Of a stretch of DNA of 64,000 nt, positions 1 through 64,000 are shown piece by piece. Location of the stretch: the NCBI RefSeq assembly GCF_001730525.1, contig NZ_MDFN01000008.1:62001-126000 (forward strand), in the 5' to 3' direction. The DNA comes from Arcticibacter eurypsychrophilus. Lineage in GTDB: Bacteria; Bacteroidota; Bacteroidia; Sphingobacteriales; Sphingobacteriaceae. A model generated the notes under the pieces. The model did no database searches, was not told the origin of the DNA, and worked only from the letters and a program-made list of their open reading frames with translations. A program made the translations under genes and the position numbers. Positions within the stretch are counted from its first letter, which is position 1. Each line of letters starts with the position of its first letter.

Positions 1-547
1 AACTTACTTCAAGGGTATATGTACCAGCTGGTACATTAAATTGGTAGGTACCGTCAACGCTGCTCTGCATTGCCTTGTTCAGTTCCCGGATCCGGATGTT
101 TGCTCCAGGAAGCGCTTCGCCTTTATTATCTACTATTTTGCCCGCAATGCGACCGGGCTGTGGTTTTCTTGCATTTTTAACCTGTGGTTTGGTGTAATTG
201 ACAGCTACTGACTTATTGCTAACAGAGAAACTAAATCCAGATCGGTTCAAATCATTCAACACTGTTCCTAACGGCGTTTTGGTATAACGGATATTTTCCA
301 ATAACACTTTTTCAAGTGAATTATCATAGTAAAATTTATAGCCTGTCTGTTTACTGAGTTCTTTAAAAAGTGTGATTGCGTTTACTTTATTGATATATTG
401 AACACTAACCGGGTTAGAAATATTGCTATTGGCCTGGGCAAAAAGGGGCGTACCCAATAAAATGAAAATATATAAGAGATTAAATCTAACCGGTTTTTGA
501 TAACTTCTTTTTAATCTATTAGTTAGGATATGTATATAAAATTGCAT
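1..547 (-). CDS. TonB-dependent receptor, N-terminal part (cut by window edge)
   Basis: The open frame runs from an ATG at 547 to the window edge, giving 182 codons with no stop. It starts with a signal-like segment (hydrophobic residues about 22-36, ending FAQA). A secretin/TonB N-terminal (STN) domain follows, roughly residues 45-115. The visible C-terminal part looks like a carboxypeptidase-regulatory-like beta-sandwich (GKIVDNKGEALPGANIRI), which in SusC-type receptors precedes the plug. STN-bearing receptors usually signal to a FecR-type anti-sigma factor in the periplasm. The two genes upstream on the same strand encode exactly such a FecR and an ECF sigma factor, so this is very likely a transducing outer-membrane transporter. 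Plug and barrel lie outside the window, so the substrate cannot be inferred. Confidence 0.85.
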   Translation of the reverse strand, partial: MQFYIHILTNRLKRSYQKPVRFNLLYIFILLGTPLFAQANSNISNPVSVQYINKVNAITLFKELSKQTGYKFYYDNSLEKVLLENIRYTKTPLGTVLNDLNRSGFSFSVSNKSVAVNYTKPQVKNARKPQPGRIAGKIVDNKGEALPGANIRIRELNKAMQSSVDGTYQFNVPAGTYTLEVS

Positions 548-594
548 ATTTTAGAAAAATTTTTTACGATTTTTTGTATAAGATTTAATTTTTA

Positions 595-614
595 GTAGCG
601 GGTTTGCTACCCGC
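595..614. other. Hairpin with two alternative pairings between fecR and receptor gene
   Basis: GCGGGT (598-603) pairs with ACCCGC (609-614). GTAGC (595-599) can instead pair with GCTAC (606-610). The two foldings exclude each other. The sequence lies in the leader of the TonB receptor gene, 48 bases or more upstream of its ATG. No T-tract follows on the minus strand, so a simple terminator is unlikely. Confidence 0.4.
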
Positions 615-618
615 ATTT

Positions 619-650
619 AGAAAGTGCCGTTTTACCGAACGGCACTTTCT
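619..650. terminator. Strong hairpin between fecR and TonB receptor gene
   Basis: A perfect 13-bp stem (619-631 with 638-650) has a 6-base loop. On the plus strand it is followed by TTTT. On the minus strand, in which the flanking genes are read, it is followed by AAATGCGGG, so it is not a canonical terminator in that direction. It sits between the fecR stop and the receptor start and may act as an mRNA-stabilising or attenuating hairpin. Confidence 0.5.
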
Positions 651-673
651 TTTTGATCTAACCTTTAGTAGCG

Positions 674-1663
674 CTATTTCTTCATGAATGTGTATGTTAA
701 GCTGTCTGTTTTGGTGAATTTAAGTTTATGAATAAAAGAGAGGGAGCTAAGAATTTCATCGATGGTCTTGCCCTTAAAATCTCCATTTACTGTAAAATTT
801 TTGGTGCCAACATGATCGAATACGATGTTGACTTTATGCCATGAAGCTATCCTGTATACAGCTTCGCTAAAAGATGCCCTTTCGAATACAAGACCATTCT
901 CAACGGGATTGCCTGGCTTTGCATTAAATGTGCTTAATGTTTCTTTTCCGTCTATATATTCGTATGCGTTGCCAGGGGTAAGAAAAATAACAGAACGGGA
1001 TGAGTTTTTGTCTGTTGGGCGAATAGCGACCTTACCAGTATACAGGTTTACCTTCCCCCAGTGGTATACCGAATTATATTCAACCGTAAAAGAGGTGCCA
1101 AGAGCAGTAGTCTGCAATTCCCCGGACTCTACACTGAATGGTTTTTCCGGATTTTTGGTGACTTGAAAAAAGGCTTCTCCTACTTTAAGATACACCCTGC
1201 GTTCTTCTTTTCGGAAAGCTTTTGGATAACGGAAGACAGAACCGGAAGAAACGGTTACTATGGAACTATCAGGAAGAATCACCTTCAATGTTTTTCCTAT
1301 TTCCGCCTCTACTGTAATAAAGGTTTTGGTATCTTGTATGAAACTGTAATACTGGAAACCTTTTGCACCGGCAAAAAGAAAGAGTACAGCTGCTACACTG
1401 GCGGCGATTTTATAAATCACCCTTTGCGGCCTTTTTTTGCCAGGAATGATTTTGGCGGTAAGATTCTGTTTTATGGAAGCTAAGGATTGTTCAATATCAT
1501 CAGGAACATCCAATGCTTGGGATACCTCCAGTTCTGTTTCATCGTTAAGCAGCGATAGATGTGCTCCACTTGCTGTCATTTCCCAAAACTCATGTTCCTC
1601 TGAAGGACTTAGCGTTCTGTCTGCGAATTTTTTTAAAAGTTCTTTTTTCCTATGCTGATCCAT
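674..1663 (-). CDS. FecR-family anti-sigma factor
   Basis: 329 residues. A cytoplasmic N-terminal segment (1-80) should hold the sigma factor. One membrane helix follows at about 82-103, then a periplasmic FecR domain (about 120-215: sheet-rich, VTVSSGSVFRYPKAF, GEAFFQVTK) and a C-terminal DUF4974/STN-like domain (about 258-329). This architecture is standard for Bacteroidota FecR proteins, which pass a signal from an outer-membrane receptor to an ECF sigma factor. The gene lies 119 bases downstream of the sigma gene and 126 bases upstream of an STN-containing TonB receptor on the same strand, so the three form a sigma/anti-sigma/receptor cassette. The ATG at 1663 is well placed. The signal molecule is unknown. 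Confidence 0.93.
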   Translation of the reverse strand: MDQHRKKELLKKFADRTLSPSEEHEFWEMTASGAHLSLLNDETELEVSQALDVPDDIEQSLASIKQNLTAKIIPGKKRPQRVIYKIAASVAAVLFLFAGAKGFQYYSFIQDTKTFITVEAEIGKTLKVILPDSSIVTVSSGSVFRYPKAFRKEERRVYLKVGEAFFQVTKNPEKPFSVESGELQTTALGTSFTVEYNSVYHWGKVNLYTGKVAIRPTDKNSSRSVIFLTPGNAYEYIDGKETLSTFNAKPGNPVENGLVFERASFSEAVYRIASWHKVNIVFDHVGTKNFTVNGDFKGKTIDEILSSLSFIHKLKFTKTDSLTYTFMKK

Positions 1664-1782
1664 TCTATATCCTTCACCGATTGCTTTTTTGACCGGTTAC
1701 ATTGATATATACAGTAAAAGCTAGGGGCAAGGGGGGCTTGATATGGAAATATTTTTTTTAAAGCCGTAACGGGAGCACTTGG

Positions 1783-2337
1783 CTATAAATATTCCCCTGA
1801 CTGATTAAGCACGGATAGCTTCCGCGTAGCTTTGCTGATATGGTCTTTTACGGTTTCTTTGCCTATAGAGAGCTGGGTGGCAATCTCGTCATAGGACAAT
1901 CCATGCACTCTTGACATTAAAAAAACCTTTCTTCTTTTTTCGGAAAGGATGGAGTGTGTTTTTTCAATTAACGAATTGATGTCCATGCGGGAATAAACGT
2001 CCTCACATTTAACTTCGCTATCATCCTTATTGCAGTAATCAGCATATGCGACCTCCTTTTTCTTTTCCTTAGCCAACTCCTGCAGCCAGTTATAAAAAAT
2101 ACTTCGGGCAATTTGATTTAGGTATTTTTTTACACCCTGTTCCTGATCTATATTATTGCGGTAATTCCATAAACGAATAAATGTATCCTGTACCAATTCC
2201 TCCGTAATTTCACGCGAATGGGTGTTTTGGTAGAAGTAAAGCCATATATTCCGGCTAAATAAATTAAAGACGAGCTCAAAGGCTTTTTCATCGCCTTCAA
2301 TAAATCTTTTTATGATATTTGTTTCTAAACTTTCCAT
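1783..2337 (-). CDS. ECF sigma-70 factor (FecI-like)
   Basis: 184 residues from the ATG at 2337. A longer frame begins at a TTG at 2361, but that TTG lies inside a good -7 promoter element, so the shorter start is preferred. Region 2 is at about residues 20-90 (FELVFNLFSRNIWLYFYQ, EELVQDTFIRLWNYR). Region 4 is at about 130-175, with the helix-turn-helix around YDEIATQLSIGKETVKDHI. This is the typical length and layout of a Bacteroidota ECF sigma factor that directs RNA polymerase to the promoter of a TonB receptor operon. The next gene downstream encodes the matching FecR anti-sigma factor. Target promoters cannot be named from this sequence. Confidence 0.93.
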   Translation of the reverse strand: MESLETNIIKRFIEGDEKAFELVFNLFSRNIWLYFYQNTHSREITEELVQDTFIRLWNYRNNIDQEQGVKKYLNQIARSIFYNWLQELAKEKKKEVAYADYCNKDDSEVKCEDVYSRMDINSLIEKTHSILSEKRRKVFLMSRVHGLSYDEIATQLSIGKETVKDHISKATRKLSVLNQSGEYL

Positions 2338-2358
2338 TGGATTGACAAGTAAGAGCTT

Positions 2359-2366
2359 CAAAGTTA
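2359..2366 (-). promoter_or_regulatory. -7 promoter element for the ECF sigma gene
   Basis: TAACTTTG on the minus strand matches the Bacteroidota primary sigma -7 consensus TAnnTTTG. It would start transcription near 2354, giving a leader of about 17 bases. No clear TTG lies at the usual 19-21 base spacing upstream. The box also explains why the apparent TTG start at 2361 is not used. Confidence 0.45.
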
Positions 2367-2426
2367 TTTATTATGGACCCAACCTATTTTATCTAAAAGT
2401 TATATATATGTTAACTTTTAGCATTG

Positions 2427-3800
2427 CTACGGTAGTCTGTTGATGTTTACCTGACCTGAATTTTTATCTATAGCCTCCCTTGAATCATAAAGTATTCGGG
2501 TGGGCACCTGATTTGTAAATGACTTAGCTTCTGCAGTGCCATTTATTCTTGAAAGGGCACTTTTTATGAGCGGATCGCTTAGGTCGCCAAAGGGGACAAG
2601 AGTTTCGCTGAACTCATTTGCAGGAATATCAGGGACTAAACCGGAAGGATAATCCCCTTCACTTTTACTATTGTACAGTTTGAAAATCATCGGTTCGATA
2701 CTCCAATTATTATTTTTCCCGGTGTTACCATCGCTAATTGTGAAAGAAGCCATATCCTTTCCAAGTGTAGTATTGCCAACCTGAACAACAGTGACATATG
2801 GCCTTAAACTTTTTATCAAAAATTCTGCTGCTGAGGCCGTGTGGGTTCCTGTAAGGATAAAAACCCTGCTTATGGGCAACCGCATCGCTTCCAGTTCCTG
2901 GAAGCTGAATGAATATCCTGGGGAAATTTTTGATATCGTTTTTTCAAAAGCTTCCCTGCGTGTTCCGGCATTCTTATTGCCTTTATACTCAACGAAAATG
3001 TCATCTTGGTTTACATTTGAAAGTACTGCGGCGAGTGCAGCACTCATGCCAATGTCCCCTCCGGGGTTATATCGAAGGTCTATGATCAGTTCAGTAGCGT
3101 TTGCGTTCTTAAAGAATGCGAAAGCGTCTTGCAAATCAAATTTTGACCGCCCTTCAAATGAATTATAAAAAAGATAGGCCGTTGGCTTCCCCCCATTTTT
3201 AAATACCTTGTAGAGGTACACCGGATTTTCAGAAATCAGAGTAGCACCGAGCGTAACAGTACTTTTTCCTTCAATGTCAAGGGTGATGCTACGTTTTGCG
3301 ATTGCTGATTCAACTAAATTTGCAATATTACTAGCTAATGGTTGTGTTCCATTGATGCTTTTTATGATGCTTCCCCGTTGAAGCCCGACGACCTGTGCCT
3401 GAGTACCTGGTACCACCAGCACCAAAGCTGTTTTTATCGTACTTGAACTTTCCTCATACACCACCAGATCAAAGCCGAAAGTATGAACGAGGGAGGGGTA
3501 ATAGCTTTCTCGATAAGATGGGTTCGTTAGCCTGGAAAACCGGTCATCTGTATTTTTAATGGATGAAAAAAAATCAAGTGGCTCCTGATCAAGATTAGAT
3601 TTAGAGGGAAGTGCATTATTCCAATAATAATAGACCTTCATGCTATCCATTACCCAGTTATTGATATATTGATTAGAGCCTGAGGGATAGTCGGGTTCAG
3701 TATTGTCTTTTTTGCAGGAGCTTTGTGTAAACGAAAATATCAGGATGAAGAGTAGCCAGGGAATGAAGAACTTTTTTGAAGTACATAGTCTATTCCACAT
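2427..3800 (-). CDS. S41-family (C-terminal processing-type) peptidase, lipoprotein
   Basis: 457 residues. The N-terminus has a lipoprotein signal ending FTQSSC (Cys29), so the protein is probably membrane-anchored. A PDZ-like segment lies at about 120-190 (GLQRGSIIKSINGTQP). The S41 protease domain covers about 205-420, with ELIIDLRYNPGGD, a candidate nucleophile Ser323 in HTASAAEF, and Lys348 in LGKDM as candidate general base. Bacteroidota encode many such tail-specific proteases; substrates are mostly unknown. The gene reads toward the ECF sigma gene with a gap of about 90 bases, but has its own promoter-like box, so co-regulation with the sigma cassette is possible rather than shown. Confidence 0.9.
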   Translation of the reverse strand: MWNRLCTSKKFFIPWLLFILIFSFTQSSCKKDNTEPDYPSGSNQYINNWVMDSMKVYYYWNNALPSKSNLDQEPLDFFSSIKNTDDRFSRLTNPSYRESYYPSLVHTFGFDLVVYEESSSTIKTALVLVVPGTQAQVVGLQRGSIIKSINGTQPLASNIANLVESAIAKRSITLDIEGKSTVTLGATLISENPVYLYKVFKNGGKPTAYLFYNSFEGRSKFDLQDAFAFFKNANATELIIDLRYNPGGDIGMSAALAAVLSNVNQDDIFVEYKGNKNAGTRREAFEKTISKISPGYSFSFQELEAMRLPISRVFILTGTHTASAAEFLIKSLRPYVTVVQVGNTTLGKDMASFTISDGNTGKNNNWSIEPMIFKLYNSKSEGDYPSGLVPDIPANEFSETLVPFGDLSDPLIKSALSRINGTAEAKSFTNQVPTRILYDSREAIDKNSGQVNINRLP

Positions 3801-3828
3801 GATGCTTACTTTAGGTAATTATTGCATG

Positions 3829-3836
3829 CAAAATTA
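3829..3836 (-). promoter_or_regulatory. -7 promoter element for the S41 peptidase gene
   Basis: TAATTTTG on the minus strand is an exact TAnnTTTG match. It lies 28 bases upstream of the ATG at 3800. A TTG at -33 is not evident. Confidence 0.45.
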
Positions 3837-3883
3837 GGCGGCTAATGTTAATATATGATTAAGTTTTATAGAGAATAACGTGT

Positions 3884-3924
3884 CTTTAAAAAAAGAAAAC
3901 CCTCTCTATGAAATAGAAAGGGTT
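3884..3924 (-). terminator. Rho-independent terminator of tRNA-Val
   Basis: A 12-bp stem with one G-T wobble (3898-3909 with 3913-3924) has a 3-base loop. On the minus strand it is followed by a T-rich tail (TTCTTTTTTT). It begins 2 bases after the tRNA 3' end. Confidence 0.85.
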
Positions 3925-3926
3925 TG

Positions 3927-4001
3927 TGGAGGCTACTGGGTTCGAACCAGTGACCCTCTGCTTGTAAGGCAGATGCTCTGAACCAGCTGAGCTAAGCCTC
4001 C
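3927..4001 (-). tRNA. tRNA-Val (anticodon TAC)
   Basis: 75 bases fold into a full cloverleaf on the minus strand. The acceptor stem is GGAGGCT with AGCCTCC, and the D-arm is GCTC/GAGC. The anticodon stem TCTGC/GCAGA encloses CTTACAA, so the anticodon is TAC, reading GTA and, by wobble, other GTN valine codons. The T-arm is ACTGG-TTCGAAC-CCAGT and the discriminator base is A. CCA is not encoded. A strong terminator follows directly. Confidence 0.97.
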
Positions 4002-4095
4002 TTGATCCCTAAACAGTGTTCCTGTTTGGGATTGCAAATATAGGCGCAGATTGTAAGATTACAAAATAAAATGCAAAATACCCTACCTCCCTGAT

Positions 4096-4605
4096 CTACA
4101 GATATTTGGTCAATTCAGGAGACAAAGGTTCGGTTTTTGATCTGAAACGATGGATCAATTTGCCGTTCTCATCGATTAAAAACTTCTCAAAGTTCCAGTT
4201 GATATCACCTGTAAAATCCGGATTTTCGGCAGTAGTCAAATATTTAAACAAGGCAATCTGATCGTCCCCTTTTACGCTTACCTTGTCACCTAATAGAAAA
4301 GTAACACCATAATTAGCTTTACAGAATTCTTTAATTAATTCATTGGAGCTCAACTCTTGTTTGAAATTATCGGCAGGGAAGCCAATAACAACTAGCTTGC
4401 CTTTATACTGCTTGGAAAGCTGCTCAAGCCCTGCATACTGCTTGGTAAATCCGCATTTGGATGCAGTGTTCACGATAAGGATTTTTTTACCCTTGTAAGC
4501 GCTTAAATCAATCTTATTGCCATCAATAGATTGTATTTTGAATTCGTACACAGACGCGGGAGGTGTCGCAAATAAAGCGACCAGGAGAAATGCTAAAATT
4601 TTCAT
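4096..4605 (-). CDS. Glutathione peroxidase-family thiol peroxidase
   Basis: 169 residues with an N-terminal hydrophobic segment (1-18) that suggests export. The thioredoxin-like fold carries the family signature VNTASKCGFTKQY, with Cys51 as peroxidatic residue (cysteine, not selenocysteine). The conserved WNFEKFLI with Trp137 and Asn138 is present. The usual FPCNQF motif is replaced by FPADNF, so its Cys is missing. Cys95 in EFCKANYGVTF could be the resolving cysteine, as in thioredoxin-dependent members. It likely reduces hydroperoxides using thioredoxin rather than glutathione (inference). It lies 30 bases downstream of nadE and is probably co-transcribed. Confidence 0.92.
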   Translation of the reverse strand: MKILAFLLVALFATPPASVYEFKIQSIDGNKIDLSAYKGKKILIVNTASKCGFTKQYAGLEQLSKQYKGKLVVIGFPADNFKQELSSNELIKEFCKANYGVTFLLGDKVSVKGDDQIALFKYLTTAENPDFTGDINWNFEKFLIDENGKLIHRFRSKTEPLSPELTKYL

Positions 4606-4635
4606 AGATGTTGTTTTTAGATGTTGATATTTAAA

Positions 4636-6279
4636 TTATGACAGATATTTCCCTACCAAGGGCATTCTTCTTCCCATTCCAAACGCTTTAGGTGATACTC
4701 TCAGTATAGGAGCCGTTTGATATCTTTTGAACTCTGCGGTGTTGACCATCTTTAAGACTTTTTTGACCATTTCGGGATCAAATCCTTGTGCAATAATAGC
4801 TTTAGAGCTTTTCTTTAATTCTATATATTGATAGAGTAAGGAATCCAGAACCTCATAATCAGGTAAGGAGTCGCTGTCCTTTTGTCCGGGTCTTAATTCT
4901 GCTGACGGTGGTTTGATGATACTATTATTAGGAATGATTTCTCTTTCCCTGTTGATGTAATTTGCAAGCGTAAACACCTGGGTTTTGTACACATCACCTA
5001 ATACCGATATCGCACCTGCCATATCGCCATAAAGGGTTCCGTATCCAACCGCGCACTCACTTTTATTTGAGGTATTCAATAAGATAAAGCCAAATTTATT
5101 TGAAAAGGCCATCACGACGATGGCGCGACAACGTGCCTGAATATTCTCTTCAGTGGTATTAAAAGGCAGACCTTTAAAGGCAGTTTCCAACATTCCCTCA
5201 AAAGCATCAGCCGCATCTTTAATCGCAATGATCTGATGTTTACAACCTAGATTCTTAACCAGGTCCATAGCATCTTTAACAGAATGGTCAGTAGAGTATT
5301 TAGAGGGCATCAACACGGCCATTACATTTTCGGGACCTAATGCTTCGGCTGCTAATGCACATACTACTGCTGAATCTATGCCTCCGGAGAGTCCTAATAC
5401 CGCTTTACTGAAGCCCGATTTATAGAAATAATCCCTGATTCCCAATATCAGGCCATGATGAATTTGTTCTATGTCTGGCAAGGGCTTATAGGCTATGGGA
5501 TCCAATCCGTTTATTTTTCCATTATTGAAATCATAGATCCTAAAATCTTCTTTAAAGTAGTTCATTTGATCAAGCAGGACTCCTTCCTTATCGAAGGCAA
5601 AGGAACCACCGTCAAAAATTATTTCTGTCTGTGCCCCTACCTGGTTAATGTATAACAGCGGAAGGTTATATTTTTTACAATTATCACTTAGTACCTTGAC
5701 CCGGTTATCGTCATGGACATAAGAAAATGGAGATGCTGCTATATTCAGCATGAGAGCTGGTTTTTGTTTAATCAGCTCGTCCATGGGTGACATCAGATAG
5801 AGCGGATTATCATTAATATTCCAGAGATCTTCGCAAATAGTTAATGCAATCGGGGTGCCTTTAACCTCAATACAATTGAAGTTACTCAGGCCTGGCTCAA
5901 AATATCGGTATTCATCAAAGACATCATAATTGGGTAATAGCGCTTTGTGTACCTGTTGTACAACTTTTCCATCCTGGATAACATATGCCGAATTGAAAAG
6001 GTCTTTACCTTCGTGGGCCGGGTTTTTTGAAGGAACACCAACTATACAGACAATATCGGTGCAAACCTCTGCTATTGTATTGATGGCTTCTTCGCAAAGA
6101 TCAATGAACTCAGTAAACTCCAGAAAATCTCGTGGTGGATAGCCGCATACTGCAAGCTCTGCAAAAACAACCAGGTCTGCTCCTTCCGCTTTTGCTTTAT
6201 TAATCGCCTGTATTATTTTAGAGGTATTGGATTCAAAATTCCCGATGTGGTAATTAAGTTGAGCTAGGGCTATCTTCAT
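4636..6279 (-). CDS. nadE: Glutamine-dependent NAD+ synthetase
   Basis: 547 residues. The N-terminal half (about 1-255) is a nitrilase-type glutaminase domain with a plausible catalytic triad: Glu41 (FAELAVCGYPPRD), Lys112 (HKALLPNYDVFDE) and Cys149 (TICEDLW). The C-terminal half is the ATP-dependent synthetase domain, with the P-loop SGGIDS at 298-303 and the NTSNKSE / GYGTLYGDMAG motifs. The enzyme amidates nicotinate adenine dinucleotide to NAD+ in the cytoplasm, using glutamine as ammonia source. It sits between a barrel protein gene (32 bases upstream) and a peroxidase gene (30 bases downstream) on the same strand. gldB is divergent nearby; nadE-gldB proximity is familiar in gliding Bacteroidota. 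Confidence 0.97.
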   Translation of the reverse strand: MKIALAQLNYHIGNFESNTSKIIQAINKAKAEGADLVVFAELAVCGYPPRDFLEFTEFIDLCEEAINTIAEVCTDIVCIVGVPSKNPAHEGKDLFNSAYVIQDGKVVQQVHKALLPNYDVFDEYRYFEPGLSNFNCIEVKGTPIALTICEDLWNINDNPLYLMSPMDELIKQKPALMLNIAASPFSYVHDDNRVKVLSDNCKKYNLPLLYINQVGAQTEIIFDGGSFAFDKEGVLLDQMNYFKEDFRIYDFNNGKINGLDPIAYKPLPDIEQIHHGLILGIRDYFYKSGFSKAVLGLSGGIDSAVVCALAAEALGPENVMAVLMPSKYSTDHSVKDAMDLVKNLGCKHQIIAIKDAADAFEGMLETAFKGLPFNTTEENIQARCRAIVVMAFSNKFGFILLNTSNKSECAVGYGTLYGDMAGAISVLGDVYKTQVFTLANYINREREIIPNNSIIKPPSAELRPGQKDSDSLPDYEVLDSLLYQYIELKKSSKAIIAQGFDPEMVKKVLKMVNTAEFKRYQTAPILRVSPKAFGMGRRMPLVGKYLS

Positions 6280-6311
6280 GAATGAATATTTTACTTAATG
6301 CTTAAATCTAG

Positions 6312-6932
6312 TTAAAAGAAAATGCCCAGAGTCAATGCCAGATAGGAATTTTTGATTTTAGTACCCTCATCGTTCATCGATGTAAATCCATTATTATAGG
6401 TAAGACCAGTCATTACATTTAAACTTTCATTTACTTTCCATTCCACACCTGCGCCTGCAATCATGCTTATGCGGAAGAAATTTATATTTGATGAGATATC
6501 CACATCCGTTCTTTTTGTAGTACCTACACCTTCGGAAATATCAGCCTTTGCACCAATTTTATATCCAGTACCTAAACCAAACTGGCCATAATATCGGCCT
6601 ATAGAGGTAGGCTGACTTTTCAACTTTAATGTTAAAGGAACTTCAATGTATTTTATTTTGTAGTTGGTAGAGGTTTGTTCTTCCATCGCCCTTCCATTAA
6701 TAGAGGTTATGGTAAATCCGGATGAAAAGTAGTAGTTGGAGGATAGTGCTAAATCTGCAAGTAAGCCATAAGAGACTCCTGCACGGGTACCGTCATTTAT
6801 TGATCCATCACCAGATAACCAACCTAAATTCGGAGAGACAGTAAAGCCGAGTTGCGTATTACTTCCTGATAGCTGAGCGGAGGCAACAAAAGGTGCAATA
6901 AAACATATAATTACAAGAAAAAGATTTTTCAT
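6312..6932 (-). CDS. Outer-membrane beta-barrel (PorT-like) protein
   Basis: 206 residues with a clear signal peptide (MKNLFLVIICFIAPFVASAQ). The rest is rich in alternating hydrophobic strands typical of the small barrel family PF13568 (PorT-like). It ends in YLALTLGIFF, with an aromatic terminal residue as expected for barrel insertion. No enzymatic motif is seen. It starts 21 bases from divergent gldB and is first in a likely operon with nadE and the peroxidase gene. Family members vary widely, so a specific role (secretion, adhesion, structural) cannot be assigned. Confidence 0.8.
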   Translation of the reverse strand: MKNLFLVIICFIAPFVASAQLSGSNTQLGFTVSPNLGWLSGDGSINDGTRAGVSYGLLADLALSSNYYFSSGFTITSINGRAMEEQTSTNYKIKYIEVPLTLKLKSQPTSIGRYYGQFGLGTGYKIGAKADISEGVGTTKRTDVDISSNINFFRISMIAGAGVEWKVNESLNVMTGLTYNNGFTSMNDEGTKIKNSYLALTLGIFF

Positions 6933-6953
6933 ATTTGCGTATCTGATTTAACT

Positions 6954-7985
6954 ATGAATTTTAAAAACACGCGTCAAATCTACTTGTTTTTTTTCATTGC
7001 ATTATTCTTATGTAATTGCCAGAATAAACAGGGGATTGATACCAGCCAGATTAAGCTGGATTTGAAAATTGAACGATTCGATCAGGAGCTAAGTGCTTTA
7101 AAAGCTTCCGATCTTACATCTGAAATACCACCATTAGAAAAAAAATACACTCCCTTTTATTCCGATTTTATAGAGGGAATGGTCAATGCAGGATCCAATT
7201 CTGATACCGGGTATTATGCTAACATGCGTCTTATACTTCAAAATAAAGATTTTAATGAACTGAAGACAGAAGTCTCCAGAACGTTTAAAGACATGAATCA
7301 GGAGGAAGAGGCTTTGACGAATGCTTTTAAAAGAGTAAAATATTTTTATCCTCAGAAAAAGATTCCGCAACTAATTTCTTTCTTTTCGGGGTTTGCTGTG
7401 CAGGTGCCAATAGGAGAAAATTATATAGGCATTGGTTTAGATATGTTTTTGGGTGCACAATCTAAGTTTTACCCTGCGTTGCGACCTGGTATTCCACAGT
7501 ATATATCCAGACGGTTTACACCGGAGAATATCACCCCAAGGGTTATGGAAACGTTTGTAAGGGAAGATTTATTTCCAGAGCCCAGATTGCAGCATAACTT
7601 GTTGGAGAGAATGATCTATAATGGAAAAGTTTTTTATTTCATGCAGACTATAATGCCTGATACTCCTGATTCGCTCCTGATTAACTACACTTCGGAACAA
7701 CAGCAATGGGCAGAAAAGTATGAGTCTGGGATATGGGGTTATTTTTTGGAAAACAATCTGCTTTATGAAAGTGATTACATGAAAATTCAGAAATTTTTAA
7801 CTGAAGCTCCCTTTACTCCGGGTATCGGAGATGGCAATCAATCGGCCCCTAAGCTAGCGTTGTATAGTGGTTGGCAGATAGTAAAATCATACATGGAAAG
7901 GAATCCAAAAATCAGTATTCCTGCTTTAATGAAGGATGAAGATTATCAGTCCATCTTAAACAAATCGCATTACAAGCCTAAATAA
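6954..7985 (+). CDS. gldB: Gliding motility lipoprotein GldB
   Basis: 343 residues with a lipoprotein signal ending FLCNC (Cys22). The N-terminal region contains LDLKIERFDQEL, characteristic of GldB. The middle contains GENYIGIGLDMFLG and RRFTPENITPRVM, which match the family and its distant resemblance to HEXXH-lacking zinc protease folds. GldB is required for gliding and chitin use in Flavobacterium, and its molecular role is unsettled. It is divergent from the barrel protein gene (21 bases between starts) and convergent with an unknown secreted protein gene, with only 3 bases between stops. It is the first of three separate gliding/T9SS loci in this window. Confidence 0.88.
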   Translation: MNFKNTRQIYLFFFIALFLCNCQNKQGIDTSQIKLDLKIERFDQELSALKASDLTSEIPPLEKKYTPFYSDFIEGMVNAGSNSDTGYYANMRLILQNKDFNELKTEVSRTFKDMNQEEEALTNAFKRVKYFYPQKKIPQLISFFSGFAVQVPIGENYIGIGLDMFLGAQSKFYPALRPGIPQYISRRFTPENITPRVMETFVREDLFPEPRLQHNLLERMIYNGKVFYFMQTIMPDTPDSLLINYTSEQQQWAEKYESGIWGYFLENNLLYESDYMKIQKFLTEAPFTPGIGDGNQSAPKLALYSGWQIVKSYMERNPKISIPALMKDEDYQSILNKSHYKPK

Positions 7986-7988
7986 GAT

Positions 7989-8648
7989 TTATTCTTTTAA
8001 ATTATTCACAGATATCATCGAAAATTTACCTTCAGCTCCTGTGTTACCAGAATAAACGCGGCCATTAGGTAACTGGCTTAATGGTCGGCCAGGGTTACCG
8101 GATCTTATTTGTGAAAACACCACACTAAGATCGGACTGGGCATTGGTTATGTAGCCGCCTGCTGTGTTTTTAATATTTAAAAAGCCAGTTTTTTTTGAAT
8201 TTTCAGTTTGTGGTTTAATACCAGAGGATAAGTATTTAATGGTAACTTTCCCTCCATCCCCGTTATCAAATTTCCTATTTGAGGTCTTTGCGTCCAAACC
8301 AGGCACATTAATAGTTAAATTTTTAAGGGCAGCAAAATTGATACTTAATTTCAGATTAGTGCCATTGTTCTTCCCATCATTACCATTGAACAAGGCTCCT
8401 TTATCGATTTGAGCATAATTTACGACCATGCTGACGTCTTTTTTATTGTAAAAGCTAATTTTAGAATCAGGACGCATGATAAGTGTATCTATAAAAATAG
8501 ATACACTTGAGTCTCTCGAAGAGAAGTTATATGAACCACGCTTGTCGATGACAAGCTTTTTTATTTCAATATATTTTACTTTTTGCTCTGTCTGCGAAAT
8601 GGCGAATAGCGGGATAAGCATACCCAAGTACAACATGACTTGCTTCAT
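7989..8648 (-). CDS. Secreted protein of unknown function
   Basis: 219 residues starting with a signal peptide (MKQVMLYLGMLIPLFAISQ). I do not recognise a family. The central part (about 45-150) is rich in short beta-strand-like stretches (VSIFIDTLIM, LKLSINFAALKNLTINV) with Asn/Asp/Gly turns (FNGNDGKNNG, FDNGDGGKV), which suggests a beta-helix or beta-sandwich. The C-terminal part has RSGNPGRPLSQLPNGRVY and SGNTGAEGKF. No cysteines occur in the mature part, and no lipobox or C-terminal sorting signal is obvious. It is convergent with gldB; a role with gldB is not implied by this arrangement. Confidence 0.7.
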   Translation of the reverse strand: MKQVMLYLGMLIPLFAISQTEQKVKYIEIKKLVIDKRGSYNFSSRDSSVSIFIDTLIMRPDSKISFYNKKDVSMVVNYAQIDKGALFNGNDGKNNGTNLKLSINFAALKNLTINVPGLDAKTSNRKFDNGDGGKVTIKYLSSGIKPQTENSKKTGFLNIKNTAGGYITNAQSDLSVVFSQIRSGNPGRPLSQLPNGRVYSGNTGAEGKFSMISVNNLKE

Positions 8649-8704
8649 AGTAATAACATTAACGATTTAATGATGCTATTCGTTTGAAGATTCCATAAAT
8701 TATT

Positions 8705-8923
8705 TTATCTAAGTACGTTATATATTGCTCGTAAGCAAATTCCCACTCCAACGACAAGTATAACATTTGATATAAGGTCAATAAAGCTCCAATGACCTAT
8801 AAAACGCAACAGGACACCCAATAAAGTTATTATAAGCCCAATAGTTAATAATTTGTAATGACTTGAATCATTTGCGTTGATACCGTCATTCTTTGTTTCG
8901 ATCGTATTATTCGTGTTTTCCAT
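8705..8923 (-). CDS. Small two-helix membrane protein, unknown
   Basis: 72 residues from the ATG at 8923. A longer frame would need a TTG at 8974. The first 22 residues are polar (MENTNNTIETKNDGINANDS). Two hydrophobic helices follow, KLLTIGLIITLLGVLLRFIG and FIDLISNVILVVGVGICLRAI. It resembles the many short uncharacterised inner-membrane proteins of Bacteroidota. A TAnnTTTG box at 8996-9003 would give a leader of about 65 bases. No functional inference is possible. Confidence 0.6.
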   Translation of the reverse strand: MENTNNTIETKNDGINANDSSHYKLLTIGLIITLLGVLLRFIGHWSFIDLISNVILVVGVGICLRAIYNVLR

Positions 8924-8995
8924 TTCTAGCGTAAGCGTTTTTAAATCTAATAGGTACAAAATCAGGCTTTTCAACCGCCTTCATATTATGTGTTG

Positions 8996-9003
8996 CAAAC
9001 ATA
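8996..9003 (-). promoter_or_regulatory. -7 promoter element for the small membrane protein gene
   Basis: TATGTTTG on the minus strand is an exact TAnnTTTG match, 73 bases upstream of the ATG at 8923. No TTG lies at the standard spacing. Confidence 0.35.
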
Positions 9004-9041
9004 CAATATTAAGCGGTGTATTTTTATTCCGGCAAAAACTT

Positions 9042-10034
9042 TCAATCGATTAATAATTGATCCAATTGAGAATTGATAAAGCTCATTTCATCTGGTGAGA
9101 TCTTCACCTGTACTGCTTTAGCATTTTGAATCGCCTGTTCGGCATTTCTGGCACCTGCAAGCGCAATCGTGATTCCCGGTTTATCAATTGTCCAACGAAG
9201 AACAAGTTGCCCTACACTTACGCCTTTATCGGCCGCCAATGGAGTGATTTCCTGAAGAAATGCATTTACTTTAACAATATTGGTCTCAGTAAAAAAATGA
9301 TTGCTGGCACGATGATCGCCTTCTGCAAATACATGTCCGGGTTTGATCTTTCCGGTTAGCAATCCTCTTTCAAGCGGACTATATGCAATAATTGATTTCT
9401 TATTGGCAAGTGAATAGGGCAAAACGACTTGTTCTATTCGGCGATTAACCATACTATAGGGAACCTGATTGGACACCAGATTAATAGTTTTCGCAGCCTC
9501 CATCATTTGATTTTCATTATAATTACAAACACCAGCATGCAAAACTTTTCCCTGGGTAATAAGATCCTGGATAGCTTCCATAGTTTCCTCAATTGGCGTA
9601 GTAACATCAGGCCAATGAATTTGATATAGGTCGATATAATCGGTACCTAATCGTTTGAGACTATTTTCACATTCCTTGATAATACTTTCTTTTCCGCTGT
9701 ATTTGTAGACGTCAATATCCTGACCATCATTATTTTTGCTCTTGAATGCAAAATCACCCTGTTTGAGATCCCATCTCATTCCATATTTAGTAAGAATCTG
9801 GACCTTATCCCTTGGGATTTCTTTTATTGCCTCACCTACTATTTCTTCACTTAAACCCTGACCATATATTGGTGCCGTATCAATTGAAGTAACCCCTTCA
9901 TCGTAAGAGGCCTTAATTGCCTTGACGGATTCATTCCTTTCAGTTCCCCCCCACATCCATCCTCCGGCGGCCCATGAACCAAATGTTATTACGGAGACTT
10001 CAAGATTCGATTCGCCTAATTTTCTATATTCCAT
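9042..10034 (-). CDS. Aldo/keto reductase
   Basis: 330 residues from the ATG at 10034 (MEYRKLGESNLEVS); a TTG five codons upstream is less likely. It has the AKR TIM-barrel catalytic residues: Asp and Tyr in DTAPIYGQGLSEEIVG, Lys in ILTKYGM and His in YQIHWPD. NADPH-binding residues near the C-terminus (IALAGARNAEQAIQNA) fit the family. It is a cytoplasmic oxidoreductase likely acting on aldehydes or sugars; the substrate cannot be inferred. It is a single-gene unit. A perfect 7-bp inverted repeat lies 29 bases upstream of the start and may be an operator. Confidence 0.93.
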   Translation of the reverse strand: MEYRKLGESNLEVSVITFGSWAAGGWMWGGTERNESVKAIKASYDEGVTSIDTAPIYGQGLSEEIVGEAIKEIPRDKVQILTKYGMRWDLKQGDFAFKSKNNDGQDIDVYKYSGKESIIKECENSLKRLGTDYIDLYQIHWPDVTTPIEETMEAIQDLITQGKVLHAGVCNYNENQMMEAAKTINLVSNQVPYSMVNRRIEQVVLPYSLANKKSIIAYSPLERGLLTGKIKPGHVFAEGDHRASNHFFTETNIVKVNAFLQEITPLAADKGVSVGQLVLRWTIDKPGITIALAGARNAEQAIQNAKAVQVKISPDEMSFINSQLDQLLID

Positions 10035-10062
10035 ATTTCTCTTGAACAAAGAGTACCGTATT

Positions 10063-10080
10063 AAGTTTAGCTGTAAACTT
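10063..10080. promoter_or_regulatory. Inverted repeat upstream of the aldo/keto reductase gene
   Basis: AAGTTTAGCTGTAAACTT has 7-bp arms and a 4-base centre. It lies 29-46 bases upstream of the reductase ATG, where a repressor would block transcription. No regulator gene lies next to it. Confidence 0.4.
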
Positions 10081-10588
10081 TATAAATATAGCTGATCCAG
10101 ACTGGCTAAATCAAGCAAAAACCTACCTATTCGAAAAGAGTTAGGAATATTGGGCTTCATAATCATCTCTCCATAATGGCCTGTTTACATTTGTTCAACA
10201 GAAAGATTTAATTCAATTATTCATTCAACTGGATTTTGTTTTAGATCGGAAGCAGCTTAGAAATAAGGTATTGGATCAGGAGCGGATAGAAACGTCTATA
10301 TCGCAGATGCCGGACTCAATAGGAATGAAAGACTAACCTATTTTTGGTTTGGCACATAACGAAATTATAGGATCGGGATTATAGAAATGGACAGGAATGT
10401 TCGGCCTGATACAAATAAATGCGCTCTCAGCATTTCATCGTTTGGCCTTATGGAGATCAGGATCGAATGATGGGACGCCTGGGAGTTTATAAGAAATAGT
10501 CAAAAGATTTATTAAATAAGCCTAAAATGTCGCATTTAGGGGATGTAATCCGTAAAGGCAGAGAAATGAATTAGTAACCCTTCTTTAA
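10081..10588 (+). other. Intergenic 0.5 kb, possible decayed coding sequence
   Basis: No intact gene was found. In one plus frame, roughly 10181-10336, an open stretch reads like protein (NGLFTFVQQKDLIQLFIQLD, then FVLDRKQLRNKV) and ends at a TAA. It has no start codon, and a stop lies shortly before it. Further downstream (10400-10570) short amino-acid-like runs occur in changing frames. This fits a degraded gene, but I do not recognise the parent family. Confidence 0.25.
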
Positions 10589-10612
10589 ATGGGCTATTAT
10601 ATTATAAATGAA

Positions 10613-11068
10613 ATGAATAAATTACTGCTGCATATCTTTTTTATACATTTTTTAATTTTGGGTGGATGCACGGTTGAAGATAACCTTTGCGAGGTAGCGA
10701 GATGTGAGGCCCCTGTTGCAACTCTTAAGATTAAACTGGTTGATAGACTTACAAATAAAAACCTACTGGATAAGGGAGCAGATTTCAAACTGACAAACCT
10801 ATCAATAACTAGTACAGCTTACCATTCAGACATGGTGATTAAAATTGATAGCACTGAACTCAACAATAACTACATTAGTATCTTGTCATCAGGAAATGAA
10901 GCTCTTTCATTAAAGTTCAAGAATTATCCTGAAGACGTAATCACTATAAATTCAAGACTAATAAAAAGTGGCTGTTGCAGTATAATGGAAATTCAGACGC
11001 TTACTTTGAATGAAACAGAAATTTGCAGCAAATGCGCTTCTGTTCAGATCATTGAAATCAGGAAATAA
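10613..11068 (+). CDS. Small cysteine-containing lipoprotein, unknown
   Basis: 151 residues from the ATG at 10613 (MNKLLLHIFFIHFLILGGC). An in-frame ATG 24 bases earlier is less suitable for a signal peptide. The lipobox LGGC predicts a lipid-anchored Cys. The mature protein is mostly beta-strand-like and holds further cysteines in two groups, near the N-terminus (CTVEDNLCEVARC) and towards the C-terminus (SGCCSIM, CSKCASVQ), so disulfides or metal binding are possible. No family is recognised. It stands alone between a degraded region and the end of the atp operon, with which it converges. Confidence 0.65.
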   Translation: MNKLLLHIFFIHFLILGGCTVEDNLCEVARCEAPVATLKIKLVDRLTNKNLLDKGADFKLTNLSITSTAYHSDMVIKIDSTELNNNYISILSSGNEALSLKFKNYPEDVITINSRLIKSGCCSIMEIQTLTLNETEICSKCASVQIIEIRK

Positions 11069-11082
11069 AATCTGTAAAATAT

Positions 11083-11113
11083 AAAAGTCCCGAACTTTTC
11101 AGTCAGGACTTTC
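11083..11113 (-). terminator. Terminator after the atp operon
   Basis: A 7-bp stem (AAAGTCC 11084-11090 with GGACTTT 11106-11112) has a 15-base loop. On the minus strand it is followed by TATATTTTA. It lies between the convergent lipoprotein gene and atpG. Confidence 0.5.
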
Positions 11114-11136
11114 AGCATATTGTATTAAACGAAGAA

Positions 11137-12027
11137 TTAACCGTTAGAAAGAGCAGCCGCACCACTTACAATTTCCGTAAGTTCAGTTGTAATTGCCGCC
11201 TGACGGGCTTGATTATAAGAAAGCTTAAGTGCCTTGATGAGGTCACCTGCATTTTCTGTAGCCTTATCCATTGCAGTCATACGTGCACCATGTTCTGACG
11301 CCCAAGAATCTAAAACTGCTTTGTATAATTGAGTTTTGATAGACTTAGGTATCAGGCTATTGACAATTTCCTCTTGTGAAGGCTCCAGAATATAATCCAC
11401 CCTGGATTCTGCAGCCGCATCTCCAGCTTTAGCAACAGGACGAGGTAATGGCAATAACTGTTCAGTTACCAGAATTTGCATTCCAGCATTTTTGAATTGG
11501 TTGTATATAACTTCTACCCTGTCATAATCACCATTTACAAAACCATCCATGATGGTTTGAGTAACAGTAGAAACGTTCTCAAATGATAGATCTGAAAACA
11601 ATTCATTGTGATTCCCGATAGTTTTGTATTTGCGCCTTTCATAAAAGTCTTTACCTTTCTTACCAATGGCCAAAATACTTATATTTTGATTTTGGTTTTG
11701 AGAGGCATATTTACCAGCAATAAGACTATTAGCAGCTTTAATCACGTTTGCATTAAACGCACCTGCTAATCCCCTATTAGAGGATACGACAACAACTAAT
11801 ACCCGGACCGGTTCTCGTTCCTGAATAAATGGAGAGGTTGAATCCTCCAGGCTCGCAGACAAGTTGGTCAGAATATCCTTCAGCTTATTTGCATAAGGAC
11901 GTAACTGAACAATAGCATTTGTAGCCCTTTTAAGTTTAGCAGCAGATACCATTTTCATGGCTTTAGTGATCTGCTGTGTTGAACTTATGGAAACAATCCT
12001 GTTTCTTACTTCTTTTAAATTAGCCAT
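11137..12027 (-). CDS. atpG: ATP synthase F1 subunit gamma
   Basis: 296 residues. The N-terminal helix MANLKEVRNRIVSISSTQQITKAMKMVSAAKL and the C-terminal ENAGDLIKALKLSYNQARQAAITTELTEIVSGA are the two rotor-shaft helices typical of gamma. Gamma turns inside the alpha3beta3 head and couples proton flow to catalysis. It is the last gene of the operon, 62 bases after atpA. In many bacteria atpD and atpC would follow, but they do not here. A hairpin follows the stop. Confidence 0.97.
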   Translation of the reverse strand: MANLKEVRNRIVSISSTQQITKAMKMVSAAKLKRATNAIVQLRPYANKLKDILTNLSASLEDSTSPFIQEREPVRVLVVVVSSNRGLAGAFNANVIKAANSLIAGKYASQNQNQNISILAIGKKGKDFYERRKYKTIGNHNELFSDLSFENVSTVTQTIMDGFVNGDYDRVEVIYNQFKNAGMQILVTEQLLPLPRPVAKAGDAAAESRVDYILEPSQEEIVNSLIPKSIKTQLYKAVLDSWASEHGARMTAMDKATENAGDLIKALKLSYNQARQAAITTELTEIVSGAAALSNG

Positions 12028-12089
12028 CTTATAAAATTTAAATCACAAGTTCAAAAGATGAATTGACCTTTTGAACTTATGAAAACGAA

Positions 12090-13664
12090 CTAGTAGTTCG
12101 CAGCAAGTTCTTTTGCAACCGTTTCAAGAACCCCGGTAATTGTATCATCAAATTTCCCAGCTTTTAAGCTTTTCAGCACTTCCGGATGACGGACTTCTAG
12201 CTGTTGAGTATATTCTGCTTCGAATTGTTTTACTTTATTAACAGGCACCTGTCGCAATAAACCTTTAGAACCGGCATATATAATTGCCACTTGTTTTTCA
12301 ACAGCTACAGGAGAGAATTGACCTTGTTTTAGTATTTCAACGTTTCTGGCACCTTTATCTAATACGGATTGAGTAGCCGCATCAAGGTCAGAACCAAACT
12401 TAGAGAATGCCTCTAACTCACGATACTGTGCCTGGTCTAATTTTAATGTTCCGGCAACTTTCTTCATTGATTTGATCTGCGCATTACCACCTACACGGGA
12501 TACAGAAATACCCACATTAATAGCTGGTCTTACACCTGCGTTAAACAAGTTAGATTCAAGGAAGATCTGACCATCAGTGATTGAAATTACATTGGTCGGA
12601 ATGTATGCAGAAACGTCACCTGCCTGTGTTTCAATGATAGGAAGTGCAGTTAATGAACCTCCTCCTTTAACAAGGTGCTTGATTGAATCAGGCAAATCAT
12701 TCATATTTCTGGCAATTGCATCAGAACTGTTAATCTTTGCAGCACGTTCTAATAAACGACTGTGAAGATAAAACACATCACCGGGATAGGCTTCGCGGCC
12801 TGGTGGACGGCGTAACAATAAAGACACTTCACGGTATGCAACTGCCTGTTTTGATAAATCGTCATAGATGATCAAAGCAGGACGACCTGTATCACGGAAG
12901 AATTCACCTATTGCAGCACCTGAAAATGGAGCATAAAACTGCATTGGAGCAGGATCAGCAGCAGATGCAGCTACAACAATGGAATAAGCCATTGCGCCTT
13001 TTTCTTCAAGAACACGTACAATATTTGCAACTGTTGAGTTTTTTTGACCGATAGCTACATAGATACAATATACGGGTTTGCCTTCATCATAAAACTCTTT
13101 CTGATTGATAATCGTATCAATACATACAGCAGTTTTACCAGTCTGGCGATCACCAATAACAAGTTCACGTTGACCACGACCAATAGGAATCATGGCATCA
13201 ATAGCCTTAATACCCGTTTGAAGAGGTTCTGTAACTGGTTGACGATAAATTACACCAGGAGCTTTACGCTCTATCGGCATTTCATAAGTAGTACCTGTTA
13301 TTGGACCTTTACCATCAATAGGAAGACCTAATGTATTTACTACGCGGCCCAACATACCATCACCCACCTGTATAGAAGCGATCTTTTTAGTACGCTTCAT
13401 GGTGTCACCTTCTTTCACATTATCCGCAGAACCAAGTAAAACAACACCTACATTGTCTTCCTCTAAGTTCAAAACTACACCTTGTAGTCCATTATCAAAT
13501 TCAACCAATTCGCCTGATTGAACTTTGGTGAGCCCATAAACCCGGGCAATACCATCGCCCACCTGCAATACGGTACCTACTTCTTCAAGTTCAGCCTCTG
13601 ATTTAAAGCCCGACAATTGCTGACGCAATATAGCCGATACTTCATCCGGTCTTACCTCTACCAT
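12090..13664 (-). CDS. atpA: ATP synthase F1 subunit alpha
   Basis: 524 residues, the normal length. It has the N-terminal beta-barrel ([17 protein letters not shown]), the non-catalytic nucleotide-binding P-loop [10 protein letters not shown], the regulatory [14 protein letters not shown] motif and the C-terminal helical bundle. Alpha forms the stator head of F1 with beta. It is 70 bases downstream of atpH and upstream of atpG in the same operon. Confidence 0.98.
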
Positions 13665-13734
13665 AGTCTTATATTAATATTTTGTTTCTTAATCTGTTAA
13701 AATATATTTCGGTATGTTACAAAGTAATAGATAC

Positions 13735-14283
13735 TTAACTAACAACCTTCTGCAAAAACTCTTTTCTTAATTTATTCAGGCTACTTGAAATACTGGTATC
13801 AAATTGTTTGTCGCCAACCTTCAGTACAAAACCGCCGATCAGATCTTCATCAACTAGTGACTCCAAAACTACTTCATTATTAGTTGCCTCTTTTACTACA
13901 CGTAATATTTCAGCCTTATTTTCCTCCGTAAGCGGTGCTGCTGAAATAATCTTAGCTTTAATAATTCCTTTAATTCGGTTATAACCGTTTACAAACTCTT
14001 TTGCGGTTTCAAAAAGAATTTCAGATCGACCTTTACTTATCACTATTTTAAAGAACGTCAGCACGATCTCATGAACAGATGTACCAAACACAGCCTTAAT
14101 AATCGCGAATTTTTTATCCGGATTAATAATGGGATTTTTTAATACAGCTTTTAATTCGGGCGTTGAACGCAGAATGGCTAGAAAAGAATCGATATCAGAC
14201 TTAATCATCTCCAAAGAATTTTGTTCTTCGGCTAGGTCAAGTAATGATTTTGCGTACCTTGATGCTACTTGAATTTCAGACAT
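13735..14283 (-). CDS. atpH: ATP synthase F1 subunit delta
   Basis: 182 residues. The N-terminal helical domain opens SEIQVASRYAKSLLDLAEEQ, and the C-terminal region has LIGGFVLKVGDKQFDTSISSSLNKLRKEF, both conserved in delta/OSCP. The protein links the b-subunit stalk to the top of the F1 head. It lies between atpF (28 bases upstream) and atpA in the operon. Confidence 0.96.
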   Translation of the reverse strand: MSEIQVASRYAKSLLDLAEEQNSLEMIKSDIDSFLAILRSTPELKAVLKNPIINPDKKFAIIKAVFGTSVHEIVLTFFKIVISKGRSEILFETAKEFVNGYNRIKGIIKAKIISAAPLTEENKAEILRVVKEATNNEVVLESLVDEDLIGGFVLKVGDKQFDTSISSSLNKLRKEFLQKVVS

Positions 14284-14311
14284 CTTATTTTTTGTGAGTG
14301 TGTGAAGTTAA

Positions 14312-14821
14312 TTAGTTTAATTTCACGTCTTTTAATAGGTCAGATACTAACGCCTGCTGTTTCTGTTGATCTTCAAACTGTTTGCGCAGGATTTTCTCTG
14401 CTATTTGGATTGAAAGTTCAGCAACCTGATTTTTAACTTCGTTAAGAGCAGTCACCTTTTGAGCATCAATCTCGTGTTTAGCTTTTTCAATCATCTTTGT
14501 TCCTTCAACCTGTGCACTTGTACGGGCTTCTGCAACAATTTTATCTTTAAGTTCTTTAGCTTCTTTTAAAATCAGATCACGTTCTACACGCGCTTGTTTC
14601 AATAAACTTTCGTTTTCATTGGTAAGACGCGCCATCTCGTTCTTTGCATTTTCAGCAGAAGCAAGTGCACTTTCAATAAAACGCTCACGTTCAGAAATAG
14701 CACCTAAAATAGGTGTCCATGCTAATTTCTTAAGCATGACCAGTAAAAGCAAAAAAGCAACAGCTGACCAAACTACAAACCCGAGGTGGTGATTAAGTAT
14801 ACCCTCAAATAATTCTCCCAT
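14312..14821 (-). CDS. atpF: ATP synthase F0 subunit b
   Basis: 169 residues. A single membrane helix at about 12-30 (LGFVVWSAVAFLLLLVML) is followed by a long charged coiled coil (about 40-160, rich in Ala, Glu and Lys). This is the peripheral stalk that holds F1 against F0. It sits between atpE and atpH. Confidence 0.96.
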   Translation of the reverse strand: MGELFEGILNHHLGFVVWSAVAFLLLLVMLKKLAWTPILGAISERERFIESALASAENAKNEMARLTNENESLLKQARVERDLILKEAKELKDKIVAEARTSAQVEGTKMIEKAKHEIDAQKVTALNEVKNQVAELSIQIAEKILRKQFEDQQKQQALVSDLLKDVKLN

Positions 14822-14909
14822 TTTCTATCAAATAATTTTTTATTGCAAAATTAAAGGACCGGAATTAACCAATCGTTAATCTCCGACCCTTAGACCGAAG
14901 TCCTTTTAA

Positions 14910-15158
<249 letters not shown>

Positions 15159-15162
15159 CTAA

Positions 15163-16290
15163 CTAATGATGCTCCTGTACCGCTGTTCCGATAAACAAGG
15201 CAGTAAGCATTGTAAAAATAAATGCCTGTAAAAATCCTACTAAAAGTTCAAGTACATCCATAAACAATACAAATGCTACCGATACTGGTGCTATTGCAAT
15301 TGATTTAAAAATAAATATCAGGGATATCAGACTCAAAACAATAATGTGACCTGCAGATATATTCGCGTATAAACGAATCATTAACGCAAAAGGCTTAGAC
15401 ACTACACCAATGATCTCAACAGGGATCATAATAGGGTATAACCACCATGGCACATCTGGTAACAATATATGTTTCCAGTAGTACTTGTTTCCACTTGTGT
15501 TCACAACTATCAATACAATGAATGACAGAAGAAAGGTCATAAAGATATTACCGGTAACGTTAGCTCCTCCTGGAAAAATTGGCAGCAAGCCTAATAAATT
15601 ATTGATCCAGATAAAGAAAAACAAGGTCAGCAACAAAGGCATGAATTTAGCATACTTATAACCAATATTAGGAATAGCGATATCATCCCTTACAAACATA
15701 ATAATAGGCTCAATAAGGGACTGAAAACCCTTTGGAGCTTTACCTACGCGCTTTTTATAAGCTGAGGATACGGATGTAAATATCAATAGTAAAATAATGA
15801 TAGAGATCCAGGTTGACGCAACATTTTTGGTAATGGAAAAGTCATATACATGAGAAGATGCTTCTTTGTCGACAACTCCTGTCGTATCTACAGCAAAAAC
15901 CTGATCTTCAATGAGCTTATAAGTGTAATGATTACCCTGATAAGCATCTTCGCCGTGATTAAATTTAGAAGAAGAGAATAGATCAACGCCTTTATCTGAA
16001 ATAAGTATAACAGGAAGTGGAATAGAAGTATTTCCCCATAAATGCCAATAATGAGAATCGGCAATATGTTCCATTATGACGGCGGTTGGATCGAACTTAC
16101 CTTCTTCGGTTTTGTGCTCTACGTTTTCTACACCCGGAATCTGGGCATCGGTATTAACAGAGGAACTAGTCGTATCACTTGGGTGATTTTGAGCTGATAA
16201 AGAGGTACTAAAACTAAATAGAGTGAAAAAAAAAGCGTAAACTATACTAAGTCTAACTTTTCCTGTACTCAAAATACGCGTAGAGATCAT
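15163..16290 (-). CDS. atpB: ATP synthase F0 subunit a, with long N-terminal extension
   Basis: 375 residues, far longer than the roughly 240-270 of enterobacterial or chloroplast subunits. The first ~35 residues look like a signal peptide (ending SLSAQ). Residues ~36-150 form a polar, probably periplasmic domain seen in Bacteroidota homologues. The membrane core follows, with five or more helices and the essential channel arginine in MIRLYANISAGH. The protein forms the proton half-channels against the c ring. It is 20 bases downstream of the unnamed 124-residue membrane protein gene and 38 bases upstream of atpE. Confidence 0.95.
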   Translation of the reverse strand: MISTRILSTGKVRLSIVYAFFFTLFSFSTSLSAQNHPSDTTSSSVNTDAQIPGVENVEHKTEEGKFDPTAVIMEHIADSHYWHLWGNTSIPLPVILISDKGVDLFSSSKFNHGEDAYQGNHYTYKLIEDQVFAVDTTGVVDKEASSHVYDFSITKNVASTWISIIILLLIFTSVSSAYKKRVGKAPKGFQSLIEPIIMFVRDDIAIPNIGYKYAKFMPLLLTLFFFIWINNLLGLLPIFPGGANVTGNIFMTFLLSFIVLIVVNTSGNKYYWKHILLPDVPWWLYPIMIPVEIIGVVSKPFALMIRLYANISAGHIIVLSLISLIFIFKSIAIAPVSVAFVLFMDVLELLVGFLQAFIFTMLTALFIGTAVQEHH

Positions 16291-16310
16291 CTAATTGGAG
16301 ATTTTACTTT

Positions 16311-16685
16311 TTATTTTGGTGCGCGCAAGTTAACTAACAATGATTTAACTTCAAAGGCCGTAAATAAAAAATATATAGAAAAAAATTCAAGTGCAAAAAA
16401 AGTACTGTTAACCTTATATATTCTCAGGTAAAAAACAACGAAAAACAAACTAACAATTAACTTTATAAAAATAGCAGCCAATAAAATATAAACGGATAGT
16501 TCTCCCCCTGTTTTTATTGCTATACTGGATGTTATGTAAGCAAGTAATGTAAGGCCAGCCAAAAAACCAAAAATAATCCAGAATTTGGGAACAAGAATAG
16601 AGTTGGCGGAATCTAATAACAAAGCTGCGACTGCAAGGATGAGCACAAGGATGCCGAATTGGGTAAGGAACTTTTTTAAACTCAA
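16311..16685 (-). CDS. Unnamed membrane protein of the atp operon
   Basis: 124 residues with about four hydrophobic helices (FGILVLILAVAALLL, FWIIFGFLAGLTLLAYI, VYILLAAIFIKLIVSLFFVV, FFSIYFLFTAFEV). Proteins of this size and topology occupy the same slot before atpB in related Bacteroidota and may play an AtpI-like role in c-ring assembly or ion supply (inference from position). Its start overlaps the stop of atpZ by 4 bases, so translation is probably coupled. Confidence 0.8.
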   Translation of the reverse strand: MSLKKFLTQFGILVLILAVAALLLDSANSILVPKFWIIFGFLAGLTLLAYITSSIAIKTGGELSVYILLAAIFIKLIVSLFFVVFYLRIYKVNSTFFALEFFSIYFLFTAFEVKSLLVNLRAPK

Positions 16686-16930
16686 CTTTTATTCTTTTTA
16701 ACTGAACGAATAACTAGATATAATGAGGCAAACACACCTGCCAAGCTAAAAAAAGCTGTAAAAAGAGGTGTGGCTGAAGATTTTGCTTCATCAATTTTAT
16801 ACCCTATAAATGTAAATACACCTATGACAGCTATCATCTGAAACCCCAATCCTGAATAATAAGCATAGCTATTAAGACCCTTCTTCCCGTCTTGCTCGTC
16901 CATTTGTTTTGGAGATTTAGGCTTTAACAT
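16682..16930 (-). CDS. atpZ: AtpZ/AtpI-family protein
   Basis: 82 residues. A polar N-terminus precedes two membrane helices (GLGFQMIAVIGVFTFIGYKID and FTAFFSLAGVFASLYLVI). The GxxFQM...GYKID pattern is typical of AtpZ (AtpI gene 1 family), which with AtpI has been linked to magnesium supply and c-ring assembly in other bacteria. It is the first gene of the ATP synthase operon and follows a well-formed promoter by about 17 bases. Confidence 0.85.
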   Translation of the reverse strand: MLKPKSPKQMDEQDGKKGLNSYAYYSGLGFQMIAVIGVFTFIGYKIDEAKSSATPLFTAFFSLAGVFASLYLVIRSVKKNKS

Positions 16931-16952
16931 ATTTCACATTTATAATAATTGT

Positions 16953-16982
16953 CAAAAATACAAAATACTTCTTCGCTAACAA
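16953..16982 (-). promoter_or_regulatory. Promoter of the atp operon
   Basis: On the minus strand TTG (16980-16982) is followed after 19 bases by TATTTTTG (16953-16960). This matches both the -33 and -7 elements of the Bacteroidota primary sigma factor with ideal spacing. The predicted start near 16948 leaves a leader of about 17 bases before the atpZ ATG. Confidence 0.65.
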
Positions 16983-17073
16983 TAACAATGGGAATAAGAT
17001 TTTTTGTTAATTGCCTAAACCTAACCTTTCAAATTAATTGTCGTAAAATTGCTATTTACGAATCAATGTTGGT

Positions 17074-19815
17074 GTGAAGCGTTTTCTTACATATTATTAT
17101 TTGTCTTTTTTCCTGGGTCTGCTTCTTATGGCAGGCTGTGGTTCGGCCAGAAAGATGCCTGCCATACAGAATCTTACTGCCCGGTATAATATCATTTATA
17201 ACGCAGAAAATTTACTAAATGAGTGCCGAGAAAATACAGAAAGAAGTATTATCGATGATTACACTCAATTATTGCCGGTGTATAAAGAACCAATAAATGA
17301 AACGGCGGAATTTAACAGTAAGACACTCGATTCGGTAATTCAGAAAGCAAATACTATAATTTTAAAGAAAACAGAAAGTAAATATGTAGGTGATGCTTAC
17401 TTTTTAATAGCTGAAGCCAATTTCCAAAAAGCAAATTACTTTGATGCTTCGGAATTCTATACCTATATATATACCTCCTACCCGGATGATCCACGTTTGT
17501 CTCAACTTTCAAAATCAAGGAAAGCTCGTGCATTGATTCAACTTAATTACCCGTTTCAAGCGGAAGCAATCTTGGATAGTGCTTTAAAAAACCCAAACGC
17601 CTATAAAGATGCACTAGCTGATCTGTATGCAATAAAAGCACAGCTCTTAATTTTCCAAAATCGCTTTCCAGATGCGGAAGAAATGATCAATCAGGCTCTT
17701 AAAGCTAAGCCGACAAGAAGTCAGAAGATCCGATGGACTTATCTTCTCGCTCAGCTTCAAGAAAAAAACAAAACGCCGGAAAACGCTTATTCTAATTATA
17801 CGCTCGTTGTAAAAAGCAATGCGCCTTTTGAAATGGCTTTTAATGCAGATCTTAATCGTATTCGAATTGATAATGAGCATACTGGAAACAAACAAGACAA
17901 AATTATTATCCTCAAATCATTGCTTAAAAGAGATAATAATATAGATTTTCAGGATCAGATTTATTACAAAATAGGAAGCATCTATCAGGAAAGGAACCAA
18001 CTTGATGAAGCGGTTAAAAGCTACAATAAGTCGATAAAACTCAATACCGGTAATAAAAACCAAAAAGGACTCTCTTATTTGAAGTTAGCTGAAATAACTT
18101 TCCAGAACGGACAGTATACGTTGTCAAAGGCTTACTATGACACCACTTTGTCTACTTTGCCTGCTACATATCCGGATTATTCGCTAATAAAACGCAAAGC
18201 AGCCAGTCTCACTTTTCTTGCAAATCGGTTCAATAATATGTATATTGAAAAGCAATTACAGGTATTTGCAAGGCTTTCCGAACAAGACCTTAAAGAAAAA
18301 ATTGATAGCTTAATAAGAAAGCAATCGGATCTTACACTGCATGTTGAACCTTTTCACTCTTCACAAAATAATTTATTAGCTTATTCAGATCAAGCTGTGG
18401 AAAGTTCCAGAGATAACACATTTTACTTCTACAATACGGCAGCTTTAAGCAAGGGGAGCGGTAACTTCAAGCAGCGGTGGGGTAATAGAAAAAGTAGTGA
18501 TAACTGGAGAAACAGTACTAATTTAGGTATCGAAATCACAGAAGCTGTCTCTAGTGCGCTTACTTCCTCTATCTCAGATACAATAAGCACCAGCCCTGCA
18601 TACACATCCTTATTCAACGAATATATGAAAGAGATACCGCTGGATAATCAAAAAATGCAGCTTTCAAATGAACGAATTGCAGCTGCAATGTATGAAATTG
18701 GTGATTTTTATCGTACCGAACTCCAGGATAATGAAGAAGCACAGAAAACATTTGAAAATTTATCAGTTCTTTACCCGGCAAGCAGTTACGCCAGCTCTAC
18801 AATGTATAGCTTATATCTTTTAAATCTGGATAAAAACCCTGTTAAGGCTAATAATTATAGAAAACTGATTATAAGCAGATACCCGGAATCAAACTTTTCA
18901 AAAAGCTTACAAAATCCATTATTTAATATGCAGTCGGCTGAAAAGGAAAAAACGCTTAATTTGGATTATATAGCTATTTTTGAAATGTATACTCAAAAAA
19001 AATACAGGGAGGTTATTCAACTTACAAATGAATTTAAAAATCGGCATAATCGTACATTTCTTTCAGCGCAATTGGCTTATCTGAACGCCCTTGCTACAGG
19101 CCATTTACAAAAGCTTCCTGCATTTGAGGAGTCACTTCAATCCATTATTTCAACCTATCCGGAAGATTCTCTGGTTACTCCTCTGTCGAAACAGCAACTT
19201 CTATATGTGAATCTAAACAGGCAGGAGCTTATGAATAGAAATACGGCTTTATTGGAAAATGATTCAAAGAGTGGGATCTATGAACCGGAAATTCTAACCG
19301 AATCAAATGAATCTGAAAGGCATTTATTACCTCCTTCGAACCAACTAAAGTTGGAAAATAATATTCCAGCAATTGAGAATAAGGGGATTCAGGATGAAAC
19401 TAAATCAACTGAAGATCCTGTTGTTCCTACAAATCAAGTCTTGGCTGAGGCTCAATTTAGTTTACCAGATACAGCTGAATATTATTTTGTTATTAATATC
19501 TTAAATTCAAGAACTAATCTTAGTCCTTCCAGATTCGGAATTGGGCAATTTAATAGAACCCGATATCTATCTTTATCAATAAAACATCAATTAAAAGTGG
19601 TGAATAAGGAAAATCAACTGATATTTGTAGGTCCATTTACATCAAGAACTAGTGTTAATTCTTATGAAAATAATATTGTTCCGCTATTAAAAGACATAAT
19701 GAAAATCCCTTCTGATAAATATAATACCTTTATTATCACCAAAGAAGGGCTTGAAAAACTAAATACAAGTACGATTATACAATCGTATATTGAATACTTT
19801 AATAAAAGTAAGTAG
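17074..19815 (+). CDS. sprE: Type IX secretion/gliding TPR lipoprotein SprE/PorW
   Basis: 913 residues starting at a GTG (17074); the nearby ATG at 17065 is out of frame and closed. The lipoprotein signal ends LLMAGC (Cys22), followed by the family-typical NLTARYNIIYNAENLLNEC. Repeated tetratricopeptide-like helix pairs fill about residues 110-390 and 535-710. A region rich in Ser, Glu and Asn (about 730-800) leads into a folded C-terminal domain (AEYYFVINILNSR...). SprE (PorW in Porphyromonas) is a T9SS component needed for secretion and gliding. It is followed after 4 bases by a penicillin-binding protein gene and then uvrC, a likely operon. Confidence 0.87.
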   Translation: MKRFLTYYYLSFFLGLLLMAGCGSARKMPAIQNLTARYNIIYNAENLLNECRENTERSIIDDYTQLLPVYKEPINETAEFNSKTLDSVIQKANTIILKKTESKYVGDAYFLIAEANFQKANYFDASEFYTYIYTSYPDDPRLSQLSKSRKARALIQLNYPFQAEAILDSALKNPNAYKDALADLYAIKAQLLIFQNRFPDAEEMINQALKAKPTRSQKIRWTYLLAQLQEKNKTPENAYSNYTLVVKSNAPFEMAFNADLNRIRIDNEHTGNKQDKIIILKSLLKRDNNIDFQDQIYYKIGSIYQERNQLDEAVKSYNKSIKLNTGNKNQKGLSYLKLAEITFQNGQYTLSKAYYDTTLSTLPATYPDYSLIKRKAASLTFLANRFNNMYIEKQLQVFARLSEQDLKEKIDSLIRKQSDLTLHVEPFHSSQNNLLAYSDQAVESSRDNTFYFYNTAALSKGSGNFKQRWGNRKSSDNWRNSTNLGIEITEAVSSALTSSISDTISTSPAYTSLFNEYMKEIPLDNQKMQLSNERIAAAMYEIGDFYRTELQDNEEAQKTFENLSVLYPASSYASSTMYSLYLLNLDKNPVKANNYRKLIISRYPESNFSKSLQNPLFNMQSAEKEKTLNLDYIAIFEMYTQKKYREVIQLTNEFKNRHNRTFLSAQLAYLNALATGHLQKLPAFEESLQSIISTYPEDSLVTPLSKQQLLYVNLNRQELMNRNTALLENDSKSGIYEPEILTESNESERHLLPPSNQLKLENNIPAIENKGIQDETKSTEDPVVPTNQVLAEAQFSLPDTAEYYFVINILNSRTNLSPSRFGIGQFNRTRYLSLSIKHQLKVVNKENQLIFVGPFTSRTSVNSYENNIVPLLKDIMKIPSDKYNTFIITKEGLEKLNTSTIIQSYIEYFNKSK

Positions 19816-19819
19816 AAAT

Positions 19820-22051
19820 ATGCCACAAAATAAAACTTTACTCTCCAAGCAGGAAATTACCAAGTACACCATAACCTTTTGGAAAATCATTATTGGCTGT
19901 ATCGCATTTGGCATCATTTTAATTTTCAGTATTGGATTAGGCCTATTTGGGAAATTACCATCATTCAGAGACCTTGAAAATCCTAAAAGCAACTTATCAT
20001 CCGACGTAATTTCTGATGATGGAGTAGTTTTAGGATCCTACTATGTGCAAAACAGAACCAATGTTCGCTACGATCAGATATCACCCAACGTAATAAATGC
20101 CCTTATAGCAACTGAAGATATTCGGTTCTATAGTCATTCAGGAATTGACTTCAAACGTACTTTCACGATTATCTTTTATAATCTGATGGGAAACAAACAA
20201 GGAGCCAGCACAATAACACAACAATTAGCAAAGAATCTTTTTCCGAGAGAAGGTGTAAACGGTTTTTTTAGTACCGTTATTGTTAAATTTAAAGAATGGA
20301 TAATCGCCTTAAAGCTCGAACGTAATTATACCAAGGAAGAAATTATTACCATGTATCTGAATACGGTAGATTTTGGTTCTTATAATAGTTTTGGCATTAA
20401 ATCGGCCTCTCAGACCTACTTTAATACATCACCGTATAAATTAGCCCCTGAACAGGCTGCGATATTAATAGGAATGCTTAAAGGGCCTTCATGGTACAAT
20501 CCCGTGCGCAATCCGGATCGTGCTCTAGCAAGACGAAATACAGTACTGGACAATATGGGAAAGGCTGGCTATCTATCTGATCCGGAAACAGAAGAACTAA
20601 AGCAAAAACCCTTGGTTCTATCCTTCAAAGCAACGCATCACTTTGATGGATATGCTGCCTATTTCAGAGCAGTGCTTAAAAAAGATATACAGAAAATATT
20701 TGACAGTCAGAATATCACTAAAGCAGATGGTACTCCCTATGATCTGGATCGGGACGGATTAAAAATATATACCACTATAAATTCGCACATGCAGCAATAT
20801 GCCGAACAAGCACAGCGTGAATATATGAAAAAGCTACAAGTATCATTTAACAGAGTCTGGGCAAATAGAAACCCATTTAAAGGAGAAGCAGCAAAGATTC
20901 TTGAATTGGGTATGACCAAGTCAGAACGGTATCGCCAGTTGAAAGAAGATGGAATGTCTGATAGCGAAATCCGAAAAAACTTTAATACACCAGTAAAAAT
21001 GATCTTATTCAGCTGGAACGGTGATGTCGAAAAAGTGATGACCCCAATGGACTCTATCAAATATAATAAGTTAATGTTGCGGAATTCCTTAATGTCTATG
21101 GAGCCACAAACAGGCTTCGTACGTGCCTGGGTTGGTGGAATTAACTTTGAGCACTATAAATATGACCAGGTTAAAATGGGTACGCGCCAGGTAGGATCAA
21201 CAGCTAAGCCCTTTACCTATGCTGTAGCCATTGAAAATCAAGGTTACTCTCCTTGTTTTATGGCTCCTAACTCACCTATAAATGTGGATGGTTGGGAACC
21301 TCGTGCCTATAAACCTATTCCAGGACCAATTTCATTAAAAACGGCCCTCGCATTTTCTCAAAACTATGCAACAGCCTATTTGATGGGTCAGGTAGGCGCA
21401 ACGGCAGTATCAACTCTAATTAAAAAGATGGGAGTGACAAGTGACGTCCCGGCTTATCCATCCATTGCCTTAGGAAGCTTTGATGCATCCGTCTTCGATA
21501 TGGTAGGCGCTTATTCTGTATTTGCCAATCAGGGCATTTGGACTGAGCCTACATACCTGAACAGAATTGAAGATAAAAATGGAAATGTGCTATATGAACG
21601 TAAGGCAAAAGTTGTGGTTGCACTGAATCCTCAAACTGCCTACGCGATGACAGATATGCTAAAAGGGGTAGTTCAACGTGGTACAGGACGTCGGTTATTG
21701 TATACTTATAAATTAACCAATCCAATAGGTGGAAAAACTGGAACCACTCAAAATAACTCTGATGGTTGGTTTATTGGCATTACACCTCAACTGGTTACAG
21801 GGGTCTGGACAGGTGCTGATGATCGAGGGATACATTTTATCAACACGGATCAAGGAGGTGGTGCTAACTCCGCGTTACCAATATTTGGGCTTTACATGCA
21901 AAAAGTATACAAAGACCCAACTCTTAAGTACTCCAAAGGCGACTTCGAACCACCGAAAGGCGGTAGTACCATCACCTTAAACTGTGATGCTTATGCTCCT
22001 AAAATCACCAAAGACTCAACATTAGTTCCAACTGAAGAACCAACCCCATAA
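19820..22051 (+). CDS. Class A penicillin-binding protein (PBP1A-like)
   Basis: 743 residues from the ATG at 19820, 4 bases after the sprE stop; a TTG 30 bases upstream inside sprE is rejected. One membrane helix lies near residues 18-40. The glycosyltransferase 51 domain carries ATEDIRFYSHSGIDFKR (catalytic Glu) and the GASTITQQLAKN motif. The transpeptidase domain has STAKPFTY (SxxK, nucleophile Ser), SQN (FSQNYATAY) and KTGTT. It polymerises and cross-links peptidoglycan in the periplasm. Its place directly after the T9SS gene sprE may reflect a need to coordinate envelope growth (inference). Confidence 0.95.
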   Translation: MPQNKTLLSKQEITKYTITFWKIIIGCIAFGIILIFSIGLGLFGKLPSFRDLENPKSNLSSDVISDDGVVLGSYYVQNRTNVRYDQISPNVINALIATEDIRFYSHSGIDFKRTFTIIFYNLMGNKQGASTITQQLAKNLFPREGVNGFFSTVIVKFKEWIIALKLERNYTKEEIITMYLNTVDFGSYNSFGIKSASQTYFNTSPYKLAPEQAAILIGMLKGPSWYNPVRNPDRALARRNTVLDNMGKAGYLSDPETEELKQKPLVLSFKATHHFDGYAAYFRAVLKKDIQKIFDSQNITKADGTPYDLDRDGLKIYTTINSHMQQYAEQAQREYMKKLQVSFNRVWANRNPFKGEAAKILELGMTKSERYRQLKEDGMSDSEIRKNFNTPVKMILFSWNGDVEKVMTPMDSIKYNKLMLRNSLMSMEPQTGFVRAWVGGINFEHYKYDQVKMGTRQVGSTAKPFTYAVAIENQGYSPCFMAPNSPINVDGWEPRAYKPIPGPISLKTALAFSQNYATAYLMGQVGATAVSTLIKKMGVTSDVPAYPSIALGSFDASVFDMVGAYSVFANQGIWTEPTYLNRIEDKNGNVLYERKAKVVVALNPQTAYAMTDMLKGVVQRGTGRRLLYTYKLTNPIGGKTGTTQNNSDGWFIGITPQLVTGVWTGADDRGIHFINTDQGGGANSALPIFGLYMQKVYKDPTLKYSKGDFEPPKGGSTITLNCDAYAPKITKDSTLVPTEEPTP

Positions 22052-22072
22052 CAAATCCTTGCCATAGAAAAG

Positions 22073-23905
22073 ATGAAGTTTGATTATCGTGAGGCGTTAA
22101 AAAAGATTCCAGTTAATCCTGGTGTATATCAGTATTGGGATGAAGCTGGTGAATTGATTTATATTGGTAAAGCCAAAAACCTTCGAAACAGGGTAGGTTC
22201 TTACTTTAATAAGGACAGTTATCGCATTAATTCCAAAACAAGGGTGCTGGTAAGCAAAATTGCAAACATCACATTTACAATAGTTGATTCTGAAATAGAT
22301 GCCTGGTTGCTGGAAAATAGTCTGATTAAAAAACATCAGCCCCGATATAATGTACTATTAAAGGACGATAAAACCTATCCATGGATTGTTATTAAAAATG
22401 AACCTTTCCCAAGAATCTATTGGACAAGGAACATTATAAAAGATGGATCAAAATATTTTGGTCCGTATGCCTCAATCAGCATGATGCATACTATTCTTGA
22501 CCTCATCAAGGAGATATATCCATTGAGGACCTGTAATCTACCTCTCAGCCAATCCAACATCGCATCCGGGAAGTTTAAAGTATGCCTTGAATATCAGATT
22601 GGAAACTGCAAAGGGCCCTGTCAGGCATACCAGTCAGAAGAAGATTACAATCATAATATAAGCAACATTTATGATATTTTGAATGGCAAAACAGGACAGG
22701 TAGTTAGAAGTGTTAAATCGCAACTGGAGAATGCATCATCAGAACTGAACTTTGAACTTGCTCACAAATTAAAAATGCAGTATGATTTGCTTGAGAAATA
22801 TCAGAGCAAATCGACTATAGTAAATTCTTCTATTTCCGATGTAGATGTTTTTAGCATCGCTTCAGACGAAAAACTTGCGTTTGTTAACTTTTTGAAAGTA
22901 ATGAATGGATCTGTGATTCAAACACAGACACTAGAGCTAAAGAAACGATTAGAAGAGACAGATGAGGAACTTCTAAGTATCGCGATTACAGAGTTTAGAA
23001 GTCGCTTTAACAGCAGTTCAAAAGAAATAATTGTGCCGTTTGAACTCGAATTGGAAGACCCTTTGCTTAAGTTTACCGTGCCTAAACTGGGAGAAAAGAA
23101 AAAGTTGCTGGAGCTTTCTCAAAAGAACGTAATTTTCTTTAGACGGGATAAGATGGAACAGTACGAAAAACTCAATCCTGAAGTTCGAACAGATCGACTA
23201 CTCACGCAAATGATGAAGGATTTAAGGTTGAATCAGTTGCCCCGACACATAGAGTGCTTTGATAACTCAAATTTCCAGGGCAAGTACCCCGTTTCAGCTA
23301 TTGTAGTATTTAAAGACGCAAGACCTTCCAAAAAAGATTATCGCCACTTTAACGTTAAAACTGTAGAAGGCCCAAATGATTTTGCCACGATGGAAGAAGC
23401 GGTATACCGACGCTACAAAAGAATGTTAGAAGAAGAAACTCCCTTGCCTCAACTAGTAGTTATAGACGGTGGAAAAGGTCAGCTGTCAGCTGCTATTAAA
23501 AGTCTAAAATTATTAGGTATTGATAAACAATTGACTGTTATTGGAATCGCTAAAAGGTTGGAAGAGCTATTTTTCCCTGGCGACCAATATCCATTATACC
23601 TGGATAAAAAATCAGAATCACTTAAGATTATACAACAACTTAGAGATGAGGCTCATCGCTTTGGAATAACCTTTCATAGGTTAAAAAGAAATAAAGGTAC
23701 ACTTGTAACGGAGCTTTATGATATCCCAGGAATAGGAAAAACAACGGCAGAAAAGCTTTTAATACGCTTTAAATCAGTTGTGAAAATCCGGGAAGCAACG
23801 AAATCAGAACTTCTAACCGTTCTTAATTTAAAACAAACAGAATCGCTGCTTTCTTATTTTGATTATGGCAGCGTTGATTTATCAACAAAAGAACCTGGTA
23901 ATTAG
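22073..23905 (+). CDS. uvrC: Excinuclease ABC subunit C
   Basis: 610 residues, full length. The N-terminal GIY-YIG nuclease domain (GVYQYWDEAGELIYIGKAKN) makes the 3' incision. A UVR motif (about 195-240) contacts UvrB. The RNase H-like endonuclease domain (IECFDNSNFQGKYPVSAIVVF, VVIDGGKGQLSAA) makes the 5' incision. Tandem helix-hairpin-helix motifs near the end (YDIPGIGKTTAEKLL) bind DNA. It functions in nucleotide excision repair. It is 21 bases downstream of the PBP gene. Its stop overlaps the convergent gldN stop by 4 bases. Confidence 0.97.
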   Translation: MKFDYREALKKIPVNPGVYQYWDEAGELIYIGKAKNLRNRVGSYFNKDSYRINSKTRVLVSKIANITFTIVDSEIDAWLLENSLIKKHQPRYNVLLKDDKTYPWIVIKNEPFPRIYWTRNIIKDGSKYFGPYASISMMHTILDLIKEIYPLRTCNLPLSQSNIASGKFKVCLEYQIGNCKGPCQAYQSEEDYNHNISNIYDILNGKTGQVVRSVKSQLENASSELNFELAHKLKMQYDLLEKYQSKSTIVNSSISDVDVFSIASDEKLAFVNFLKVMNGSVIQTQTLELKKRLEETDEELLSIAITEFRSRFNSSSKEIIVPFELELEDPLLKFTVPKLGEKKKLLELSQKNVIFFRRDKMEQYEKLNPEVRTDRLLTQMMKDLRLNQLPRHIECFDNSNFQGKYPVSAIVVFKDARPSKKDYRHFNVKTVEGPNDFATMEEAVYRRYKRMLEEETPLPQLVVIDGGKGQLSAAIKSLKLLGIDKQLTVIGIAKRLEELFFPGDQYPLYLDKKSESLKIIQQLRDEAHRFGITFHRLKRNKGTLVTELYDIPGIGKTTAEKLLIRFKSVVKIREATKSELLTVLNLKQTESLLSYFDYGSVDLSTKEPGN

Positions 23906-24780
23906 TAAGACCACAAATCATGCTCATAATCCATTAGCGCTTTTTTGACTCGCTCTGACTCATAAAGGCGATCAATACCCATGGTGTAATCTTTAAACCT
24001 TAGATCATCCGGATTAGATTCTTTAACGATATAACTTGAAAACAATCGCTTCATAAAGATATCATCATAACTCAATCCTGTAGCGTCATTATTTTTTGTT
24101 GAAACAGCTTTAGTTGCAAAAATATGTCTTGCTTCTGGAAAATAAATCCAAAATGCGGGTTGTTCGCCTAGGTCCTGACCTGCTGCTTTAATTTTAACCA
24201 TTGGTGCGATACCAATTATACGGGGCTCAAAAACGGACCTTTGTTTATCAAAGATCCAGTCCTCTTTAATTTGAAATCGAGTTACACTATCCGGATTGAA
24301 TTCTCCGCTTGCTATATGCGACCCAATTTGCTCTCCATTGTCATTAAAATCTGGAATCACTACACTATCAGCAAATTTAGCCATTACATTACTAGCAGGT
24401 AAAAGCGTACCGAAGGCATCACCATTAGGATCCGATTTCGTGCTTACAGCATCATAAGCATTAAGCTCTCCGGCCATTACAGCGTCCATAATCACATCAA
24501 TTAAACGTGACTTTGGCGAGGCATACACATGATTCATTCTTTCCCTGGTGTCTATTTCGCGCCATACACGCTTAGAAAACATAACATCTGCATCCCTCAA
24601 ATTTGCATAGGGTGTTACTTTAGCATTCTCTATATTGCTACGCTTATAATAGCCATCTACAGGTCGTTCCGTTTCAGGTTCTTCAGAGATAGGCTTTATT
24701 GAATTGTTCTGATTAGGCTTTTGTGCACTTGCCAATGCCACAAACAAACTAAAAAAAACGAACAAGTAGTATCTTTTCAT
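23902..24780 (-). CDS. gldN: Type IX secretion protein GldN/PorN
   Basis: 292 residues with a signal peptide (ending LASAQ). The conserved core includes DADVMFSKRVWREIDTRERMN, YDAVSTKSDPNGDAFG and MGIDRLYESERVKKALMDYE. GldN/PorN is a periplasmic partner of the GldK/PorK lipoprotein ring of the T9SS. It is the last gene of gldKLMN, 7 bases after gldM. It converges on uvrC with overlapping stop codons, leaving no room for a terminator between them. Confidence 0.95.
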   Translation of the reverse strand: MKRYYLFVFFSLFVALASAQKPNQNNSIKPISEEPETERPVDGYYKRSNIENAKVTPYANLRDADVMFSKRVWREIDTRERMNHVYASPKSRLIDVIMDAVMAGELNAYDAVSTKSDPNGDAFGTLLPASNVMAKFADSVVIPDFNDNGEQIGSHIASGEFNPDSVTRFQIKEDWIFDKQRSVFEPRIIGIAPMVKIKAAGQDLGEQPAFWIYFPEARHIFATKAVSTKNNDATGLSYDDIFMKRLFSSYIVKESNPDDLRFKDYTMGIDRLYESERVKKALMDYEHDLWSY

Positions 24781-24787
24781 TTTCTGA

Positions 24788-26311
24788 TTAATTAGCAGTT
24801 AATGCAATAGAATTTAAAGCTCTTTGAGACCCATCCGGACCCACTGCAACAATATTGTCAAATATAACCCTTGAACCCGGACCTATACCAGCTAAAGCAG
24901 AACGCATAGGACCACTTAGGCTATTACCTGAAACACTTAATACCACTGCATCAGCTCTTGGCTTAGCAATAATTAAAGTAAATCTGGTCACATTAAACTT
25001 AGCGTCAAAGTCAAAGTTTTCTAATGTAGCAAATACTTTCCCCTGCGATTTTATTGCAACTGAACTCATTACGCCACCTGTTTTACCTGCAAATTTTGCT
25101 ACCGGATCAGGTATCCGTTTAACACGAAATTCAGTACTTCCAATTGTCTGAACTCTGCCTGGAGCTATTTCCGCCGAAACAGAAACCTTAGCAGTACCTG
25201 GAGAACTAACGTTAACTGTATATTTTCCTTGAGAGCCACTTATAGAACCACCATTCATACTCACCCGTAACTTCTCTTTAGGTATTCCTGGAGCAGACAC
25301 AGAAACCGGATTAGATACTCCTATATAAAAAACATTCATTTTATCAGGAGAGACAACAGCAGAAGGACGAGCAACCTGATATTTTTGTTCAGGGGTACGG
25401 TATTCCTTTATTTTGCCATCAGTTTGTTTTACTTTGATAATCCCCGACCATGAAAATATTCCTTCACGTGTAGTTGATACAGAATATAGGCCCTTTCCAT
25501 CTCGCAATGTAAGGTTTGAGCCTCCTACACTTATTGCAGGAATAGTCCTTGAATCATAAGCTGTCAAAAATACTTCAGCAGTATAAGGTTGTCCTTGAAT
25601 TAAATAAGATGTTGGAGCCACAACGACTGCCGCAAATTTATCTAGATTTACAACTGCCACATCCATTTTTCCTAAAATCCTTTTTATAACATCGGCTTCT
25701 GTATTCTTTGCATCCGTCTGTATTTTAGTTAATATGGTCATTGCTGCAGTAAGCGGTGTACCTTCTCCAAAATTCGCATCCTCCCATTTAGTTCTGCCTT
25801 TACCCGGATCATTTGCTTGCAGAGACATAGATAAACCTGCACGTTCCTTAGGATCAACTAAAGCCATAAGCTTTTCCCGGGTTTCGTTAATTTTCTCTTT
25901 TAACATTTTACCCTTCCTCTTATTAATCATAATTCCAGGAGCAATATCCATGTTATCACGTTGAACCAAATCTCCAGTTTCAGGATTGTAACCTTGACCC
26001 GCTGTTATAAATTCTTTTTTCAGTTGTTCAATGTAAGAATTAAGCTCTTCAGCCACTGATTGTGCTTTTTTAGCTTTCTCATATATTGGTCGGGCTCTTT
26101 CTGGTTCTTTTTGAAGCTTTGTAGCTTCAAATGCCGCAAAGAGTTGCTCTACACTTGTATTGACATTTGAACGAGATGTTTCCAAACTGTCATTAATATT
26201 TTTAAATGCATTAAGAATACTATCCGACACATTCAACGCGAGCATAGCTAGCAATACCAAATACATGATATTGATCATCTTCTGTCTCGTCGTTTCTTTT
26301 CCTCCTGCCAT
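24788..26311 (-). CDS. gldM: Type IX secretion/gliding motor protein GldM/PorM
   Basis: 507 residues. A cytoplasmic N-terminus (MAGGKETTRQKMINIMYL) leads into one membrane helix (MYLVLLAMLALNVSDSIL). A large periplasmic part follows, with a helical domain (about 35-220) and beta-sandwich domains after it, as known for GldM/PorM. With GldL it forms the proton-driven motor that powers secretion and gliding; it spans the periplasm to reach the GldK/GldN ring. It lies 36 bases downstream of gldL. Confidence 0.96.
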   Translation of the reverse strand: MAGGKETTRQKMINIMYLVLLAMLALNVSDSILNAFKNINDSLETSRSNVNTSVEQLFAAFEATKLQKEPERARPIYEKAKKAQSVAEELNSYIEQLKKEFITAGQGYNPETGDLVQRDNMDIAPGIMINKRKGKMLKEKINETREKLMALVDPKERAGLSMSLQANDPGKGRTKWEDANFGEGTPLTAAMTILTKIQTDAKNTEADVIKRILGKMDVAVVNLDKFAAVVVAPTSYLIQGQPYTAEVFLTAYDSRTIPAISVGGSNLTLRDGKGLYSVSTTREGIFSWSGIIKVKQTDGKIKEYRTPEQKYQVARPSAVVSPDKMNVFYIGVSNPVSVSAPGIPKEKLRVSMNGGSISGSQGKYTVNVSSPGTAKVSVSAEIAPGRVQTIGSTEFRVKRIPDPVAKFAGKTGGVMSSVAIKSQGKVFATLENFDFDAKFNVTRFTLIIAKPRADAVVLSVSGNSLSGPMRSALAGIGPGSRVIFDNIVAVGPDGSQRALNSIALTAN

Positions 26312-26347
26312 TATTTAATATTGAAATAATTAATAAATCTGAACTGA

Positions 26348-27160
26348 TTAAACTCTTGGCTGGTTCATTGCTGAAAGCATATTACCATAAATAGCATTTA
26401 GAGATGCTAGATTTTTAGCCAGATGGCCAACTTCATCTTTAAATTTCTTTGAGTCCTCCAATGATTCATTAAAGTTCTGCATAGTAACAGAAACATTCTG
26501 GTAGAATTTATTCATCGACTTCAAATGAGCACTTGAATCTTGCAATTCAAGCTCATATACCGTGTTTAGAGCTGATAAATTTTTTGCCAAATTATTAACC
26601 TGATCATGATAAGATTTTGTATCAGAATTAGAATCCCCCATCTCTCTCAAATTTTCGGTTGCTCTTGCAAATGTTTCATTCAACCTGTCAAATCCAATAG
26701 ATGCTCCTTTTACCTTATCAGTGAATTCTTTAGCAGTCAACGAAGCATCCGCTACATTTGATATGGATGCTACTTTGTCGCCAAAAGTTTTTAACCCAGT
26801 GCCTAAGCTTTCAATAAGTTCAGGACTAATTTTCGCGTTTGCTAACATTTCATCTAAAGCAACAGCAGCCGATGGAGCTTGAGCAGCAGACCTTCCCGAT
26901 TTAACGGGCAATTCTCCTAAAGAATCATCCGCCAGTTCAGGATATACTTTAGACCATTCAAGATCTTTTGCTGGTGGAACAAACCCTGTGATGAAAAACA
27001 AAAATGCCTCAACTCCCAGTCCTATTCCAATCATATAATTACCCCAAATTCCTCCAAGATGCAATATTTTAAACAATGCGCCTAAAATCACCACACTTGC
27101 TCCCCATGAAATTGCTTTATGTAGAAAAGCCTCTGCACCTGCACTTTTTTTATCAGCCAT
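26348..27160 (-). CDS. gldL: Type IX secretion/gliding motor protein GldL/PorL
   Basis: 270 residues. Two membrane helices lie near the N-terminus (AISWGASVVILGALFKILHL, about 12-32; and MIGIGLGVEAFLFFITGF, about 43-60). The second contains a Glu, expected to be the proton-conducting residue of the GldL ring. The C-terminal two thirds are a cytoplasmic region of long coiled-coil-like helices. GldL and GldM form the inner-membrane rotary motor. It lies between gldK (27 bases upstream) and gldM. Confidence 0.96.
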   Translation of the reverse strand: MADKKSAGAEAFLHKAISWGASVVILGALFKILHLGGIWGNYMIGIGLGVEAFLFFITGFVPPAKDLEWSKVYPELADDSLGELPVKSGRSAAQAPSAAVALDEMLANAKISPELIESLGTGLKTFGDKVASISNVADASLTAKEFTDKVKGASIGFDRLNETFARATENLREMGDSNSDTKSYHDQVNNLAKNLSALNTVYELELQDSSAHLKSMNKFYQNVSVTMQNFNESLEDSKKFKDEVGHLAKNLASLNAIYGNMLSAMNQPRV

Positions 27161-27187
27161 TTTATTGTTTTGAATTATTTTGAATTT

Positions 27188-28504
27188 CTAAATAGAACTT
27201 TTGTCTCTAATATCCCTTCCTGGGAAACGAGTTACACATCGAAACCCTATAAATGATTTTGATGTGTCCTGATACTCATAAGTTCGCGTTGAATTTTGCA
27301 GGAAATAACCTATATCTTTCCATGAACCTCCTCTTACTACCTTTCGCTTCATTACCTCCGGATCATTGGCTTTTGCTTCGTAACTAAAAACCGGATTCAA
27401 ATCATGAACAAATGTAGAAGCCGACTCATCATAAGCAGACGATGTCCATTCTGCTACATTACCTGCCATATTATAAAGACCGTAATCATTAGGGAAATAA
27501 GATTTTACATTTACAGTAGTTGCCCCACCATCATCATTATAGTTTCCTCGCCCTGGCTTAAAGTTAGCCATCAAACACCCCTTTGCATTACGTATGTAGG
27601 GTCCGCCCCATGGATAATCAGTTCCAATCCGTCCACCACGAGCGGCATACTCAAATTCTGCTTCTGAAGGTAAACCATAAGGAAGACGAGGACCTCTTTT
27701 CCCATTTTCTGAGTTTCCATATAATCGAGTCCTCCAAACCGTAAAAGCCCTGGCCTGTCTCCAGGTCACTCCTACTACTGGATAATTAGCATATGAAGGA
27801 TGTGTAAAATAGCCCTCTGTTAAGGGATCATTTTGCGCATAAGCAAAGTCAGCTAACCAACTAAGAGTATCTGGATAAATAGCGACAGTGTCTCTAAAAA
27901 TAAAATCTGATCTCTTCTTTGTTCGATCACCACGATTATTTGCGGCATCTTGCAAATTCATCATGGCAAAATTATATTTCAACAAACGCACGTCAATCTC
28001 ATTCTGATCGAATATTCTATCTTCTCCCTGGTAATACATTCCCTGAAGTTTGTTTACGTTTGCTGTATTCTTTTTGTTACCCCAAATTGAAGATCCATCT
28101 CCAACTTTTCGCCAATCTATATTTTTTCGGGCCGAAGCATTCTCTGCTGGTTTGTTCGCCTGAATAAAAAATTGAGGGTCCTGTAAATAATCAGTTATAG
28201 CAATAGAATCTCTAACCCAGTTTACAAATTGATGGTATTCACTGTTTGTAATTTCAGTTTCATCCATGTAAAATGCCTGAACAGTGACTTGCTTATTTTG
28301 AGCAACTTGAGAAAATGTTATATCCTGATCTGTTTGACCCATAATAAAAGTACCAGCTGGCACATAAACCATTCCATATGGGATTTGATTTGTACTCACT
28401 TTCTTGCTCTTTACTCCTATTAATTCTCCTCCTGCTCCACCTTTACCGCAACTTGCGAAAATAACTGTGATGAGGAAAAAAGCAACAATGGAAACTTTTT
28501 TCAT
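27188..28504 (-). CDS. gldK: Type IX secretion lipoprotein GldK/PorK
   Basis: 438 residues from the ATG at 28504; an ATG five codons upstream is in frame but spoils the signal. The lipoprotein signal ends VIFASC (about Cys18). The body is a formylglycine-generating-enzyme-like (sulfatase-modifying) domain: MVYVPAGTFIMGQTDQD, DETEITNSEYHQFVNW, LPSEAEFEYAARGG, NMAGNVAEWTSSAYDE, VRGGSWKD and FIGFRCV. PorK/GldK uses this fold structurally, forming a periplasmic outer-membrane ring with GldN. It leads the gldKLMN operon. Confidence 0.96.
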   Translation of the reverse strand: MKKVSIVAFFLITVIFASCGKGGAGGELIGVKSKKVSTNQIPYGMVYVPAGTFIMGQTDQDITFSQVAQNKQVTVQAFYMDETEITNSEYHQFVNWVRDSIAITDYLQDPQFFIQANKPAENASARKNIDWRKVGDGSSIWGNKKNTANVNKLQGMYYQGEDRIFDQNEIDVRLLKYNFAMMNLQDAANNRGDRTKKRSDFIFRDTVAIYPDTLSWLADFAYAQNDPLTEGYFTHPSYANYPVVGVTWRQARAFTVWRTRLYGNSENGKRGPRLPYGLPSEAEFEYAARGGRIGTDYPWGGPYIRNAKGCLMANFKPGRGNYNDDGGATTVNVKSYFPNDYGLYNMAGNVAEWTSSAYDESASTFVHDLNPVFSYEAKANDPEVMKRKVVRGGSWKDIGYFLQNSTRTYEYQDTSKSFIGFRCVTRFPGRDIRDKSSI

Positions 28505-28634
28505 TTGTAAATGATACACTTTAAATATTAGACTAAGATATTAAAACCTTTACTAATTGAGGCCAACTGTGTAACAATTTTCTCATAAATTCTCAATTAA
28601 TACTTAAAGGAGATTACTTTAAGCATAAAAACCT

Positions 28635-29402
28635 CTATTTATTGACTATTTTCAGGTATTGTTCAATGGCCATAGTCATACTAGGGGCTGCAGGTGTAGG
28701 GGCTGGTATATCCAGAATCAAATCCCTTTCATGAATTGCTTTCTGTGTACTCACGCCGAAGGCTGCAATACGCGTATCATTTTGTACGAAAGTTGGGAAA
28801 TTTTTGTACAACGACTGAATACTTGATGGGCTAAAAAAGGCAATGACATCATAAAATACATCAGCTAAATCAGAAAGATCGCTGCAAACAGTGCGAAATA
28901 ATACGGCAGGGGTTATGTCGTACCCATTATCCTGCATAAATTTCAACATCTCTTCAGCCGCCATATCAGAACAAGGGTACAAAAATTTCTCTGACGCATT
29001 CTTTTTTAAAACCTCTGCAAGATCTGCTGCAGTTTGCTTACCAAAAAAGATTTTACGCTTTCTGTACTGTATATACTTTTGTAAATACAACGCGATGTTC
29101 TCTGAAAGACAAAAATATTTCGTTTCGGAGGGTACGTCATATCTCATCTCTTCACAAATTCTGAAAAAATGATCCGCTGCATTTCTACTGGTAAAAACGA
29201 CAGAGCTGAAGTCAGCTAAATTGATCTTTTCTTTTCGAAAATCCTTTGCTGAAACTGCATCCACGTGTATAAATGAACGAAAATCCACTTTTACGTTATA
29301 CTTTTTCGCAAGTTCATAATAAGGCGATTTTTCTGTTTCCGGTTTTGGTAAAGTCACCAAAATATTCTTAACTTTCTTTCTTCTTGAGTCTGATAACTGC
29401 AT
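28635..29402 (-). CDS. hemD: Uroporphyrinogen-III synthase
   Basis: 255 residues with the two-lobed HemD layout: LAKKYNVKVDFRSFIHVD and SSVVFTSRNAADHFFRI in one lobe, FLYPCSDMAAEEMLKFM and DVIAFFSPSSIQSLYKNF in the other, ending RIAAFGVSTQKAIHER. It cyclises hydroxymethylbilane to uroporphyrinogen III with ring D inversion in haem biosynthesis. Sequence conservation in HemD is low, but these motifs fit. Other hem genes are not nearby. The next gene upstream, for a DUF4271 protein, is 7 bases away, a pairing common in Bacteroidota. Confidence 0.9.
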   Translation of the reverse strand: MQLSDSRRKKVKNILVTLPKPETEKSPYYELAKKYNVKVDFRSFIHVDAVSAKDFRKEKINLADFSSVVFTSRNAADHFFRICEEMRYDVPSETKYFCLSENIALYLQKYIQYRKRKIFFGKQTAADLAEVLKKNASEKFLYPCSDMAAEEMLKFMQDNGYDITPAVLFRTVCSDLSDLADVFYDVIAFFSPSSIQSLYKNFPTFVQNDTRIAAFGVSTQKAIHERDLILDIPAPTPAAPSMTMAIEQYLKIVNK

Positions 29403-29409
29403 CTTTATT

Positions 29410-30348
29410 TTAGAACCTGAGAGCTTTAATTAACACTAATATTGGGCAGATTTCGAGGGCACAAAGATACAGAATTAAATATAATTTAGGGAACTTGTAA
29501 CTTGTTAAAATATTTGAAATAGCCCGGGTGAACTGAAAAAAAGCAATAAATAGAATTAAAGCTAACGACAAATAGATATAATACGGCGCAAAACGTGTAG
29601 GAGTTAAACTAAATGCAACAACAATTGGCAGAAACAATAATGCCGCACTAAAATAGCTTAAGAAAAGTATTGAAATATATTCCTTAACTAACTTTACCGA
29701 GTCAAACAGAAACCCAAGCAGTCGTAGTAATATGATTTTTAATGTAAACAACCCAATTACAATCATGGAAAGTCTTAAGAACCATTGGAAACCACTGTAT
29801 GAATAGGAGAGTTGAAAATATTTCCCACATTGATATAAAAACATACCAATAGTAAAACCAAACAGTAAATAGAGAAACACAAAAGGCCATGAATTGAAAA
29901 ATTTCTCCTCCTTATTTATCTGACCTAAAACCCGATTACTAAAAAAAGCATTTATGATGGCTGATAGTTCATTAAAAAACATGTTTCTCAAAATAGCGAA
30001 CAGAATAAGAGCCACAAATACAAATGCGATAACCCATAGTTCACCTTTTTTTCTTTGAGCTCCTTTATTATATTGCTGCTCATTTTTAATAAACTTTTTT
30101 GCCCAGCCAACAAAATCTAGATTTTTTACAGTATGAACAGCGATAAGGCTATCCTTGAAAAGATTTACTCTATTAGGGTCCGGTGCCCGGAAAGAATTTA
30201 TGTTTAATGAATTGACTGAATCAGATAATCCAGATGAATCTTGTAAAGAATACCTTTCCAGATCCGCAGAATCTACCTGAGCTTGCAGTGTAATACTATT
30301 TACAAAGAATAGAACTGAGAGAAGAATCAGGTATCTAATCGAGATCAT
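29410..30348 (-). CDS. DUF4271-family membrane protein
   Basis: 312 residues. A signal-like N-terminus and a polar region (about 25-95) are followed by several membrane helices (WVIAFVFVALILFAILRNMF, FVFLYLLFGFTIGMFLYQCG, FLRLSMIVIGLFTLKIILL, ISILFLSYFSAALLFLPIVV, YIYLSLALILFIAFFQF, LYLILYLCALEICPILVLIK). This matches the uncharacterised Bacteroidota family DUF4271, often placed directly before hemD as here. The function is unknown; a link to tetrapyrrole synthesis is suggested only by position. Confidence 0.82.
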   Translation of the reverse strand: MISIRYLILLSVLFFVNSITLQAQVDSADLERYSLQDSSGLSDSVNSLNINSFRAPDPNRVNLFKDSLIAVHTVKNLDFVGWAKKFIKNEQQYNKGAQRKKGELWVIAFVFVALILFAILRNMFFNELSAIINAFFSNRVLGQINKEEKFFNSWPFVFLYLLFGFTIGMFLYQCGKYFQLSYSYSGFQWFLRLSMIVIGLFTLKIILLRLLGFLFDSVKLVKEYISILFLSYFSAALLFLPIVVAFSLTPTRFAPYYIYLSLALILFIAFFQFTRAISNILTSYKFPKLYLILYLCALEICPILVLIKALRF

Positions 30349-30371
30349 AACTTATATATTCGCAAATGTAG

Positions 30372-30782
30372 CTATTTTGCAATCATTTTTCGAGCAGTTA
30401 CACGTACAGCATCTGCCTCCATAGTTTCAAATACCAAAATATCCTGATTAAATCTTTTAATCAAAAACCGAATACTTCTTATTCTCCCGTCTGCCATACT
30501 TTCCTGATAACTTATCGTAGGATACTCGAGTTTAAAAGTGCCATGAGAAAGCTGTTTACCGCCCCAAATCATCACCATATCCCCTTTTGAAGTAAAGGAT
30601 ATAGAAGGATCATTTGCAGAAAGCTCTTCCTCTGAAGTCGTATTCGAAGGATTTTGATTAGGATTTTCAACTTTAATATACTTCCATTCTCCGTAAAGGT
30701 CTTGCACTTGGGGTGATGAAGAACAGCCAAACGATATCAACAAGGTACAAAACACAAGTACTCGAAAAGTTTTTTCTAACAT
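30372..30782 (-). CDS. Lipocalin-like small lipoprotein
   Basis: 136 residues with a lipobox (LISFGC, Cys20). The mature part has LYGEWKYIKVENP, SFTSKGDMVMIWGGKQLSHGTFKLEYPTISY, a short beta-barrel pattern of the kind found in lipocalin-like Bacteroidota lipoproteins. No catalytic motif is present. It lies 23 bases upstream of the DUF4271 gene on the same strand and could be co-transcribed. The specific role is unknown. Confidence 0.7.
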   Translation of the reverse strand: MLEKTFRVLVFCTLLISFGCSSSPQVQDLYGEWKYIKVENPNQNPSNTTSEEELSANDPSISFTSKGDMVMIWGGKQLSHGTFKLEYPTISYQESMADGRIRSIRFLIKRFNQDILVFETMEADAVRVTARKMIAK

Positions 30783-30820
30783 ATCATACTAAATTAAACC
30801 GATAATGTGATCAAAATCTG

Positions 30821-31876
30821 CTATTCTTCTTCTTTAAAATAAACCTTATAATAATTCATAGACTTTCCATCATCAAAACCCTTTTCAATAAATTCCCTGT
30901 TTCCATGAATATATATATGAAAATTCTTATCTAACTTTAAAACACTCTTATAGTTTTTGGTCTGGCTTTTAACAGCCGCTGCTGAAATATCAAAAGAATC
31001 ACTAATCTCTGTATTAAATTCTTGTTCGTAATTGCTTTTGAACGTCTTAAATGAAGCAATTGCAGTCGTATTACCTATCACCTCCTTAGAAAATTCATCA
31101 ATATCAAAACTGTCCTTGTCTTTGAAATACTTCATTGATTTATTTAAAAGGTCAATTTTGTCAGCCTTTGTCACTTCAAACTCTGCTTCTACCGCTGATG
31201 TGATAAAACTTTTATAAACACCCAACGTGTTGAAAGTTTGATTATAACTATCATTACGAATCCCTAATTTCAAAAAATCATCCTTCCAATATACCGCTTC
31301 TGAACTTCGGTTCGTATGATCTGCCACCATCACCTTGTAGCCCAGTTCCTTTTCTGTCTTAAAAATCAGAGCTCCCTTGTCCAGCTTATTGATATCAATT
31401 CCACTTTCTTCATATTCCATCTCAAACCCACTTTGAACAGGCAATACTTTTAGATAAGTATCCTTTGTCTCTGATTTAAATATCCCGATGGCATCCAAAA
31501 GCTCGCCTTCAATTTGAACATTTTTAAACAATACAACATAAAGTTCGCCTGATTTTATCTTAGGATGGCTGGAGACGTCATACAGATACTTCGCCATTAA
31601 TTCACTATTTTCATGAAAGCATCCTGCATCATCAAAAATAGAAGTACAAAAATGAAATATCTCATTTAAATCCAGATTATCGCTTGAATGGATCAACCGA
31701 TAAACTTCGTTTATTTTTTCAAAAGGTTTTAGAAAATACTGGAGAAGGAGTTTACTTAAAAACTCATCCTCTATTTTTAGAGGTTCTTCAGATAGAACAT
31801 AAAATTCATCCTGCATCTTGTTTCCAATACGATGAATGGATAATTGCTCAAGTGAAGCTTCAAAAAAAGTGACCAT
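30821..31876 (-). CDS. Nucleoid-associated protein (NdpA/YejK family)
   Basis: 351 residues from the ATG at 31876 (MVTFFEASLEQLSIHRIGNKM), which agrees with the start of homologues. A longer in-frame start at 31936 would add 20 unrelated residues and run through a palindromic stretch. The family signature covers most of the length (LNEIFHFCTSIFDD, YVVLFKNVQIEGELLDAIGIFKSE, DGKSMNYYKVYFKEE). Family members associate with the nucleoid; their precise function is unclear. It is not obviously in an operon with the zinc-knuckle gene upstream. Confidence 0.85.
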   Translation of the reverse strand: MVTFFEASLEQLSIHRIGNKMQDEFYVLSEEPLKIEDEFLSKLLLQYFLKPFEKINEVYRLIHSSDNLDLNEIFHFCTSIFDDAGCFHENSELMAKYLYDVSSHPKIKSGELYVVLFKNVQIEGELLDAIGIFKSETKDTYLKVLPVQSGFEMEYEESGIDINKLDKGALIFKTEKELGYKVMVADHTNRSSEAVYWKDDFLKLGIRNDSYNQTFNTLGVYKSFITSAVEAEFEVTKADKIDLLNKSMKYFKDKDSFDIDEFSKEVIGNTTAIASFKTFKSNYEQEFNTEISDSFDISAAAVKSQTKNYKSVLKLDKNFHIYIHGNREFIEKGFDDGKSMNYYKVYFKEEE

Positions 31877-31919
31877 AATAATTGTAAAAGGACGAAACTT
31901 AATGAAATATTTCTTCATT

Positions 31920-31944
31920 AGTATACTTTTGATCAAAATATACT
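31920..31944. promoter_or_regulatory. Near-perfect palindrome upstream of the nucleoid-associated protein gene
   Basis: TTTTGATCAAAA (31927-31938) is flanked by AGTATA and TATACT, giving a 25-base palindrome with a single extra base. It lies 44-68 bases upstream of the preferred ATG. It may be an operator or overlap a promoter. Confidence 0.4.
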
Positions 31945-32042
31945 GGATATTTTTATTAAAACATAAGATTAATGGCCAGGATCATCCTTAAATTTTCTCC
32001 CAGCAAAGCCATATATTTAAATCAATCTTTTCTCATAAAAAA

Positions 32043-32069
32043 TGGCAACTCTCCATTAGAAAATTGCCA
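32043..32069 (-). terminator. Possible terminator after the zinc-knuckle gene
   Basis: TGGCAA (32043-32048) pairs with TTGCCA (32064-32069) around a 15-base loop. On the minus strand it is followed by TTTTTT. It lies about 97 bases past the stop of the zinc-knuckle gene. Confidence 0.4.
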
Positions 32070-32165
32070 ACAATTACCTTTCTATTACTGTTAAATACTA
32101 GTTAAATCTGTTTGCCCAAAGGCGATTATGATTCACGATATAGTCTCAACTTCAATAGACTATTT

Positions 32166-32360
32166 TTAATCAAAGAAAGCAGGTACATCTTCGTCTTCTG
32201 TCATTAAGCTATCTATACGGGTGCCACAATTCTGACATTCAAAGAAATCTTCTTGAATTCTTAACTCATCATTTAATATTTGTACGTAATTTAATGGAGA
32301 GTTACAGCAGTGGCAGGTAAATATAGATGTGCTCACTCTTGATATTTTTTCGTTAGCCAT
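32166..32360 (-). CDS. Small zinc-knuckle protein, unknown
   Basis: 64 residues. Two cysteine knuckles, Cys16-x2-Cys19 (within CHCC) and Cys42-x2-Cys45 (ECQNCG), are spaced like a zinc ribbon or rubredoxin-type site. The C-terminus is acidic (MTEDEDVPAFFD). No further domain is seen, so it may be a small metal-binding or nucleic-acid-binding adaptor. It has a clear -7 element with an FNR-like half-palindrome at the class II position, suggesting control by a Crp/Fnr-type regulator. It is monocistronic. Confidence 0.72.
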   Translation of the reverse strand: MANEKISRVSTSIFTCHCCNSPLNYVQILNDELRIQEDFFECQNCGTRIDSLMTEDEDVPAFFD

Positions 32361-32379
32361 GACTTCTGGTTTGATGCAT

Positions 32380-32387
32380 CAAAGGTA
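32380..32387 (-). promoter_or_regulatory. -7 promoter element for the zinc-knuckle gene
   Basis: TACCTTTG on the minus strand exactly fits TAnnTTTG. It lies 20 bases upstream of the ATG at 32360. No TTG is found at standard spacing, as expected of an activator-dependent promoter. Confidence 0.5.
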
Positions 32388-32409
32388 CTTTTCATTCCAC
32401 ATACGTAAA

Positions 32410-32423
32410 CTGATCAAGATCAT
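32410..32423. promoter_or_regulatory. FNR-like site upstream of the zinc-knuckle gene
   Basis: CTGATCAAGATCAT matches TTGATnnnnATCAA at 8 of 10 fixed positions. Its centre (32416.5) is 36.5 bases from the downstream end of the -7 box. The perfect site before the tolC gene (49194-49211) has exactly the same distance. Confidence 0.5.
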
Positions 32424-32580
32424 TTATCTACCTGATATTTGGCATAAAGAACATTTTAGCCATCTCAAATAATGAAATTTTTACCAACCAATGCATTATG
32501 TTAATGAATTTTTAAATATAGAGGCCATCTCATCCAAATGTCATTATCTACGCAAAAGCTATTTCTTTTAATCTGAATCC

Positions 32581-32588
32581 TATATTTG
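32581..32588 (+). promoter_or_regulatory. -7 promoter element of the tetR-efflux operon
   Basis: TATATTTG exactly fits TAnnTTTG and ends 7 bases before the tetR ATG. Transcription would start around 32593, leaving an almost leaderless mRNA. Confidence 0.5.
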
Positions 32589-32595
32589 CAACCGA

Positions 32596-33207
32596 ATGAA
32601 CGTTCAGTTAAACAGCATCACCTGTAAAAAGACAGCAATTTTTGATAGCACATTGTGCTTAATCAAAGAGCATGGCTTCCATGGCACACCGATGAGCATG
32701 ATTGCCAAAAACGCAAATGTAGCCGCCGGCACTATTTACCATTACTTTGAAAGTAAGGATGCTCTGATTAAAGCACTCTACATTTACGTCAAAGACGGTC
32801 TTGCCGACGCAATACCTTCAGACGATAACCTCCTTTCCTATAAAGAATTATTCATTCAATACTGGGTAGATCAATGCGCGTATTTTATTGCACATGAAAA
32901 TGCGCTCTACTTTCTTGAGCAATATAATACATCACCCTACAGAATCTCAAATCCGGAAATAGAAAGCAAAGTCTTTTTAACCCGAATTGTTCCTTTTTTC
33001 CAAAAGGGGATCGATTCCGGACAAATCCGTAAAATGGATTACCAGCTTCTTATGCCTGTTATTCATGGAAGCATTGTTGCTACGGCAAAATACCATTTGT
33101 TGGGTCATTACGATTTCACAAAAGAAAGACTTCAAGAAACAGCCCTAATTATCTGGGATGGTATAAAAATGCAGCAATCCACAATTACCACTCACCCAAT
33201 CATATGA
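32596..33207 (+). CDS. TetR-family regulator of the efflux operon
   Basis: 203 residues. The N-terminal DNA-binding domain has the classic TetR pattern: AIFDSTLCLIKEHGFHGTPMSMIAKNANVAAGTIYHYFESKDALIKALY. The helix-turn-helix starts close to residue 12, so the ATG at 32596 is the right start. The C-terminal helical domain should bind an unknown ligand. The gene overlaps the tolC start by 4 bases (ATGA) and leads tolC-adaptor-RND pump, so it most likely represses its own operon. A perfect 10-bp palindrome overlapping its start codon is the probable operator. Confidence 0.92.
   Translation: MNVQLNSITCKKTAIFDSTLCLIKEHGFHGTPMSMIAKNANVAAGTIYHYFESKDALIKALYIYVKDGLADAIPSDDNLLSYKELFIQYWVDQCAYFIAHENALYFLEQYNTSPYRISNPEIESKVFLTRIVPFFQKGIDSGQIRKMDYQLLMPVIHGSIVATAKYHLLGHYDFTKERLQETALIIWDGIKMQQSTITTHPII
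32597..32606. promoter_or_regulatory. Probable TetR operator overlapping the tetR start codon
   Basis: TGAACGTTCA is a perfect palindrome beginning at the second base of the tetR ATG, 9 bases after the -7 box. Sequences of this kind are common operators of AcrR-type TetR proteins. Binding here would block both RNA polymerase and the ribosome start. Confidence 0.5.
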
Positions 33208-34553
33208 AAATTAACAACCTAATCCTCCCATTAGTATTAGCTATACCCTTTATTATACCAGGGAAATTAACCGGACAAACACTTGCAGGAGATTCTACAA
33301 TCAATAACGCTACTTTGGATCAGTGTATTGAATATGCGTTAAAAAATCAACCTGCTATTAAACAAGCACTTATAGATGAAGAAATTGGCGAACGTGATAT
33401 CAAATCTGCCCTTTCCGGCTGGTTACCCCAAATAAATGGGAACGCTAATTTTAACCATAACTTTAAACAACAAGTTTCCGTATTTCCAGTAGATGGAGTA
33501 CCCACAAATGTCACTATAGGAACTAAAAACACTTCCTTAATATCAGTACAGGCTAATCAGAACATATTAAACGCTGGATTAATTCAAGCTTCTAAGACAG
33601 CCAAGTACTTTAGACAGCAGTTTAAGCAAACTACCGAGAACAATAAAATATTTACAGTTGTCGATGTTAGTAAAGCATTTTATGACATATTGACCAGTAG
33701 AGAACAATTGAACATCACTGATGAAAATATAACCCGTCTTCAAAAACAGTTAAAGGATGCTTATGCCCAGTATGAAGGAGGCCTTGTTGATAAAACAGAT
33801 TATAAACGTGCTCAAATCAGTTTAAGTAATTCCCAGGCTGATAAAAAAAGAATCTCCGAACTATTAAAATATAAGTACGCTTATCTAAAGCAACTTATCG
33901 GATATCCCGGAACAGCAAATTTTAGTATTAACGCGAATAACACTAATATGGAAAATGAAGTATTGCTGGATACCACACAACAAATTAATTACCAGAATAG
34001 AGTTGAATACAGACAGTTGACTACACAACGAGAACTGCAAAGGATCAATACGAGTTATAATAAACTAGCTTATCTTCCTACTCTTTCCGGCTTTATTAAT
34101 TACGGTGAAAACTATCTAAATGATAAAGTTCGAAATCTTTACGACACCAATTATCCGAGCTCAGTTGGTGGACTAACGCTGAGTATCCCTATTTTTCAAG
34201 GAACCAGACGTACTCAGGAAATCCGAAAAGCACAATTACAGGAAAGAAGAGCAGATTTGGATCTTGTACAAGCAAAAAATGAAATCTATAGTCAGACTGA
34301 AGCGGCCATGGCCTCCTACAAAGCAAATCTAAATGATTGGAAAACATCCCGTCAAAATGTTACCCTTTCCCAGGAAGTGTATAATACCATTAAGGTTCAA
34401 TATGATGAAGGAATTAAATCATATCTGGAACTGATGACAGCAGAAACCGATCTGCGCACCACTCAAATTAATTATCTCAATGCATTATATAGTTTACTAT
34501 CCAGTAAACTCGACGTACAACAGGCTTTAGGAACCATTACCTTTCAACAATAA
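33204..34553 (+). CDS. TolC-family outer-membrane efflux channel
   Basis: 449 residues with a signal peptide (ending KLTGQ). Two outer-membrane efflux protein repeats occur: long heptad-like helices (about 50-260 and 260-440) with TTQINYLNALYSLLSSKLDVQQALG at the C-terminus and ISIPIFQG-like LSIPIFQGTRRTQEIRKAQ, typical for TolC relatives. It forms the exit duct of a tripartite pump with the adaptor and RND protein encoded immediately downstream. The gene is translationally coupled to tetR (4-base overlap) and 6 bases from the adaptor gene. Confidence 0.94.
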   Translation: MKINNLILPLVLAIPFIIPGKLTGQTLAGDSTINNATLDQCIEYALKNQPAIKQALIDEEIGERDIKSALSGWLPQINGNANFNHNFKQQVSVFPVDGVPTNVTIGTKNTSLISVQANQNILNAGLIQASKTAKYFRQQFKQTTENNKIFTVVDVSKAFYDILTSREQLNITDENITRLQKQLKDAYAQYEGGLVDKTDYKRAQISLSNSQADKKRISELLKYKYAYLKQLIGYPGTANFSINANNTNMENEVLLDTTQQINYQNRVEYRQLTTQRELQRINTSYNKLAYLPTLSGFINYGENYLNDKVRNLYDTNYPSSVGGLTLSIPIFQGTRRTQEIRKAQLQERRADLDLVQAKNEIYSQTEAAMASYKANLNDWKTSRQNVTLSQEVYNTIKVQYDEGIKSYLELMTAETDLRTTQINYLNALYSLLSSKLDVQQALGTITFQQ

Positions 34554-34559
34554 CCCATC

Positions 34560-35693
34560 ATGTATAACAAATTAACACTTGCTTCTTTACTAATTAGTAC
34601 CGTTTTATTTACGGCCTGTGGAGGATCAGACCAAAGCAAGCAACAAGCACAGGCAGCACCACCTGCTGTCACTGTCACCACTTATACCGTTCAAAAAGAA
34701 CAAGTTAACGGTATTGACTCTTACCCGGGAACTATTGTTGCATTAAACGAAGTAGAACTTAGGGCCGAAGTAAACGGCTACATTACCGCTATCTATGTAA
34801 AAGATGGCCAAACGGTTTCAAAAGGACAAAAGCTATATGAAATAGATCGTAGCCGTTACCAGGCCGTATATAACCAGGCTAATGCACAACTTCAAATTAC
34901 AAAAGCGAACCTGACTAAATCCCAGAAAGACTCAGAAAGGTATACCAGACTTGCCGCTCAGGATGCCATCGCAAAACAGCGTGTAGATTATGCACAGGCT
35001 GATTTACAAACCGCACAAGCACAAGTTTCAGCAGCACAGGCTACTTTGGCCAACGCCGCTACCGATCTTCGCCGCTCAACTATAATTGCACCCTTATCAG
35101 GAAAAATCGGAATCACTATGATCAGAAGAGGAACATTGGTTACTGCTGGTTCTACCCTGATCAATACACTTTCTGCTCCCGATCCAATTGGAGTTGACAT
35201 CAATATCAGCGAAAGTGACATCTCTTATTTTACCGGATTACAACAAGCAAAAGAGGCAGGCTTCGACATTATTTTGTCCGATAAAACGAAATACTCATCC
35301 AGCGGAAAAGTACTTGCAGTAGATCGTGCCGTAGATGCACAAACCGGTACAATACGTGTTCGCGCCAGTTTCCCCAATAATAAAGGAAAACTTATTGCTG
35401 GTATGAACTGCACCGTTGAGGTTCCAAACAAACAATCTGGTGAACAAATTACGATCCCTTACCAAGCGGTAAGCGAGCAACTAGGCGAATTCACTGTATA
35501 TGTCGTAGGCGATAGCAATAAGGTAGCTCAACGTCAGGTTAAACTTGGTATTAAAGTAGCCGATAAAATTGTGATTCAGGAAGGACTGAAAGCAGGAGAA
35601 GTCATCGTCAGTGAAGGCACACAAAACCTCAAAGAAGGAGCCAAAGTGCAAACCGGAGCTCCGGCACAAGCAGCTACCGTTGCAAAGAAATAA
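34560..35693 (+). CDS. RND efflux periplasmic adaptor (AcrA/MexA family)
   Basis: 377 residues with a lipobox (LFTAC, Cys20). It has the adaptor layout: lipoyl-like beta domain halves (LRAEVNGYITAIYVKDGQTVSKGQKLYEID and STIIAPLSGKIGITMIRRGTLV), an alpha-hairpin between them (about 100-170, Ala/Gln/Lys-rich), a beta-barrel and a membrane-proximal domain. It links the inner-membrane RND pump to the TolC duct. It is 6 bases after tolC and 27 bases before the pump gene. Confidence 0.95.
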   Translation: MYNKLTLASLLISTVLFTACGGSDQSKQQAQAAPPAVTVTTYTVQKEQVNGIDSYPGTIVALNEVELRAEVNGYITAIYVKDGQTVSKGQKLYEIDRSRYQAVYNQANAQLQITKANLTKSQKDSERYTRLAAQDAIAKQRVDYAQADLQTAQAQVSAAQATLANAATDLRRSTIIAPLSGKIGITMIRRGTLVTAGSTLINTLSAPDPIGVDINISESDISYFTGLQQAKEAGFDIILSDKTKYSSSGKVLAVDRAVDAQTGTIRVRASFPNNKGKLIAGMNCTVEVPNKQSGEQITIPYQAVSEQLGEFTVYVVGDSNKVAQRQVKLGIKVADKIVIQEGLKAGEVIVSEGTQNLKEGAKVQTGAPAQAATVAKK

Positions 35694-35720
35694 TGTTATT
35701 ACGAAGTAGATAAAATCTAT

Positions 35721-38700
35721 ATGATCTCAGAAGTATTTATACGACGACCCGTCACCGCTATCGTCATCTCAATTCTGATTGTGCTGATTGGTGTTATTGT
35801 TTTAACCACCCTGCCTATCAGTCAATACCCTAATATTGCCCCTCCAACGGTGACAGTAAGTAGCACATATACAGGAGCAGATGCTGAAACGGTTGAAAAA
35901 ACGGTTACCACACCCATTGAAAGTCAAATCAACGGTACACCAGGAATGTCTTACATTTCGTCCAACAGTACATCTGACGGACGTTCTGCTATTACCGTCA
36001 CATTTGATGTAGGTACAGACATAGACATCGCCACACTGGATGTACAAAACCGGGTAGGAATTGCAGAACCTGCTCTTCCAGAAGCAGTAAGACGCCTTGG
36101 AGTAACAACAAGGAAAGCCAATACAGATATCCTGATGGTATTAGGACTATATTCTCCTAAGGGCACTCACGACGTAAAATTCATGTCCAATTACGTGAAC
36201 TTATATTTACGCGATGCCATCCTTCGAGTACCTGGTGTTGGTGATGTCCAATCTTTTGGGCAACCCTTTAGTATGCGTATTTGGCTGGATGCCGGGAAGA
36301 TGGCTCAGCTAAATTTAACTCCGGCAGATGTATCCACCGCTATTCAGGAACAAAATGTACGGGTTCCAGGAGGAAGTGTAGGCGGTGCCCCCCAACAATC
36401 TTCTCAGGCATTTGAGTTTTCGGTAATCCTTGATGGAGATCTGGAAACAGAAGAACAGTTTGAAAATATCATCGTTAAAACGGGTACAGACGGATCAATT
36501 GTCTATCTGAAAGATGTAGCTCGCGTTGAACTTGGAGAATTTTCTTACGCAATCAACGCTAAAGTTAATGGCAAGGCAGCATCCATGCTGGCTATTAATC
36601 AAATGCCCGGAGGAAATGCAGTTCAAACAGCTGAAGGGATTAATAAAACGCTGGAAGAACTAAAAAAATCGTTTCCAAGTGATATGGATTATACCATCGG
36701 TTACGAAACGGTTTCCGTTATTAACGTATCCATTGAGGCTGTAATTCATACCCTGATTGAAGCGCTTGTATTGGTTACACTTGTAGTATTCCTTTTCCTT
36801 CAAAGTTGGAGAGCGACTTTAATACCAGTACTGGCAATTCCGGTATCAATTATCGGTACATTCATTTTCTTTACCTTACTTGGCTTTTCCATTAATACAC
36901 TGACCATGCTGGCCTTCGTACTGGCTATTGGTATAGTGGTCGATGATGCCATTGTGGTGGTAGAGGCTGTCCAGCATTATATCGATCATGAAAAGCTCTC
37001 GGCCAAAGAAGCAACATCCAGGGCGATGAAAGATATCACAGCTCCGGTAATTGCCATTGCACTTATCCTCGCTGCCGTATTTATACCCGTTGGATTCATT
37101 CCTGGAATGGTTGGTCAGCTCTATCAGCAGTTTTCCATTACCATCGCAGTATCTGTAATTATATCTGCTTTTATCGCATTATCGCTTACCCCTGCATTGT
37201 GCTCTCTACTTTTAGTACCGATGAACCTGAATAAAGAGTCAAGGGGACTTAATAAATTCTTCTATAGATTCAATAAGTGGTTTCAGCACATTACAGGCAA
37301 GTATTCCAATGGCGTTCAATGGGCCATTCGTAAAACTCCTATGGCATTGATCCTTCTGGTATGTATCTTTATCGGAACAGTGGGATTATTCAGAAGTAAA
37401 TCCTCCGGTTTCATCCCTAACGAAGATGCCGGGGTGTTTCTAATGGGGTTGTCTCTTCCTGAAGGAGCATCGGCAGCCCGTACTAATGCGTTTGTTAAAA
37501 CCATTACAGAAAAAATTAAGAAAGAAGTACCCGAAGTAAAAAATATCACCTCAATCCAGGGAATTAACATTCTAAACAGATCATTTAAATCAAATGCAGG
37601 AACGTTCTTCGTGCAAATGAAGAATTGGGACGAGCGCGAAAAAACCGTAGTTGAAGCTATAGGTCAAATTCAAGGTATGTTTGCCGGCAGCAAAGAAGGA
37701 AGTATACTGGCTGTTTCTCCTCCTGCAATTCCAGGCTTAGGTGTCAGTGGAGGGTTCAGTATCCAAATTGAAGAGCAAACCGCGGGAAACCTTAAGGACT
37801 TCCAGGCAGCAGCTTATAAATTCCTTGGAGCAGTAAGCCAACGTCCGGAGATCGCCATGGCCTATACTTTATTTAATGCCAATACTCCTAATTATCAGCT
37901 CACAGTTGATCGGGAGCAGGCTAAAAAGATGGGAGTATCCGTTGGCGCTATTTATAGTACAATTTCCAGTTATCTCGGTAGTAGCTACATCAATGACTTT
38001 ACCCGTTATGGCAGAAATTACCGGGTAGTTACACAGGCTGATACCACTTATCGTCAGCATATCGAAGATATAGGCAAGCTCTACGTCAAAAATGCAACGG
38101 GCAATAATGTTCCTCTAAGTGGATTAGTGAAGTACCAAATAGCACAAACAGCTACAATTATCAATCATTACAATTTATTCCGTTCTATTGAAGTCAGTGG
38201 AAGTGCAGCACCAGGATACAGTAGTGGTGATGCACTTGATGCCCTTGAGGAAGTTGCCGCACAAACCCTACCACAAGGTTATTCTTACAGCTTCTCTGGT
38301 TTAAGTGCTCAGGAACGTAAAGCTGGAAGCAGTACCCTACTCATTTTCGGATTATGTATTGTGTTCGTATTCCTTTTACTTGCGGCACTTTACGAAAGTT
38401 GGTCCGTACCTTTCTCAATCCTGCTATCCGTTCCATTAGGACTCTTTGGCGCGATACTAGCGCTGACATTCCTTCCTAAAATCGATAATAATATTTATGC
38501 ACAGATTGGATTGGTTACCCTGATTGGTCTTGCCGCTAAAAACGCGATTCTGATTGTAGAGTTTGCAAAAGAACGCGTTGATTGGGGAATGGAAGTTGTT
38601 GCAGCCACTATTGAAGCTGTAAAATTGAGGCTTCGACCGATCATCATGACCTCCATGGCCTTTATATTAGGTATTATACCATTGATGCTGTCATCTGGTG

Positions 38701-38921
38701 CTGGTGCTATTGCCCGTACAACGATCGGTTGGACCGTATTTGGAGGAATGCTTGCAGCAACGCTACTAGCTATCTTTTTCGTTCCCGTTCTATTTATATT
38801 CATCACCCGCTTGGCTTATGGAAAAAAGAAACTGGAAGAACTTCAGGCTAATTATAATGCTGAACAGCATAAAGACACGCTTCATGTCGACGAGAAAGAC
38901 AATGAAGATGGTAAAATCTAG
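35721..38921 (+). CDS. RND multidrug efflux pump (AcrB/MexB, HAE1 family)
   Basis: 1066 residues, full length. It starts with the family-typical MISEVFIRRPVTAIVISILIVLIGVI. Twelve membrane helices and two large periplasmic loops (about 30-335 and 560-870) fit AcrB. The proton-relay Asp pair is present in GIVVDDAIVVVEAV, and GLAAKNAILIVEFAKE in the second half is conserved. It exports hydrophobic or amphiphilic compounds using the proton gradient; substrates cannot be predicted. It is the last gene of tetR-tolC-adaptor-pump and is followed by a strong terminator. Confidence 0.97.
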   Translation: MISEVFIRRPVTAIVISILIVLIGVIVLTTLPISQYPNIAPPTVTVSSTYTGADAETVEKTVTTPIESQINGTPGMSYISSNSTSDGRSAITVTFDVGTDIDIATLDVQNRVGIAEPALPEAVRRLGVTTRKANTDILMVLGLYSPKGTHDVKFMSNYVNLYLRDAILRVPGVGDVQSFGQPFSMRIWLDAGKMAQLNLTPADVSTAIQEQNVRVPGGSVGGAPQQSSQAFEFSVILDGDLETEEQFENIIVKTGTDGSIVYLKDVARVELGEFSYAINAKVNGKAASMLAINQMPGGNAVQTAEGINKTLEELKKSFPSDMDYTIGYETVSVINVSIEAVIHTLIEALVLVTLVVFLFLQSWRATLIPVLAIPVSIIGTFIFFTLLGFSINTLTMLAFVLAIGIVVDDAIVVVEAVQHYIDHEKLSAKEATSRAMKDITAPVIAIALILAAVFIPVGFIPGMVGQLYQQFSITIAVSVIISAFIALSLTPALCSLLLVPMNLNKESRGLNKFFYRFNKWFQHITGKYSNGVQWAIRKTPMALILLVCIFIGTVGLFRSKSSGFIPNEDAGVFLMGLSLPEGASAARTNAFVKTITEKIKKEVPEVKNITSIQGINILNRSFKSNAGTFFVQMKNWDEREKTVVEAIGQIQGMFAGSKEGSILAVSPPAIPGLGVSGGFSIQIEEQTAGNLKDFQAAAYKFLGAVSQRPEIAMAYTLFNANTPNYQLTVDREQAKKMGVSVGAIYSTISSYLGSSYINDFTRYGRNYRVVTQADTTYRQHIEDIGKLYVKNATGNNVPLSGLVKYQIAQTATIINHYNLFRSIEVSGSAAPGYSSGDALDALEEVAAQTLPQGYSYSFSGLSAQERKAGSSTLLIFGLCIVFVFLLLAALYESWSVPFSILLSVPLGLFGAILALTFLPKIDNNIYAQIGLVTLIGLAAKNAILIVEFAKERVDWGMEVVAATIEAVKLRLRPIIMTSMAFILGIIPLMLSSGAGAIARTTIGWTVFGGMLAATLLAIFFVPVLFIFITRLAYGKKKLEELQANYNAEQHKDTLHVDEKDNEDGKI

Positions 38922-38980
38922 CTGATGCTGCTGATTAAAAAGACGTTTACATAAGTTAATTGTAGCCGCTTTACTCCCGT

Positions 38981-39030
38981 AAAAAGGTATTACTATCAAA
39001 ATTGGAAAGTTTGATAGTAATACCTTTTTT
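38981..39030 (+). terminator. Strong terminator after the RND efflux operon
   Basis: A 20-bp perfect stem (38981-39000 with 39010-39029) has a 9-base loop and ends in a T-tract on the plus strand. The A-tract on the left side would also make it work on the minus strand. It lies 60 bases past the pump gene stop. Confidence 0.9.
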
Positions 39031-39115
39031 ATGCCTAAAATTTCCATAGCTTCCTGATTCGCTTCTGCCTCAGCCATTCAACTCTAATCATATTTTTCTA
39101 TCTTCGTATTGGGAT

Positions 39116-40132
39116 ATGGATCATGTAAACTTAAAACGACTCGCAAAAGAATTAAAACTGGCCGTCTCTACGGTATCCAGGGCACTAAGCGATAGTCATG
39201 ATATCAGCATAGAAACCAAAAGGAAAGTCATTAATCTTGCAAAAGAGTTAAACTATCAGCCCAATCCATTTGCAAGAAGCCTCAGGAAGCGCAGCAGCAA
39301 GACGATCGCCATCATTCTACCCGAAATAGCTAATAACTACTTCTCCCTTGCAATCAATGGAATTGAAGAAGTTGCTCAAGAAAATGATTACCATGTACTG
39401 ATCTATCTTACTCATGAAAACCATGCCAAAGAGGCCTCCATTATCCGGCATCTTCTTAATGGACGCGTAGACGGCGTAATAATGTCCCTTTCAATTGAAA
39501 CTGAAGACATCACTCACCTTCAGGAACTTCAGGAAAACAACATACCCATTGTATTCTTTGACCGGATCTGCGACAGCATCGATACCGTTAAAATCACCAC
39601 CAATGATTATGAAAGCGGTTATCTGGCAACCAGTCACCTCATTAGTAAAGGTTGTAAAAGCATTGCCTACTTAACCTTTTCAGGCAATCTCTCTATTGAA
39701 CAACAGCGGATGAAAGGTTATCAGGATGCCTTAATCCGGAAAAATCTCGTTCCCGATGATCAGCACATTGTAAGGTGCAGTACCAACACCAAAGAAAGTC
39801 ATACCAAAATTAAAATCCTTTTTTCTGGGGATAACAGGCCCGATGGGATCTTTGCTTCCGTGGAACTCCTGGCCATCCTATGTTATGAAGTATGTGCGGA
39901 AATGAAGATAAACATCCCCAATGACATCAAAATCATCGGATTTTCCAATCTTAGAACAGCCTCTTTACTCAATCCTGCACTTACTACCATTACCCAACCC
40001 GCTTTCGATATGGGAAAAGAAGCTGCCAAAGCGCTATTTGAGGCACTGAAAAAACCACAAATCCCTATGGAAAACAAAAATATAGTATTAAAATCAACGC
40101 TCATTGAAAGAGTATCTACATCTAAGTTGTAG
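39116..40132 (+). CDS. LacI-family transcriptional regulator
   Basis: 338 residues. The N-terminal helix-turn-helix and hinge (VNLKRLAKELKLAVSTVSRALSDSHDIS, PNPFARSLRKRSSKTIAIILPEI) are followed by a periplasmic-binding-protein-like sugar sensor domain (about 60-335: NNYFSLAINGIEEVAQEN, GRVDGVIMSLS, IGFSNLRTASLLNPALTTITQP). Such regulators usually repress a nearby sugar pathway. The nearest sugar genes are uxuA and its SDR partner about 1 kb further on the opposite strand, so a role in hexuronate control is a reasonable guess, not shown. It is convergent with a small hypothetical gene. Confidence 0.93.
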   Translation: MDHVNLKRLAKELKLAVSTVSRALSDSHDISIETKRKVINLAKELNYQPNPFARSLRKRSSKTIAIILPEIANNYFSLAINGIEEVAQENDYHVLIYLTHENHAKEASIIRHLLNGRVDGVIMSLSIETEDITHLQELQENNIPIVFFDRICDSIDTVKITTNDYESGYLATSHLISKGCKSIAYLTFSGNLSIEQQRMKGYQDALIRKNLVPDDQHIVRCSTNTKESHTKIKILFSGDNRPDGIFASVELLAILCYEVCAEMKINIPNDIKIIGFSNLRTASLLNPALTTITQPAFDMGKEAAKALFEALKKPQIPMENKNIVLKSTLIERVSTSKL

Positions 40133-40238
40133 AAATAGCAGGTTCTAACATTACTAGTTTTGGGAAATAAAACAGTAGCAGCGATAGAAATGCATATGCA
40201 ATTTTGATGATGAAGAATAAAATAGTAAGTCCCTCATT

Positions 40239-40673
40239 CTACTTATAAATGATATTGTCTAAATCAATAATAAGGCTGTTTCTTTTTCGATTAGTGGATC
40301 CTCCATGCTCCAAAGTAAAAGTGATTTTCTCCCCCGAATCATTCTTGGCTGTAATCTTTGGATTATAAAATGGGCCAACTGTAAAAACCTTTGAAATAGG
40401 ATGCTCAGCAAAATCAGATACAGAAATTATATAGCTATTTGACACTTCATCTGCTTCGGGAACATTGGCACTACCTGATCCATTCGTTATCATAAAGATA
40501 CCCACACATAAGTCTTTCCCTTTCTCAAGATTAAACGTTTCAACGGAAGAAAGTGTGTTTATTAAATTTTTATCCGTTACTTTAGTAACACTTTGACTGT
40601 ATCCGGCTATAGAAATAAACATTAAACATGACATAAATAAAATGCCATAGTGTGACTTAAAAGGTCCTTTCAT
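40239..40673 (-). CDS. Secreted hypothetical protein
   Basis: 144 residues with a signal peptide (about 1-26, ending IAGYSQ). The mature part is a short predicted beta-rich domain (NLEKGKDLCVGIFMITNGSG, VSDFAEHPISKVFTVGPFYNPKITAKNDSGEKITFTLEHGG, SLIIDLDNIIYK). I recognise no family. A TAnnTTTG box lies 21 bases upstream of its start. It sits alone between the LacI gene and uxuA. Confidence 0.65.
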   Translation of the reverse strand: MKGPFKSHYGILFMSCLMFISIAGYSQSVTKVTDKNLINTLSSVETFNLEKGKDLCVGIFMITNGSGSANVPEADEVSNSYIISVSDFAEHPISKVFTVGPFYNPKITAKNDSGEKITFTLEHGGSTNRKRNSLIIDLDNIIYK

Positions 40674-40693
40674 AATTAGTTAATTTTGTAATC

Positions 40694-40701
40694 AAAAATA
40701 A
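40694..40701 (-). promoter_or_regulatory. -7 promoter element for the 144-residue hypothetical gene
   Basis: TATTTTTG on the minus strand exactly fits TAnnTTTG, 21 bases upstream of the ATG at 40673. No TTG at the usual spacing. Confidence 0.4.
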
Positions 40702-40992
40702 TTCAATGCAGACTTCTCTTCTAAGCAATTTAGTATCATTGCTAGTACTATTTTAACGTATTTATTAAATGGTTCCATTCTCTTTAAAGTTTTAAACTGC
40801 TTTCACAACCATTTATTTTTAGCATCTGCTTTATTGAATAAATTGGAATTAACATACCCTCAAGGGTGTGACTCTATTGCTTTCTATTATGCCTCCTACT
40901 ATAATAAACATATTGACTTGGTAAAGTAACATCCAAAATGGATCTTCTTAAGAGACTCAGTAAACCCGATTTAGCAACAATTGGCTTTAAAT
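40702..40992. other. Intergenic stretch without recognised features
   Basis: AT-rich, with stops in all frames at short intervals. A short palindrome, ATCCAAAATGGAT (about 40932-40944), is the only structure noticed. No gene or RNA is supported. Confidence 0.4.
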
Positions 40993-41038
40993 AAAAATGT
41001 TCCCTAGAGAAGCCAATACTTTCCTAGAGAACATTTTT
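40993..41038 (-). terminator. Terminator after uxuA
   Basis: AAAAATGTTC (40993-41002) pairs with GAACATTTTT (41029-41038). The inner stem is imperfect and the loop is CCAATA. A T-rich tail follows on the minus strand (and on the plus). It lies about 80 bases past the uxuA stop. Confidence 0.7.
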
Positions 41039-41116
41039 ATATCCCGATACGTCTTCTTAGTCCGACACCCGTGCTACAGCTGCTTTAGCTATTGGTTATC
41101 TTACTTCTTTATCAAC

Positions 41117-42301
41117 TTATCCTTTACTCCTTCTTATTCCTAATTCAAGTCCTCTTAATTCTGCAAGACCTCTTAAACGACCAATTGCAGAATACCCAGG
41201 ATTAGTTTTCTTCTTTAAGTCATCCAGCATCTTGTGTCCATGATCGGGTCTGAAAGGCATCCTTAAATCTGTACGACCCGCTGCCTTACGTTTATCCTGT
41301 TCTTCAACAAGCGCTTTCATCACCGCATACATGTCTACATCACCATCCAAATGATCTGCTTCGTTAAAATTCCCTTCTTCATCACGACGGGTACTTCTTA
41401 AATGAATAAAATGGATCCGGTCACCTAATCGCTCAACCATACCGGCAAGATCATTATCTGCCCGAACACCGAATGAACCAGTACAAAAAGTCAAGCCATT
41501 ATTTGGACTATCTACTGCTTCATACAAGTCTTTGATATCCTGCTCTGTACTTACCACACGCGGCAAGCCCAATATTGGAAAAGGAGGATCATCAGGGTGA
41601 ATACACAAAAGCACCCCAGCCTGTTCCGCAGCAGGTACAATGTCAGTTAAAAAGCTATATAAGTTAGCCTTCAACTCCTTCGGTCCCGTTGCATCATATC
41701 CGGCAAGTACCTTTAAGAAATCATCTAGCGAATAACCTTCTTCCGATCCTGGAAGTCCGGCAATAATATTATTAACCAACTTCTTCTTATCATCCTCAGA
41801 TAAAGACTCAAAATAAACCTTACCCCTAATCCGTTGCTCTTCAGTATAATTCGCTTCAGCGCCTGGTCTTTTTAAAATATACAACTCAAATGCCGCAAAT
41901 GCTGCTGCTTCAAAACGCAAAGCAGTAGATCCATCAGGCATAGGATAATCCAGATTCGTACGTGTCCAATCCAGTACCGGCATAAAATTATAACATACCG
42001 TATCGATGCCACAAGCACCCAGATTAATCAGTGTTTCCTTATAGTTAGCGATATACTTCTGGTAATCACCCGTACGTTTTTTGATATCCTCATGTACAGG
42101 TACACTTTCTACAACAGACCAGGTTAAACCGGCTTGTTCCACTATCGCTATTCTTTTTTGAATCTCTTCCTGGGACCATGCCTGGCCGTTAGGAATATGG
42201 TGCAAAGCAGTAACGATTCCCGTAGCGCCTGCCTGCCTGATATCGGATAAAGATACCGGATCATTCGGTCCGTACCATCTCCATGTTTGTTCTAATGACA
42301 T
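41117..42301 (-). CDS. uxuA: Mannonate dehydratase
   Basis: 394 residues, normal length. It opens with the family motif [41 protein letters not shown] barrel follows, with metal-binding and catalytic segments [45 protein letters not shown] and [11 protein letters not shown]. It dehydrates D-mannonate to 2-keto-3-deoxygluconate in the hexuronate pathway. It lies 16 bases downstream of the SDR gene that should supply mannonate. Isomerase (uxaC) and KDG kinase/aldolase genes are not in the window. Confidence 0.96.
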
Positions 42302-42317
42302 CTTCTTCTTTTAAAAA

Positions 42318-43160
42318 TTAAACTCCACTAAATGAACTGAATCCACCATCAATTGGAATTACTACACCAGTTACAAATTGCGATCCATCACCACATAACC
42401 ATAATAATGTACCGGTAAGGTCATCTGGTGTACCAAAGCGACTCATTGGTGTATGTGCGATAATTGTATTTCCGCGGTCAGTTAAACTACCATCCGCATT
42501 GGTTAACATCGCTCTGTTTTGGTCTGTCAGGAAAAATCCAGGAGCCAATGCATTTACACGGATCCCTACTTTAGAAAAATGAACAGCCAGCCATTGCGTA
42601 AAGTTGGAAACAGCTGCTTTAGCACCACTATAAGCAGGAATTTTAGTTAGTGGAGTAAAGGCATTCATGGATGATATATTGATGATAGAAGCACCAGTTT
42701 TACCAATCATATCCTTTGCAAAGATTTGAGTAGGCAATAGCGTTCCTATAAAGTTTAAATCGAACACAAACTTGATACCTTCAGGATCAAGGTCGAAAAA
42801 TGTCTTTAACCCTTCTTCTGTTGAAGTCAGATCTTCCGCATATAAATGTGTTTTAGATGTTGTTCCCTTAGGATGATTACCACCGGCACCATTGATCAGG
42901 ATATCACAAGATCCAAGTTCCTTATTCACTTGCTCATGTGCTGCTTTTAAGCTTTCCACTTCCAACACATTACAGGCAACACCTATTGCATCACCACCGT
43001 TTTCCCTTATTTCTGCAGCAACGCGTTCTGCTGTTTCTAATCTTAAATCTAAGATGGCAACTTTTGCCCCTTTACTAGAAAGAGCCTTTGCCATTGTACT
43101 GCATAACACACCACCACCACCGGTAATCACTGCTACTTTGCCTGAAAATTCTGAAGACAT
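42318..43160 (-). CDS. SDR oxidoreductase, probable D-mannonate (fructuronate) oxidoreductase
   Basis: 280 residues. It has the short-chain dehydrogenase fold: the NAD(P)-binding motif VITGGGGVLCSTMAKAL, the NAG-type LINGAGG, and the catalytic Ser-Tyr-Lys (ISSMNAF...PAYSGAKAA), with PGFFLTDQN after it. Gene order with uxuA points to reduction of fructuronate to mannonate by an SDR in place of the classical UxuB family. This assignment rests on context; gluconate 5-dehydrogenase-like activity is the main alternative. It is first in a two-gene operon with uxuA. Confidence 0.85.
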   Translation of the reverse strand: MSSEFSGKVAVITGGGGVLCSTMAKALSSKGAKVAILDLRLETAERVAAEIRENGGDAIGVACNVLEVESLKAAHEQVNKELGSCDILINGAGGNHPKGTTSKTHLYAEDLTSTEEGLKTFFDLDPEGIKFVFDLNFIGTLLPTQIFAKDMIGKTGASIINISSMNAFTPLTKIPAYSGAKAAVSNFTQWLAVHFSKVGIRVNALAPGFFLTDQNRAMLTNADGSLTDRGNTIIAHTPMSRFGTPDDLTGTLLWLCGDGSQFVTGVVIPIDGGFSSFSGV

Positions 43161-43692
43161 ATCCTGTTTGGTTTAATTCAATCTATTATTGGACGAGTAA
43201 AATTGAGAAAAAAAAAGGGATCGTAACAGGTTTTTGAAGGATTTATTTACGGAAACGATTGTGTATTGTTCCTGTTTGAAGGAATATAAATGTCCTGTTT
43301 AGCGCCATAATGGCTTTGTGCAGATTAGGACTAGATCATAATGAATCAAAGAAATTTTTTAATTTATCTTTGGTTTTTATGGTTATTCCTTTATCTTAAC
43401 TAACCTGTTGGATGGATTCTTTAATCCTTGCCATTAATTGGGGAGTGAAATATAATCATCCTTTGATATAGGGATAATGGGAAAAAGGTTAAATTTGAGA
43501 TGTCAGATCCTAAATGATCGAACTTAAAATTAGCGCACCTAACATCCACCTTACACGCACCTTCTCCGCACATCGTCCGCTCTACACAAAATAAACTGCG
43601 TATTAATTGCTTGCAAAATCAGGCTTATATTAAAATCACGCAATAACAAAATCGAAACTTTTCCAGAAGTTGAGCACAATGGATCCATTCTC
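43161..43692. other. Intergenic 0.5 kb upstream of the uxu operon and of a crp-type gene
   Basis: No gene is supported; short frames lack credible starts or family motifs. The octamer TCCTGTTT occurs three times (43162-43169, 43270-43277, 43293-43300). A LacI-like core, GGAAACGATTGT, lies at 43251-43262. The right part holds the -33 region of the Crp/Fnr gene promoter. Confidence 0.4.
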
Positions 43693-43701
43693 TTATCTTT
43701 A
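43670..43701 (+). promoter_or_regulatory. Putative promoter of the Crp/Fnr-type gene, with internal palindrome
   Basis: TTG (43670-43672) is followed after 21 bases by TATCTTTA (43694-43701), a 7-of-8 match to TAnnTTTG counting free positions. The palindrome ATGGATCCAT (43679-43688) lies between the two elements and could be an operator. The ATG follows 6 bases after the box. Confidence 0.4.
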
Positions 43702-43707
43702 TGCATC

Positions 43708-44295
43708 ATGAACGGATCAGACCTGATAATAGAAAACATTTCCACTTACATTCAACTGGACGAGAAAGAAAAAGAGTTATTCCTTTCACTCCTCATTCCT
43801 GCCAACATTTCCCGAAAACAAATCATTCTGCGAAAAGGTGAAATATGCCGTTATTCCACTTTCGTATACGAAGGATGCCTCAGAGGTTACACCTACGATA
43901 AAAATGGATCGGAGCATGCACTGAATTTCGCTCCTAAAAACTGGTGGATTGCAGACATGTACAGCTGGATTTCGCAAAAACCCGGAATCTTAAACATTGA
44001 AGCCCTGGAAGATTCAAAAGTCTTAAAGCTCTCTAAAGTGAATCAGGAAATACTATATAAGGAAGTACCAAAGTTTGAACGCTTTTTCCGGATTATTATT
44101 GAGAAATCACTTGTAGCCTCACAGGAACGGGTATTAAACAATTTAAGTTTGACGGCAGAGGAACGATATACCCAATTCTGTTCTAAATACCCTAGTCTGA
44201 TTGAACACGTTCCTTTAAAACAGGTAGCCTCATATATCGGCGTAACCCCTGAATTTTTCAGTAAAATGAGGAACGGTTTGCTCAAGAAAAAGTAG
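43708..44295 (+). CDS. Crp/Fnr-family transcriptional regulator
   Basis: 195 residues. The N-terminal cyclic-nucleotide-binding-like beta roll spans about 20-120 (RKQIILRKGEICRYSTFVYEGCLRGYTYDKNGSEHALNFAPKNWW). A long helix links it to a C-terminal helix-turn-helix (VPLKQVASYIGVTPEFFSKMRNGL). It lacks an FNR-type cysteine cluster, so oxygen sensing by an FeS centre is unlikely. The signal is unknown. Pirin-type gene downstream by about 55 bases could be a target. Confidence 0.88.
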   Translation: MNGSDLIIENISTYIQLDEKEKELFLSLLIPANISRKQIILRKGEICRYSTFVYEGCLRGYTYDKNGSEHALNFAPKNWWIADMYSWISQKPGILNIEALEDSKVLKLSKVNQEILYKEVPKFERFFRIIIEKSLVASQERVLNNLSLTAEERYTQFCSKYPSLIEHVPLKQVASYIGVTPEFFSKMRNGLLKKK

Positions 44296-44350
44296 TTCTT
44301 AACCTATATTAAGTGTGCTAACCTGCAATGGTACTTACCTTTATAGTGTT

Positions 44351-45073
44351 ATGGAAAAATCAGTATTGCATAAAGCAGACACAAGAGGATCAGCGGATCA
44401 CGGTTGGCTAAAAAGTCTTCAAACCTTCAGCTTCGGTGGATATTATAATGAAAAGCGCATCCATTTTGGCGCCCTTCGTGTGCTGAATGACGACACGGTA
44501 GATGGCGGAAAAGGCTTCGGCGATCATCCTCATGATAATATGGAGATTATTTCTATTCCCCTGGAAGGGGAACTACTTCATGAAGACAGCATGGGTAATA
44601 AAGCGGTGATTCAGGCAGGAGAAATCCAAGTGATGAGTGCGGGAACGGGAATCTACCACGCCGAATACAACAAAAACCCTTATCTGCCCGTGAAGTTTCT
44701 TCAGATCTGGGTTTTCCCTAACCAGAGGGATGTTTCTCCACGCTATGATCAGATTAAACTGAATACACTGTCTGACCAAAACAGCTTACAGCAAATATTA
44801 TCACCTAATAAAGATGATGATGGGGTATGGATCTATCAGGATGCCTGGTTCCACATGGGCAAATTTGATCAAGACAATAAAGCATTATATAAGTTGAAAA
44901 AAGAAGGCAACGGCATCTATTTCTTTGTGCTGAAAGGAGACTTGAAGGTGAATGACCAGGTACTGAATACCCGTGATGGTTATGGAATCTGGGATGTGGA
45001 AGATGCTTTATTGGAAGCGGAGTCAGCAACTGAATTTTTGATCATGGAGGTTCCAATGGAGGTAAAGTTATAA
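44351..45073 (+). CDS. Pirin-family protein
   Basis: 240 residues from the ATG at 44351; an in-frame ATG 12 codons upstream is less likely. The bicupin fold is recognised from TFSFGGYYNEKRIHFGALRVLNDD and the metal-site segment GFGDHPHDNMEIISIPLEGELLHEDSMG, with VMSAGTGIYHAEYN completing the His/Glu ligand set. Bacterial pirins include quercetin 2,3-dioxygenases and redox-dependent regulators; which applies here is not determinable. Its stop overlaps the start of the next small gene by 1 base (TAATG), so the two are probably translationally coupled. Confidence 0.92.
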   Translation: MEKSVLHKADTRGSADHGWLKSLQTFSFGGYYNEKRIHFGALRVLNDDTVDGGKGFGDHPHDNMEIISIPLEGELLHEDSMGNKAVIQAGEIQVMSAGTGIYHAEYNKNPYLPVKFLQIWVFPNQRDVSPRYDQIKLNTLSDQNSLQQILSPNKDDDGVWIYQDAWFHMGKFDQDNKALYKLKKEGNGIYFFVLKGDLKVNDQVLNTRDGYGIWDVEDALLEAESATEFLIMEVPMEVKL

Positions 45074-45375
45074 TGAAAAAGATAACAATTATTGCAGCAG
45101 GGGAACATGCTGAGATCATGAAAACTGTTCTGCGCCTGATCAATAACAATCCGGATTGGGAAGGAGAGATTGCCCTATCGATAGAGGAGCTGGGTGAGAA
45201 GTTGTCAAATAACAGCTATGATCTAATACTTTTGGGCGCCGGAATAGATGAGGTTCGATTACGAGCGCTATTACACGATTTGCGACTTGAGATTCCCGTC
45301 GTCCTTCATTATGGCGGCGGCAGTGGGTTGCTTTTGAGTGAAATCCAGCAAGTTATTGATAGAAAATTGATTTAA
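45073..45375 (+). CDS. Small receiver-like protein lacking the phosphoacceptor
   Basis: 100 residues. The alternating strand/helix order resembles a response-regulator receiver: KKITIIAAG, a helix, GEIALSIEELGEKL, SYDLILLGAGID, LRALLHDLRLEIPVVLHYGGGS. At the place where receivers have the phosphorylated Asp (typically LILLD), it has Gly55. The acidic pair after the first strand is reduced to one Glu (Glu11). There is no output domain. It is therefore at best a pseudo-receiver. The coupling to pirin (start overlapping its stop) implies a shared role, unknown. Confidence 0.65.
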   Translation: MKKITIIAAGEHAEIMKTVLRLINNNPDWEGEIALSIEELGEKLSNNSYDLILLGAGIDEVRLRALLHDLRLEIPVVLHYGGGSGLLLSEIQQVIDRKLI

Positions 45376-45426
45376 AAAACTGACAGGCATTTACGGTTAT
45401 AGTACTTGTCCGAATAATTAGTTAAC

Positions 45427-46614
45427 TTATTCAGACTCGCCATTAACCCCTTCAGCGAAATTCTTTCTAGCCCGCCATATCTTAAATTGAATGGTTGAAA
45501 AAGCCATAATTCCATAGATCAGGATCAGGATACATAGATGGATCAGAGAAGGGGAAACATTACTTAGCGTGCCCTTTTCGAGGAGTAGTATCTTGTGGGC
45601 ATTGAGAAAGGGCGTTAAAGGCAATGCGTTTGCCAACCATTGCACGCCCATAGGCATCGATTCTGTCGGCCAGGTATACCCTCCAATGATGAAAGCAGGC
45701 ATGGATAGTAACATCAAAACCTGGGTAGCTTTTAATGAATTAGGGAAAATGGCACTAACCAATACACCGAGAAAAGAGGTTGCTATGATAAACAAGGCGG
45801 TTGTAACCACAAACTTGCCCAATGGACTAGGAATGGGCGCATGAAAGATATGATGGAAAATATAATAGGTAAATAAGATAAAGATGGACATAATCCAAAA
45901 GGGCAAAATTTTCACCATCATGGCCACAAAGGCGGATCCTGTATTGCGGAGCAGTTCAGAATTAAATGTATTATTTTCATACTCGCGTGAAAAGCTTACT
46001 GCCAGGCCAAGCAAGATTACCTGTTGCAGCACAACAGCGAGTACTCCCGGCCACATAAAGGTAAAATAGTTGCCTGTTTCATTAAAAAGCTTGATGTAAT
46101 TCGCTTTGAAGGGTTCATATTGTGTGAAAGCCTGCTCGGCATTCATGCCCTTTTTCTTTAAGCCCTGCATATTAATTCCGGCACTAAAAGTTCCAATTGT
46201 TGCCTGTAACCCTTGCGAAGCCATATTGGCTGTAAGTAAATTGGTGGTATTGAGATAGGTATTTATTTCAGGATAGTTTTTTTGTAAGATAGAGGCCTCA
46301 AAACGATCGGAAATCACGACAGTGGCAACGGCTTGACGTTCGACCATCGCTTCGGTAGTGCCTAGATTATCGTGTTTGATGAGCACCACATGGAGCTTTT
46401 CATTGTCATTTAACAAGTCAATTAGCTGGTTGCTCAGAGGAGTATTGTCGAGATCGACCACTATAACAGGGAGATGCTCTACTTTACCTGACTTATATAC
46501 ATAACCAAACATGACCGCGTAAATAATGGGGGCAAGAAGAAAAACAGACATCAGCGTGGTGTCTTTAAAAAAGAGCCTAAACTCTCTTCTGAGCAGATAA
46601 AAAAAGTTTCTCAT
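45427..46614 (-). CDS. ABC-2-type transport permease (YhiI/YbhR-like)
   Basis: 395 residues. One helix near the N-terminus (LMSVFLLAPIIYAVMFGYVY) is followed by an extracytoplasmic domain (about 45-175) and then five helices between about 175 and 385, the layout of ABC2_membrane_3 permeases. These work with a HlyD adaptor and TolC to export drugs or other molecules. Here the adaptor gene is 4 bases upstream and a TolC gene precedes that, but no ATP-binding subunit is nearby, and only one permease is encoded. It is the last gene of the set. Confidence 0.88.
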   Translation of the reverse strand: MRNFFYLLRREFRLFFKDTTLMSVFLLAPIIYAVMFGYVYKSGKVEHLPVIVVDLDNTPLSNQLIDLLNDNEKLHVVLIKHDNLGTTEAMVERQAVATVVISDRFEASILQKNYPEINTYLNTTNLLTANMASQGLQATIGTFSAGINMQGLKKKGMNAEQAFTQYEPFKANYIKLFNETGNYFTFMWPGVLAVVLQQVILLGLAVSFSREYENNTFNSELLRNTGSAFVAMMVKILPFWIMSIFILFTYYIFHHIFHAPIPSPLGKFVVTTALFIIATSFLGVLVSAIFPNSLKATQVLMLLSMPAFIIGGYTWPTESMPMGVQWLANALPLTPFLNAHKILLLEKGTLSNVSPSLIHLCILILIYGIMAFSTIQFKIWRARKNFAEGVNGESE

Positions 46615-46618
46615 CTTT

Positions 46619-47575
46619 TTAGTTTAACGTTATGGTCGCATTTACCAACAGGTTTTCGACTTTATTCTCGTCAGACGGAACGATTTTCAATTCGTAAATA
46701 GCTTCTTCAATTTGGTAATCAGGGTAGGCTGCAGTGATATCTGCGTAACGGGCCAACTGCTTAATGGTGACAATTTTCCCGGTGATATCGGTTTTAGCAT
46801 ACGGGACATGAATAGTAATGGCCTGCCCTCTTTTATAATTGCCAATTTTGCTTTCAGGAATGGTAAAGCGGAAATAAGTTGTCAAGGGTTGGTAACCGTT
46901 AAAAAGGGTATATCCAGCGGTAGCTAATTCTCCTTCATGGAGACTAATAGTCTCCAAAAGCATCTCATTTGTAGCGATAATATATCTTTCGGAATATGCC
47001 ACTTCAACTTCTTGCACAACGCCTAGTGCCTGATCTTTCTGACCTTGGGCAGCTGTTTGGCTTTCTGTCCGCACGCCCTTAATAGCTTCATTCATTTCTG
47101 CATTCACAGCGTCATACTGCGCTTTCGCACCTAAATATTTAGCAGTAATTTCGTCAAAAGCCTGTGCGGTCATCATGCTGTCGGCAAACATTCCTTTTGC
47201 ACGCGCATAAGATTTCTGAGCGAAATTAAACTGTTCTTTTATACCGGATTGTTTGGCTCTTAACTGAGTAAGCTGATTGGCAGTCGCTCCATTTTTTGCG
47301 AGATCGCGCTGTGCGCTTGCGGCTTTTAAAACGCCTTTGGCCTGCGATAATTTGGCATTAACTTCGGGTACATCCAGCATGGCAAGGGTATCACCCTTTT
47401 TTACCAGGTCGCCTTCTTTAACGTATATTTCAAGAATCCTGCCTGTTACTTTTGGGGCAAAACCAATGAGCTCTCTTTTGATTTTACCTTCAAGAGGTTT
47501 GTTCTTTTTAGTAGTACAACTAAAAATGGTCGATACAATGAAGAGTAGGACAACTATTTTATATACTGTTTTCAT
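46619..47575 (-). CDS. HlyD-family periplasmic adaptor
   Basis: 318 residues with a lipobox-like signal (IVSTIFSC, Cys20). It has the adaptor elements GFAPKVTGRILEIYVKEGDLVKKGDTLAMLD (lipoyl half), a coiled-coil hairpin (about 75-185), and a barrel segment (YNRGQ-like NYKRGQAITIHVPYAKTDITGKI). It connects the permease to an outer-membrane TolC. It lies 162 bases after the tolC stop, with a perfect palindrome in that gap, and 4 bases before the permease gene. Confidence 0.92.
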   Translation of the reverse strand: MKTVYKIVVLLFIVSTIFSCTTKKNKPLEGKIKRELIGFAPKVTGRILEIYVKEGDLVKKGDTLAMLDVPEVNAKLSQAKGVLKAASAQRDLAKNGATANQLTQLRAKQSGIKEQFNFAQKSYARAKGMFADSMMTAQAFDEITAKYLGAKAQYDAVNAEMNEAIKGVRTESQTAAQGQKDQALGVVQEVEVAYSERYIIATNEMLLETISLHEGELATAGYTLFNGYQPLTTYFRFTIPESKIGNYKRGQAITIHVPYAKTDITGKIVTIKQLARYADITAAYPDYQIEEAIYELKIVPSDENKVENLLVNATITLN

Positions 47576-47682
47576 CTTTTTAGAAGTATTTATTTATTTG
47601 ATAACCGATGTTATACTATGTGTACCAATAGCTGTTCATTCATTTTTCGCAGAACGCTTAACAGTTAAAAATTCCAGGATTG

Positions 47683-47696
47683 ATACCAATTGGTAT
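47683..47696. promoter_or_regulatory. Perfect 14-bp palindrome between tolC and hlyD-type genes
   Basis: ATACCAATTGGTAT is perfectly self-complementary. It lies about 110 bases upstream of the adaptor ATG and 42 bases past the tolC stop. It could be an operator of an internal promoter; no -7 box was recognised close by. Confidence 0.4.
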
Positions 47697-47737
47697 TAAA
47701 CACTTTGCCAAAGTTCTAAGGTCCATGGGTTTCGTTG

Positions 47738-49135
47738 TTAATGAATACTGGCTTTCGTCAGACTTCCTGTTGCTTTTAGTAATTCCAATGCCGCCTGACG
47801 TTGGTTAAATACCGCTTGCAGTTTTTGTAGGGCTGCATTTTGATAATCAGTTTCTGCACCTATTAAATCCGCTGCTTTAATCAATCCCAGTTTAAATTCT
47901 TTACCTGCCTGCTCTAATGCATTTCCGGCTATTTGTTTTTCCTTTTCCTTTACTTGTATTTCTGCAACTGCGTTACTAAAGTCTGTTTGAGTTTTCAGTA
48001 AAAGAAGATTAAGCTTTTCTTCGGCGTCTATCTTCTCATTTTCGGCTTTTCTGACTTCAATCCTGGCATGTTGTACATCCCTCTCCCCTTTAAATCCAGT
48101 AAAGATATCCCACTTAAAGCCTACTCCTATGTTGAAATTAGGAACAATTTCAAACTTGTCGGCTCGCAGCTTTAAAACACCTACAATTGGCAGAGCTTCT
48201 TTACCTGTTAATTTAGTATTGAAAATATTCAGATAACCTAGAGAGGAAGCGGCCTGAATCTTAGGAATCCACCAAGTTTGGGCTGCTTTAACTTTATATT
48301 CATAGGCTGCGATACTGAAGTTTAATGCTTTCATTTCGGGCCTATTTTGGACAGACTGAGCGGCATCAAGTAGATTAAAAGAGAGTAATTCGTTGTCTAT
48401 GGCAGCTAATCGCTCAATCTCTATCCCTGTATACATTTCTATTTGATGTAAAATTAGGTTTTTCTTTCCTTCATAATCCAATCTTCGGGAGCTCAGCTGT
48501 GCTTTAGCGACTTCAATCTTTTGATGTTCGTATTTGGTTATCAGACCATAACCTAATGCTTTATCGGCAGTTTTAGCATTTATGTCGAGGCGATCTTGAC
48601 TTTCGTCCAATACAATTTTAACCTGTTTCAACAGCGCTAACTGATCGTAAGCTTTACTAACATCTGTTATGATCTGCTGGCGATTAATTTCTAATAAAGC
48701 AGTCTGAGCTTTGGTTTTTTCCGTTAATGCTTGTTTTAGAGCTGGAACTTTCCCTCCAGTGTACAGTAAAGCGCTTACGGTTAAATCAGTCTTAAACAGG
48801 TTAGCCTGACTATTAAAACCAGCGTTTACTTCGGGAAGATTCATTGCTGTACCGTTTAGAGAAAAACTTGAGGCAGGAATTCCCAACTCAGCAGAGTTGG
48901 CCAGAAATGCATATTTACCTGAAATATCTGCCGTAGGGAGATATACTTCCTTTAATTGCTTTAATTCAAGATTAGAAGATTGTATATCTAATATTTTGTT
49001 AGCAAGTACATGGTCTTTAAGTAAGGCTTTGTCAATTAGCTCATCCAGGGACGGGGCGGCTCTATTTTGAGCGGACAAAACAAAAGGAAAGTATATAAAG
49101 GCAATCAATAGAAATATTACTGTACTCGATTTCAT
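47738..49135 (-). CDS. TolC-family outer-membrane protein
   Basis: 465 residues with a signal peptide (ending FVLSAQ). The outer-membrane-efflux repeats contain long helices (LKQALTEKTKAQTALLEINRQQ, ISKAYDQLALLKQV; DIFTGFKGERDVQHARIEVRKAENEK) and the C-terminal AADLIGAETDYQNAALQKLQAVFNQRQAALELLKATG. It is the outer duct for the HlyD/permease pair downstream. Its promoter carries a perfect FNR-type palindrome at the class II activator position, and the Crp/Fnr gene lies just upstream. Confidence 0.94.
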   Translation of the reverse strand: MKSSTVIFLLIAFIYFPFVLSAQNRAAPSLDELIDKALLKDHVLANKILDIQSSNLELKQLKEVYLPTADISGKYAFLANSAELGIPASSFSLNGTAMNLPEVNAGFNSQANLFKTDLTVSALLYTGGKVPALKQALTEKTKAQTALLEINRQQIITDVSKAYDQLALLKQVKIVLDESQDRLDINAKTADKALGYGLITKYEHQKIEVAKAQLSSRRLDYEGKKNLILHQIEMYTGIEIERLAAIDNELLSFNLLDAAQSVQNRPEMKALNFSIAAYEYKVKAAQTWWIPKIQAASSLGYLNIFNTKLTGKEALPIVGVLKLRADKFEIVPNFNIGVGFKWDIFTGFKGERDVQHARIEVRKAENEKIDAEEKLNLLLLKTQTDFSNAVAEIQVKEKEKQIAGNALEQAGKEFKLGLIKAADLIGAETDYQNAALQKLQAVFNQRQAALELLKATGSLTKASIH

Positions 49136-49165
49136 TACTTATTAATGGTATCACTTTATGCTGGG

Positions 49166-49173
49166 CAAAGCTA
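49166..49173 (-). promoter_or_regulatory. -7 promoter element of the tolC export operon
   Basis: TAGCTTTG on the minus strand exactly fits TAnnTTTG. It would start transcription near 49161, about 25 bases upstream of the ATG. There is no TTG at -33, as expected for an activator-dependent promoter. Confidence 0.55.
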
Positions 49174-49193
49174 GCCATTAATAAATTGTAACC

Positions 49194-49211
49194 TTTTGAT
49201 CTAGATCAAAA
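49194..49211. promoter_or_regulatory. Perfect FNR/Crp-type operator of the tolC export operon
   Basis: TTTTGATCTAGATCAAAA is an 18-bp perfect palindrome containing the exact TTGATnnnnATCAA consensus known for FNR-type regulators. Its centre lies 36.5 bases from the end of the -7 box, i.e. about -41.5 from the predicted transcription start, the class II activation position. The adjacent gene (49238-49801) encodes a Crp/Fnr regulator. Confidence 0.7.
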
Positions 49212-49237
49212 ATTAATATGAGCACAGGCTTGTATCA

Positions 49238-49801
49238 TTATTTTTTTGCCCTTATTCTGCTTAAAGTCTCCTGAGTGATACCTAGATAAGAAGCTATATG
49301 ACCTAATGATGCGCGTTGAATAATAGAAGGATAGTTTTTCATAAGAAGATCATATCGTTCCTGCGCAGAAAGAAACTGCAGGGTTACGATACGATCGGTA
49401 GCTTTAAGTAAAAATTCCAATAAACCCTGACTTTTAATCTTTTCGGTTTCAGGATAGATTTTCAGCAACATTTCAAAATCAGTATAAGTAATTTTTCGCA
49501 TTTCACAGTCTTCCAGGCTTTCAATGTTGTACCTGGAAGGTAACTGACCAAAAAAACTTTCTGCCACGGTAAGCATCATTCCTTCAGTAAAAAAACTGTA
49601 GGTTATATCTTTGCCAGACTCATTATAATAATAAATTCGGGCTAATCCTTTTTCAATAAAAAACATCTCTTTTGAAATTTTACCTTCAGTAATGAGAATC
49701 TGTGTTTTACTAAATTTAACGGGAATAAATGCGTTTTCTATTGCCGTATTCGTTAAGTCCGATAGTGGTAAAATCTGATTGATGTAAGAGGATAATTGCA
49801 T
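49238..49801 (-). CDS. Crp/Fnr-family regulator of the export operon
   Basis: 187 residues from the ATG at 49801; a GTG at 49849 gives an unlikely extension. The N-terminal effector domain (KFSKTQILITEGKISKEMFFIEKGLARIYYYNESGKDITYSFFTEG) and C-terminal helix-turn-helix (ASLGHIASYLGITQETLSRIRAK) are intact. No FNR iron-sulfur cysteines are present (only one Cys, in EDCEMRKI), so the ligand is unknown. It lies directly before the tolC-HlyD-permease operon on the same strand, with an FNR-type palindrome between them, so it most likely activates that operon. Confidence 0.9.
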   Translation of the reverse strand: MQLSSYINQILPLSDLTNTAIENAFIPVKFSKTQILITEGKISKEMFFIEKGLARIYYYNESGKDITYSFFTEGMMLTVAESFFGQLPSRYNIESLEDCEMRKITYTDFEMLLKIYPETEKIKSQGLLEFLLKATDRIVTLQFLSAQERYDLLMKNYPSIIQRASLGHIASYLGITQETLSRIRAKK

Positions 49802-49899
49802 AGCGGGTACGAATATATTAACACTTGGTAATATAAAGGCAATTAACACGTCATTGCAATTAATATATAGGTAGCCAGACTACCCGCTGTCCTTACATT

Positions 49900-51042
49900 T
49901 TATTTGGTATCACTATTTTTAAATTTAACAACTTCCCAATAGGCTTTTTTTGGTTGCAACTGCTGGTCAAATAATAAAGGATAGTTTTTTCGGCCCTTTA
50001 CAGGGTATTCATCAAGCCATGAATACTGGTCAGATATATTCCAGAAAGTTATACCACTTATCACTTTTTTATACTTTCGGAATTCTTTAAACGCCATGCC
50101 ATATTGGTCCGTCTGTTTTTGTTGCATGTCGGCCGTAAACGTATCTGATTCACCAGCTCGCAGATCGCGTTTGTTTTTCTCCCAGGGATATACGGAGATA
50201 TCTAGCTCCGTTACCTGCACTTTCAAACCCAATGAGGCAAATCTTTCAATCGTAGCTACAAGTTCCTTTTGCGTGGGCTCGAATAAAGACCAATGCGCCT
50301 GTAGGCCAACAGCTTGCACAGGGATCTTTTGGTCTATTAGTTTCTTTAACAATTTGAACACTCTTTCCCGTTTCTCTGGCCGTTCGGTATTGTAATCGTT
50401 ATAAAAAAGAACTGCATCGGGATCTGCAGCATGTGCATATTCAAATGCTTTAAGAATAAAATCCTCACCGCATATTTGATACCATAAAGAATTGCGCAAA
50501 AACTTCGTACTATCGTCGTCAATGGCTTCATTTACGACATCCCATGCATAAATCTTCCCCTTATATCTTCCTACCACAGAATCAATATGTGACTTAAGTC
50601 GTTGCAGCAGCACTTCTTTGGTAACCAGTTTTTTATCCTTGTCCACAAACATCCAATCAGGGGTCTGCTCATGCCAGCAAAGGTTGTGACCTCTTACTTT
50701 TAATCCATGCAACTGTGCGAAGGCAACTATGGAATCAGCGTCTTTCCAATCGTATCGGTTTTCTTCCGGATGGATCGGACCCATTTTCATCGCATTCTCA
50801 GGTGTAATACTATTAAAATTTTTTAATATCAGAGCTACTTGGTCAGCATTCTTAAGTGATTGTGGCGATACAGCTACCCCAACAGGGAAATAATTCTGGT
50901 AATAATCTTTAAGTCCTTTTGTTTGCTGTACGGACTGACCCTTTATAGTTGAAGTATTTACCAAAAGAAACAGGATACTAAATCCAATAAAAAAAGCAGA
51001 CGTTTTAAGCATAAAATAAAATTTAAAATGTTTATGATTCAT
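49900..51042 (-). CDS. GH10 endo-1,4-beta-xylanase
   Basis: 380 residues from the ATG at 51042; an alternative ATG at 51012 gives a cleaner signal peptide (ending TIKGQ). A single GH10 TIM barrel covers about 45-375: PENAMKMGPIHPEENRYDW, RGHNLCWHEQTPDW, the acid/base Glu172 in WDVVNEAIDDDS and the nucleophile Glu279 in VQVTELDISVYPW. It hydrolyses internal beta-1,4 bonds of xylan, producing oligosaccharides in the periplasm or at the surface (no lipobox, so probably periplasmic). It is the last gene of the xylan locus, 41 bases after the CE4 gene. Confidence 0.95.
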   Translation of the reverse strand: MNHKHFKFYFMLKTSAFFIGFSILFLLVNTSTIKGQSVQQTKGLKDYYQNYFPVGVAVSPQSLKNADQVALILKNFNSITPENAMKMGPIHPEENRYDWKDADSIVAFAQLHGLKVRGHNLCWHEQTPDWMFVDKDKKLVTKEVLLQRLKSHIDSVVGRYKGKIYAWDVVNEAIDDDSTKFLRNSLWYQICGEDFILKAFEYAHAADPDAVLFYNDYNTERPEKRERVFKLLKKLIDQKIPVQAVGLQAHWSLFEPTQKELVATIERFASLGLKVQVTELDISVYPWEKNKRDLRAGESDTFTADMQQKQTDQYGMAFKEFRKYKKVISGITFWNISDQYSWLDEYPVKGRKNYPLLFDQQLQPKKAYWEVVKFKNSDTK

Positions 51043-51082
51043 AACTAGTTTGTATGAATTGGATTATAAGATTCGGCACCAA

Positions 51083-51880
51083 TTATCGGTTAAATTGCTC
51101 CTTTTTAATGTATTTTGCAGCATTTACCATGGTGGTAATCCAGATATCTTTTTCGTTATTTTTAAGATAGTGCAAAAGCTTGCTGTGCTCATTTAGATCA
51201 ACATTGATATTATGGCCTCCACCAACACCATGAAACAAAAAAACAAGCAAGGTATTTGAACGCTGAGCCTGTACAACCAAATTAATCATATATGCTGCAG
51301 ATTGACCGTTAATAAAATAACAATCTATATTGTCTAAGTTAACTTGTGTGGCTGTTTGCAAACCTGCACTTACACCTCTTGCTCCTACAAAGTCGCCCTT
51401 AAGCTCATCGTAGAACTTTTTACCTCCAACAGTAAGGTCTCCACATGGATAGGCAAAGGTTCGGAGATCCTGGCCATCTATTGCGGTGAGTAAGGTATTG
51501 TTAATTTTGATCTCATTAATTGCACGAATCAAAGAATATTTGCTCAGGTCGTTTTCAAGATTAACAAAATCTCTCCCTGGTAAGCTACCATCACAAGGAT
51601 GAAATAAAGAGTGATTTCCAAGCTCATGTCCATTGGCAGCTGCTTTGCGCCATTCTATCATCCTGGATTTTACAACCGGCGATGAGCCGATAATATAAAA
51701 GGTAGCTTTGAGATTCAGGGAGTCAAGTGCTGGTATCACATTATCCAAGTCTATACTTATAGCATCATCATATGTTAATACTACCGCACATTGTTTATTA
51801 TTCCATAAAGAATTTTGCGCTTTTAGGCAAAAAACGGTCATAAGTAGTACTATTAATAGACAGTATTTCAGGTTTATCAT
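51083..51880 (-). CDS. CE4-type polysaccharide deacetylase
   Basis: 265 residues with a signal peptide (about 1-22, ending LKAQ). The NodB-homology motifs are visible: TYDDA (motif 1, normally TFDD), GNHSLFHPC (motif 2, the two metal-binding His), and FAYPCGD (motif 3). It should remove acetyl groups from a polysaccharide. Placed between two xylanase genes, acetylxylan is the likely substrate (inference); chitin or peptidoglycan cannot be excluded. There are 167 bases between it and the upstream xylanase gene. Confidence 0.87.
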   Translation of the reverse strand: MINLKYCLLIVLLMTVFCLKAQNSLWNNKQCAVVLTYDDAISIDLDNVIPALDSLNLKATFYIIGSSPVVKSRMIEWRKAAANGHELGNHSLFHPCDGSLPGRDFVNLENDLSKYSLIRAINEIKINNTLLTAIDGQDLRTFAYPCGDLTVGGKKFYDELKGDFVGARGVSAGLQTATQVNLDNIDCYFINGQSAAYMINLVVQAQRSNTLLVFLFHGVGGGHNINVDLNEHSKLLHYLKNNEKDIWITTMVNAAKYIKKEQFNR

Positions 51881-52047
51881 GAATAAGCTTTTTGACTTCT
51901 ATTTAATTACTTAATAAGTGAATTCGCAGATCACAGGGAACAAGTGTTATATTATTGTACTATTTGATTGCGCTAATGCAACCGTCAAGGGCAAGTCGTT
52001 TTTAAATTACCTGCCCTGATTGATATCTTGCCGATTCTTAAATTGCG

Positions 52048-53727
52048 TTATTTCAAACCTTGTAAAAAGCCTGCAAAAGCAACTTTTTTCTTGTAGTTTT
52101 TGTCAAACAGCAATGGTACGTCAGGATTTGCTGATGTGTTTAACCAACTATCAGTATCAGATACTCCCCAAACTGTGACACCATAGCGCTGGGCTGCAGG
52201 CACATTTTTAAGGTAAGACTGCATCACATATTTGTATAAGTCTGCCTGTAAATTCAAACCTGATACACTTGGTGTATAGTTTGCGGCTTTTGACGAGTTT
52301 AATATTACATCAAGTTCCGATATTCTTATCTTCAAACCAGTAGAGGCCAATGTTTTGAACGCGTAGTCGATGCCTGAGTGGGAGGTATTTAACGCTATGT
52401 GCATTTGGGTTCCTATCCCATCTATTAACGCTCCTTGTTTATTAATGTAGGAAACCAGGGCTACCATTGAATCTGTTTTTGCTTTAGAAGTTTCGAGGTT
52501 GTAATCATTAATAAACCTTAATGCGGTCGCATCTGCGGCCTTTGCATATTGAAAAGCTTTCAAAACGTAGTTATTCAGGTCGTACTTTCCACCAATGTAT
52601 TGGGCATACAAAAATTCACTGTTTGCATTAGCAGATGGAATGGTATAATTGGTGTTTGTTCTCAATGCGCCATTTTGCATAAAAGGTTCATTTACAACAT
52701 CCCAGGCTTTGATCTTTCCGGCATAGCGCTGCATAGTGGTTGTAATGTACCTTCTCATCTCGTTGTCAATTGCTGTAGCCTTCTGAGCATCTGTCTGCTC
52801 TATGGTTCCGCTGCCAACCGCCGGACCGGTGACCGTGATATCATCCACATAATAGGTATTCGCAATTGAACCAATATCGATTAAGACCCTTGATTGTGCA
52901 TCTTTAGCAGAAAATGTAAATGTATAAGGAGCAAATCCTGTTGTAGTGGTATAGTCTGCAGAATATTGTGCTGTTGTACCTGTAGAAATCCTCATTTTAC
53001 CACCTGCTGTTGCTGCTTTGATATAAAAAGTCATGGTGTAAGAAGTGCCGATTGTGGTAGCAAAAAGATCACTGGCTAGTTGTACGGAATACGCCTGACC
53101 GTCAGCTGCTACGATAACTTTAAGAGACCGGCTTCCTGTACGAACTTCACTTGCCCCTGAACCTGCAGAAAAAGAAGTGCCACCATTGTAAGAGCTCCAA
53201 TTGGTAAATAAAGAACCGCTGCCGGCTTCAAAACCTCCGTTGGCCAATACATTAGTAAGTACCGGCGCCACTACCTGTGCAGCGATAAGCGAGTTTAAGT
53301 AAGTACTATTTTGTTGCGAATGCCAAACCAGTGTATGACCAAATACCTGAAGGTTATTAGTGGCACAAATGGCATACAATGCATCAGCGGTAGTATAGTT
53401 ATAAGTTCCAATATTGGTTACAACAGATCCCTCTTTCAGCTCATTGCCAAAGGTAATATTGTTGGCGTGGGTTTTTACGGTTGCTAAGTAAGCTGCATTA
53501 GTTGACATAGGCCCGAAAGTTACTGCCATCCCCATGTTGGCAAAGACACCTGTACTTAAAGTCTTCAGATTACCAGCGCTGTCCGCCGGATCTACATTAC
53601 CAGTACTAATTAAGAGAGGAGTTTCAGGAACCATTATATCACCGTAATTATCTTTCTGGCAAGAAGAACAATAAATAAGGAACATTCCGGCAACAAAAAA
53701 CCGTACTGTTAGTGAGAGATTTTTCAT
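52048..53727 (-). CDS. GH10 xylanase with carbohydrate-binding module inserted in the barrel
   Basis: 559 residues. A lipoprotein signal (IYCSSC, probably Cys23) points to surface attachment. The GH10 domain begins near residue 55 (FANMGMAVTFGP, NELKEG, VFGHTLVWHSQQN). It is interrupted at about 158-300 by a beta-sandwich of the CBM4/9/22 type (NGGFEAGSGSLFTNWSSYNG ... TYYVDDITVTGP). It then resumes (IDNEMRRYITTTMQRYAGKIK), with acid/base Glu347 in WDVVNEPF and nucleophile Glu471 in RISELDVILN. This split architecture is known for surface xylanases of gut Bacteroidota. A hairpin separates it from the glycan-binding gene upstream. Confidence 0.94.
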   Translation of the reverse strand: MKNLSLTVRFFVAGMFLIYCSSCQKDNYGDIMVPETPLLISTGNVDPADSAGNLKTLSTGVFANMGMAVTFGPMSTNAAYLATVKTHANNITFGNELKEGSVVTNIGTYNYTTADALYAICATNNLQVFGHTLVWHSQQNSTYLNSLIAAQVVAPVLTNVLANGGFEAGSGSLFTNWSSYNGGTSFSAGSGASEVRTGSRSLKVIVAADGQAYSVQLASDLFATTIGTSYTMTFYIKAATAGGKMRISTGTTAQYSADYTTTTGFAPYTFTFSAKDAQSRVLIDIGSIANTYYVDDITVTGPAVGSGTIEQTDAQKATAIDNEMRRYITTTMQRYAGKIKAWDVVNEPFMQNGALRTNTNYTIPSANANSEFLYAQYIGGKYDLNNYVLKAFQYAKAADATALRFINDYNLETSKAKTDSMVALVSYINKQGALIDGIGTQMHIALNTSHSGIDYAFKTLASTGLKIRISELDVILNSSKAANYTPSVSGLNLQADLYKYVMQSYLKNVPAAQRYGVTVWGVSDTDSWLNTSANPDVPLLFDKNYKKKVAFAGFLQGLK

Positions 53728-53759
53728 ATTATGTGAGCTAGTATATTTGGAGACATAGT

Positions 53760-53785
53760 AAAACGCTGCCTCATGGCAGCGTTTT
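53760..53785 (-). terminator. Intra-locus hairpin/terminator before the surface xylanase gene
   Basis: AAAACGCTGCC (53760-53770) pairs perfectly with GGCAGCGTTTT (53775-53785) around TCAT. The arm ends in TTTTA on the minus strand. It begins 11 bases past the stop of the glycan-binding gene and 33 bases before the xylanase ATG, so it could limit read-through from susCD. Confidence 0.65.
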
Positions 53786-53795
53786 GTGAATTATT

Positions 53796-54923
53796 TTAAA
53801 TGAAACCGATGTCATCGATGTAGATGGTACTTGGAACGTTTCCACCGGCACTCTGAATAACAATCTCTGATATAGTTGCAGGATCACCAAGGGATTTCAG
53901 CGGAATTGTATAATCCGTATAACTTCCTGATGTAAGCGGCACAACAACAGCAGAGCCATAAGAGCCATTAATTACTACCTGTACACTTTTACCGGTGGTA
54001 GATGCACCACCATAAACTGAAAACTTAATGGATGTGAGGCCAGCCTTTTTAACATCAAGTGTTGCGCCGTTATATCCAACCTGGAAGGCGCCATAGGCAT
54101 CACTAAAAGTGGTTTTAATAGCTACATTACCTCTTTTAGGATGTTCGGTATTTGCAAGATCCCTGGTGCTGTTGTAACCGAAATAGGATCCCCATCCGGC
54201 TGTAAACGCATCATCATACACTAAGGATTTGAATCCAAATGATCCGGCAGATCTTGTCGTACCGCCAGGAGTAGTCACATATATATACGACTGAACAACA
54301 CCAGCTGGTACTCTTACCTGAATTTGCTGGTTTGTAGGAGTACCAATAATTTCTGCTGGTGTGGTATCAAACCTGACAGCAGTTACTGAATTGAACACTG
54401 ACCCTGTAATGGTTACTACGTCACCCGCTCCTGCTGCCAATGGAGTAAAACTTGCTATTATTGGGGGAGGTTGTTGAATCGAAAAATTAAAATCAATAGA
54501 TCCATACTGTGTTTCAATAATTAATTTATTTGATTGTGTGGGCCCAAATGGAAGTGTCGCTGGCAAAGTTAGAATGATACTGTTATCCGTTATCAGGCCG
54601 GGATTAAAGTATACAGAAACACCGTTAAAAGAAACCAACTTAGTGGTTAACAGGTTGGAGCCTAATATAGCATATTGCGTATTTAGTCTACCAGAAACAA
54701 CAGTGGAGTCAAACGAATTAAGCCTTGTTTGATCGTAAATACTATTTGAATCCAAAGTTATTGGATGAATTACGTCCCTTATCGTATCCGTCTTGCTCAA
54801 TAAACGTACACGTTCGATTGTCGGTGCGCCTTTACTAACGTTTTCATCCTTTTTACAGGACGATATCCAACAGGCGATCAGAACAGGCAGTATCAGATAA
54901 ATTATTTTTATATTTAATTTCAT
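53796..54923 (-). CDS. Surface glycan-binding lipoprotein (IPT/TIG, SGBP-B-like)
   Basis: 375 residues with a lipobox (WISSC, Cys23). IPT/TIG-type Ig-like domains lie at about 35-230 (PPPIIASFTPLAAGAGDVVTITGSVFNSVTAVRFDTTPAEIIGTPTNQQ). The C-terminal domain (about 235-375; AFTAGWGSYFGYNSTRDLANTE, SGSYTDYTIPLKSLGDPATISEIVIQS) is a beta-sandwich likely to bind polysaccharide. This matches SGBP-B proteins encoded after susD in xylan and xyloglucan loci. It captures the glycan at the cell surface for the SusCD transporter. Confidence 0.88.
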   Translation of the reverse strand: MKLNIKIIYLILPVLIACWISSCKKDENVSKGAPTIERVRLLSKTDTIRDVIHPITLDSNSIYDQTRLNSFDSTVVSGRLNTQYAILGSNLLTTKLVSFNGVSVYFNPGLITDNSIILTLPATLPFGPTQSNKLIIETQYGSIDFNFSIQQPPPIIASFTPLAAGAGDVVTITGSVFNSVTAVRFDTTPAEIIGTPTNQQIQVRVPAGVVQSYIYVTTPGGTTRSAGSFGFKSLVYDDAFTAGWGSYFGYNSTRDLANTEHPKRGNVAIKTTFSDAYGAFQVGYNGATLDVKKAGLTSIKFSVYGGASTTGKSVQVVINGSYGSAVVVPLTSGSYTDYTIPLKSLGDPATISEIVIQSAGGNVPSTIYIDDIGFI

Positions 54924-54938
54924 GATGCTATAATTAAA

Positions 54939-56609
54939 TTATTTAAAAATATATGGAACAGGAGCCTCATTTAATTTAGGGTCGGCTGCAGTTTCTGTTG
55001 CAGGAATTGGGAACACAAAACTCGCATCATTGATATTAGTTAAGTATCCGTTTCCGTAACGATTTGGTGGAGTTTGACTATCAGAGGTCCCTTTATCCTG
55101 TTGCTTTATAATCTGTAAAGCGATTGGATGAGCCGTTTTATTATAACCATCCAGGCGCATTAAATCATAGAAATAGTCATTTTCGAAAGCGAACTCTCTT
55201 CGCCGTTCATCCAATAAATCATCCTGGTAAATTGTTGGCCAATGCTGTCCCTTCAGATTACTGCCGGCCACGTAATTAGGATTATTTACAAAGCCTGTCC
55301 TATTTATAACGGCAAGATTACCTAGCCCGGCCCTTCTTCTAATGGTGTTAATTGCTGCAAGAGCTTCGGGGTTTGAACTAGTTTTTGCGCCTGCCATAAT
55401 TGCCTCTGCTTTAATTAAAAACAGGTCAGCGTAACGCATTAAATAAGTATTGTTGGCTGAAGACTGTGCACCTCCAGTACCACCGTTATCACTTGGTGTA
55501 CCTACCACATATTTTTTAACCTGTGCGTGGGTACCTTGGGAATTGGCATCAGCGGGTAATGTATAGCCCCCTGAAGATTGATTTATTTCAGGATATTTAT
55601 CCCCGGGCAGCATTATAGTCGCTTTTCTCCTCAAATCATTCGGGTCAAATTTGTCTTGAAGATCAAAAGTTGGCGCCATTTGACCATAACCATCTCCTGT
55701 TCCGGTGATCTGGCTACTGAAAGCTACTGCAGCCTGGAACGGATTTCCTCGTCCGTAACCACCATTACCAGCCCATTGCAAAGCAACCACAGATTCTTCA
55801 TTGTTGTTATTAGCAGTTAAAAATAAATCGGCAAAAGATTTTCCGGTTACGTCGATTCCATACAGCTTAAACTCTGCGCTATTAATCACTTTGTTTGCCT
55901 GAGCCAATGCATTAGGATAATCCTGCATGTACAGGAAAACTTTAGCTAGCAAAGCTGATGCAGATCCACTGGAAACTCTGGCATTTGATGGGGAATTTCC
56001 AGACCTTATTTTACTGTAACAATTCTCTTCGGCAAATTTCAGGTCATTTACTATAAATGTATATATATCAGTCACATTATGCCTGGGCACTTGATAATCT
56101 GCAACATAATCAAATGTATTTTCGATAATGGGAACTGGACCAAAAACTCTGACTAAATGAAAATAGGCAAGCGCCCGCCACAAACGGGCTTCCCCTAATG
56201 CATTGTTAACTACAGCCCTGTCTACCGATGCAGGAACCTTTATTGGTAAGTTATTAATAACAGCATTCGCTTGTGCAACTTCGATATATAATGAGTTCCA
56301 CACAGCTGATATTTCAAAATTAGTTGAAGAAACAGAAAAATCTTGAAAGTTGATAATATCAGCTGAATAAGTTCTTCCATTGCCACCACTCAATTCTGAT
56401 ATTGACCAGCCGCCTTTTCCACTGTAACCAAACCAAGGTGCACTATACAATAACAGTGTGCTGGCATTCACTTGCTCGGCATTTTGATAGAAGTTATCTA
56501 TAGTGATCTGGCTTTTTGGTGGACGGTCAAAGTACTCGTCTTTACAGCTACTGGAGATCAAACAGATAAACGCTGCCGCTATTGTTGAATATTTATTTAA
56601 TGTTTTCAT
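54939..56609 (-). CDS. SusD/RagB-family glycan-binding lipoprotein
   Basis: 556 residues from the ATG at 56609 (MKTLNKYSTIAAAFICLISSSC). An earlier in-frame start would overlap the susC-type gene. Lipobox Cys22. The SusD fold includes TPR-like helices (ALGEARLWRALAYFHLVRVFGPVPI) and the C-terminal AINTIRRRAGLGNL, LLDERRREFAFENDYFYDLMRL. It works as the lid of the SusC porin, delivering xylo-oligosaccharides. It lies 16 bases downstream of the susC-type gene. Confidence 0.96.
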   Translation of the reverse strand: MKTLNKYSTIAAAFICLISSSCKDEYFDRPPKSQITIDNFYQNAEQVNASTLLLYSAPWFGYSGKGGWSISELSGGNGRTYSADIINFQDFSVSSTNFEISAVWNSLYIEVAQANAVINNLPIKVPASVDRAVVNNALGEARLWRALAYFHLVRVFGPVPIIENTFDYVADYQVPRHNVTDIYTFIVNDLKFAEENCYSKIRSGNSPSNARVSSGSASALLAKVFLYMQDYPNALAQANKVINSAEFKLYGIDVTGKSFADLFLTANNNNEESVVALQWAGNGGYGRGNPFQAAVAFSSQITGTGDGYGQMAPTFDLQDKFDPNDLRRKATIMLPGDKYPEINQSSGGYTLPADANSQGTHAQVKKYVVGTPSDNGGTGGAQSSANNTYLMRYADLFLIKAEAIMAGAKTSSNPEALAAINTIRRRAGLGNLAVINRTGFVNNPNYVAGSNLKGQHWPTIYQDDLLDERRREFAFENDYFYDLMRLDGYNKTAHPIALQIIKQQDKGTSDSQTPPNRYGNGYLTNINDASFVFPIPATETAADPKLNEAPVPYIFK

Positions 56610-56625
56610 GTCTGGAATTTTTAAA

Positions 56626-59600
56626 TTAAAATGATGCATTAATACCAAATATTAAGGTTCTAGGTATGGGGAATCTACCTAAATCGACATTTGTTAGGAA
56701 TACATTTTGATTAACAGAGCCAATCTCTGGATCAAGACCTTTATAAGGTGTAAACACATAAAGATTTTGACCACTTGCGTATATGCGTACCCTTTCAAGC
56801 TTTGCCTTTTTTGCTATTGCTGCTGGCAGTGTATATCCGAGGCTTACGTTTTGAATACGTAGAAAAGATCCACTCTCAATAAAACGGTCAGAGTTTAACA
56901 AGTTAGGGTTGTCGCCAGACACCGGCCTGGGAACATTGGAGGTAGGATTTGTTGGCGTCCAGAAGCTTGCCACATAAGCCACTTGATTTTGATATAGACT
57001 TCCTAATCCTGCTATTTGGTAATTTAAAACATTAAATATCTTTGCACCATAAGACCCATTTAAAAATACTGATAAATCAAAAGCCTTGTAAGAGAAATTA
57101 TTGGTTATTCCATATGTGAATTTAGGATTCGGATTACCAATGAAGGTTTGGTCGTTAGCATCGATTATTCCGTCGTTATTTATATCCTCATACTGTACAT
57201 CGCCCAGAAACGTTCCTCCGCTACCAGTTTGTACAGGTCGGCCAAATTGGATTGGGGCATTGCGCAACTGATCTGCGTCCCTGAATATGTCTTTTACTTT
57301 ATATCCAAAAAACTCGCCGACAGAGGTTCCTACTTGTGTTCGGGTAACCGGAAGAGCAAGGAAACTGGTTGTTACATTTTGACTGATAAATGGCACACCA
57401 GTGTAAAGTGAGGCAACTTCATTTTCATAATGACTAGCCACTATAGATGTGTTCCACCTAAAATTAGTGTTTGCAATATTTTTGGTATTAATAGAAAGAT
57501 CAATTCCATTGGCTTTAAGTTCGCCCCCATTCACATACGGTGGGCTAATAACCCCAGTACCTGAATATTCAGCTGTTTGTCCTAAAAGAAATGCAGGCAA
57601 TGCGGCTTGAAAAAGGAAGTTTTTAGAGCTTTTCTTCCAGAAATCTACCGATGATTCGATGCGCCCGTTAAATAACGAAAAGTCTAATCCGACATTAGTT
57701 TGAATTGCTGTCTCCCATGTTAAGTTAGGATTAGCAATCTTGTCAATGCCAAAACCTGTACCCTGACCTGTAATGACCGCATTTAAAGCAGATCCATACA
57801 AGTAATTCGGAACAGCTTGATTTCCGGTTTGACCATAACCCAATCTTAATTTTACATTATCAGCAACACCTTTTATATTTTTCCAGAAAGGTTCCTCTGA
57901 CAGGCGCCAGTAAGCACCAAAAGAAGGGAAATAACCCGTTTGATTTCCTTGTGCAAATTTAGAAGACCGGTCAGCCCTAAAAGTTGCAGTAAAATTATAT
58001 CGGTTATTAAGTGTATAGATTCCTCTGGCGAAAGCTGATTCTAAAACATCTGTTGGCCCTATAAATTCACCTACGGTTGCTGTCTTAGCATCACCTAAGC
58101 TTAGTGACTGCAAATCATTGCTTAAGAAATTCTGAATGCCTGCCGAGTTGTCCTTATAATTGATATTAATTAATTCATGACCTGCTGTAACTTGAAGAGC
58201 ATGTTTTTCAGCAAAAGTATGTGTGTAAGTCAGGTATTCTTTCCAGGTCCAGTAAACTGAATTACTACTGTATTCCGACAAAGACGCGGTTAGGTTAACG
58301 AAGCGGGGACCATTGTTATAGGTTGGTCTAAACAATTTGGCAGCGCTGAAATTAAGATCGCCATTTGCTTCGGAACGTAATGTTAGATCTTTTGACAACT
58401 TTAAATCAGCGTATAACCCACCGTTAAAGTTATAACGAGCTAAATTATTTGTAATGCGCAAAGCCTGTTCTACCGGGTTATTCTGGCCACCAATCTGGTC
58501 AGCTTGAGGTCCTGCATAGGTTCCATCTGCATTATAAACAACCTGATCAGGGGCACTCAAAAGTGCTGTATATATAATACCTGTATTATTACTCAATGAG
58601 GTGTTTTGAAAACTGTAGCTTCCTGAAGTCGTTCCACCAACTTTTAACCAGGGTTTAAGCTGGGAATTTACGTTAGTGCGGACGTTGTACCTTTTATAAT
58701 CATTCCCCAAAACCGTTCCGTCTTGATTAACAATACCAGTAGAAATATAGTAGTCAGTGTTGTCTTTAGCTCCCGAAAAGCTCATCTGATGGCTTTGTTG
58801 AGCAGCAGTTTTAAAAATTTCGTCTTGCCAGTTTGTACCTTCACCTAAAAACTCAGGGTTGGCAAACTCACCTCTTCGAGAAATACCTATAATATCAGCT
58901 AGCGCATTTTGCAGACTTGCATATTGTTTCAGGTTTAACATAGGCAAGGTCCTACCCTGCTGCTGGATACCGTAATACCCGTCATAGCCGACACGAAAAT
59001 TACCAGCTTTTCCTTTTTTGGTTGTAATAATAATTACCCCATTAGATCCTCTACTACCGTAAATGGCGGTGGCTGATGCATCTTTTAAAACATCAATGGA
59101 CTCGATATCACTTGGATTCAAAAAAGATAATGGACTGACTCCAGACTCCCCATTGTTGGGAGATAACTGCTGCGACCGGCCACTAGTTGTCCTATTACCT
59201 GCATCTCCTGAAACGGGAATACCATCAATAATATACAAAGGTTCGTTAGAAAGAGTTAGAGAAGTAATACCACGAATATGAACTGATGTAGCACTACCGG
59301 GACCACCTGAATTTTGTGTAATAGTAATACCTGATGCCTTGCCCTGAAGTAATTGATCAACGCTTACCTGGGGAATATTGGCAATATCTGCCGCCTTGAC
59401 TGAGGATATGGCTCCTGCTAAGTTTCCTCTGCTTTGGCTTCCATAACCGATGGCAACCACAGTAACATCAGTTAGTGCTGTAGTTGAGGAATGTAAAGTC
59501 ACATTAATAACTGTTTTACCATTAATGTTGACTACCTGCTTTTCCATCCCAACGAATGAAAAGATTAAAGTTTTCCCATTCGATGGGACCGTAATTGTAA

Positions 59601-59784
59601 ATTTACCATCGGAATTGGATATCGCATTCACCCTCATATCTTTTACAGATACATTGACGCCCGGCAAAGTTATACCCTCATCATCTGATATTGTTCCTCT
59701 GATTATTGTACTCCCTGTTTGTGCTATGCTCCGCATAGTGAACAAAATCAAGAATAACAATACGGCTATTCGTAAATTTCCCAT
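56626..59784 (-). CDS. SusC/RagA-family TonB-dependent transporter
   Basis: 1052 residues. The signal peptide ends MRSIAQ. A carboxypeptidase-like domain (IIRGTISDDEGITLPGVNVSVKD) is followed by the plug (TDVTVVAIGYGSQSRGNLAGAIS, DIESIDVLKDASATAIYGSRGSNGVIIITTKKG) and a 22-strand barrel ending in TLIFGINASF. It has no STN domain, unlike the receptor at the left edge, so control by an anti-sigma factor is not expected. It imports oligosaccharides using TonB energy. It is the first gene of the xylan operon and divergent from the hybrid two-component gene. Confidence 0.97.
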   Translation of the reverse strand: MGNLRIAVLLFLILFTMRSIAQTGSTIIRGTISDDEGITLPGVNVSVKDMRVNAISNSDGKFTITVPSNGKTLIFSFVGMEKQVVNINGKTVINVTLHSSTTALTDVTVVAIGYGSQSRGNLAGAISSVKAADIANIPQVSVDQLLQGKASGITITQNSGGPGSATSVHIRGITSLTLSNEPLYIIDGIPVSGDAGNRTTSGRSQQLSPNNGESGVSPLSFLNPSDIESIDVLKDASATAIYGSRGSNGVIIITTKKGKAGNFRVGYDGYYGIQQQGRTLPMLNLKQYASLQNALADIIGISRRGEFANPEFLGEGTNWQDEIFKTAAQQSHQMSFSGAKDNTDYYISTGIVNQDGTVLGNDYKRYNVRTNVNSQLKPWLKVGGTTSGSYSFQNTSLSNNTGIIYTALLSAPDQVVYNADGTYAGPQADQIGGQNNPVEQALRITNNLARYNFNGGLYADLKLSKDLTLRSEANGDLNFSAAKLFRPTYNNGPRFVNLTASLSEYSSNSVYWTWKEYLTYTHTFAEKHALQVTAGHELININYKDNSAGIQNFLSNDLQSLSLGDAKTATVGEFIGPTDVLESAFARGIYTLNNRYNFTATFRADRSSKFAQGNQTGYFPSFGAYWRLSEEPFWKNIKGVADNVKLRLGYGQTGNQAVPNYLYGSALNAVITGQGTGFGIDKIANPNLTWETAIQTNVGLDFSLFNGRIESSVDFWKKSSKNFLFQAALPAFLLGQTAEYSGTGVISPPYVNGGELKANGIDLSINTKNIANTNFRWNTSIVASHYENEVASLYTGVPFISQNVTTSFLALPVTRTQVGTSVGEFFGYKVKDIFRDADQLRNAPIQFGRPVQTGSGGTFLGDVQYEDINNDGIIDANDQTFIGNPNPKFTYGITNNFSYKAFDLSVFLNGSYGAKIFNVLNYQIAGLGSLYQNQVAYVASFWTPTNPTSNVPRPVSGDNPNLLNSDRFIESGSFLRIQNVSLGYTLPAAIAKKAKLERVRIYASGQNLYVFTPYKGLDPEIGSVNQNVFLTNVDLGRFPIPRTLIFGINASF

Positions 59785-60499
59785 AATAATTTATTTATTG
59801 ATCGTAATTGGTATATTGTATTGTTGTAATATTGGTTTTAATTATCCTTTGTAGACAACGTTGGCAATTTCCCAGTTGACTAGTTCTTGCAATCTTACCT
59901 ACGCATTTTTTTTTGTACAGTTTCGAGACACATTCATTCATGTATATTATTTACATGAATATATTTTAATAATTAATTACAATTGGCGCGTTTGTAAAAA
60001 AAGAAACGATTGGTTGTTCAATTTTGTTTTTTGGGTAATAAAATTCTTTAAGAAACGCTCCTGGCATTTCATACCTTACTGTCATTAATTAATTATGTAG
60101 TTTTTTATTCATTACAATTATCCTCCTTCCTTTTAATTTAAAGTGAACATCGCTTGTTGCTTATACTTCTATAGATAGTATTTAGAAAAGAATCATTTAA
60201 AAACAATCTTACTTATTGGCGTATGTAAAAATGCGTTGAATAAAATCAACAACAGCGCTTCATTTGTGTCAAAAGAGGATATAAATGTTCATCTAGCATT
60301 GCTTTTAGGCTGCTCTTAAGTGATTTAAAAATTCGGATAAACTATAAATACCTAACAGTAAACAAATTGTTTAAAACCCGTATTATATCATTCGATTTGT
60401 TAACTGCAGATTAATTTTAACATTTCATGATATCAGTTCGCAGCACAATTAATTATTGTTAATTTTATAAACAAACAAACCGTTTCAATTATACCCTAA
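59785..60499. promoter_or_regulatory. 715-bp divergent regulatory region of the xylan locus
   Basis: It separates the susC-type gene and the hybrid sensor gene. No coding region is supported; the frames present lack starts and family features. A perfect 9-bp inverted repeat lies at 59936-59960. A weak -7-like box for the susC side (TAAGATTG, minus strand, about 59893-59900) deviates from consensus by one base. I saw no clear box for the sensor gene. Confidence 0.5.
59936..59960. promoter_or_regulatory. Inverted repeat in the xylan locus control region
   Basis: ATTCATGTA (59936-59944) and TACATGAAT (59952-59960) form perfect 9-bp arms around a 7-base spacer. It lies about 152 bases upstream of the susC-type ATG. 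It is a candidate binding site for the divergent hybrid regulator or another factor. Confidence 0.4.
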
Positions 60500-63400
60500 A
60501 TGCTAGCTTATCCTATTCGGCAGAAAACACAGGTTAATAAAAATTCAGTCCTATTATTTCTGCTGATTTGGTGTATAAAGTATAGTTATGCCCAAACTAA
60601 TATCAATTTCACTTACCCGAATGAAGGACTTTCATCCAGTACCATACATGCCATATTAAAGGACAGGCATGGACTGATGTGGATGGCGACCGATGATGGG
60701 CTTAATAAGTTTGACGGGACAACTTTCACTGTTTATCGTAATGAGCCAGGGAACAAGAACACACTGCAGGCTAATGAAATAACAGCACTGGATGAAGATA
60801 AGCAGGGTAGAATTTGGATTGGCACAAATGGAGGTTCCGTAAGTATATACAACTATCTTACAAATTCATTTACCAGTCTCCCTGCAGAAGGCGGTGAAAA
60901 CCAATTAAGCAGTAAAGCGGTAACATCGATAAGCAGTGATTACTTAGGGCAGATATGGGTGGGTACTTATGGTGGTCTGAATAGGATAAACCCAAAAACA
61001 AAAGCCGTTACTCGCTTTATGGGAGGAGCAGGCGACCCATCCAAACTAAGCAGCAAAAATGTAATCTGTGTATTTGAGGATAGTAAGCATAATTTATGGG
61101 TAGGCACTGATGCTGGTTTGAATCTATATAACCGAAAAACAAATAAATTCATAACGTATGTTCATAATCCGGCGAATCCAATCAGCTTAAGTGATAATTA
61201 TATTCAAACAATTGCCGAAGATCAAGCAGGCAATATTTGGATAGGCACCCTTGGTGGCGGACTTAACCTGCTTTTGCCAGATAAGAATAATTTCAAAGCA
61301 TTCAAACATACAGACGATCCAAAATCATTAAGCAGTGATATTATTTATGCAATTGCAGACGAGGGGAATGGGAGGCTGTGGCTAGGCACAGAAGACGGAT
61401 TGAATATTATGGATATTCATAGTGGTTTGGTTCAACGGATAAAGCCGAATAGCAGGAATAAATATAGCTTAACTAGTAAATCGATACGCAGTATATTAAT
61501 TGATAAACAGGGTATCTACTGGCTTGGCACGTACCAAGGAGGCCTAAACAAGTATGATAAAAATCTAACATTTTTTAACCTTAAAACAAGTAACGGTAAT
61601 GACCCGTACGGATTGAGCGCCCCTGTAGTATCATCGTTTGCTGAAGACGAGAGCGGCGATTTGTTTATTGGTACTGATGGCGGAGGCCTTAACCGTTTCA
61701 ACCATAAAACAGGTTTATTCCGTCATATCATGATTGATCCGTTAAATAAGAGCTCATCTACAGGACTTGCAATACTTGCATTGGAAATGAGCAAAAGCAA
61801 CCAATTATGGATTGGCACTTATTTAAATGGCATTTTTGTATTTAATCCAGCTACTGAAAGATATAAGCAGCTGAAAAAAGGCACCACACCTTACGATCTG
61901 AATGACAATGATATTTTCTCTATAATGGAAGACAGCAAAGGCAAAATATGGATAGGTACTAACGGTGGTGGAGCTAATGTTTACGATCAAAAAAACAAAG
62001 TAATAACCAAATATATTACTGCAAACGATGAGAAAAGTATTTCAAGCAACTTTGTACGAGCTCTGGAAGAAGATATTTACGGACGTATTTGGATAGGTAC
62101 TTATGGTGCGGGGATTACAGTCTTTGATCCTACAACCCGAGTTTATAAGTACTATCGAAAATCGAGTAATACCCTACCTGCAGATGTCATTCTATCGATT
62201 CTCGAAGATAAGAAAGGGAATATTTGGGCAGGCACTATTGGAGCAGGTTTGTGCCTATTAGATAAAAATTCTGGAAAGTTTATCTCTTATTCACTTAAAG
62301 AAGGCCTTGCAAACAATGTCGTGCATAAAATAATAGAAGACGATCAGGGACTGATATGGGTTAGCACAAACAAAGGAATAAGTAGATTTAACACCCAAAC
62401 GAAAAGGTTTAAAAATTATTCGAATTATAACGGTTCGCAAAATAATGAGTTCGTACAAGGTTCCGGCAAGAAAACAGCAACAGGAGAGATCTATTTTGGC
62501 GGCCTTAATGGCTTCAATTATTTTAATCCTAAAAATTTAACCAGCAACAAAAACATTCCGGCTGTACTAATTACCGATTTAAAGATCGCCAATAGATCAA
62601 TTGTACCGGGAGGTGAAGATTCTCTCTTAAAAGCCCAGATCTCATTTGCTCACGAATTGACGATAGGCTATAAACAAAGCTTTACTATCGAATATGTTGC
62701 ATTGAATTATACAACTCCGCAGCAAAATCAATATGCCTACATGCTTGAAGGTTTTGACAAAACATGGAATTATGTACATACGGAAAATACCGCATCTTAT
62801 ACTAACCTTGATCCAGGGGAGTATATTTTTAGAGTAAAAGCATCAAATAATGATGGCATTTGGAACGAGCAAGGAGCCTCTATAAAAATAATTATTAAGC
62901 CCCCCTATTGGCGTACCCTTTATGCCTACCTTTTTTATTTAGCGGTGGCAATTTCCCTATTGTTATTTATCAGACATCGTGGCATCAGAAAGATAAAAAG
63001 AAAATATGCGCTTGATCAAGAGCGGCAAGAGGCCAAGCAGTTGCTTTTGAACGAACACAAAGAAGCCGAAAGATTGCGAGAAATGGATCTTTCAAAAATT
63101 AAGTTCCTTACCAACATAAGTCATGAATTCCGCACTCCTATCTCTTTGATTTTAGGACCTGTTGATAAAATGCTTAATAAACACAATAGTCCCGACGATG
63201 TCAACCAGCTCAATATGGTTCATCGTAACGCCAGGCGGTTGCTTAACCTTGTAAACCAGTTACTTGATTTTCGCAAATTGGAAGAACAGGAATTAAAATT
63301 GGCTAAATCTAAAGGAGAAATTATCTCATTCATTAAAGAAGTAACTGAATCATTTTTAGACATTGCAGAAAAGAAAGGAATATTGCTTGATTTTCTAAGC

Positions 63401-64000
63401 GATACCGAATGGTTATATACGGCATTTGACCACGATAAAATAGAAAGGATACTTTTCAACCTACTCTCAAATGCATTTAAATTTACGACTGAAGGAGGGC
63501 ATGTAAGCGTAAAAGTAAATGATGAATACGATAAAACTACTGGCTTTATTTGGCTTACTATCAAGGTTATCGATACAGGTATAGGCATAGCGAAGGATAA
63601 ACAAGACAAAATATTTGATCGCTTTTTTCAAGCTGAGGTAGATCCTGCAATACTTAACCAGGGTAGCGGCATCGGTTTATCTATTACAAAGGAATTTGTT
63701 AAAGTGCACGATGGGCATATCCAGGTGCAAAGCGAACCTGGAAAAGGTAGCTGCTTTACAATACGCTTACCTTTTATTGCTGAAGACATACTTGATTTTG
63801 TTGAAAAGACTTCGGTAGAAACCAACAATTTTGATGAAATAATTGAACAAGAACATTTACTGGCTGATTCCCCTATGGGTGGCGTGGAGATGCCTCATAT
63901 TTTACTCGTTGAGGACAACTACGACCTTCGCTTTTATTTGAAAGATAACTTAAAGCCGTTCTTTAAAGTTTCGGAAGCAGAGAATGGAAAAGAGGGATGG
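60500..64000 (+). CDS. Hybrid two-component system sensor/regulator (cut by window end)
   Basis: 1167 codons are open from the ATG at 60500 to the edge, with no frameshift. A signal-anchor region lies at about 19-32. Two-component-propeller repeats fill about 40-720 (repeated WIGTxGGG-type blades). A Y_Y_Y domain follows (about 725-795), then a membrane helix (about 808-828), a dimerisation domain with phosphoacceptor His875 in FLTNISHEFRTP, and an ATPase domain (NLLSNAFKF, DTGIGIAKD, GSGIGLSI). A receiver domain begins near 1132 (HILLVEDN). An AraC-type DNA-binding domain is expected beyond the window. Such HTCS proteins sense oligosaccharides in the periplasm and activate the adjacent locus, here the divergent xylan genes. 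Confidence 0.95.
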   Translation, partial: MLAYPIRQKTQVNKNSVLLFLLIWCIKYSYAQTNINFTYPNEGLSSSTIHAILKDRHGLMWMATDDGLNKFDGTTFTVYRNEPGNKNTLQANEITALDEDKQGRIWIGTNGGSVSIYNYLTNSFTSLPAEGGENQLSSKAVTSISSDYLGQIWVGTYGGLNRINPKTKAVTRFMGGAGDPSKLSSKNVICVFEDSKHNLWVGTDAGLNLYNRKTNKFITYVHNPANPISLSDNYIQTIAEDQAGNIWIGTLGGGLNLLLPDKNNFKAFKHTDDPKSLSSDIIYAIADEGNGRLWLGTEDGLNIMDIHSGLVQRIKPNSRNKYSLTSKSIRSILIDKQGIYWLGTYQGGLNKYDKNLTFFNLKTSNGNDPYGLSAPVVSSFAEDESGDLFIGTDGGGLNRFNHKTGLFRHIMIDPLNKSSSTGLAILALEMSKSNQLWIGTYLNGIFVFNPATERYKQLKKGTTPYDLNDNDIFSIMEDSKGKIWIGTNGGGANVYDQKNKVITKYITANDEKSISSNFVRALEEDIYGRIWIGTYGAGITVFDPTTRVYKYYRKSSNTLPADVILSILEDKKGNIWAGTIGAGLCLLDKNSGKFISYSLKEGLANNVVHKIIEDDQGLIWVSTNKGISRFNTQTKRFKNYSNYNGSQNNEFVQGSGKKTATGEIYFGGLNGFNYFNPKNLTSNKNIPAVLITDLKIANRSIVPGGEDSLLKAQISFAHELTIGYKQSFTIEYVALNYTTPQQNQYAYMLEGFDKTWNYVHTENTASYTNLDPGEYIFRVKASNNDGIWNEQGASIKIIIKPPYWRTLYAYLFYLAVAISLLLFIRHRGIRKIKRKYALDQERQEAKQLLLNEHKEAERLREMDLSKIKFLTNISHEFRTPISLILGPVDKMLNKHNSPDDVNQLNMVHRNARRLLNLVNQLLDFRKLEEQELKLAKSKGEIISFIKEVTESFLDIAEKKGILLDFLSDTEWLYTAFDHDKIERILFNLLSNAFKFTTEGGHVSVKVNDEYDKTTGFIWLTIKVIDTGIGIAKDKQDKIFDRFFQAEVDPAILNQGSGIGLSITKEFVKVHDGHIQVQSEPGKGSCFTIRLPFIAEDILDFVEKTSVETNNFDEIIEQEHLLADSPMGGVEMPHILLVEDNYDLRFYLKDNLKPFFKVSEAENGKEGW

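Follow-up and report, generated by a model that had tools for sequence, protein, structure and literature searches.

A Crp/Fnr regulator gene, an operator and an exporter operon

The window, by which we mean the whole 64-kb stretch of DNA that was analysed, carries a Crp/Fnr-type regulator gene followed by tolC, hlyD and permease genes, all four on the minus strand. The features of the locus are as follows.

49238..49801, minus strand: Crp/Fnr-type regulator gene, 187 aa, ATG at 49801 (Pfam PF00027)
49194..49211, no strand assigned: operator TTTTGATCTAGATCAAAA, perfect 18-bp palindrome, predicted centre at -41.5
49166..49173, minus strand: -7 element TAGCTTTG, Bacteroidota primary sigma factor type, without a -33 element
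49161, minus strand: predicted transcription start, placed from the geometry 5 nt past the -7 box
47738..49135, minus strand: tolC-family outer membrane efflux gene, first gene of the operon (Pfam PF02321)
46619..47575, minus strand: hlyD-family periplasmic adaptor gene (Pfam PF16576 and PF13437; NCBIfam below cut-off)
45427..46614, minus strand: ABC-2 family permease gene, last gene of the operon (Pfam PF12698)

The listed open reading frame of the regulator begins at GTG 49849, which is 16 codons too early as judged from orthologues; the orthologous regulators begin at the position equivalent to ATG 49801. An earlier note on this DNA had correctly seen that a Crp/Fnr gene adjoins the palindrome, but its placement had to be corrected: the regulator and tolC genes have the same orientation, with the regulator gene upstream, and the site is therefore located in the 102-bp gap between them. 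Both in the window and in those orthologues that we inspected, the cassette has a single permease and lacks an ATPase gene. Pedobacter, Olivibacter and Dyadobacter show the same order, regulator-TolC-HlyD-permease, again with no gene for an ATPase. At 32596-34553, on the plus strand, a gene that appears from its sequence to encode a TetR-like regulator precedes another efflux gene of the TolC type.

The operator and its distance from the -7 element

The operator TTTTGATCTAGATCAAAA is a perfect 9+9 inverted repeat. A Markov model of order 1 predicts 0.35 perfect 18-bp palindromes in 64 kb; the window contains two, the sole other one being ATGTACCAGCTGGTACAT at positions 19-36. The palindrome had been taken for the FNR consensus, and its 14-bp core is indeed identical to the E. 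coli FNR model site FF, TTGATCTAGATCAA (PMC4505428). As had also been claimed, its centre lies 36.5 bp from the last G of TAGCTTTG, and no TTG was found 19-23 bp upstream of this box. The box matches the Bacteroidota -7 consensus, TAnnTTTG (PMC7366714), exactly in the window; the exact TA is not conserved in the orthologues, whereas the A at the second position (9/10) and TTTG (10/10) are. If the box takes up -12 to -5, the operator centre falls at -41.5, the class II position assigned to it before, and this distance is kept in every orthologous cassette. Measured from the -7 box only, the promoter thus has the predicted centre of a class II promoter and lacks an upstream promoter element.

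The sequence TTGATNNNNATCAA by itself is common: a pattern search found 27 copies in the genome, and the focal copy alone has TTTG at the 36.5-bp distance. The other 26 copies have no TTTG at this distance, which led us to discard the idea of a large regulon in this genome. Within the window, the focal site is the only palindrome of at least 8/9 at 36.5 bp; a second candidate of the focal type near 32416 was discarded, there being no gene within ~480 bp downstream.

The regulator lacks the cysteines of FNR and most cAMP contacts of CRP

The regulator possesses the cNMP-type beta-roll, the long dimer helix and the C-terminal helix-turn-helix of the Crp/Fnr superfamily (PF00027 and structural model), and its AlphaFold model (pLDDT 92) matches CAP and FNR structures in Foldseek. 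The 187-aa product starting at ATG 49801 contains only one cysteine, as the earlier note had reported. This residue, Cys99, is missing from several orthologues, and the four cysteines that bind the [4Fe-4S] cluster of the oxygen sensor FNR are not present. With a single, non-conserved cysteine, the protein therefore has no FNR-type [4Fe-4S] cluster, which bears out its description as a non-FeS regulator.

CRP contacts cAMP with Glu72, Arg82 and Ser83 (CRP numbering), and the aligned residues of the regulator are Val, Pro and Ser. Because two of the three contacts are missing from the alignment, canonical cAMP binding is unlikely.

Near the C-terminus, alignments place the recognition helix T-Q-E178-T-L-S181-R182. 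E178, S181 and R182 align to Glu209, Ser212 and Arg213, with which E. coli FNR contacts TTGATCTAGATCAA (PMC4505428), so the locus combines the E-x-x-S-R residues of FNR with a TTGATNNNNATCAA operator. Another Crp/Fnr protein of the same genome (L297) also has an E-x-x-S-R helix and is a possible second binder of the focal operator. A further Crp/Fnr gene, at 43708-44295, encodes an unusual recognition helix, TPEFFSKMR, and has a pirin/quercetinase-like gene after it. Neither near this gene nor near the remaining Crp/Fnr genes did we find a convincing site of the focal layout.

Operator and distance are conserved in tolC cassettes

A TolC search in 400 genomes of the order yielded ten cassettes of the same type, the window counted in; genome G020 matches Arcticibacter svalbardensis. 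The palindrome was kept in all ten (15-18 of 18 bases) at an identical distance to TTTG; this was the comparison of orthologous promoters that the earlier note had suggested, and its reading came through it. The mean column identity, out of ten orthologues, was 9.3 for the site, 8.9 for the box, 7.2 for the spacer and 5.7 for the upstream region. In five Pedobacter-type loci (L048-L052), the site lies within the coding 3' end of the regulator gene, where an extension missing from other orthologues, FD-x-DQK-x-IA, runs over it. Since the palindrome stays near-perfect inside this coding extension, selection appears to act here on the DNA and not on the protein.

Twenty-two more distant Crp/Fnr-tolC loci carry TTTTAAGATATCTTAAAA or close variants of it (e.g. 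...TGAAAA) at an unchanged distance, so that the centre of the site is 36.5 bp from the end of TTTG in 32/32 Crp/Fnr-tolC loci, a count drawn from two overlapping genome collections without the 75% identity filter used below. The site of L054, which lies beyond the 400-bp scan range, was read directly for this count.

In five more distant versions of the tolC cassette (L057, L058, L060, L068 and L069), it is a MarR-family gene that stands in front (an assignment borne out by Pfam in L057, L068 and L069), and two of them, L058 and L060, have the palindrome GTTGTATATACAAC at the tolC start. It is possible that these cassettes represent a switch from an activator to a repressor.

The recognition helix and the operator vary together

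At the tolC loci with TTTTAAGATATCTTAAAA, the recognition helix reads Q-Q/P-T-L-S-V, as opposed to Q-E-T-L-S-R in the window. We drew up a recognition code from 61 non-redundant regulators with sites. Glu at the position of FNR Glu209 was accompanied by G at base 5 of the half-site (TTTTG; TTTTGA) in 43/43 cases, and a residue other than Glu by a base other than G in 15/18 (Fisher 1e-11, with regulators treated as independent and kinship uncorrected). Gln or Pro at this position together with Val at the FNR-213 position goes with TTTTAAG, Val together with Arg with TTTTAAC (one TTTTATC), and Thr-Arg with CTTGCC; the lone Ser-Arg regulator retains TTTTGAC. In the regulator tree, the Gln/Pro-Val and Val-Arg groups form separate clades, and the loss of Glu was therefore accompanied by the loss of G at least twice. 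The choice of T or C at half-site base 7 in the Glu group is not accounted for by the contact residues of the helix. This covariation of operator and neighbouring helix argues for the earlier proposal that a non-FeS Crp/Fnr protein would read an FNR-like site.

A genome of the same genus (G041, locus L024) carries a regulator of the QQTLSV/TTTTAAG type ahead of an HlyD-type pump gene; both specificities thus occur within one genus.

The fixed distance is widespread in Bacteroidota

The focal site is one case of a general layout that is invisible from the window alone. From whole genomes and named genomes we collected ~200 loci with related Crp/Fnr genes, sampled by similarity to the focal regulator. 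Palindromes of at least 8/9 near the regulator gene peaked sharply at offset 37 (42 vs ~2), and the offsets of palindromes far from regulator genes showed a flat distribution. Removal of regulators at 75% identity or more left 112 non-redundant ones. A palindrome of at least 7/9 at offset 37 was found for 55/112 non-redundant regulators, compared with 1.4 per other offset (P ~1e-66). For roughly half of the 112, no site was seen at this offset; either the layout rule has exceptions, or the sites of these regulators have degenerated or lie in other places. In a scan of 395 genomes of the phylum that took no account of regulators, TTTGATNNNNATCAAA was followed by TTTG 22 times at the focal offset, compared with an average of 8.6 (P 1e-4). 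An alignment of the promoters showed conservation of the operator, A(-11) and TTTG (-8 to -5) only, with no conserved -33 element.

The start codons of the target genes mostly lie 13-35 bp past TTTG. The first genes after the sites include those for TolC efflux proteins, HlyD/RND pumps, small multidrug resistance proteins and YiaAB, as well as for fatty acid hydroxylase family proteins, an amidase, an FAD-binding protein and a sodium/calcium exchanger-family protein; efflux and detoxification dominate, though not exclusively. In a minority of loci (L022, L029, L030, L163, L168 and L233), the site is at 37.5 instead of 36.5 bp; several of these sites precede fatty acid hydroxylase-type genes and share the helix I-K-Q-E-T-L-S-R. 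Two flavobacterial regulators (L223 and L231) have perfect TTTTGACAATTGTCAAAA sites before DoxX-like and amidase-like genes.

Proposed mechanism and alternatives

On this basis, the adjacent Crp/Fnr regulator very probably activates the tolC-hlyD-permease operon through the focal operator. A regulator dimer would bind the palindrome at -41.5 and contact RNA polymerase in a class II-like manner, standing in for the missing -33 element; the promoter, with its -7 box alone, would then fire and the exporter would be made. The regulator would sense neither oxygen via an iron-sulfur cluster nor cAMP, and its signal is probably a small molecule expelled by the pump. What the comparison establishes, at the level of sequence, is the site with its exact spacing, the fact that it is paired with the regulator and with the recognition helix of that protein, and the lack of a -33 element; what we infer is that the regulator binds directly and activates instead of repressing, along with the start site, the nature of the ligand and the cargo.

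A role as a repressor, in which the regulator bound at this site would block RNA polymerase until a ligand releases the operon, is unlikely. The site would overlap the -33 region, and other cassettes of the same type are regulated by MarR-family proteins, which usually repress. However, a repressor would not need the one exact position found in 55 non-redundant cases, and promoters without a -33 element resemble activator-dependent ones. Still less probable is that a different Crp/Fnr protein, such as a global FNR-like regulator, binds the site and the neighbour is a bystander: the operator varies with the helix of the adjacent regulator, and the geometry is concentrated beside regulator genes and found at 1/27 genomic sites, although the genome does have more Crp/Fnr genes, one with an E-x-x-S-R helix, and 27 copies of TTGATNNNNATCAA. 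We dismissed a terminator or RNA hairpin ending the regulator gene, since, even though the palindrome is just past the stop codon and could form an AT-rich stem, it folds no better than shuffled sequence (z 0.74), no terminator-like site was found, and neither the constant spacing from the -7 box nor the association with the helix would be explained.

The most likely reading is that the regulator, in response to a ligand, activates the adjacent exporter in a class II-like manner, and each regulator probably switches on its neighbour only. Extending this to the phylum, we consider it likely that cassette-dedicated Crp/Fnr activators form a large class in Bacteroidota, each with its own operator just downstream of its own gene and distance-locked to a -7-only promoter, which would mostly switch on efflux or detoxification genes; operator and helix would have diverged in step into distinct pairs that form a readable code.

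The mechanism itself is of a known kind. In the part of the literature that we covered, we found no description of a rigid, phylum-wide cassette of one regulator and one promoter with a readable code, and nothing relevant on Crp/Fnr control of HlyD/TolC or on -41.5 sites in Bacteroidota. Transcription activation in this phylum, with its unusual -7/-33 promoters, is poorly charted. The layout gives a simple rule for assigning targets to otherwise unassignable Crp/Fnr proteins, and it offers dozens of predicted regulator-operator-promoter triplets with start sites predicted to the base, a natural data set on the co-evolution of recognition helix and site, and possible parts for regulated promoters in Bacteroidota.

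Comparison with known systems

The closest relative in sequence with a solved structure is 3DN7, a cyclic-nucleotide-binding regulatory protein from Cytophaga hutchinsonii (E 2e-19; TM 0.89 by target), whose helix, unlike that of the focal regulator, ends in PEYLSEIR. Among Bacteroidota, Cur/MalR (BT4338) of Bacteroides thetaiotaomicron is likewise a Crp-type regulator; it is described as a master regulator of carbohydrate use (PMC6989115), whereas the focal regulator looks local. HcpR of Porphyromonas/Bacteroides is a Crp/Fnr activator, as is predicted here, and is set apart by being haem- and NO-dependent and controlling hcp (PMC12750200, PMC13370916). With E. coli CRP/CAP at class II promoters, the regulator shares the fold and the predicted activation geometry, but its site is different and Glu72 and Arg82 are replaced by Val and Pro. 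A parallel in layout is offered by the class II promoters of E. coli FNR, which have the same TTGATNNNNATCAA site with its FF core, the same E-x-x-S-R recognition residues and the same 29.5 bp between the site centre and the first base of the -10/-7 element. Unlike FNR with its global regulon, the focal regulator has no iron-sulfur cysteines, acts at a promoter with a TAnnTTTG -7 box by our prediction, and is apparently dedicated to the one operon next to it.
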